DNA of 35,074 bases from Bacillota bacterium (GTDB lineage Bacteria > Sysuimicrobiota > Sysuimicrobiia > Sysuimicrobiales > Segetimicrobiaceae), in NCBI GenBank assembly GCA_021324295.1, contig JAJPJJ010000021.1, forward strand, positions 1-35,074, read 5' to 3'. Below the pieces are notes generated by a model that worked only from the letters and a program-made list of their open reading frames with translations, was not told the origin of the DNA and made no database searches. This document shows, in pieces, positions 1 through 35,074 of the stretch. Every line of letters begins with the position of its first letter. Within the stretch, counting starts at the first letter, position 1. The position numbers and the translations under genes were made by a program.

Positions 1-2
1 AC

Positions 3-545
3 ATCCGCCGCGTCTGCTCGCACCCGCAGGCCCTCGCCCAGTGCGACGCCTACCTCCGCCGCCTCGGCGTCGAGATCACGCCCGCCTCCGATACCGCGGG
101 CAGCGCCCGGCAGATCCGCGAGCAGCTGCTCGCGGGCTGCGCGGCGGTGGCGAGCCGGCGGGCCGCGCAGATCTACCGCCTGGAGGTCCTCGCGGACGGC
201 ATCGAGACGAACCCCCACAACTACACCCGGTTCCTGGTGCTCGGCCGGTCGCCGGCCCCGCACCGGCCACCGAGCAAGACGTCGATCGTGTTCGTGGTGC
301 CGAACGAGCCGGGCACGCTCTACGCCGCCCTCGGGGCGCTCGCGACCCGCGGGATCAACCTGACGAAGCTCGAATCCCGGCCCGGGCGCCGGCGGCCGTG
401 GGACTACGTCTTCTACGTCGACGTCGACGGCCACGCCGAGGATCCGGCGCTGCGGGACGCGCTCGGGGAGCTGCGTCGCCGCACGACGTTCCTGCGCGTC
501 CTCGGCTCCTACCCGCGCTCCCCGCGCCCCTCTCCCGCCGCGTGA
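3..545 (+). CDS. pheA: Prephenate dehydratase, C-terminal part (5' end outside window)
   Basis: Converts prephenate to phenylpyruvate in phenylalanine synthesis. The reading frame is open from the window edge, so the N-terminal half of the catalytic domain is missing. Visible family motifs are SHPQALAQC near the start, then NYTRF, the TRF motif of the PDT active site. A C-terminal ACT domain follows, with GTLYAALGAL and LTKLESRP; the ESRP motif is the usual phenylalanine-binding signature, so feedback inhibition is expected. The protein ends in a short Ser/Pro/Arg-rich tail at a TGA. Whether a chorismate mutase domain lies upstream cannot be seen. Confidence 0.95.
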   Translation: MRRVCSHPQALAQCDAYLRRLGVEITPASDTAGSARQIREQLLAGCAAVASRRAAQIYRLEVLADGIETNPHNYTRFLVLGRSPAPHRPPSKTSIVFVVPNEPGTLYAALGALATRGINLTKLESRPGRRRPWDYVFYVDVDGHAEDPALRDALGELRRRTTFLRVLGSYPRSPRPSPAA

Positions 546-546
546 T

Positions 547-648
547 CCCACCCCGCCGGCGGCGCGGGGGCGCGCCCGGTGGGCGGGGCTGTGTGCTAGA
601 ATTGTCGAGGTGCCGGCGGGGCGCTTCGCATCCGCGCGCCCCCGCCGG
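547..648 (+). promoter_or_regulatory. Intergenic inverted repeats with possible extended -10 promoter
   Basis: The 169-nt gap between pheA and the C26 hydrolase holds a GC-rich inverted repeat (CCCACC at 547-552 against GGTGGG at 578-583), possibly a pheA terminator without a U-run. TAGAAT at 597-602 is preceded by TGC, giving an extended -10 pattern, but no convincing -35 is present. A second strong hairpin pairs 613-624 with 636-648 (one bulge) and would lie in the leader. The promoter call is weak, but TAGAAT is one of few AT-rich hexamers in this stretch. Confidence 0.35.
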
Positions 649-714
649 AGCCCGCGGGCGGCGCAGGACACGGGCCTCGCGGGACGGCGTGGCACTCCGG
701 GGAGGTGCAGCGCG

Positions 715-1572
715 ATGACGTCTCGTCCGAGGATCGGGATCACCGGCGCCGTTCGCTCCGAGAGCGACCGGGCCGCCCTCGAGGCCTACGCGGAGGCCGT
801 CGCGGCCGCCGGCGGCGAGCCGGCCCTGATTCTCCCGGCGGCCGGCTCCGCGCGCGACCCGCTCGAGGGGCTGGACGGCCTCGTGCTGAGCGGGGGGCGA
901 GACGTCGACCCCGCGGCGTACGGGCAGCGGGTGCAGCCGGGCATGGACGTCGACGTGGACGCCGAGCGGGACGCCCTCGAGCTGCCGATCGCCCGCGCCG
1001 CGGTCCGCCGCGACCTGCCGGTCCTCGGGATCTGCCGCGGCATCCAGGTGCTCAACGTCGCGCTCGGCGGGACGCTCTACCAGGACGTCGACGTGCAGCG
1101 CACCGGTCGCCAGGCGTGGAGCCACCAGCAGCGTCTGTCGCACCCGGCGGCCGCGCTCGACGCGGCGATCCACGCGGTCCGGATCGCGCCGGCGAGCCGG
1201 CTCCGTGCGATCGTCGGCGCGGACCGGCTCGGGGTCAACACCTTCCACCACCAGGCGGTCAAGGAGGTGGCGCCAGCTCTGGTGGCCAGCGCGTGGGCGG
1301 CCGGAGGGGGCACCGGGCCCGCGCCGCCCGGGGCGCCGGATCCGGACGAGGGCGACGGCGCGGCCGGGGCGCTGATCGAGGCGCTCGAGGCCCCGCAGCG
1401 CCGGTTCGTGATCGGCGTGCAGTGGCACCCGGAGCGGATGTGGAAGCGGGAGGAGGGGTGCAGGCGTCTGTTCGCCGCGCTGGTGCGCGTGGCCGGATCG
1501 CCTGAGGCAGAGATGCGACGGGGCGCACCGCTCGGCTGGGCCCAAAGACGGTCGCTCGGGGGGGATGCATGA
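715..1572 (+). CDS. Peptidase C26 family gamma-glutamyl hydrolase (PuuD-like class I amidotransferase fold)
   Basis: Likely a cytosolic glutamine-amidotransferase-like hydrolase that cleaves gamma-glutamyl amide bonds; PuuD acting on gamma-glutamyl-GABA is the best-known relative. The nucleophile motif GICRGIQVLN places Cys at residue 107, and GVQWHPE gives His-238 and Glu-240 of the triad. INTFHHQ-like VNTFHHQAV, also typical of C26, is present. Start ATG 715 is preferred because GGGGAGG lies 9 nt upstream; the frame stays open further upstream without similarity. A Gly/Pro/Asp-rich insertion (about residues 200-222) precedes the last catalytic segment. The stop overlaps the ATG of the next gene (ATGA), so the two are translationally coupled. 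The exact substrate is unknown. Confidence 0.88.
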   Translation: MTSRPRIGITGAVRSESDRAALEAYAEAVAAAGGEPALILPAAGSARDPLEGLDGLVLSGGRDVDPAAYGQRVQPGMDVDVDAERDALELPIARAAVRRDLPVLGICRGIQVLNVALGGTLYQDVDVQRTGRQAWSHQQRLSHPAAALDAAIHAVRIAPASRLRAIVGADRLGVNTFHHQAVKEVAPALVASAWAAGGGTGPAPPGAPDPDEGDGAAGALIEALEAPQRRFVIGVQWHPERMWKREEGCRRLFAALVRVAGSPEAEMRRGAPLGWAQRRSLGGDA

Positions 1573-2390
1573 AGGTCTTCATCTCGGCCGACATGGAGGG
1601 CACGGCAGGGGTCACGGATTGGGATCAGGTGATGCCGGACCGCCACGACTACCAGCGGTTTCGCCGGCTGATGACCGAAGAGGTCAACGCGGCGATCCTC
1701 GGCGCGCTCGAGGCCGGCGCCAAGGAGATCGTGGTGAACGACTCGCACAACACGATGCGCAACATCTTGATCGAGGAGCTGCACCCTCAGGCGCAGCTCG
1801 TCAGCGGCAGCCCGAAGCCGCACAGCATGATGCAGGGGATCGACGCCTCGTTCGACGTCGTGTTCTTCACCGGCTACCACGGCGCCGCGGGCACGCAGAA
1901 CGCGATCCTCGACCACACGTACAGCAGCGCCACGGTCCGGCAGCTCAAGCTGGGCAACCTGGTGGTCGGCGAGGCCGGGCTCAACGCCGCGCTCGCGGGG
2001 TACTTCAAGGTCCCGGTGGCGCTCGTCACCGGTGACAGCACCGCCGTCGCGCAGGCCAAGAAGCTCCTGCCGCACGTCGAGGGGGTGGCGGTGAAGGAGC
2101 CGATCGGCCGCGTGGCCGCGCGCTCGTACCAGCCCGTGGAGGCGCGCCGGCGCATCAAGGAGGGGGCGTCGCGCGCGCTCAAACGGGCGCGGGACCTCAA
2201 GCCGCTCACGCTGCCCCGCCCGGTCGCGCTCGAGATCGAGTGGATGCACACGGCGATGGCCGACCGGTGCATGCTGATTCCCGGGGTGACCCGCGTCGGC
2301 CCCCGCGCGATCGGGTACAGGGCCCGGGACGTGGAGCAGGCCTTCACCCTGGCGATGGCGTGCCTCGTGCTGGCCCGATCCACCCTGTAG
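1569..2390 (+). CDS. M55 family D-aminopeptidase (DppA-like)
   Basis: Zinc aminopeptidase of the DppA family, known for releasing D-amino acids from D-Ala-containing peptides. The N-terminus reads MKVFISADMEGTAGV. The zinc ligands of B. subtilis DppA (D8, E10, H60, H104, E133) align with D8, E10, H60 (NDSHN), H104 (GYHG) and E135 here, and the catalytic His with H116 (LDHTYS). At 273 aa it has full family length. Its ATG overlaps the stop of the C26 hydrolase, suggesting both act on related peptides, perhaps in peptidoglycan or gamma-glutamyl peptide recycling (inference). The following ligase starts 13 nt after its stop. Confidence 0.92.
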   Translation: MKVFISADMEGTAGVTDWDQVMPDRHDYQRFRRLMTEEVNAAILGALEAGAKEIVVNDSHNTMRNILIEELHPQAQLVSGSPKPHSMMQGIDASFDVVFFTGYHGAAGTQNAILDHTYSSATVRQLKLGNLVVGEAGLNAALAGYFKVPVALVTGDSTAVAQAKKLLPHVEGVAVKEPIGRVAARSYQPVEARRRIKEGASRALKRARDLKPLTLPRPVALEIEWMHTAMADRCMLIPGVTRVGPRAIGYRARDVEQAFTLAMACLVLARSTL

Positions 2391-2403
2391 ACGGGGCCGC
2401 GCC

Positions 2404-4233
2404 GTGACCGGGCGCGCCGTGGCGGCGTTCGGCCCGCTGGCCGCCCTGCTCGAGCAGATCGCCGCCACCCCCGGGACCTCCGCCAAGGTCGCGCAGCTAT
2501 CCGCCTACCTCTGCGGCCTCTCGGAGGACGACCTGCGGCGGGCGTGCACGTTCCTCGGCGGCGCGCCGTTCCCCGCCGGGGATCCGCGGCGCCTCATGGC
2601 CGGATGGGCGGCGATCGCCGATGTGGTGGCCGAGCTGACCCGGGTCTCCGCCGGGGAGTTCCGCGCCACGTACCTCCGGCACGGCGACCTCGGCGCGACG
2701 GCGGCCGACCTCCTCGAGCGGTACCCGCCCGCGGCGCCGCTGTTCCGGGACGCGCTCACGCTCGAAGGGGTCGCCGCGGCGTTCGACGCGATCGCGGCGG
2801 CCCAGGGCGCGTCCTCCCGGCGCGCCAAGCTGGCGGCGCTGCGCGCGCTGCTGCTCGACGCGACGCCGCTGGAAGCCAAGTACCTCGTCCGCATCATGAC
2901 CTCGGACATGCGGGTCGGGCTGCGGGAGGGGCTGCTGCTGCCGGCGATCGCGGCCGCGTTCGGCCGGGATCCGGCCGCGGTGCGCCGGGCCGCGCTGCTC
3001 GTGGCCGACCTGGGCGAGGTGGCCGTCCGGGCGCGCGCCGGCCGGCTCGACGACGCGGCGCTCTCCCCGGGGCGCCCCTTCCGGTTCATGCTCGCGAGCC
3101 CGGTCGCCGCGCCCGCCGAGGCGCTGGCGGAGGCCCCCGAGGTCCTCGTGGAGGACAAGTACGACGGCATCCGCGTCCAGGCGCACGTGACGCCGGACCG
3201 GCTCGTGCTGTTCTCGCGCACGCTCGACGACGTGACCCCGGCGTTTCCCGAGCTGGCCTCCCTGCGCCGCGCGGGCCACACCTGCATCCTCGACGGCGAG
3301 GTCGTGGCCTGGCGGGACGGCCGGCCGCTGGGGTTCTCGCGCCTCCAGCAGCGCCTGCAGCGCCGCGACCCCGCGCCGCTGCTGCGCGAGATCCCCGTCG
3401 TGCTCATCGTCTTCGACATCGTTCACCTCGACGGCAGAGATCTGCTCGCGCAGCCGCTCGCCGAGCGGCGGGCCCGCCTCGGCGAGATCGCGTGGGGCGG
3501 GAGCGTGCGCCCGAGCGCGGCGGGGATCGCGCGGACCCCGGAGGAGCTGCTGGCCCGGTTCGCCGCCGCGCGGGCGGCGGGGCACGAGGGGATCGTGATG
3601 AAAAGACCGGACGCGCCCTACGAGCCCGGCCGGCGCGGCCGGTGGTGGTTCAAGTGGAAGCCCGGGGTGGGGACGCTCGACGTGGTCGTCGTCGCCGCCG
3701 AGTACGGCCACGGCAAGCGCGCCGGCGTGCTGTCGGACTACACGTTCGCCGTGCGCGCCGGGGATCGCCTCGCGACGATCGGCAAGGCCTACTCCGGGCT
3801 GACCGACGCGGAGCTGGCCCGCCTCAGCGCGTGGTTCCACGCGCACACGGTGCAGGACCTCGGGGCGGTGCGCCGCGTCGAGCCGCGGATCGTGCTCGAG
3901 GTCGCGTTCGATGCGATCACCGTGAGCGACCGGCACGACTCCGGCTTCGCGCTGCGCTTCCCGCGCATCGTCCGGATCCGGGACGATAAGCCGCCGGCCG
4001 AGATCGACACCCTGGAGGAGGTGCGGGCGCTCCACGCTCGGCTCGCGCGCCGGGCCCGCGGGTCGCGCGCCGGGGAGACGTCCGCCTGGAGCGCGCCGGC
4101 GGCTCCGCCGGTCGATGGCGTCGCCCCGGCGGCGGATGTCGAGGACGTCGGGCCGCCCTCCGCGGACGCGCCGCGCGGTGCGCTGCCCGGCCGCGCGGGC
4201 GGGCCGGGAAAGGAGCCGCGTTCCGACCCGTAG
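2404..4233 (+). CDS. ATP-dependent DNA ligase (archaeal LigI-like)
   Basis: Seals nicks in duplex DNA using ATP. The first ~200 residues look like the DNA-binding domain of archaeal/eukaryotic-type ligases. Motif I is EDKYDGIR with adenylated Lys-252; [17 protein letters not shown] and WFKWKPG represent later nucleotidyltransferase motifs. The C-terminal OB-fold segment carries [13 protein letters not shown]. The last ~60 residues are an Ala/Pro/Gly-rich tail without recognisable fold. Start is GTG 2404, 13 nt after the M55 stop; no strong Shine-Dalgarno is visible. Bacteria usually replicate with NAD-dependent LigA, so this is probably an accessory repair ligase. No Ku or polymerase/nuclease LigD domain is adjacent. 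Confidence 0.93.
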
Positions 4234-4244
4234 AACAGCACGGC

Positions 4245-5594
4245 ATGGTGCGGGGGATGCGCGTCCACGTCGCCGGCGCGCTCGCGGCGGCGGCGCTCCT
4301 GGCCGCGCCGGCGGTCGGGAGGACGGTGGCCCGGGCGGCGGCGCCGCCCGCGGCGGGGACCGTCGTGGACGTGGTGCAGCTCCACGGGATCATCGGGCCG
4401 GCGACCGCCCGGTATGTCCTGCGCGGCATCCGCGAAGCCGAGCAGACACACGCCGAGGCGCTCCTGATCGAGCTCGACACCCCCGGCGGCCTCCTCGCGT
4501 CGATGGACGCGATCACCCACGCGATGCTCAACGCGTCGGTTCCCACGGTCGTTTACGTCTGGCCGAGCGGCGCGCGCGCCGCGTCGGCGGGCGTGTTCGT
4601 GACCTACGCCGCGAACCTCGCCGCGATGGCGCCGGCGACGCACCTCGGCGCCGCGCACCCGGTGGGGCTGGCGCCGGGGGGCGGCGCGGGCGGCGAGGAC
4701 AAGACGATGATGACGAAGGTGACGAACGACGCGGTGGCGGAGATCCGCAGCTTCGCCGCCCGCCGCGGCCGGAACCCGGACTGGGCGGAGCAGGCCGTGC
4801 GGCAGAGCGTCTCGATCACGGAGCAGCAGGCGCTCGCGCTCCACGTCATCGACCTGATCGCCGACAGCCCGGGCGAGCTGCTGGCGCGGATCGACGGGCG
4901 GGAGGCGCGCACGGCCGCGGGCGCCCACCGGTTGCGGACCCGCGACGCGCGGATCGTCGAGATCCCGATGGATCTCACGGAGCGATTCCTCCTCGCGCTG
5001 AGCGACCCGAACGTCGGCTTCATCCTGATGACGATGGCGATCTACGGCATCATCTTCGAGCTCTCGAACCCGGGCGCCGTGTTCCCCGGCGTGATCGGCG
5101 GGCTGGCGTTGATCCTCGCGCTGGCGTCGTTCGCGGTCGTCGAGGTCAACGTCGCGGGGCTGTTGCTCATCGCGTTCTCCCTCCTGCTCTTCATCGCGGA
5201 CATCAAGGTGCCGAGCCACGGCATCCTCACCGCCGGCGGCATCGCGGCGTTCGTCCTGGGCGCGTTGCTGCTCACGGAGCGGCAGGCCCCGTTCCTGCGC
5301 ATCTCGCTGATCCTGATCATGACGATGGCGGCCCTCACCGCGGCGTTCTTCGCCTTCGCCGTGGGCGCCGGGATCCGGGCGCAGGCGCGCAAGGTCCAGA
5401 CCGGCCGGGAGGGGCTCGTCGGGGCGATCGGCGTGGCGCGCAGCGAGCTCGCGCCCAGCGGCACCGTGTTCGTGCAGGGGGAGCTGTGGAGCGCGCACAG
5501 CGAGAACGGGACGATCCCGGCGGGCGCGCGGGTTCGGGTGACGCGCGTCGAGGGGCTGCGCCTGGGCGTGCGGCGAGAGGAGGGGTCGAGATGA
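4245..5594 (+). CDS. nfeD: NfeD-family membrane serine protease (ClpP-class)
   Basis: Membrane-bound serine protease of the NfeD1b/PH1510 type, whose archaeal homologue cleaves the C-terminus of its partner stomatin. An N-terminal signal segment (about residues 5-32) leads into a ClpP-like domain with DTPGG and ARAASAGVF. The catalytic Ser is residue 114, and Lys-153 or Lys-158 is the likely general base. About five hydrophobic segments fill residues 255-382, followed by a C-terminal NfeD OB-like domain. ATG 4245 and ATG 4257 are both possible starts; neither has a clear ribosome-binding site. Its stop overlaps the slipin ATG, the usual NfeD-slipin pairing. Confidence 0.93.
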
Positions 5595-6367
5595 CGGCAC
5601 TCTGGGGTCCCGCCGCGGTCGCGATCATCATCGTGCTCATCTCGCTGCTGTCCTCCGTGGTCAAGATCGCGCGGGAGTACGAGCGAGGGATCGTGTTCCG
5701 GCTGGGACGGCTGCTGCGGGCCAAGGGCCCCGGCGTGATCTTCCTCATCCCGATCGTGGACCGGATGCAGAAGATCGACCTGCGGGTCGTCACGCTCGAT
5801 ATCCCGCGCCAGGAGATGATGACCCGCGATAACGTGCCGGTTACGGTGGACGCGGTCGTGTACTTCCGCGTCGTGAACCCCGAGGACGCGGTGGTGAAGG
5901 TCGAGAACTTCTCCCGCGCCACGTACCTGCTCGCGCAGACGACGTTGCGCAGCGTGCTCGGGCAGCACGAGCTCGACGAGCTCCTCAGCCAGCGCGACAA
6001 GATCAACCAGCAGCTCCAGCGCGTGATCGACGAGGCGACCGAGCCGTGGGGGATCAAGGTGACGCTCGTGGAGGTGCGCGACGTGATCCTCCCGGAGAGC
6101 ATGAAGCGCGCGATGGCGCGGCAGGCCGAGGTCGAGCGGGAGCGCCGCGCGAAGATCATCAACGCCGAGGGCGAGTTCCAGGCCGCGGAGCGCCTGGTGC
6201 AGGCGGCGGCGAAGATCTCGACCCAGCCGGTCGCGCTGCAGCTTCGGTACCTGCAGGCGCTCACCGAGGTGGCGAGCGAACAGAACTCGACGACGATCTT
6301 CCCGGTGCCGATCGATCTGCTGACGCCCTTCCTCCGCCGTGCCACGGAGAACCACGGCGGGAGCTAG
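5591..6367 (+). CDS. Slipin / stomatin-like SPFH protein
   Basis: Membrane scaffold of the stomatin/slipin family, expected to oligomerise at the inner face of the membrane and to be the partner or substrate of the adjoining NfeD protease. One N-terminal hydrophobic segment (about residues 6-24) is followed by the band-7 domain ([41 protein letters not shown]) and a charged helical region ([19 protein letters not shown]) predicted to form a coiled coil. The 258-aa length is normal. A purine-rich GAGAGGAGGGG precedes ATG 5591. Its last codons run into a dispersed repeat that begins at the stop. Confidence 0.95.
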
Positions 6368-6535
6368 TGCGGCGTCGCGCATTGTCGACGGGGGACGCGG
6401 CGGGCCCGCCCCGCGCGCCCTCCCGGGGCTCCCGCGCGATTCGCTGGGGTGACGGCGTTCCGCGACCGGAGGCGCGGGGCACCCCCGCGGCCGATCCGTC
6501 TCGCTGCGCCCCTCGGGCTTCGAAGATCGTGCACG
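6361..6535 (+). repeat. Dispersed repeat, copy A (after slipin)
   Basis: About 175 nt that align with 30820-31019. Both start with GAGCTAGTGC, where TAG is the stop of the preceding gene, share a first ~75 nt that is nearly identical, and share later blocks GCGATTCGCTGGGG, CCCCGCGGCCG, TCCGTCTCGC and a final TGCACG. Copy A lacks ~20 nt present in copy B before GCGATTCGC. It contains GGCGGGCCCGCC, a 12-nt palindrome. No reading frame is conserved between copies. The other 197 nt up to tsaE (6536-6732) hold nothing recognised beyond GC-rich inverted repeats. Confidence 0.8.
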
Positions 6536-6732
6536 CTAGCATCGCAGGAGATCCGTGCCGGGTCGCGGGAGGCGTGGGCTCCGTCCTTCGCGCCCGGTCG
6601 GGGTAGAGCTTGCACCCGGTGGCCGAGAGGGACCGAAGACCGCGTCGGCTGGGAGCGGGGGCAGGCCCCGTCCCCGGCCCGACCCATCGGTAGGCCGGCG
6701 AGGCGACGCCGTGGCCCGCGAGGGGTCCTGTG

Positions 6733-7254
6733 ATGCCTCCTGAAACCGCACCGGTCCGCATCCGCACGCGTTCGCCGGAGGAGACCCGAGGTGTCGGCGA
6801 GGCGCTCGGCCGCGTGCTGCGGCGCGCCGGCCCGGGGACGGTCGTGGCGCTGGTCGGGCCGCTCGGGGCCGGGAAGACCTGCCTGGTGCAGGGGCTCGCG
6901 CGCGGCCTCGGGGTCTCCGGCTACGTCCGCAGCCCCACCTTCACCCTCGTGCACGAGCACGCGGGCCCCGTGCCCCTCTATCACGTGGACCTGTACCGCC
7001 TCAGGCCCGCGGAGGCGGATGCGCTCGGCCTCGACGAGCTCGTGGACGGCCCCGGCGTCACCGCGATCGAGTGGGCCGAGCACGCGGAGGGGCCCGGCGA
7101 GGGCGGACGCCCGGCGCCGCTCCCGGCCGAGCACCTGCGCGTGGAGCTCGCGTTCGCGGACGGCGACACCGAGCGCGTCCTGACCCTGCACCCCCGCGGC
7201 GCGCGGTACCGCCGGATCGTCGAGGAGGTGGCGGCGTGCGTGTCCTCGCGCTAG
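6733..7254 (+). CDS. tsaE: tRNA threonylcarbamoyladenosine biosynthesis ATPase TsaE
   Basis: P-loop ATPase that works with TsaB and TsaD in transferring threonylcarbamoyl to A37 of ANN-decoding tRNAs. Walker A is GPLGAGKT (about residues 42-49), followed by the family motifs SPTFTLVHEH, YHVDLYRL and IEWAEH. ATG 6733 is chosen because AGGGG ends 7 nt upstream; a GTG at 6730 is in frame directly before it. The 173-aa protein is slightly longer than typical. It begins a cluster tsaE-tsaB-rimI-tsaD and its 3' end overlaps tsaB by 19 nt. Confidence 0.95.
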   Translation: MPPETAPVRIRTRSPEETRGVGEALGRVLRRAGPGTVVALVGPLGAGKTCLVQGLARGLGVSGYVRSPTFTLVHEHAGPVPLYHVDLYRLRPAEADALGLDELVDGPGVTAIEWAEHAEGPGEGGRPAPLPAEHLRVELAFADGDTERVLTLHPRGARYRRIVEEVAACVSSR

Positions 7255-7955
7255 AGACCGCCACCCCGCTCGCGAGCGTCGCGCTCGTGGACGGCTCGGG
7301 CGTGCTCGGCGAGGCCACGCTGCGGGCGCCGATGCGGCACCTCAAGTGGCTGCTGCCCGCCGTCGACGAGATGCTGCGCGGCCTCGGCCTGGGGCCGGAG
7401 AGCGTCGACGCCGTGGCGGTGAGCCGGGGTCCCGGCGGCTTCACCGGGCTGCGCATCGGGATCGCGACCGCCTGCGCCTGGGCGCGGGCTCGGGGCGTGC
7501 CGCTGCTCGGCGTGGGCACCCTCGAGGCGCTCGCGGCGGCCGCGGGCACCGAGGGCTTGGTCCTGCCCGTCCTCGACGCGCACCGCGGCGAGGTGGCGGC
7601 CGGCCTGTACCGGGGCGTGACGGACGGCGCCCCGGCGTGCCTGCTGCCGCCGGTCGTGGCCCCCCCGGCGGCGGTGGCGGCCGAGGCGGCCCGCGTGCTC
7701 GGGGCCGGGGCGGCCGGGGCGGCCGGACCGGTGCTCGTCCTCGGAGACGGCCTCGTGCGCCACGGCGCGGTGCTCGCCGCGGCGCTCGGAGGCCGCGCGC
7801 GCGCCGGCGGCCCGCACCTGCACCCGCGCGGGGCGGTCGTGGGGCTGCTCGCCCGGCCGCGCCTCCTCCGCGGCGAGCACGATGAGCCTGCCGGGCTGCT
7901 CCCGCTCTACGGCAGGCGGCCGGCCCTGCGGCCCTGGCAGGAAACGCCGGGGTGA
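7236..7955 (+). CDS. tsaB: tRNA threonylcarbamoyladenosine biosynthesis protein TsaB
   Basis: Non-catalytic ASKHA-fold partner that dimerises with TsaD in the t6A complex. It starts VRVLALETATPLASVAL and carries SRGPGGFTGLRIG, the hallmark of the family. GTG 7236 is chosen because GAGGAGGTG lies just upstream inside tsaE; the start overlaps the last 19 nt of tsaE. The C-terminal half is Ala/Gly/Pro-rich and poorly conserved, as usual for TsaB. Length is 239 aa. Confidence 0.94.
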   Translation: MRVLALETATPLASVALVDGSGVLGEATLRAPMRHLKWLLPAVDEMLRGLGLGPESVDAVAVSRGPGGFTGLRIGIATACAWARARGVPLLGVGTLEALAAAAGTEGLVLPVLDAHRGEVAAGLYRGVTDGAPACLLPPVVAPPAAVAAEAARVLGAGAAGAAGPVLVLGDGLVRHGAVLAAALGGRARAGGPHLHPRGAVVGLLARPRLLRGEHDEPAGLLPLYGRRPALRPWQETPG

Positions 7956-8024
7956 GGGGGAAGACGGCCTGGGAGGGTCTCCGGCGGGCGGGGAAACACC
8001 CTCTTGGAGGATGGCCCGGGGGTC

Positions 8025-8075
8025 CTGGGCATTCGCGGCGCGAATTCCCAGGGTGGGCTAAAAAGAGCCACCCCG
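8025..8075 (+). promoter_or_regulatory. Two adjacent RNA hairpins in the tsaB-rimI gap
   Basis: CTGGGCATTCGC (8025-8036) pairs with GCGAATTCCCAG (8040-8051), a 12-bp stem with one mismatch and a 3-nt GGC loop. Directly after it GGTGGGCT pairs imperfectly with AGCCACC around AAAAAG. No T-run follows, so this is not a classic intrinsic terminator. It could slow transcription, stabilise mRNA or mask the rimI start, which lacks a strong Shine-Dalgarno. The function is unknown. Confidence 0.45.
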
Positions 8076-8094
8076 CCCGCGGGTGTGCGGCGCC

Positions 8095-8622
8095 ATGGTC
8101 ATCACGCACGAGGTCACGATCTCGCCGATGCGCCTGGAGGATATCGGCCGCGTGCTGCAGATCGAGGAGGCCTCGTTCCCGACGCCGTGGCCGCACGACG
8201 CGTACGCGCACGAGCTACGCGAGAACCGCCTCGCCTGCTACCTCGTGGCGCGCGCCATGCGGCAGGTCATCGGCTATACGGGCATGTGGGTGATCCTCGA
8301 TGAAGCGCACGTGACGACGCTCGCGGTCGACCCGGAGTACCGGCGGCAGCGGGTGGGCGAGCGCCTCCTCGTCGCGCTCCTGGAGGAGGCGATGCGGCGG
8401 GGCGCCCGATGGGTCACGCTGGAGGTGCGCAAGTCGAACACCCCGGCGCAGCGGCTGTACCGGAAGTACGGGTTCAAGGACATCGGCATCCGGAAGGGCT
8501 ACTACAGCGACAATCACGAGGACGCGATCGTGATGTGGACGGGGAACATCTACGAGCCCGCCTTCCAGGAGCGGTTCGCGCGGAACCGCGCAGACCTGGA
8601 GCTGCCTCCGCCGGCCTCGTAG
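8095..8622 (+). CDS. rimI: Ribosomal-protein-alanine N-acetyltransferase RimI-like (GNAT)
   Basis: GNAT acetyltransferase expected to acetylate the N-terminus of ribosomal protein S18 or other proteins. It shows IEEASFPTPWP near the N-terminus, the acetyl-CoA loop VDPEYRRQRVGERLL, and the end motif LEVRKSNTPAQRLYRKYGF, followed by GIRKGYYSDNHEDAIVMW, all typical of RimI. ATG 8095 gives 175 aa; a GTG at 8083 in the same frame is an alternative, and neither has a clear ribosome-binding site. Its place between tsaB and tsaD is a common bacterial arrangement. Confidence 0.93.
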   Translation: MVITHEVTISPMRLEDIGRVLQIEEASFPTPWPHDAYAHELRENRLACYLVARAMRQVIGYTGMWVILDEAHVTTLAVDPEYRRQRVGERLLVALLEEAMRRGARWVTLEVRKSNTPAQRLYRKYGFKDIGIRKGYYSDNHEDAIVMWTGNIYEPAFQERFARNRADLELPPPAS

Positions 8623-8775
8623 GGCCGCGCCGGCGGAACCCGGTCCAGGGCAGCCGCGCCACGCTGGAGGAATCGCGTCGCCTGGACGCGGCGGGCAGAC
8701 CCCGTTCCCCCACTCGGCCGGGTTGAGAACAGGCCACGCCAAGGGCGCGCCAGCGGGCGGAGCGTAGGAGCGGCG

Positions 8776-9825
8776 ATGCGCCTTCTGGGGATCGAGACCT
8801 CGTGTGACGAGACCGCGGCCGCGGTTCTCGAGGGCACCACGGCGCTACGATCGAGCGTGGTGGCGTCCCAGGTGGACCTCCACGCGCGCTACGGGGGCGT
8901 GGTGCCGGAGTTGGCGTCCCGGCGGCACCTCGAGCGCCTCGGCCCCGTGATCGACGAGGCGCTGGACCGCGCGGGCACCTCGCTCGGGCAGATCGACGCG
9001 CTCGCGGTCACGTGCGGGCCCGGGCTTGTGGGCGCGCTGACGGTGGGCGTGGCGGCGGCCAAGGCGCTCGCGTTCGCGGCGGGCATCCCGCTCGTTGGCG
9101 TCAACCACCTGGAGGGGCACATCTACGCCAACTTCCTCGAGCAGCCGGCGCTGCCGTTCCCCGCGATCGTCCTCATCGTCTCCGGAGCGCACACGGACCT
9201 CGTCGCGATGACCGGCCACGGGCGGTATGAGATCCTGGGCCGCACGCGGGACGATGCGGCCGGCGAGGCGTTCGACAAAGCCGCCCGCGCGCTGGGGCTG
9301 GGCTACCCGGGGGGGCCGGCGATCGATCGCGCCGCCCGGGCCGGCCGCGCGGACGCGGTCGCGCTGCCGCTCCCGTTCCCCGACGAGACGAGCTTCGACT
9401 TCTCCTTCAGCGGCCTCAAGACCGCGGTCCTGCGCGCGGTCGCCCGGCTCTCGGGGGGCGAGCCGCCGGCCGAGGCGGCGTGGGTTGCGGACGTCGCCGC
9501 GGCGTTCCAGGAGGCCCTCGTCGAGGTGCTCGTGCAGAAGACGGCGCGCGCGGCGCGCGCGCGCCGCGCGCGCTGCATCCTGCTCGCCGGCGGCGTCGCG
9601 GCGAACTCCCGGCTCCGCTCGCGCATGGCCGAGGCCGCCGCGGACCTGGGGGTGCCGCTCCAGATGCCGCGCCTGTCGCTGTGCACGGACAACGCGGGGA
9701 TGATCGCCGCCGCCGGCGCGTACCGGCTCGCCCGCGGAGAGCGCTCGTCGCTGCGGCTGGGAGCGTACGCCGACCTCGACCTCTCCCGGCCGGTTCCGGA
9801 GACGGTCCGCACGGACCCGGCGTAG
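8776..9825 (+). CDS. tsaD: tRNA N6-threonylcarbamoyladenosine transferase TsaD
   Basis: Catalytic subunit that transfers the threonylcarbamoyl group to tRNA A37. It begins MRLLGIETSCDETAAA. The metal-binding motif NHLEGH gives His-111 and His-115, the same numbers as in E. coli, and DDAAGEAFDKAARALGLGYPGGP, FSFSGLKTA and CTDNAGM are all present. The usual SGGHT motif reads SGAHT. ATG 8776 follows GTAGGAGCGGCG. The preceding 153-nt gap has no gene. Length 349 aa is normal. Confidence 0.97.
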   Translation: MRLLGIETSCDETAAAVLEGTTALRSSVVASQVDLHARYGGVVPELASRRHLERLGPVIDEALDRAGTSLGQIDALAVTCGPGLVGALTVGVAAAKALAFAAGIPLVGVNHLEGHIYANFLEQPALPFPAIVLIVSGAHTDLVAMTGHGRYEILGRTRDDAAGEAFDKAARALGLGYPGGPAIDRAARAGRADAVALPLPFPDETSFDFSFSGLKTAVLRAVARLSGGEPPAEAAWVADVAAAFQEALVEVLVQKTARAARARRARCILLAGGVAANSRLRSRMAEAAADLGVPLQMPRLSLCTDNAGMIAAAGAYRLARGERSSLRLGAYADLDLSRPVPETVRTDPA

Positions 9826-9918
9826 CCGGCGTCACGTGGAAACATTGAATCCGACGAGCGCGAACGAGAAAACGCGAGATTTGGGCCGCATGGTCCGTGA
9901 TTTCGCGCGAATTTGATC

Positions 9919-9948
9919 TTGCCTGGCTTCGAAGCGTTTGCCTATAGT
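9919..9948 (+). promoter_or_regulatory. groESL promoter, sigma70-type
   Basis: TTGCCT (9919-9924), 18-bp spacer, TATAGT (9943-9948). The predicted start of transcription is near 9955, so the CIRCE operator lies at the very beginning of the mRNA. The surrounding ~130 nt are noticeably more AT-rich than the genes on either side. Confidence 0.75.
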
Positions 9949-9958
9949 TGGTGGTAGG

Positions 9959-9985
9959 TTAGCACTCGGACTTTTTGAGTGCTAA
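9959..9985 (+). promoter_or_regulatory. CIRCE operator (HrcA binding site)
   Basis: TTAGCACTC, 9-nt spacer, GAGTGCTAA: a perfect match to both arms of the CIRCE consensus. In the known system HrcA represses groESL through this site and GroEL restores HrcA activity. No hrcA gene is in the window, so the regulator must be encoded elsewhere. Confidence 0.97.
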
Positions 9986-10028
9986 ATCCATCCTAGAGCC
10001 AGGCGAAAGCTCAGGAAAGGGGGCAGGT

Positions 10029-10346
10029 ATGAACCTCAAGCCTCTGGGAGACCGGATCGTCGTCAAGCCCGTCCAGGAGGAGGAGCGCACCAAGGGCGGC
10101 ATCGTCCTGCCGGACACCGCGAAGGAGAAGCCGCAGGAGGCCGAGGTCGTCGCCGTCGGCCCGGGCGCGCGCAACGAGAAGGGTGACCGGATCCCGATGG
10201 AGGTGAAGGTCGGGGACCGCGTGATCTACGCGAAGTACGCCGGCACCGAGTTCAAGCAGGACGACGAGGAGTACCTGATCCTCCGGGAGAGCGATGTGCT
10301 GGCGATCGTGACGCGCGAGCGCGAGAAGGCGAAGGCCAAGGCGTAG
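10029..10346 (+). CDS. groES: Co-chaperonin GroES
   Basis: Heptameric lid of the GroEL chaperonin. It begins [14 protein letters not shown], carries the mobile loop [20 protein letters not shown], then [21 protein letters not shown] and [14 protein letters not shown]. Length is 105 aa, slightly longer than the ~95-aa norm because of a short insertion ([10 protein letters not shown]) and a Lys/Ala-rich tail. ATG 10029 has AGGAAAGGGGGCAG upstream. groEL starts 15 nt after its stop. Heat-shock control by HrcA follows from the CIRCE site. Confidence 0.98.
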
Positions 10347-11975
<1,629 letters not shown>

Positions 11976-12020
11976 GGGAGGCGATATCCGCGGCGGGACA
12001 TCCCCCGCCGTGACGGCACC

Positions 12021-12054
12021 GCGACGGCCCCGCGGATCTCCGCGGGGCCGTCGC
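12021..12054. terminator. Strong hairpin between convergent groEL and plsX
   Basis: A perfect inverted repeat: 12021-12036 (GCGACGGCCCCGCGGA) pairs with 12039-12054 around TC, in practice a ~15-bp stem with a 4-nt loop. It lies 46 nt after the groEL stop and 64 nt after the plsX stop on the other strand, so it can serve both. Neither side has a U-run, so it may act as a U-less or RNA-stabilising terminator. Confidence 0.75.
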
Positions 12055-12117
12055 GCACTCCGCCGCGTCGTCACCCGGCCGCCGGGCCTCGGAGGCGCGG
12101 GGATCGTCCGTGGAGCT

Positions 12118-13164
12118 CTACCCGGCCTGCACCGGCCGGGTGAGGCGGGCGCGGGTGTCGGCGAGGGCGGCGCGCAGCGTCTCCACAAACCGGCCGCGGA
12201 CCGCCTGCACCGCCTGCCCCACCGCCGCGGCGATCGCGTGGCGGTCCGAGGCGCCGTGCGCCATGACGACGTGGCCGCGCACGCCGAGCAACGGGAGGCT
12301 GCCGTGGAGGTCGATCGGGTTGGTCCACTCGATCAGGCGGCCGGTCACCTCCGCGAGGCGTCCCGGCGGCAGGGCGTCCTGGAGCTCGCGCTCGATCCAC
12401 GCGGCGATCTCCCGCCCCAGGCCCTCGACGGTCTTCAGCACGACGTTCCCCACAAACCCGTCGCAGACGACGACGTTGGCCTGACCGGCCACGAAGTGAT
12501 GGCCTTCCAGGAGGCCGATGAAGCGCAGGCCGCTGCGCGCGAGGAGGTCGGCGGCCTGCTTGACGACCCGGTTGCCCTTGCCCGGCTCGCGCCCGTTGCT
12601 CAGCAGCGCGACCGTGGGCTCGGCGATCCCGCAGAAGACGCGCATGTACGTCGTGCCGATCACGGCGAACTCGACGAGATGCTGGGGTTCGCAGTCCATC
12701 GTCGGCCCCAGGTCGATCAGGAACGTCTCCGGGTGGATGCCGAGGATCTGGCGGCCCACGCACGCCCGGCGGACCCCCTCGATGAGCCCGAGCTCGCGGA
12801 CGGCGGCGAGCAGCGTCGGCCCGGTGCTGCCCGCGCTGACCGCCGCCTCCGCGCGCCCGTGGCGCACCTGGCGCATCGTGACCGCCATCGAGGCATCGGG
12901 CATGGCGCGCAGCGACGCGAGGGGAGGGGCTCCCTCGGGCACGGCGGGGCCGCTCGCCACGACCTCGACCGCGAGGCCGGCCGGCGCGCCCGCCCGCGCC
13001 TCGGCCGGGATCAGCGGGCCGACCGCGTCGGGGACGCCGACCAGGAGGAGGTCCACGTCGAGCGCCCGCGCGGCCGCCAGCGCGCCCGCCACGACCTCGC
13101 GGGGCGCGCGATCCCCGCCCATGCAATCGACAGCGACGCGCAGCCGCGATGCGGTTTCTCCCAT
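12118..13164 (-). CDS. plsX: Phosphate acyltransferase PlsX
   Basis: Converts acyl-ACP to acyl-phosphate for the PlsY route of phospholipid synthesis. Motifs include VAVDCMGGDRAP near the N-terminus, SAGSTGPTL, IDLGPTMDCEPQHLVEFA, ALLSNGREPGKGN, FVAGQANVVVCDGFVGNVVLK and AHGASDRHAI. Length 348 aa is typical. ATG 13164 is preceded by GAGGTGAGGCC. It is the last gene of a six-gene minus-strand operon with lipid and acyl-CoA enzymes, 33 nt after the dehydrogenase. plsX usually neighbours fabD/fabH/fabG/acpP; here acpP, fabD and fabH are absent. Confidence 0.96.
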   Translation of the reverse strand: MGETASRLRVAVDCMGGDRAPREVVAGALAAARALDVDLLLVGVPDAVGPLIPAEARAGAPAGLAVEVVASGPAVPEGAPPLASLRAMPDASMAVTMRQVRHGRAEAAVSAGSTGPTLLAAVRELGLIEGVRRACVGRQILGIHPETFLIDLGPTMDCEPQHLVEFAVIGTTYMRVFCGIAEPTVALLSNGREPGKGNRVVKQAADLLARSGLRFIGLLEGHHFVAGQANVVVCDGFVGNVVLKTVEGLGREIAAWIERELQDALPPGRLAEVTGRLIEWTNPIDLHGSLPLLGVRGHVVMAHGASDRHAIAAAVGQAVQAVRGRFVETLRAALADTRARLTRPVQAG

Positions 13165-13197
13165 GGCCTCACCTCATCCGCTCGCGCCGGGGGGCCG

Positions 13198-13968
13198 CTA
13201 CACCATCGTCAGCCCGCCCGAGACGCTGAGCACCTGGCCGGTGATGTACCGTGAGGCGTCCGAGCAGAAGAACACGACCGCCTCGGCGATCTCCTCCGGC
13301 TGGGCCACGCGCCGCAGCGGGATCAGCCGGATCATCCGGTCGATCCGCCCGGCGTGCGCCGGATCCTTCCGGTTCTCCGCCAGCACCTCGGTCTCCGTGG
13401 GGCCGGGGCAGACGCAGTTCACGCGCACGCCGTGGGGCGCCATCTCCCGCGCCAGCGACCGCGTGAGGGCGATCACCGCGCCCTTGGCGGCCGCGTACAC
13501 CGTCTCGCCCGACGTGCCGACGCGGCCCGCATCGCTCGCGACGTTCACGATGGCGCCGCCACCGTGCTCCACCATCCACTCGAGGGCCACCCGCGAGCAG
13601 AAGATCGTGCTCCAGAGGTTGACGTCCACGACGCGGCGCCAGTACGCCTCGTCCTCCTCGAGGAAAGGCGTCGTCAGCGTCCACCCTGCGTTGTTCACGA
13701 GGATCTCCACGCCGCCGAGCGCCTCCCGCACGGCGCCGATCGCGGTCCGGCAGGCGGCATACGTGGCAAGGTCCGCGGCCACGCCCACCGCCCGGACGCC
13801 CCGGTCGCGCGCCTCCGCGGCCACGCGCTCGACCTGCGCCGCGGTGCGGGCGATCACCCCGACATCCGCGCCGCGGGCGGCGAGGGCCAGCGCCGTCGCC
13901 CTCCCGATGCCGCGTCCGCCGCCCGTGATCGCGGCGCGGCGTCCGCTGAGCGGGCCGGGCGCCGCCAC
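13198..13968 (-). CDS. Short-chain dehydrogenase/reductase, BadH/FabG-like
   Basis: Classical SDR with Rossmann motif TGGGRGIG (residues 15-22), NNAG, and catalytic Ser-145, Tyr-158 and Lys-162 (YAAAK). The segment ASDAGRVGTSGETVYAAAKGA and the following CPGPTETEV resemble BadH, the 2-hydroxycyclohexanecarboxyl-CoA dehydrogenase, more than housekeeping FabG. Oxidation or reduction of a 3-hydroxyacyl-CoA/ACP is likely; the substrate is not settled. GTG 13968 lies 2 nt after the CoA-transferase beta stop; no strong ribosome-binding site is visible, so translation may depend on coupling. Length 256 aa. Confidence 0.88.
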   Translation of the reverse strand: MAAPGPLSGRRAAITGGGRGIGRATALALAARGADVGVIARTAAQVERVAAEARDRGVRAVGVAADLATYAACRTAIGAVREALGGVEILVNNAGWTLTTPFLEEDEAYWRRVVDVNLWSTIFCSRVALEWMVEHGGGAIVNVASDAGRVGTSGETVYAAAKGAVIALTRSLAREMAPHGVRVNCVCPGPTETEVLAENRKDPAHAGRIDRMIRLIPLRRVAQPEEIAEAVVFFCSDASRYITGQVLSVSGGLTMV

Positions 13969-13970
13969 GT

Positions 13971-14816
13971 TCAGTGCCGGCGCCGCGGCCAGGCCGCGTG
14001 GAGGGTTTGGCGCTCGCGCTCGTAGATCGCCGCGAACTTCTCGGCGGCCTCCGCGCCCGAGAGCAGCTCGAGCTTGCGCACCTCGAGCGGGTCCGCGGCG
14101 TGGATGATCGCGATCTCCTCCGCCGTGGGTGGCGGCGTCACCGGCGTGTCCTTCGGGATCTCGATCGGGAAGCCCGTGCGCTCCTGGACCATCCCGGGCC
14201 CCACACCGGGGTGCAGGCTGCGGGGCGTCATCTGCCCCGACCGCGGATCGAACCCGAAGACGCCGAGGTCGGTGACGAGGCACGTCGGCGCGCCGTGCGA
14301 TCCCAGCCACCGCCGGCGGTCCGGGGTGTAGCCCGGGCCGCTGATGAAGTCTACCTTGGCGACCACGGTGCGCGGGGAGTGCGTGGTCAAGTAGTAGAGG
14401 CCCTGCGAGAGGTGGCTCGTGTCCTCCGGGATGCCGCGAGAGCCGACGAGGGCGACCTTCGGCCGCTCCCAGGGGCCGATCACGGAGATGTTGACGTTGC
14501 CGTGCTGGTCGATCTGCGCCGGGTTGATCCAGATGCGGAACCGGTCGGTGAAGATCGCGTCGAAGATATCCTCCATCGTGAGCGGGATCGCCCGCTGGTT
14601 CTCCGTGAGGAACTGCCCCAATGACAGCGTGGGCAGGGGCACGGCGTCCATCCCCGACTCCGGCGTCGAGAGGACCGCGAGATCGGGGGCGTGCGTGCTC
14701 TTCGCGAGGTGCGCGGCGAGGGCCCCGAACGCGGTGACGGAGCTGACCAGCACCTCCCCGTGCAGCTCCCGGGCCATGCACGCGATGATCAGCTCATCGA
14801 TGGTGTACTCCGGCAT
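13971..14816 (-). CDS. CoA-transferase family I, subunit beta (glutaconate/IpdB-like)
   Basis: Beta subunit of a heterodimeric CoA-transferase or CoA-hydrolase. TPESG carries Glu-53, which aligns with the catalytic Glu-54 of glutaconate CoA-transferase beta, so transferase chemistry seems intact. Other family features are NPAQIDQHGNVNIS, GSRGIPEDTSH and VTDLGVFGFDP. Length 281 aa is normal. ATG 14816 follows GGGAGGTGAGCG. It is separated from the alpha gene by an unusual 215-nt gap. The substrate is unknown; relatives act on glutaconyl-, 3-oxoacid- or steroid-ring-derived CoA esters. Confidence 0.87.
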   Translation of the reverse strand: MPEYTIDELIIACMARELHGEVLVSSVTAFGALAAHLAKSTHAPDLAVLSTPESGMDAVPLPTLSLGQFLTENQRAIPLTMEDIFDAIFTDRFRIWINPAQIDQHGNVNISVIGPWERPKVALVGSRGIPEDTSHLSQGLYYLTTHSPRTVVAKVDFISGPGYTPDRRRWLGSHGAPTCLVTDLGVFGFDPRSGQMTPRSLHPGVGPGMVQERTGFPIEIPKDTPVTPPPTAEEIAIIHAADPLEVRKLELLSGAEAAEKFAAIYERERQTLHAAWPRRRH

Positions 14817-15031
14817 CGCTCACCTCCCAGTGCCGCATCGCACGCGCTGTGTCCGCGTCTGCCGCCGCGGGGCCCGCTCTGCGTGCCCATCGAGGGGCGT
14901 GCAAGGTCGCGGGGCCTGCCCCGAACGCCCCTTCGGCGCCGGGCCGGCCGTGGAGCCCGCGGCCGATTTCGGCGGGCGAACGGTCGGGCGCCCGCCACGT
15001 CTGCCGGTCCACCACGGGCCCCGCCGCCACG

Positions 15032-15895
15032 TCAGACACGCAGCCGCTCGCCTAGCGTGTGCTCCCCGCCGAGGCGGCGCAGGTATTCCTCGTCGGTCAC
15101 GTACACGTACTGCTCGAGGTACTCGCTCCACGCGGACCGGTCCCGCGCCGCCCGCAGGTACTCCTGTACGTGCAGGAGGTCCGCCCGGTAGTCCGGCGCG
15201 CACCCGGTAAAGTGCGCGCCCCACGGCGCTTCCACCACCCCGGTGACGACCGTGCGGAAGATGTGCACGTCGCGCCCGTAGGTCTGCAGCCGCTCCGGCA
15301 GCAGGATCTGCTCGGCGGAGAGAAAGGTCTTCTGCGCGGCCTTGGCGCACAGCGCATCCATGTGCCCGTCGCCGAGGATGACCCCGTTGCCCTGGGGATC
15401 GGCGAGGTTCACGTGGATCAGCGCCACGTCGGGGCGGAGCGCCGGCACGGCGACGAGCGTCTCGCCCTCGAACGGGTCCTGGAACGTCCGAAACGCCGGG
15501 TTGACGCGCAGGATGTCGGTGCCGAGCGCGGCGTGGGTCGGCAGGAAGGGCACCCGCTTGATCGTGGCGTCGAGCCCGGCCATCACGGTGAACTCCGTCC
15601 ACTCCTGGAACGCGACCGCCCCGGCCTGCCGGGCCGCGCGGAAGTGCGGGGCGAGGCCCATCACCTCGAACCCGACGAACGCGTAGATCACCTCGGCGAC
15701 CTTCCCGGTGCCGAGGAGGAGGTCCACCTCCGGCCCGCCGACGTTCACGATCAACCGTAGATCCCGGCGGTCGCTGCGCGCCAGCGCCCGCACGAGGGCC
15801 ATCGGCTTGCGCGAGAGCGAGGATCCGCCGATCGCGACCGTGGCCCCGCTCGGGATCTGCGCGACGACCTCCTCGGCGCTCATCACCTTGTTCAT
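15032..15895 (-). CDS. CoA-transferase family I, subunit alpha (glutaconate/IpdA-like)
   Basis: Alpha subunit of the same CoA-transferase. It starts [24 protein letters not shown], typical of the family, and has [45 protein letters not shown] and [14 protein letters not shown]. Length 287 aa is normal. Its ATG overlaps the stop of the upstream FabL-like gene by 4 nt (TCAT on the plus strand), so it is translationally coupled to a lipid-type reductase. The 215 nt between its stop and the beta subunit (14817-15031) contain no convincing gene. Confidence 0.88.
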
Positions 15896-16704
15896 GGCTG
15901 CTCCTCCCGCTGCCGCATCCGGAACGCCTCGAAGGGCCCGGCCGTGAGGCCAAGGCCGCCGTCCACGACGATCGTCTGCCCGGCGATGAACCGCGCGCCG
16001 GGGCTGCAGAGGAACGCGACGACCGCGGCGACCTCCTCCGGCGTCCCCATCCGCCCGCGGGGCGTGTACGCGGACACCAGGCGGTCGAACTCCGGGAACC
16101 GGTCGCCGCCGTAGAACTTCGCCGAGTCCGTCGCGATGACCCCGGGGCTGACGCAGTTGGCGGTGATCCCGCGTCCGGCGAGCTCGTACGCCAGGTACCG
16201 CGTCCAGGCCTCGAGCGCGGCCTTGGCCGAGCCGAGGATCGCGTAGTGCGGCAGGCATTCCACCGCGCCCTGCCCGCCGATCGTGACGATCGCCCCGTCC
16301 CGGCCCTCCATGAGGGGCACGGCGCGCTGCACGCAGAGGACGAGGGACCGCACGATCAGGTCGAACGTCCGCTGGTAGTGGTGCGGCTTGACCTCCAGCG
16401 TCGGCTTGAACGCGGTCGCGGCGTGGTTGGCGACGAAGAAGTCGAGCGCCCCGGCCCACCCCTGGACCCCGTCGAACAGCCGAGCGATCTCCTCTGGCCG
16501 CTCGAGGTCCGCGCCGAGCGCCACCGCCCGCCGGCCGCACGCCTCGATGCTCCGGACCACCTCCAGCGCCAGGTCGTGGTTGCGGTGGTAGTGCACCACG
16601 ACGTCGGCGCCTCCCGCGGCGAGCGTGAGCGCGGTGGCGCGTCCGATGCCGCGCGACGCACCGGTGACGAGCGCTACCTTGCCCGTGAAGGCCCCCTCGA
16701 ACAC
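15892..16704 (-). CDS. fabL: Enoyl-ACP reductase III-like SDR (FabL-like)
   Basis: SDR with cofactor motif TGASRGIG (residues 14-21). The catalytic Tyr-154 and Lys-161 are spaced Y-x6-K (YAILGSAK), the spacing of FabI/FabL enoyl reductases rather than the Y-x3-K of ordinary SDRs. [19 protein letters not shown] and [12 protein letters not shown] closely resemble the B. subtilis FabL pattern, and GQTIVVDGG is at the C-terminus. It likely performs the last reductive step of fatty acid elongation with NAD(P)H. GTG 16704 follows GGGAGGCGGGAGGGT. It lies 21 nt after fabF and overlaps the CoA-transferase alpha start. The assignment to FabL rests on motif comparison by eye. Confidence 0.82.
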
Positions 16705-16725
16705 CCTCCCGCCTCCCCTTGCGGC

Positions 16726-17979
16726 CTACCTCGCCGGCATCGCGCGGACGGCGACGACGCAGTTCTGCCCGCCGAAGCCGAACGCGTTGGCGAGGGCCAG
16801 GCGCACCGGCGCCCGCCGCGCCCTCAGCGGCACGTAGTCCAGGTCGCACGAGGGATCCGGATGGTCCAGGTTGATCGTCGGCGGGATCGCGCCGTCGCGG
16901 ATCGCCAGCACGCCGACGAGCGCCGCGAGCGCGCCGGCCGCGCCGATGAGGTGGCCCACCATGCTCTTCGGCGCGCTCACCGCGACGGTGCGCGCGCGAG
17001 CCCCGAGCGCCTGCTTGATCGCGACCGTCTCGGCGATGTCGTTGAGCGGTGTGCCGGTCCCGTGCGCGACGACGAGGTCGACGTCGTGGGCGCTGGCCCC
17101 CGCGTCCGCGAGCGCGAGGCGCATCGCCCTCGCCGCGACATCACCGTCCGGTCTCGGGGCCGTCTCGTGGAACGCGTCGCTCGTCATCGCGGCACCCGCC
17201 AGCTCCGCGTACACGCGCGCCTCCCGCCTGCGGGCGAGATCCTCGCGCTCCACCACGAACACGACGGCGCCTTCGCCGTACACGAACCCGTCGCGGTCCC
17301 GATCGAACGGGCGGCTCGCCGCCTCCGGCGCATCGTTGCGCTTGCTGAGCGCGCCGAGCGAGCACAGCGCCGCCCAGACCGACGGCGTGAGCGCGGCCTC
17401 CGTCCCGCCGGCGAGGACGTAGTCGGCCTCCCCGGTCTGGATCCAGCGCAGCGCCTCCATGAGGGCGATCGCGCCGCTGGCGCAGGCCCCCACGGACGTG
17501 TTCGAAGGCCCGCGGATCCCGAACTGGATGCTCACCGCCGACGCCGCCATGTTCGCGATCAGCAGCGGGAGGAGCAACGGCGTCACGCGCCCCGGGGCGC
17601 CACCGCGCAGGCGCGGGGCCTCGAGATCGAGCGCGTCCACGCCGCCGAGCGCGGTCGCGATCGTGACCCCGGTGCGCTCCTGGGTCTCCGGGGCGAGGGA
17701 CAGGCCGGCGTCCCGCAGCGCCTCCTCCGACGCCGCGACCGCGAGCTGGGCGAAGCGGGCCGTCCGGCGGGCCCGCTTGCGGCTCATCACGCGAAGCGGG
17801 TCGAACCCTTGGACGTCGGCCGCGATCCTGACCGGAAAGGGCGAAGCGTCGAAGCGCGTCAGGCGGCGCACCCCACTGCGTCCGGCGAGGAGGCCGGCCC
17901 AGGTTTCCGACGTCGACAGGCCGACCGGGGTGAGCGCTCCGATCCCCGTGATGACAGCGCGCCTTGGTAGATCGCTCAC
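16726..17979 (-). CDS. fabF: Beta-ketoacyl-ACP synthase II (FabF-like)
   Basis: Condensing enzyme of fatty acid elongation. It starts with AVITGIGALTPVG and carries the full Cys-His-His set: Cys-166 in VGACASGA, His-306 in AHGTGTPLND, Lys-338 and His-343 in PKSMVGHLIGAAGA, plus the C-terminal NAFGFGGQN. GTG 17979 is taken as the start because the conserved domain begins shortly after it; GTG 18057 in the same frame would add 26 residues without similarity, and neither has a well-spaced ribosome-binding site. Length is 417 aa. It is the first gene of the minus-strand operon, divergent from purD. Confidence 0.93.
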   Translation of the reverse strand: MSDLPRRAVITGIGALTPVGLSTSETWAGLLAGRSGVRRLTRFDASPFPVRIAADVQGFDPLRVMSRKRARRTARFAQLAVAASEEALRDAGLSLAPETQERTGVTIATALGGVDALDLEAPRLRGGAPGRVTPLLLPLLIANMAASAVSIQFGIRGPSNTSVGACASGAIALMEALRWIQTGEADYVLAGGTEAALTPSVWAALCSLGALSKRNDAPEAASRPFDRDRDGFVYGEGAVVFVVEREDLARRREARVYAELAGAAMTSDAFHETAPRPDGDVAARAMRLALADAGASAHDVDLVVAHGTGTPLNDIAETVAIKQALGARARTVAVSAPKSMVGHLIGAAGALAALVGVLAIRDGAIPPTINLDHPDPSCDLDYVPLRARRAPVRLALANAFGFGGQNCVVAVRAMPAR

Positions 17980-18100
17980 CTCTCGCCCCGCTCGGCTCTC
18001 CGCTCCGTGGCCACAACGATGCCTGCGGCCTGACAAACGGGGTTCACCTTTCGCCACCTCTCGCCCGTTTCCTTGCGGGCCGCCCGTGGCGGGCTAGCGA

Positions 18101-18113
18101 AAACACGAACATT
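18101..18113 (+). promoter_or_regulatory. PurBox-like motif upstream of purD
   Basis: AAACACGAACATT matches 11 of 13 positions of the lactococcal PurBox pattern AWWWCCGAACWWT and sits 10 bp before the purD -35. In Firmicutes PurR binds such boxes and responds to PRPP. No purR is in the window, so the regulator is unproven. The motif stands out in this GC-rich DNA. Confidence 0.45.
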
Positions 18114-18123
18114 ACCCCCTCTC

Positions 18124-18152
18124 TTGGCATATTCCTTCGCCTATGGTATAGT
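18124..18152 (+). promoter_or_regulatory. Promoter of the purine operon, sigma70-type
   Basis: TTGGCA (18124-18129), exactly 17-bp spacer, TATAGT (18147-18152). Transcription should start near 18159, leaving a ~90-nt leader before purD. No purine riboswitch core was recognised in the leader. Confidence 0.82.
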
Positions 18153-18155
18153 CAA
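18126..18155 (-). promoter_or_regulatory. Possible divergent promoter for the fabF operon
   Basis: Read on the minus strand, TTGACT (18155-18150), 18-bp spacer and TATGCC (18131-18126) form a weaker promoter lying almost exactly on top of the purD promoter. The -10 match is poor, so this is tentative. It would give a leader of ~60 nt to GTG 18057 or ~140 nt to GTG 17979. Two short inverted repeats (for example GCCCG/CGGGC at 18081-18093) lie in that leader. Confidence 0.4.
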
Positions 18156-18195
18156 GTCGACCCACGTCGCGCGAAAGACCGCTGCGGCGACCACG

Positions 18196-18208
18196 GATTC
18201 CGAACGAT
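18196..18208 (+). promoter_or_regulatory. Second PurBox-like motif, in the purD leader
   Basis: GATTCCGAACGAT matches 11 of 13 PurBox positions, including the full CCGAAC core. It lies ~44 nt after the -10 in the same orientation as the upstream motif, 95 bp away. The B. subtilis arrangement is inverted and closer, so the geometry differs. Confidence 0.35.
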
Positions 18209-18249
18209 CGACGACGGCCATTCCACGACGGCAGCGACGCGGAGCGGGG

Positions 18250-19548
18250 ATGAGAGCGCTCGTCGTTGGATCCGGTGGCCGGGAGCACGCCCTGGCCTGG
18301 GCGATCGCCCGGGAGCGCGGCGCCGTCCCGTTCTGCGCTCCTGGCAACCCCGGCGCCGCCGAGATCGCGACCTGCGTGGCGTGCTCCCCGATGGATCTCG
18401 ACGCCCTGGCGGACTGCGCGGAGCGATCCCGGATCGACCTCACCATCGTCGGGCCCGAAGCGCCGCTCGCAGCGGGGCTCGTCGATGTGTTCGCCCGCCG
18501 CGGCCTGCGCGCGTTGGGCCCCACCCGGGCTGCCGCGCGCCTCGAGGCCAGCAAGGTGTTCATGAAGCACCTCTGCCGGCGCTACGGGATCCCGACCGCC
18601 CCGTTCCGGGTCTTCGACGACCCCGGCCAGGCGATCGCGTACCTCCGCGGGGCGGGTCGGCCGCTCGTCGTCAAGGCCGATGGCCTGGCCGCCGGCAAGG
18701 GCGTGGTGGTCGCTTCGACGGTCGAGGAGGGGATCGCCGCGGTCGAGGCGATGATGATCGAGCGCCGGTTCGGCGATGCGGGCGCGCGGGTCGTGATCGA
18801 GGAGGCGCTCGAGGGCGAGGAGCTCAGCGTGTTCGCGCTGTGCGACGGCACGTCGCTCGTCCCCCTCATTCCGGTGCAGGACCACAAGCGCCTTCGGGAC
18901 GGCGACCGGGGTCCCAACACGGGCGGGATGGGCGCGCACGCGCCCGTCCCGCAGGCGGGGCCGGAGCTCCTCGACCGCATCACCGACGAGGTACTCGAGC
19001 CGGTCCTCTGGGCGATGGCCCAGGAGGGATGCCCCTACCGGGGCGTGTTGTTTGCCGGCCTGATGCTGACGCCGGAGGGACCGCGCGTGCTCGAGTTCAA
19101 CGTCCGGCTCGGCGATCCCGAGGCCCAGGTGCTCGTGCCGCTGCTCGCCGGGAGCCTGCTCGAGGCGGCCGAGGCGGTGCTGGCCGGCCGGGTCGACCGC
19201 TGGGCCCCGCGGTGGCGCCCGGGGGCGGCGGTGTGCGTCGTGCTGTGCGCGGACGGGTACCCGGGACGGCCCCGGACCGGGGCGCCGATCGCTGGCGTGC
19301 GCGATGCCGCGGCGCTGCCGGGGACCGTCGTCTTCCACGCCGGCACGGCGATCCGCGACGGCCGGCTCGTCACGGCGGGCGGCCGCGTCCTCAACGTCGT
19401 CGGCATGGGCGCGACGGTCGCGGAGGCCCGGGAGCGCGCGTACCGCGCCGCCGGCATGATCGAGTACGAGGGCAAGGTGTACCGCCACGATATCGGCGCG
19501 CGCGCGCAGTCTGTGGCGCGGGCGACCGCGGAGCAGCGGAGGGCGTGA
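18250..19548 (+). CDS. purD: Phosphoribosylamine-glycine ligase (GAR synthetase)
   Basis: Second step of purine synthesis: ATP-dependent joining of phosphoribosylamine and glycine. It starts MRALVVGSGGREHALAWAI, with IVGPEAPLAAGL, VVKADGLAAGKGVVVA (ATP-grasp), QDHKRLRDGDRGPNTGGMGA and FNVRLGDPEAQV. Length 432 aa is standard. ATG 18250 follows GGAGCGGGG and lies downstream of the promoter; the longer open frame upstream would begin before the transcription start. It opens a long purine operon; purE starts 2 nt after its stop. Confidence 0.97.
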   Translation: MRALVVGSGGREHALAWAIARERGAVPFCAPGNPGAAEIATCVACSPMDLDALADCAERSRIDLTIVGPEAPLAAGLVDVFARRGLRALGPTRAAARLEASKVFMKHLCRRYGIPTAPFRVFDDPGQAIAYLRGAGRPLVVKADGLAAGKGVVVASTVEEGIAAVEAMMIERRFGDAGARVVIEEALEGEELSVFALCDGTSLVPLIPVQDHKRLRDGDRGPNTGGMGAHAPVPQAGPELLDRITDEVLEPVLWAMAQEGCPYRGVLFAGLMLTPEGPRVLEFNVRLGDPEAQVLVPLLAGSLLEAAEAVLAGRVDRWAPRWRPGAAVCVVLCADGYPGRPRTGAPIAGVRDAAALPGTVVFHAGTAIRDGRLVTAGGRVLNVVGMGATVAEARERAYRAAGMIEYEGKVYRHDIGARAQSVARATAEQRRA

Positions 19549-19550
19549 CG

Positions 19551-20102
19551 ATGGCAGTTCGCCGGGATGCGGCGCCCCGGGTGGGCATCCTCATGGGCAG
19601 CGACTCGGACCTGCCGGTGATGCGGGAGGCCGGTCGCGTGCTCACGGAGTTCGGCGTGCCGTACGAGCTGACGATCGCCTCGGCCCACCGCTCGCCGGCC
19701 CGCGTGGACCGGTACGCGAGCGAGGCGGAGGGCCGGGGGCTCGCGGTGCTGATCGCCGGCGCCGGGGGCGCGGCCCACCTCGCCGGCGTGCTCGCGGCGC
19801 GGACGGTCCTGCCCGTGATCGGCGTGCCGCTCGGCGGCTCCGCGATCGGCGGGTTCGACGCGCTGCTCGCGACCGTGCAGATGCCCGCGGGCGTCCCGGT
19901 GGCGACGGTGGGGATCGGCGGCGCCCGCAACGCGGCGCTGCTGGCGGTCCAGATCCTTGCGACCGGGGACCCCGAGCTCCGGGAGCGGTTGCGGGCCTAC
20001 AAGGCGCGGCTCGCCGCCGAGGTCGAGGAGAAGGCCGGCCGCCTCGCCGCGTCCCCGGAGCCCGGCATGGTGCCGCCGCGGCCTCCGCGGGAGGCCCCGT
20101 AG
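19551..20102 (+). CDS. purE: N5-carboxyaminoimidazole ribonucleotide mutase (class I PurE)
   Basis: Rearranges N5-CAIR to CAIR. It shows ILMGSDSDLPVM, SAHRSP with catalytic His-46, and GAGGAAHLAGVLAARTVLPVIGVP, which resembles the class I form. Class I enzymes normally need PurK to make N5-CAIR, yet no purK is in this operon. Length 183 aa, with ~20 Pro/Arg-rich residues at the end. ATG 19551 is favoured; GTG 19545 is also in frame. purA begins immediately after the stop. Confidence 0.95.
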   Translation: MAVRRDAAPRVGILMGSDSDLPVMREAGRVLTEFGVPYELTIASAHRSPARVDRYASEAEGRGLAVLIAGAGGAAHLAGVLAARTVLPVIGVPLGGSAIGGFDALLATVQMPAGVPVATVGIGGARNAALLAVQILATGDPELRERLRAYKARLAAEVEEKAGRLAASPEPGMVPPRPPREAP

Positions 20103-21389
20103 ATGCCCGTCACCGCGGTCGTCGGCGCGCAGTGGGGCGACGAGGGGAAGGGCAAGATCGTCGATACCCTCGCGGCCCACGCCGACATGGTGATCCGGTA
20201 CAACGGCGGCAACAACGCCGGCCACACGATCCAGAACCGCTACGGCACGTTCCGGCTCCACTTGCTGCCGTCCGGCATCTTCCACCCGGCCGCGCAGTGC
20301 ATCATCGGCCCGGGCGTCGTCGTCAACCCCGAGGTGCTGCTCGCGGAGATCGCCGAGGTGGAGCGCGTCGGCCTGCCGGCCCGGGGACGCCTGTGGGTGT
20401 CGGACCGCGCCCACCTGATCTTCCCGCACCACATCCTCACCGACGAGCTGGAGGAGGCCGCGCGCGGCGGGAGCCCGCACGGGACGACGAAGCAGGGCAT
20501 CTGGCCCGTGTACAGCGACAAGGCCGCGCGGATCGGCATCCGGCTGGGCGACCTGGCCGAGGGGGCCCACCTCGCCGCGCAGCTCGCGTTCATCGCGGAG
20601 CGGAAGACGGCCCTGCTCCAGGCCGCGTACCGGCACGAGCGCGTGGATGCCGCGCAGCTGCTCGCCGCCTGCGCGCGGTGGTACGAGCAGCTCGGCCCCT
20701 ACATCGCGGACACCCACCCGCTCGTCCAGGAGGCGCTGCGCGGGGACCGGGCGCTGCTGCTGGAAGGCCAGCTGGGCGTGATGCGCGATCTCGACTGGGG
20801 GCTGTATCCCTACGTCACGTCCTCCACGACGCTGCCGGGCGGCGCGTGCGCCGGCGCCGGGATCCCGCCGTACCGGATCACGCGCGTGCTCGGCGTCGCC
20901 AAGGCGTACACGACGGCGGTGGGCGCCGGCCCGATGCCGACGGAGCTGCGCGATGAGACCGGCGACCGGCTCCGCGAGCTGGGCCAGGAGTTCGGGGCCA
21001 CGACGCGCCGGCCCCGCCGGTGCGGGTGGTTCGACGGGGTGGCGGCGCGGTGGGCCGCCGAGGTCGCGGGGTTCACGCACCTGGCCGTGACCAAGCTCGA
21101 CGTCTTCGACTCCTTCGATGTGATCCGGATCGCCGTCGCGTACCGCCTCGGCGACCGGACGCTGCACGCGGTGCCCCATACCGCGGCGATGGCGCGCGTC
21201 GAGCCCGTCTACGAGGAGCTGCCGGGGTGGCGCCGCCCGACCCAGGGGGCGCGGCGGCTCGGCGAGCTGCCGGTCGAGGCGCGGACGCTGTTGCGGCGGA
21301 TCGAGGAGATCGTCGGCGTGCCGATCGCGATCGTCGGCGTGGGGCCGGGGCGGGGCGATGTGATCTTCTGCCAGGAGGGTTGGGCGTGA
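20103..21389 (+). CDS. purA: Adenylosuccinate synthetase
   Basis: GTP-dependent conversion of IMP and aspartate to adenylosuccinate, the first committed AMP step. It begins MPVTAVVGAQWGDEGKGKIVD; Asp-13 and His-41 (NNAGHT) fall at the same numbers as in E. coli PurA. EGQLGVMRDLDWGLYPYVTSS, GVAKAYTTAVGAGPMPTE and VTKLDVFDSF are further signatures. Length 428 aa. ATG directly abuts the purE stop, and its TGA overlaps the purB GTG. purA is often unlinked from the IMP genes, so its place here is notable. Confidence 0.97.
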   Translation: MPVTAVVGAQWGDEGKGKIVDTLAAHADMVIRYNGGNNAGHTIQNRYGTFRLHLLPSGIFHPAAQCIIGPGVVVNPEVLLAEIAEVERVGLPARGRLWVSDRAHLIFPHHILTDELEEAARGGSPHGTTKQGIWPVYSDKAARIGIRLGDLAEGAHLAAQLAFIAERKTALLQAAYRHERVDAAQLLAACARWYEQLGPYIADTHPLVQEALRGDRALLLEGQLGVMRDLDWGLYPYVTSSTTLPGGACAGAGIPPYRITRVLGVAKAYTTAVGAGPMPTELRDETGDRLRELGQEFGATTRRPRRCGWFDGVAARWAAEVAGFTHLAVTKLDVFDSFDVIRIAVAYRLGDRTLHAVPHTAAMARVEPVYEELPGWRRPTQGARRLGELPVEARTLLRRIEEIVGVPIAIVGVGPGRGDVIFCQEGWA

Positions 21390-22750
21390 TCCCCCGATAC
21401 ACCTCCCCCGAGATGGCGGCGCTGTGGAGCGCCGAGACGAAGTTCGCGACGTGGCTGGAGATCGAGCTGCTCGCGGCGGAGGCGCAGGCCCGCCTCGGGC
21501 GGATCCCCGAGGAGGCGGCCCGCCGGCTGCGCGAGCGCGCGCGGGTCCCAAGCGTCGCCCGGATCGAGGAGCTCGAAGAGCGCGAGACGCGGCACGATGT
21601 CGTGGCGTTCCTCCGCGTCGTCGGGGAGACGGTGGGGGAGGACGCCCGCTACCTGCACCTCGGGCTGGGCTCCGCCGACGTGGTGGATACGGCGCTGTCC
21701 GTGCTGATGGTCCGGGCCGCGGACCTCATCGCCGCGCAGCTCGAGCGCGTCCGCCGGGCGCTGGCGTCCCTCGCCCGGACGCACCGGGCCACGGTGATGG
21801 CGGGCCGGACGCACGGGGTGCACGCCGAGCCGATCACCTTCGGCCTGAAGGCGGCGCTCTGGTACGCGGAGGCCGGCCGGGCCGTGGAGCGCCTGCGGCG
21901 CGCCCGCGAGGTGATCCGCGTGGGCAAGCTCTCCGGCGAGGTCGGCACCTTTGCACACACCCCGCCGGAGGTCGAGGCGTACGTCTGCGAGCGCCTGGGC
22001 CTGCAGCCGGCGCCGATCTCCTCGCAGATCCTGCAGCGCGACCGGCACGCCGAGTACCTCGCCCACTGCGCCGTGGTCGCCGGCACGCTCGAGAAGATCG
22101 CCACGGAGATCCGCACCCTGCAGCGCACCGAGGTGCGCGAGGTCGAGGAGCCGTTCGCGGAGCGGCAGACCGGGTCGTCCGCGATGCCGCACAAGCGCAA
22201 CCCGATCATCTCGGAGCGGGTCGCGGGCCTCGCGCGCGTCGTGCGCGGGTACGCCGTGGCGGCGCTCGAGGACATGGCGCTCTGGGGCGAGCGCGACCTC
22301 ACCCAATCCTCGGTGGAGCGCGTCATCGTCCCGGACGCGACGACGGTGCTGGAGTACATGGCCCGCAAGCTGGCGGGCGTCCTCGAGGGGTTGCGGGTGT
22401 ACCCCGAGCAGATGCGGGCCAACCTGGAGCGCACGGGCGGCCTCGTCTACTCGCACCGGGTGCTGCTCGCGCTCATCGAGAAGGGGCTGAGCCGCGAGGA
22501 GGCCTACCGCACCGTCCAATCGGCCGCGATGGCCGCGTGGGAGGGCCGGGGGCGCTTCCGCGACCTCCTGCGGGGAGCGGGGGTCCTCAGCGACGCGGAG
22601 GTGGACGCCTGCTTCGACCCGCGGCCGTCCCTGCGCCATGTCGATGAGATCTTCCGCCGCGTCGGCCTGGATGGGGCGGCGGCTGCGGAGACGCCGTCAC
22701 GTGAGGAGCACAGCGCCCGCGCGGGCGCCCGGGAGGAGGGGCAGCGATGA
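21386..22750 (+). CDS. purB: Adenylosuccinate lyase
   Basis: Cleaves SAICAR in IMP synthesis and adenylosuccinate in AMP synthesis, so it links purC and purA functions in this operon. The fumarase-superfamily signature GSSAMPHKRNP is at residues 263-273 with the catalytic Ser; GRTHGVHAEPITFGLK, RDRHAEYLAHCAV and LWGERDLTQSSVER are also present. Start GTG 21386 overlaps the purA stop (GTGA). Length 454 aa, with a ~25-residue Glu/Ala-rich tail. Its stop overlaps the purC ATG. Confidence 0.97.
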   Translation: MIPRYTSPEMAALWSAETKFATWLEIELLAAEAQARLGRIPEEAARRLRERARVPSVARIEELEERETRHDVVAFLRVVGETVGEDARYLHLGLGSADVVDTALSVLMVRAADLIAAQLERVRRALASLARTHRATVMAGRTHGVHAEPITFGLKAALWYAEAGRAVERLRRAREVIRVGKLSGEVGTFAHTPPEVEAYVCERLGLQPAPISSQILQRDRHAEYLAHCAVVAGTLEKIATEIRTLQRTEVREVEEPFAERQTGSSAMPHKRNPIISERVAGLARVVRGYAVAALEDMALWGERDLTQSSVERVIVPDATTVLEYMARKLAGVLEGLRVYPEQMRANLERTGGLVYSHRVLLALIEKGLSREEAYRTVQSAAMAAWEGRGRFRDLLRGAGVLSDAEVDACFDPRPSLRHVDEIFRRVGLDGAAAAETPSREEHSARAGAREEGQR

Positions 22751-23733
22751 GCGATGTGGTGAGAGCGGATGGGTCGGTGCGAGACGACCTGCGGTCCGGC
22801 GCCGTCATGGAGACCCACCTCGATGCCCCGCTGTTCGCGCGCGGCAAGGTGCGCGACGTCTACGATCTCGGCGACCGCCTGCTGCTCGTGGCGACGGACC
22901 GCCTCTCCGCGTTCGACTGCGTGCTGCCAACCGGCATCCCGGACCGCGGGCGGGTGCTGACCGGGCTCTCGGCGTTCTGGTTCGACCGCCTGGCCGGGAT
23001 CGTCCGGACACACTACATCACGACAGACCCGGATCGGTGTCCGCCGTCGCTCGGCGAGCCCGTGCGCGCGCTCGCCGGCCGGGCGATGCTCGTGCGGAAG
23101 TGCCGGCGGATCGATTTCGAGTGCGTCGTCCGCGGGTACCTGGCCGGGTCGGCCTGGCAGGAGTACCGGGCCACCGGGCGGGCCGGCGGCAGGGCGCTGC
23201 CGGCGGGGCTGCGGCCCGGCAGCCGGCTCCCCGAGCCGATCTTCACGCCCGCGACCAAGGCCACGAGCGGCCACGACGAGACGATCACGCCCGCCGAGAT
23301 GGCGCGCCGGATCGGCGCGCCCCTCGCCCGGCGCCTCGAGGAGGCGAGCCTGGCGCTGTACGGCGCGGCTGCGGCCACCGCGGAGCGGTGTGGGTTCATC
23401 CTCGTGGACACGAAGTTCGAGTTCGGGCTGGAGGGAGACGAGCTCGTGCTGATCGACGAGGCCGTAACCCCGGACTCGTCGCGGTTCTGGGACGCGGCCG
23501 CCTACGCGGCCACCGGCTCCACGGAGAGCTTCGACAAGCAGGTGGTGCGCGACTACCTCGAGCGCATCGGGTGGGACAAGGTCCCGCCGGCCCCCGCGCT
23601 GCCCTCCGAGGTCGTCGAGGCCACACGACAGCGGTACCTGGAGGTGTACCGTCGCCTCGTGGGACATCCCCTGGCGGCGCCGGCGGCGGGCGCCGGTCGC
23701 TCCGCGCGCGCGGACGGACCGGGGACCCACTGA
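22747..23733 (+). CDS. purC: Phosphoribosylaminoimidazole-succinocarboxamide synthase
   Basis: ATP-dependent joining of CAIR and aspartate to SAICAR. It shows FARGKVRDVYDLGDRLLLVATDRLSAFD, KCRRIDFECVVRGYLAGSAWQEY, FTPATKATSGHDE, LVDTKFEFGL and DEAVTPDSSRFWD. Length 328 aa matches the long actinobacterial/fungal type. ATG 22747 overlaps the purB stop (ATGA); an internal ATG at 22807 would start closer to the conserved domain. The last ~20 residues are Ala/Gly-rich. A 401-nt repeat-filled gap follows. Confidence 0.96.
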   Translation: MSDVVRADGSVRDDLRSGAVMETHLDAPLFARGKVRDVYDLGDRLLLVATDRLSAFDCVLPTGIPDRGRVLTGLSAFWFDRLAGIVRTHYITTDPDRCPPSLGEPVRALAGRAMLVRKCRRIDFECVVRGYLAGSAWQEYRATGRAGGRALPAGLRPGSRLPEPIFTPATKATSGHDETITPAEMARRIGAPLARRLEEASLALYGAAAATAERCGFILVDTKFEFGLEGDELVLIDEAVTPDSSRFWDAAAYAATGSTESFDKQVVRDYLERIGWDKVPPAPALPSEVVEATRQRYLEVYRRLVGHPLAAPAAGAGRSARADGPGTH

Positions 23734-23748
23734 CCGCGGCGTGGAGGG

Positions 23749-24114
23749 ATGGCAGTGGACGCAAAGCGCGTTGTCCCGGCCGCTGGGGGCCCGAGCCTGT
23801 CGCCGGGTCTCGCGACGTGGAACGCCGGCAGGGGAAGTGAAGCATCGTGCTCCGTGCGCTGGGGGCCCGGGCCTGTCGCTGGGTCTCGCGACGTGGAACG
23901 CCGGCAGGGGAAGTGAAGGATCGTGCCCCATGCGATGGGGGCCCGGGCCTTTAGACCCCGGCACCGCACGTGGGCAAACGGCAGGGGACGCGAGGCGTGC
24001 TGCCCCGGCCGCTGGGGGCCCGGGCCGTTAGACCCCGGGCACCGCACGTGGGCAAACGGCAGGGGACGCGAGGCGCGCTGCCCCGGCCGCTGGGGGCCCG
24101 GGCCTTTAGACTAA
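23749..24114 (+). repeat. Five tandem ~77-bp repeats between purC and purS
   Basis: The core GCTGGGGGCCC (GATGGGGGCCC in unit 3) recurs at 23782, 23858, 23934, 24011 and 24089, a period of 76, 76, 77 and 78 nt. Each full unit opens with GGCAGGGG and ends near ACGTGG(G)..AAC. Units 1-2 share CTGTCGC(T/C)GGGTCTCGCGACGTGG after the core; units 3-5 carry (C/G)TTTAGAC or CGTTAGAC and, in 3-4, CCGCACGTGGGCAAAC. Unit 4 can fold GCCCGGG against CCCGGGC. There is no unique spacer, so this is not CRISPR. The 401-nt purC-purS gap contains nothing else recognised except the purS ribosome-binding site. Confidence 0.9.
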
Positions 24115-24134
24115 CTGCGAGAAGAGGACAGCGC

Positions 24135-24377
24135 GTGGCGGTGCGGACGGTCCGGATCATCGTGACGCTCAAGCCGGGCGTCCTCGACGCGCCCGGGCAG
24201 GCGATCCAGAAGGGCCTCGACGCGCTCGGCCACCGAGGCGTGGAGAAGGTACGCGCCGGCCGGTACTTCGAGCTCGAGGTGCGGGACGCGGACGATCTCG
24301 AGCAGCGTGTCCGCGAGATGTGCGAGGGGTTCCTCGCCAACACGCTCATCGAGGAGTACCGCTACGAGATCGTGTGA
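24135..24377 (+). CDS. purS: FGAM synthetase subunit PurS
   Basis: Small 80-aa subunit that joins PurQ and PurL in formylglycinamidine ribonucleotide synthetase. It reads VRIIVTLKPGVLDAPGQAI, LGHRGVEKVRAGRYFEL and a C-terminal ANTLIEEYRYEI, typical of PurS. GTG 24135 is chosen because GAAGAGGA lies just upstream; the frame remains open back into the tandem repeats, which is not coding-like. A 128-nt gap without a gene separates it from purQ. Confidence 0.95.
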   Translation: MAVRTVRIIVTLKPGVLDAPGQAIQKGLDALGHRGVEKVRAGRYFELEVRDADDLEQRVREMCEGFLANTLIEEYRYEIV

Positions 24378-24505
24378 GCGGCGCTTGCCGCCGGGCGCGG
24401 AGGGTGCGAGGGGCTGTCCTGCGCGGAGCTTCGACGTAGCGGCTCTTCCTGGCGGGCGCGCGTGACGCCCGAGGTGCCGGGCCGACGACGACGGAGGAGG
24501 CGGGC

Positions 24506-25233
24506 ATGGAGATCGGCATCGTGGTGTTCCCCGGCAGCAACTGCGACGCGGACACCTATCATGCGATCCGCGAGGTCCTCGGGCGGGCGGCCCAGTACGT
24601 CTGGCACGAGGAGCGCACGCTCCGGGGCCTCGACGCCGTGATCCTTCCCGGCGGCTTCTCGTACGGCGACTACCTGCGCGCCGGCGCGATCGCCGCGACC
24701 TCCCCGGCGGTCCGGGCGCTGCGGCCGTACGTGGCGCAGGGAGGGATCGTGCTGGGCATCTGCAACGGGTTCCAGGTGCTCCTCGAGGCGGGGCTCCTGC
24801 CAGGCGCGATGCAGCCCAACGCCGGCGGCCGGTTCCGGTGCGAGTTCGTGCACCTGCGCACGGAGCGGTCGGACACCCCGTTCACCTGCGGGCTGGCGCC
24901 CGGCCAGGTGCTCAGGATCCCGATCGCGCACGCGGAGGGACGGTACTACGCCGACCCCGGCACCCGCGTTCTGCTCGCCGCCCACCGGCAGATCGTGTTC
25001 CGCTACTGCGACGCGCAGGGAGCGGTGACCCCGGACGCCAACCCGAACGGCGCGATGGACGCGATCGCCGGCCTCGCGAGCCCCTCCGGAGCCGTCCTCG
25101 GCCTGATGCCGCACCCCGAGCGGGCGAGCGAGGACGTGCTCGGCAGCGCGGACGGCCGCCTCATCTTCGAGTCCCTGGCGCGCTGGATCTACTCGGGCCG
25201 CCGGCTGCCGGCGCAGTCCGTGGAGGCTCACTA

Positions 25234-25234
<1 letters not shown>
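24506..25234 (+). CDS. purQ: FGAM synthetase glutaminase subunit PurQ
   Basis: Class I glutamine amidotransferase that supplies ammonia to PurL. It has [25 protein letters not shown], nucleophile Cys-86 in GICNGFQVL, and His-203/Glu-205 in MPHPERA. Length 242 aa. ATG 24506 follows GGAGGAGGCGGGC. Its TAG overlaps the GTG of purL by one base. Confidence 0.97.
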
Positions 25235-27502
<2,268 letters not shown>

Positions 27503-27516
<14 letters not shown>

Positions 27517-28912
27517 GCTGCGGGAGGAGTGCGGCGTCTTCGGGATCCGGACCGAGGGCGAGGCGGCGCCGTACATCCACCTGGGGCTGTACGCGCTCCA
27601 GCACCGCGGTCAGGAGAGCGCGGGGATCGCCACGTTCGACGGCGAGCGCGTCCACCTCGTCAAGGAGATGGGGCTTGTCGCGCAGGTCTTCACGCCCGAG
27701 CGGCTCGCCGGGTTGCGCGGGGGGATCGGCATCGGCCACGTCCGGTACTCCACGATGGGAGGGGCGCGGCGGGAGAACGCGCAGCCGTTTCTCGAGCCGA
27801 CGCCGTGGGGCACGCTTGCGCTCGCCCACAACGGGAACCTGGTGAACGCGCCGCTGCTGCGAGCCGAGCTGGAGGCCGCCGGGTGCCGGTTCGAGGCGAC
27901 ATCGGACACCGAGATCATCACCAAGCTGATCGCCACGTCCCCGGCGCCGACGCTCGAGGAGGCCGTGGCCGCGTGCATGGCGCGGCTGCGCGGCGCGTAC
28001 ACCATCGTCGCGATGGTCGGGGACACGCTGCTCGCGTTCCGGGACGCGCACGGCATCCGGCCGCTCGCGGTGGGACGGCGCGGCGCGGACGTCGTCTTCG
28101 CCTCGGAGAGCTGCGCGTTCGACCACATCGGGGCGGAGCCGGTCCGCGACGTCGGCCCGGGCGAGCTGCTCGCGGCGGACGCCGGCGGGCTGCGGGCCAC
28201 CCAGGTGCTCCCCCGCGCGGGGCGCGCGTCCTGCGTGTTCGAGTACATCTACTTCGCCCGGCCGGATACGGTGCTCGATGCGCAGAACGTCCACCATGTC
28301 CGGCGCCGCATGGGGCGCGTGCTCGCCCGCGAGCATCCGGCCGCGGCGGACATCGTGATCGCGGTCCCCGACTCCGGCACTTCGGCGGCGATGGGCTACG
28401 CCGAGACGAGCGGGATCGCGCTCGAGGTCGGGCTGGTCAAGAACCGGTACGTCGGTCGCACCTTCATCCAGCCGGACCCCTCGCAGCGGGACTTCGGGGT
28501 CCGCGTCAAGCTCAACCCGGTCGAGGAGGTCATCGCCGGGCGGCGCGTCGTCCTCGTCGACGACTCGATCGTCCGCGGGACCACCAGCCGGCAGATCGTG
28601 CGCATGCTCCGCCACGTGGGCGCGCGGGAGGTGCACGTCCGCATCTCGTCCCCTCCGATCACGCACGCGTGCTTCTACGGGATCGACACGAGCAACCGGG
28701 GCGAGCTCATCGCAGCGCGTCTGTCGATCGAGGAGATCCGGCGGGAGATCGAGGCGGACACGCTCGGATACCTCAGCGTGTCCGGGCTCGTCGAGGCGCT
28801 CGGCCTGCCGCGCCGGGACCTGTGCCTGGCCTGCCTCACGGGCACGTACCCCACCGAGACGCCCACCGCGGCGCTGGCGGGGCGGTTCGCGCTGGAGGCG
28901 CAACGCCGCTAG
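27503..28912 (+). CDS. purF: Amidophosphoribosyltransferase (glutamine PRPP amidotransferase)
   Basis: First committed step of purine synthesis: PRPP and glutamine to phosphoribosylamine. A 9-residue propeptide precedes catalytic Cys-10 (CGVFGI). [21 protein letters not shown], the PRPP loop [16 protein letters not shown] and all four iron-sulfur cysteines of the B. subtilis type are visible ([23 protein letters not shown]), so a [4Fe-4S] cluster and propeptide processing are expected. Length 469 aa. ATG 27503 lies inside the end of purL. Confidence 0.97.
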
Positions 28913-28944
28913 TGCGGCGCCGCAGACGCTCCGCGGACGCCGCC

Positions 28945-30003
28945 ATGCCCGGCCGGTCCCTGACCTACCGCGACGCGGGAGTCGACCGTGACGCCGCGGA
29001 GGCGGTCCTGGCCGCGCTGCGGGGCCGGATCCGGGCGACCTACCGGGACGGCGTTCTCGGATCGGGCGGCGAGTTCGGCGGGTTGTTCCGTCTTGCCGGC
29101 CCCCGGGATCCGGTGCTCGTCAGCTCGATCGACGGCGTCGGCACCAAGACCCGGATCGCCGCCGTGCTGGGCCGGTGGCGCGGGATCGGCATGGACATCG
29201 TGGCGCATGGCGCGAACGACGTGCTCTGCCACGGCGCCACACCGCTATTCATGCTGGACTACGTCGCCGCCTCCTCCCTCGACCCGCGCGCCACGACCGA
29301 GGTGATCGCCGGCATCGCGGACGCGTGCCGGGAGCAGGGGATCGCGCTCGTGGGCGGGGAGACGGCCGAGATGCCGGGGCTCTACGCGCCTGGCGAGCTC
29401 GACGTCGTCGGCTGCACCGTCGGCGTCGTAGAGCGGGACCGCCTGATCACCGGCGAGGCCATCCGGCCGGGAGACGCGATCGTGGGGCTCGCAAGCGACG
29501 GCCTGCACACGAACGGCTACTCGCTCGCCCGCGCCGTCCTGCTGCCGCGCCGCGGCCGCGCCGGGGCCGAGGCGCTCCGCCGCGCGCTCGCGGCCGTCCC
29601 CCCGGGCCTGGGCGAGCCGCTCGGCGACGCGCTGCTGCGGCCGCACCGGCCGTACGCGCGTCCGGTGCTGGCCCTGCGCGAGCGCGTCGAGATCCACGGG
29701 ATCGCCCACGTCACCGGGGGCGGCATCGCGGGGAACCTCGTCCGCATCCTGCCGGAGGGGTGCCGGGCGCGCCTCGCCCGCGGGCGGTGGCCCGTGCCGC
29801 CGCTGTTCTCCCTGCTGCAGCGGCGCGGGGGCGTCGCCGACGAGGAGATGTTCCGCACGCTCAACATGGGCCTCGGGCTGCTCCTCGTCCTCGCCGCCGG
29901 CGGGGAGGACGCCGCGGTCGCGCACCTCGAAGAGGCGGGGGAGCGCGCCTGGGTCGTGGGCGAAGTCGCGGCCGGCGTGCGCGGGGTGGAGATCGCGGCG
30001 TAG
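28945..30003 (+). CDS. purM: Phosphoribosylformylglycinamidine cyclo-ligase (AIR synthetase)
   Basis: ATP-dependent ring closure of FGAM to AIR. It has LTYRDAGVDRDAAEAVL, SSIDGVGTKTRIA, DIVAHGANDVLCHGATPLFMLDY, GGETAEMPGLY, GLASDGLHTNGYSLAR and HVTGGGIAGNLVRILP. ATG 28945 starts right before the conserved TYRDAG segment (352 aa) but lacks a good ribosome-binding site; GTG 28912, overlapping the purF stop, is an alternative that adds 11 mostly Arg/Ala residues. purN follows after ~30 nt. Confidence 0.96.
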   Translation: MPGRSLTYRDAGVDRDAAEAVLAALRGRIRATYRDGVLGSGGEFGGLFRLAGPRDPVLVSSIDGVGTKTRIAAVLGRWRGIGMDIVAHGANDVLCHGATPLFMLDYVAASSLDPRATTEVIAGIADACREQGIALVGGETAEMPGLYAPGELDVVGCTVGVVERDRLITGEAIRPGDAIVGLASDGLHTNGYSLARAVLLPRRGRAGAEALRRALAAVPPGLGEPLGDALLRPHRPYARPVLALRERVEIHGIAHVTGGGIAGNLVRILPEGCRARLARGRWPVPPLFSLLQRRGGVADEEMFRTLNMGLGLLLVLAAGGEDAAVAHLEEAGERAWVVGEVAAGVRGVEIAA

Positions 30004-30034
30004 GCGGCCGCGCATCCTGGGGAGGATGTCATCC

Positions 30035-30826
30035 GTGTCTGGGCGGCTTCGGATCGGCGTGCTCGTCTCCGGGACGGGATCCAACCTGCAGGCGCTCATC
30101 GATGCGTGCCGCGCCGGGACGGTCCCGGCCGAGGTGGCGGTCGTGGTGAGCAACGTGCCCGGCGCGTTTGCGCTCGAGCGCGCCCGCCGGGCGGGGATCC
30201 CGGCGCGGGTGGTCGACCACCGGGCGTATCCGACGCGGGCGGCGTTCGAATCCGCCCTTCGGGAGGCGCTCGAGTCGGCGCGCGTCGAGCTCCTCTGCCT
30301 CGCCGGATTCCTCCGCATCCTCTCGCCCGAGTTCGTGGGCGCGTTCGCCGGCCGGATGATGAACATCCACCCGGCGCTGCTGCCGGCGTTCGGCGGGAAG
30401 GGGATGTACGGGGAGCGGGTGCACCAGGCCGTGCTCGCCTCCGGCGCGCGCGTGAGCGGGTGCACCGTTCACTTCGTGACCGAGGTACCGGACGCCGGGC
30501 CGATCATCGCGCAGGCGACCGTGCCGGTGCTGGACGGCGATACCCCGACGACCCTGGCTGCGCGCGTGCGGCGCGAGGAACTCCGCCTCTACCCGATCGC
30601 GGTGCGCCTCTTCGCCGAGGGCCGGCTCCGGATCGAGGGACACCGCGTCCGCATCCTTCCGCCGTTCGGGACCCCGGCGGGCGGGGCGCGGGCGTCGGCG
30701 TCCGCCCCTCCGGCGCCGGAAGCACGAGGGACCGACGGCCCCCCGGGAGGGGGACCGGGGCCGGAGGAGGCGGGACGCCCCGCGGCGCATCTGCGAGAGG
30801 GCAACGCTATCGGAGGAGCGAGCTAG
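30035..30826 (+). CDS. purN: Phosphoribosylglycinamide formyltransferase (GART)
   Basis: Folate-dependent formylation of GAR. It shows IGVLVSGTGSNLQALID, LAGFLRILSPEFV, MNIHPALLPAF (Asn-110, His-112) and HFVTEVPDAGPIIAQ (Asp-153), the catalytic trio of PurN. GTG 30035 is preferred because GGGGAGG ends 9 nt upstream; ATG 30026 touches that site. After about residue 205 the protein carries a ~55-residue Gly/Ala/Pro-rich tail that PurN normally lacks; it ends exactly at the TAG that opens repeat copy B. Confidence 0.95.
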   Translation: MSGRLRIGVLVSGTGSNLQALIDACRAGTVPAEVAVVVSNVPGAFALERARRAGIPARVVDHRAYPTRAAFESALREALESARVELLCLAGFLRILSPEFVGAFAGRMMNIHPALLPAFGGKGMYGERVHQAVLASGARVSGCTVHFVTEVPDAGPIIAQATVPVLDGDTPTTLAARVRREELRLYPIAVRLFAEGRLRIEGHRVRILPPFGTPAGGARASASAPPAPEARGTDGPPGGGPGPEEAGRPAAHLREGNAIGGAS

Positions 30827-31019
30827 TGCCGCGCCGTGCACTGTCGACGAGGGGACGCGGCGGGCCTGCGCCGCGCGCCCTCCCGGGGCCCCCGACGGAT
30901 CGCCGGGCTCCCGCGATTCGCTGGGGCGGGACTCCATCCCCCGACCGGACGCGACCGGCTGGCCCCCGCGGCCGGTCCGTCTCGCGGCACCCTTCGTCAG
31001 ACTTCGGAGAGCATGCACG
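30820..31019 (+). repeat. Dispersed repeat, copy B (after purN)
   Basis: About 200 nt similar to 6361-6535, in the same orientation and also starting at the stop codon of the upstream gene (GAGCTAGTGC). The first ~75 nt differ at only about eight positions by eye; the copy then carries ~20 nt extra before GCGATTCGCTGGGG and ends with GCATGCACG, just before the purH start. It fills nearly the whole purN-purH gap. No shared reading frame or terminal inverted repeat is obvious. Confidence 0.8.
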
Positions 31020-31025
31020 AGGCCT

Positions 31026-32597
31026 ATGGCAGCGATCCGGCGCGCGCTCCTGAGCGCCTCTGACAGGACCGGGATCGTGGACCTCGCGCGTGCCCTCGCC
31101 GAGCTCGGCGCGGAGATCGTCTCGACCGGGGGGACCGCCGCGGCCCTGCGCGAGGCCGGCGTGCCCGCCACATCGCTGTCCGAGGTGACCGGGTTCCCCG
31201 AGATCCTGGGCGGCCGGGTGAAGACCCTGCACCCGGCGGTGCACGGAGCGCTGCTCGCGGTCCGCGGCGATCCCGCGCACGAGGCCGAGCTTGCCCGGTG
31301 TGGGATCCGCCCGATCGACCTGGTGGCGGTGACGCTGTACCCCTTCGAGACGTTGCTGGCGCGCGGCGCCGGCCTCGGCGCGCTGATCGAGGCGATCGAC
31401 ATCGGGGGCGTGGCGCTCCTGCGGGCCGCGGCCAAGAACTTCGAGCACGTGGTCGTCCTCAGCGCGCCCTCACAGTACGCGGGCGCGCTGGACGAAATCC
31501 GGCGGACCGGCACGGTGAGCCGGGCCTCCCGGCTGCGCCTCGCTCAGGCGGCGTTCGCGCGGACGAGCGCCTACGACGCGGCGATCGCCCGCTCCCTCGC
31601 CGCCCAGGCCGCGCCGGTCGCCGGCGAGCTCCCGCAGCACCTCGTGCTCGCGTTCGAAAAGGCGCAGGACCTGCGCTACGGGGAGAACCCGCACCAGCGC
31701 GGTGCGTTCTACCGCGAGCCCGGCGTGACCGTGGCCTCCGTGGCGAGCGCGCGCCAGCTCGCGGGCAAGCCGCTGTCGTACAACAACATCTACGACCTCG
31801 ACGCCGCGCTGGAGCTCGTCCGGGAATGGGCGGAGCCGGCCGCCGTCGTCGTGAAGCACGGGATCCCGTGCGGCGCGGCGACCGGTGACACGCTGCGGGA
31901 GGCGTACCTGCGCGCCCGCCAGGGCGACCCCGTCTCCGCGTTCGGCGGCATCGTCGCCCTGAACCGCCCGGTGGATCGCGCCACCGCCGAGGCGCTCGCG
32001 GAGACGTTCCTCGAGGCGGTGATCGCGCCGGCGTTTACCGCCGACGCGGTGACCGCGCTGGCCCGCAGGAAGAACCTCCGCCTGATGGAGGCCGGCGACC
32101 TCACGGCCGCGGGCCGGCCGGCCGCGGCGCCGTCCGGCCCCGACCTCGACTTCCGCCGCGTCCGGGGCGGCCTGCTCGTGCAGGACCGGGATGCCGTCGA
32201 TCTGGTGGAGCCCGACCTGCGGGTCGTGACCTCGCGCGGCCCGACCGAGCGGGAGTGGGCGGACCTGCGGTTCGCGTGGACCGTCTGCCGTTACGTGCGC
32301 TCGAACGCGATCGTGTTCGCCCGCGACCGCCAGGTCGTCGGCGTCGGCGCGGGCCAGACGAACCGCGTGGAGCCGGTGCGGCTCGCCGCGCGCCAGGCGG
32401 GACCGCGCGCCCGGGGCGCCGTGATGGCCTCCGAGGCGTTCTTCCCGTTCCCCGATGCGCTCGAGGTGGCGATCGCAGCCGGCGTCACGGCGGTGATCCA
32501 CCCGGGCGGCTCCGTGCGGGATGCCGCGGTCGCCGCGGCCGCCGAGGCCGCGGGCATCGCGATGGTCACGACCGGGATCCGCCACTTCCGCCACTGA
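31026..32597 (+). CDS. purH: Bifunctional AICAR formyltransferase / IMP cyclohydrolase
   Basis: Last two steps to IMP. The N-terminal cyclohydrolase part has RRALLSASDRTGIVDLA, EIVSTGGTA, TGFPEILGGRVKTLHPAVHG. The transformylase part has DLRYGENPHQRGAFY, SYNNIYDLDAALELV, catalytic Lys-277/His-278, SNAIVFARD, GAGQTNRVEPVRLA and the end AGIAMVTTGIRHFRH. The usual KHxNPCG motif reads KHGIPCG. Length 523 aa is normal. ATG 31026 has GAGG a few bases upstream, inside the end of repeat copy B. Its stop overlaps the next ATG by one base. Confidence 0.97.
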   Translation: MAAIRRALLSASDRTGIVDLARALAELGAEIVSTGGTAAALREAGVPATSLSEVTGFPEILGGRVKTLHPAVHGALLAVRGDPAHEAELARCGIRPIDLVAVTLYPFETLLARGAGLGALIEAIDIGGVALLRAAAKNFEHVVVLSAPSQYAGALDEIRRTGTVSRASRLRLAQAAFARTSAYDAAIARSLAAQAAPVAGELPQHLVLAFEKAQDLRYGENPHQRGAFYREPGVTVASVASARQLAGKPLSYNNIYDLDAALELVREWAEPAAVVVKHGIPCGAATGDTLREAYLRARQGDPVSAFGGIVALNRPVDRATAEALAETFLEAVIAPAFTADAVTALARRKNLRLMEAGDLTAAGRPAAAPSGPDLDFRRVRGGLLVQDRDAVDLVEPDLRVVTSRGPTEREWADLRFAWTVCRYVRSNAIVFARDRQVVGVGAGQTNRVEPVRLAARQAGPRARGAVMASEAFFPFPDALEVAIAAGVTAVIHPGGSVRDAAVAAAAEAAGIAMVTTGIRHFRH

Positions 32598-33202
32598 TGC
32601 ATCCGGGGCGGGCCGTCTTCCTCGATCGCGACGGCGTGCTGATCGCCGACGTGCACTACCTCACCGCGGAGGACCAGATCCGGGTGCTGCCACGGGTGCC
32701 CGAGGCGCTGGCGCGCCTCCGCGCTGGCGGGTGGCGGCTCATCGTCGCCACGAACCAGTCCGTCGTCGCCCGCGGCTGGATCACGGAGGAGGATCTCCGC
32801 CGCATCCACCGGGCGCTGCTGGGCGCCCTGCGGGAGCGAGGCGCGGAGATCGACGCGGTCTACTACTGCCCGCACCATCCCGGGGCGGCGGTCGCCGCGT
32901 ACCGCCGGGCCTGCGACTGCCGCAAGCCAGGCCCCGGCATGCTGCTCCGGGCGGCGCGCGACTTCGGCCTCGACCTGCAGGCGTCCGTGATCGTCGGCGA
33001 CGCCGCCTCGGACATCGAGGCCGGCCGGCGCGCCGGCTGCCGTGCGGTGAGGATCGACGCCGGGGGCCGGGAAGACCGCGGCGGCGCCGATCGCGAGCCG
33101 CGCTCCGACCGGTCCCCGGGCGGCGCGGGCGCGCCCGACTACGTCGCCGCTGACCTGTGGGACGCGGCGGGGTGGATCCTCGGCGCGGGTCCCGGCGCGT
33201 GA
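32597..33202 (+). CDS. gmhB: HAD-family histidinol/heptose-bisphosphate phosphatase (GmhB-like)
   Basis: HAD phosphatase resembling D-glycero-D-manno-heptose 1,7-bisphosphate 7-phosphatase. FLDRDGVL gives nucleophile Asp-10 and Asp-12, TNQS is motif II, and VGDAASD holds Asp-135. The zinc ligands Cys-91, His-93, Cys-106 and Cys-108 (CPHHP and CDCRKP) match the E. coli GmhB positions by one residue. A Gly/Arg/Asp-rich insertion (about residues 155-180) precedes the last helix. Length 201 aa. Its ATG overlaps the purH stop, so it is the last gene of the purine operon. No other heptose gene is nearby, so the substrate may differ. Confidence 0.88.
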   Translation: MHPGRAVFLDRDGVLIADVHYLTAEDQIRVLPRVPEALARLRAGGWRLIVATNQSVVARGWITEEDLRRIHRALLGALRERGAEIDAVYYCPHHPGAAVAAYRRACDCRKPGPGMLLRAARDFGLDLQASVIVGDAASDIEAGRRAGCRAVRIDAGGREDRGGADREPRSDRSPGGAGAPDYVAADLWDAAGWILGAGPGA

Positions 33203-33256
33203 GGGGAGGGTCGGGGTCTTGCGGCCGCGGGCCGGAGGGGGCGCCCGCCGGGTCGT

Positions 33257-33285
33257 TTGACACCCGGTCCGGGATGCGGTATCAT
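33257..33285 (+). promoter_or_regulatory. Strong promoter in the gmhB-DUF92 gap
   Basis: TTGACA (33257-33262), exactly 17-bp spacer, TATCAT (33280-33285). The -35 is perfect. Transcription should start near 33292. Downstream on this strand there is no gene, only a hairpin unit and the antisense end of DUF92. Confidence 0.75.
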
Positions 33286-33291
33286 CGTGGT

Positions 33292-33368
33292 GGCGATGCG
33301 CCGACCAGGCGAGTCCAACGGGGCGCGTGCCGCAAGCCGATTCCGACGGGAGTCGGCTCTTCTGTTTC
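33292..33368 (+). ncRNA. Candidate ~75-nt small RNA with its own promoter and terminator
   Basis: Between the predicted start and a terminator-like hairpin lie ~43 nt that can pair ATGCGCC (33295-33301) with GGCGCGT (33322-33328), or CGCC with GGCG in a smaller hairpin. AGCCGATTCC (33335-33344) then pairs with GGAGTCGGCT (33349-33358) around GACG, followed by the T-rich CTTCTGTTTCC. No riboswitch, 6S, tRNA or tmRNA pattern was recognised, and no coding sequence follows. Existence of a stable RNA is inferred from promoter and terminator only. Confidence 0.45.
33335..33368 (+). terminator. Intrinsic terminator of the short RNA unit
   Basis: A 10-bp stem with one U-G wobble and a 4-nt GACG loop is followed by a T-rich tract (7 T in 11 nt after the stem). 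The other strand has no T-run, so it points away from DUF92 termination. Confidence 0.6.
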
Positions 33369-33407
33369 CGTGGGTCCTCCGAGGGCGGGCGGCCGGGCGC
33401 CGGCGCG

Positions 33408-34139
33408 CTACCGCCACCACCGTGCGAGGAGCAACATGGCACCGGCGCCCCACGCCGTCGCCACGGCGTTGATCGTGCTGTTGCCGGCCCATCTCCGGCG
33501 GCCCTCGATCGCCGCGCCGAGCAGGCTATCGACGAGGCTCCCGGAGAACCCTGCCGCCGCCACCGCGGCGGCCATGCGCGCCGGGCGGGCCCCGGGACCG
33601 AGCAGCGCCGCGAGCCCCCCGATGAGCAGCGCGCCCGCGGCGGCCGCGAGCGTGCCGAGCAGGGTGATCCCCCCGGACGTGCCGTGCGGGACCCTGGTCC
33701 ACGTTGTGACGAGGCGGGGCGGAGACGGGCTCCAGCGTCCCAGCTCGGTGGCCCAGGTGTCGGCGGTCGCGACCGCCACCGCACCGCAGGCAGCCGCAAG
33801 CGCGAGCGGAGACCGCGTGAGGCCGTACGCGGCCGCCGCCGCGGCCGCGACGCCACCGTTGGCGGCCACCTGGTCCCAGCGCCGTCCGAGACGGTCGAGC
33901 GACCGGCGCCCGCGCGGACCGGCCTCGAGGCGCGTGAGGGCGGACGACGTCGCGAAGAACACGGCGACGAGCGCCGCCGGCGGCCATCCGCCCGCGCCGT
34001 ACAGCACGGTGCCGCACGCGGCGGCCGCCCAGGCGCCCGATCGCGTCAGGGCCTGCAGACGGTACGCCTGCGCGGCGGCGAGTCCGCTCGCGGCCGCGCC
34101 GGCAGCGAAGCGCAGCGCGGCCTGGTGCACGGTGTCCAT
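33408..34139 (-). CDS. DUF92 family integral membrane protein
   Basis: Polytopic membrane protein of the DUF92/TMEM19 family. Plant and cyanobacterial members such as VTE6 act as phytyl-phosphate kinases, but the bacterial function is not established. Visible family motifs are ATADTWATELG, PHGTSGGITLLGT and FSGSLVDSLLGA, set among several Ala/Leu/Gly-rich hydrophobic helices. ATG 34139 gives 243 aa; upstream in-frame sequence has no similarity. No clear Shine-Dalgarno or promoter was identified. It is convergent with the purine operon and divergent from the rRNA promoters. Confidence 0.85.
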   Translation of the reverse strand: MDTVHQAALRFAAGAAASGLAAAQAYRLQALTRSGAWAAAACGTVLYGAGGWPPAALVAVFFATSSALTRLEAGPRGRRSLDRLGRRWDQVAANGGVAAAAAAAYGLTRSPLALAAACGAVAVATADTWATELGRWSPSPPRLVTTWTRVPHGTSGGITLLGTLAAAAGALLIGGLAALLGPGARPARMAAAVAAAGFSGSLVDSLLGAAIEGRRRWAGNSTINAVATAWGAGAMLLLARWWR

Positions 34140-34308
34140 GCACGCTGTGTTCGCCTCCGACGCGACGATCCCCGCCCGCGGCGTAGCGGCCCGGAGGCGT
34201 GGGGTGGGATCCTCGGCGCGGCATGCGGGGCGGCGATCCGCGTCCGTGGCGGGCCGGCGAGCCCGCGCACGACGCGCGCCCCGCGGCCGCGGCGGGTTCG
34301 ACCGCCAG

Positions 34309-34337
34309 TTGACAAGGCGCCCAGGCCGCGCTACAGT
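34309..34337 (+). promoter_or_regulatory. Upstream rRNA promoter P1
   Basis: TTGACA (34309-34314), 17-bp spacer, TACAGT (34332-34337); transcription would start near 34344. The 585 nt between DUF92 and 16S hold no convincing gene; 34140-34308 shows no recognised element. Confidence 0.7.
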
Positions 34338-34358
34338 GGGTAGCGCAAGATCCTCGCA

Positions 34359-34371
34359 GCACCTTAACAAG
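34359..34371 (+). promoter_or_regulatory. boxA-like antitermination site after P1
   Basis: GCACCTTAACAAG resembles the enteric boxA (TGCTCTTTAACAA), about 15 nt after the predicted P1 start. In known rRNA operons NusB-S10 bind boxA RNA. No boxB or boxC was assigned. Confidence 0.4.
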
Positions 34372-34543
34372 CACCGTCGAACTCCACACTCGGTCCGCAT
34401 CGCATCATCGTCCTGGCTCGTTGGAGCGTGCGTCGCCGCATGGCACCGAGCGGCGCGCGGTGCGACATCGCCGCCGCGACGGCGCGGATGGCGGGCCGGT
34501 GGTCGGCGTCGGACCGCAGGCCGCGATCGGACGGCGCAATTGC

Positions 34544-34572
34544 TTGACAGGGCTGCGTGGAGGGTGTATAAA
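34544..34572 (+). promoter_or_regulatory. Main rRNA promoter P2
   Basis: TTGACA (34544-34549), 17-bp spacer, TATAAA (34567-34572) followed by TAAT. This is the closest match to consensus in the window, as expected for rRNA. Predicted start near 34579, ~145 nt before 16S. Confidence 0.85.
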
Positions 34573-34583
34573 TAATGGTGTCG

Positions 34584-34620
34584 TGGTCGGGAAGCCGTCC
34601 ACCGGACGGTCTCCCGACCA
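34584..34620 (+). promoter_or_regulatory. rRNA leader hairpin
   Basis: TGGTCGGGA (34584-34592) pairs with TCCCGACCA (34612-34620), and inside it CCGTCC (34595-34600) pairs with GGACGG (34604-34609) around ACC. The stem lies within the first ~40 nt of the P2 transcript. Confidence 0.6.
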
Positions 34621-34632
34621 TGCTGAGTCTTC

Positions 34633-34647
34633 GAACCTTGAAAACTG
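34633..34647 (+). promoter_or_regulatory. boxA-like site of Firmicutes type in the rRNA leader
   Basis: GAACCTTGAAAACTG resembles the B. subtilis rRNA boxA region (CTTTGAAAACT). It follows the leader hairpin and precedes a second hairpin at 34687-34717 (GGGCCCGAAGA against TCTTCGGGACCC), which ends ~8 nt before 16S and may take part in processing. Confidence 0.5.
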
Positions 34648-34724
34648 CATAGTGGCAAGGGGAACGCGACAGCTCACGAGACTTGTGGGCCCGAAGAGGG
34701 CGACTTCTTCGGGACCCGACAATT

Positions 34725-35074
<350 letters not shown>

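Follow-up and report, generated by a model that had tools for sequence, protein, structure and literature searches.

The gap between purC and purS in the 35,074-nt window (i.e., the whole stretch of DNA that was analyzed) is occupied by a tandem array that is one member of a new, lineage-restricted family of interspersed repeats, of which about 140-150 copies of a ~78-nt unit lie at about 65 places in the source genome. We consider it likely that the repeat was inserted at purC-purS and then multiplied there, mostly at the end facing the gene, as a passive element; the array is most likely tolerated and not regulatory.

Five head-to-tail units, as proposed in the original prediction, were recovered in the purC-purS gap, and their spacings were 76, 76, 77, and 78 nt in the repeat search; TRF reported two overlapping arrays (23781-23950, period 76, score 298; and 23936-24111, period 78, score 331). 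The array had been placed at 23749-24114 and is indeed present there, but it begins slightly earlier: its 5' edge touches the purC stop codon (23731-23733), and it extends over 23733-24111 (23733-24110 in the family profile), in a purC-purS gap spanning 23734-24134. The end of unit 5 lies 24 nt from the GTG start codon of purS (24135). A division into two subtypes (units 1-2 and 3-5) had also been proposed, and holds roughly, although the identities between adjacent units (0.69, 0.93, 0.72, and 0.98) yield the groups {1}, {2,3}, and {4,5}, with the subtype switch falling inside unit 3. The features of this region are as follows.

22747-23733, plus strand: purC, the upstream gene (open reading frame list; ends compared with relatives).
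23733-23801, plus strand: unit 1, the most diverged, 69% identical to unit 2 (profile match 41.6 bits, E 5e-10).
23804-23877, plus strand: unit 2, 93% identical to unit 3 (profile match 61.5 bits).
23880-23955, plus strand: unit 3, its 3' end already in the later TTTAGACCCC form (profile match 65.1 bits).
23958-24032, plus strand: unit 4, 98% identical to unit 5 (profile match 65.1 bits).
24036-24110, plus strand: unit 5, gene-proximal and nearest to the family consensus (profile match 68.2 bits).
24092-24104, plus strand: the nearly invariant block GGGGGCCCGGGCC, unit 5 copy, found in nearly every unit of the family (alignment; mismatch rates per column in distant units).
24123-24128, plus strand: likely Shine-Dalgarno sequence of purS, AGAGGA, intact 3' of the array (sequence; other arrays are laid out alike).
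24135-24377, plus strand: purS, the downstream gene (Pfam PurS, E 1.8e-26).

Since the array lies within a co-directional operon, it is probably transcribed. The neighboring operon junctions are generally short, as had been noted, with the exception of purS-purQ (24378-24505), which at 128 nt is longer than in the one relative read. This second gap was considered as a further repeat and rejected, as its sequence is single copy in the genome.

With the array as BLAST query, the source genome (129 contigs, 4.02 Mb in total) returned 47 matches, and a sequence profile found about 150 (E up to 1), so that an array unique to the purine operon could be rejected. More specifically, nhmmer identified 140 units in 68 arrays or single copies on stretches fetched from this genome, counts that are lower bounds because several arrays are cut by contig ends. 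Unit spacings were exactly 78 nt in 39 of 64 cases, and all others but one were 75-80 nt. The rough family consensus is CGGGTATCGCGACGTGGGCAAACGGCAGTGGACGTGAAGCGTGCTGCCCCGGCCGATGGGGGCCCGGGCCTTTAGACC, and two subtypes differ by one base before the GGGGGCCCGGGCC block.

In contrast to its abundance in its own genome, no credible copy of the unit was detected in the 45 relatives searched (best stray match, E 5e-4), a set with one genome per species in which the source genome is the only one of its genus. Four junctions that carry arrays here are shorter in relatives. The purC-purS distance is 0-80 nt in members of the same family, in which the two genes often overlap; likewise, sufB-sufD measures 461 nt here versus 100-243 nt in the same family, argC-argJ 427 nt versus 17-88 nt in relatives, and hisF-hisIE 202 nt versus -65 to 17 nt in relatives. 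Because these junctions are short and the repeat is absent in relatives, the arrays are best read as insertions in the source lineage. The C termini of PurC (relative to members of the same family) and HisF extend past the stop codon of most relatives, as would be expected if the insert had displaced the stop codon.

We found the arrays to be oriented and positioned relative to the gene that follows (Pfam was used to check part of the surrounding genes, which were called from codon usage and are approximate). The downstream gene was on the same strand in 46 of the 63 arrays for which one was called (p 0.0003), and a same-strand start codon lay 8-26 nt past the 3' end of 23/63 arrays, as against 1/64 for the mirror case at the 5' end (Fisher p 1e-7), usually with a Shine-Dalgarno sequence between array and start codon. 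Both co-directional (31 arrays) and divergent (12 arrays) settings occur, so that it is the start codon, and not an upstream stop codon, to which the position of the array is tied. At about a quarter of sites the neighboring downstream gene is on the other strand, an example of opposite-strand placement being the array next to an HlyD-family gene (L017). Directly 3' of one array (L023, minus strand, at ~1205-1311) lies TTGACA-17-TATAAT, which has the textbook form of a sigma-70 promoter although the genome is 73% GC; thus, at least this array precedes its own promoter. The downstream genes named by Pfam encode PurS, SufBD, ArgJ, a cupin, an Fe-S protein, phosphoglycerate mutase, short-chain dehydrogenases, class II aldolase, solute-binding proteins, enoyl-CoA hydratase, a luciferase-like monooxygenase, a nucleotidyl transferase, HisIE, phosphomethylpyrimidine kinase, and others, functions that are mixed and form no evident regulon. 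As arrays precede sufD, argJ, hisIE, and genes for phosphoglycerate mutase, short-chain dehydrogenases, solute-binding proteins, and others, nothing about the family is purine-specific, which removes a purine-specific reading of the purC-purS array.

The similarity of units within arrays is polar. Among the 17 arrays that have three or more units, identity averaged 93% in the gene-proximal pair versus 71% in the far 5' pair, and 15 of these arrays showed this direction (p 0.002); subtype B lay 5' of subtype A in 10 of 13 mixed arrays. The greater likeness of gene-proximal pairs suggests that arrays gain units at the ribosome-binding-site end and that units farther upstream decay. The polarity could alternatively have arisen if the last units were subject to selection or conversion. 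This pattern, observed in one genome, supports two earlier proposals, namely, that the purC-purS array grew by duplication followed by divergence and that it is a simple variable repeat.

About twenty further genome matches belong to a second element of ~76 nt (L150:1440-1543, i.e., G000 C89:39381-39456, and about 20 others, also at L151, L154, and L156), most copies of which are predicted to form two strong hairpins, CCCCACGAAT...ATTCGTGGGG followed by CCCGGGCCTTCC...GGAAGG...CCGGG. In several cases this element lies directly 3' of a stop codon. The 78-nt units adjoin or lie within such hairpin modules at about ten loci, the right-hand module is missing at most gene-proximal arrays, and the two families have the block GGGGGCCC(C)GGGCCTT in common. 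No mobilizing enzyme for the 78-nt repeat was identified in the genome. Its only Y1 transposase gene (L186, G000 C8:9891-10241) is of the IS200/IS605 type and sits beside a TnpB-like open reading frame, and the 3.3-kb locus contains no 78-nt unit. A RAYT/REP origin was rejected, given that this single Y1 gene looks like that of an ordinary IS200/IS605 element and has no repeat nearby.

Among known systems, the best reading is that the repeat is MIRU-like in position and BOX-like in modularity. MIRUs are units of 40-100 bp found at 41 places in M. tuberculosis H37Rv (PMC2734929) and are inserted at gene starts (PMC12548453). The present repeat, compared by description, resembles them in its tandem units of tens of base pairs (~78 nt) scattered over about 65 loci and in its insertion at gene starts in gene orientation, with empty junctions in relatives. 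The expansion of purC-purS also parallels that of the M. tuberculosis rnc-fpg1 junction, which measures 358 bp versus 6-54 bp in species without the repeat (PMC2734929). The coupled open reading frame of MIRUs, which overlaps the downstream start by 4 nt (-4), is mostly lacking here, and membership fails for this reason: an open reading frame of at least 25 codons ending at the downstream start was present in 7 of 26 gene-proximal arrays and lacking in 19 of 26, as well as in the purC-purS array. A further difference is the marked growth polarity toward the gene, which is a feature of the 78-nt arrays. In BOX elements (boxA-boxBn-boxC), which are lineage restricted, modules at the ends accompany a tandemly repeated middle unit whose number varies (PMC3049150). 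The lineage restriction is shared here, and the organization has a partial parallel in hairpin modules that stand beside or around n units at some loci and without units at others, but are absent at most gene-proximal arrays. Unlike BOX, the 78-nt arrays are GC-rich, end at a Shine-Dalgarno sequence, and mostly lack a right-hand module when gene-proximal, and no matching insertion sequence was found. REP/BIME/REPIN elements are likewise intergenic, genome-wide, and GC-rich, and the 78-nt unit contains a palindromic block, GGCCCGGGCC; REPs are, in contrast, palindromes of 20-40 bp in alternating orientation, not 78-nt head-to-tail units, no RAYT (TnpA-REP) was found here, and the transposase findings above preclude membership in REP/RAYT.

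Among unit pairs with <72% identity, there are hardly any differences in the GGGGGCCCGGGCC columns; differences affect CGGC in 10% of comparisons and most of the unit in 30-55%. Part of this contrast may stem from detection bias, because units were found by similarity. The hairpin originally proposed for unit 4 proved weak: GGCCCGGGCC occurs in nearly every unit, and folding z-scores for 15 units ranged from -1.4 to +1.9 (0.3 for the whole array), no better than for shuffled sequence, so stable hairpins in the units were rejected. Consistently, RNAalifold detected no compensatory pair among the units, an Rfam search gave no match at E up to 5, and no promoter or intrinsic terminator was found in the purC-purS array. 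A nearly invariant block lacking a fold signal indicates that the constraint acts on sequence and not on fold, which would fit a protein-binding or a recombination/mobility signal.

These results bear on several other explanations of the arrays. A structured RNA in tandem, either riboswitch-like or an attenuator, might have been suggested by the 5'-leader position and the tandem units, and by eye GGGCAAAC...GGACG superficially resembles the c-di-GMP-I aptamer; the aptamer was rejected for want of an Rfam match and of covariation, and with these results, the folding scores, and the mixed functions of the downstream genes, the structured-RNA explanation is largely refuted and we give it almost no credence. 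Nor is there support for the earlier proposal that the array, as an mRNA stability or attenuation element, adjusts purS-H levels relative to those of purD-C: no structure signal and no terminator were found, and arrays also precede many nonpurine genes. A protein-coding nature of the unit, as a present or former repeat of 26 residues, is also very improbable. A length of 78 = 3 × 26, a pN/pS-type ratio of 0.51 for subtype B in one frame with more variable third positions, and some arrays that lack stop codons and share the frame of the downstream ATG would agree with coding, an example of the latter being L019:1275-1674 (minus strand), an open 26-residue repeat (...TAWELKRPASVRWGPGPVTRVSRRG...) in frame with the ATG of an aldolase gene. 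Subtype A, which is shifted by one base, has in contrast a ratio of 1.32 in the frame of subtype B, and 24 of the 64 spacings, the 76, 76, and 77 nt at purC-purS among them, cannot be divided by 3; with no convincing Pfam match, the frame broken, and subtype A unconstrained, a coding repeat was rejected. An assembly artefact could be suspected, as the genome consists of 129 contigs, is 96% complete and 4.7% contaminated, and has several arrays at contig ends, and exact unit counts may have been collapsed in assembly. This explanation is nevertheless barely tenable, given that the purC-purS units differ from one another and lie inside a contig with unique flanks, and that members of the family occur in different flanking sequence at about 65 places.

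A regulatory role merits closer consideration. Arrays could serve as 5'-leader platforms: with a host protein bound to the invariant GC block, or to the RNA made from it, the number of units would adjust how strongly the downstream gene is transcribed or translated, including purS-purQ-purL relative to purC. The registration at 8-26 nt from start codons together with the orientation bias, the near-zero variation of GGGGGCCCGGGCC while the rest of the unit varies, and the higher mRNA levels that accompany longer repeats upstream of M. tuberculosis fpg1 (PMC2734929) would all accord with such platforms. The original suggestion of a protein-binding array may likewise hold, because the 13-nt block is nearly invariant, and this block could mean a host function. 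Nonetheless, no coherent regulon emerges from the downstream genes, which lie on the opposite strand at about a quarter of sites, neither a fold nor a promoter or terminator was found, and the repeat is absent from the 45 relatives; we regard the platform explanation as unlikely. By analogy with M. tuberculosis fpg1, regulation by unit number is possible; a specific form of it, a lineage-specific tuning in which units are added at the ribosome-binding-site end, a host factor binds GGGGGCCCGGGCC, and unit number sets the expression of dozens of unrelated genes including purS, appears decidedly unlikely.

The explanation that we prefer remains insertion followed by duplication in place. According to this explanation, a ~78-nt unit would have entered intergenic and operon junctions, including the otherwise near-contiguous purC-purS junction, mostly in an orientation in which the downstream Shine-Dalgarno sequence and start codon survive. 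It may have spread as a mobile or recombinational unit, with the GGGGGCCCGGGCC block among its signals, and would then have been duplicated in place, chiefly at the gene-side end, with older upstream units decaying. Since the downstream gene can still initiate at its own site, an insert just 5' of the Shine-Dalgarno sequence would be tolerated, and copies would have been kept because such an insert presumably does little harm. The main effect on purS would be the loss of tight purC-purS coupling, not a specific regulation. MIRU-like repeats, which serve as typing markers in mycobacteria, thus appear to exist in similar form in a lineage that looks unrelated, where two features are added: the spacing to the following start codon is fixed, and arrays seem to grow at the end nearest the gene. 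In addition, a normally near-contiguous operon junction can bear an insert of ~400 nt.

An exact tandem-motif scan gave no match in IMG/VR and no mycobacterial match in GTDB r220. In the latter it returned four stretches, two from Streptomyces, one from Micromonospora, and one from a deltaproteobacterium, of which only the deltaproteobacterial one was read. This stretch (620-960 of L062; JAISFP010000165.1, Deltaproteobacteria MAG) carries a different intergenic tandem array of shorter period that also contains GGGGGCCCGGGCC and is probably convergent.
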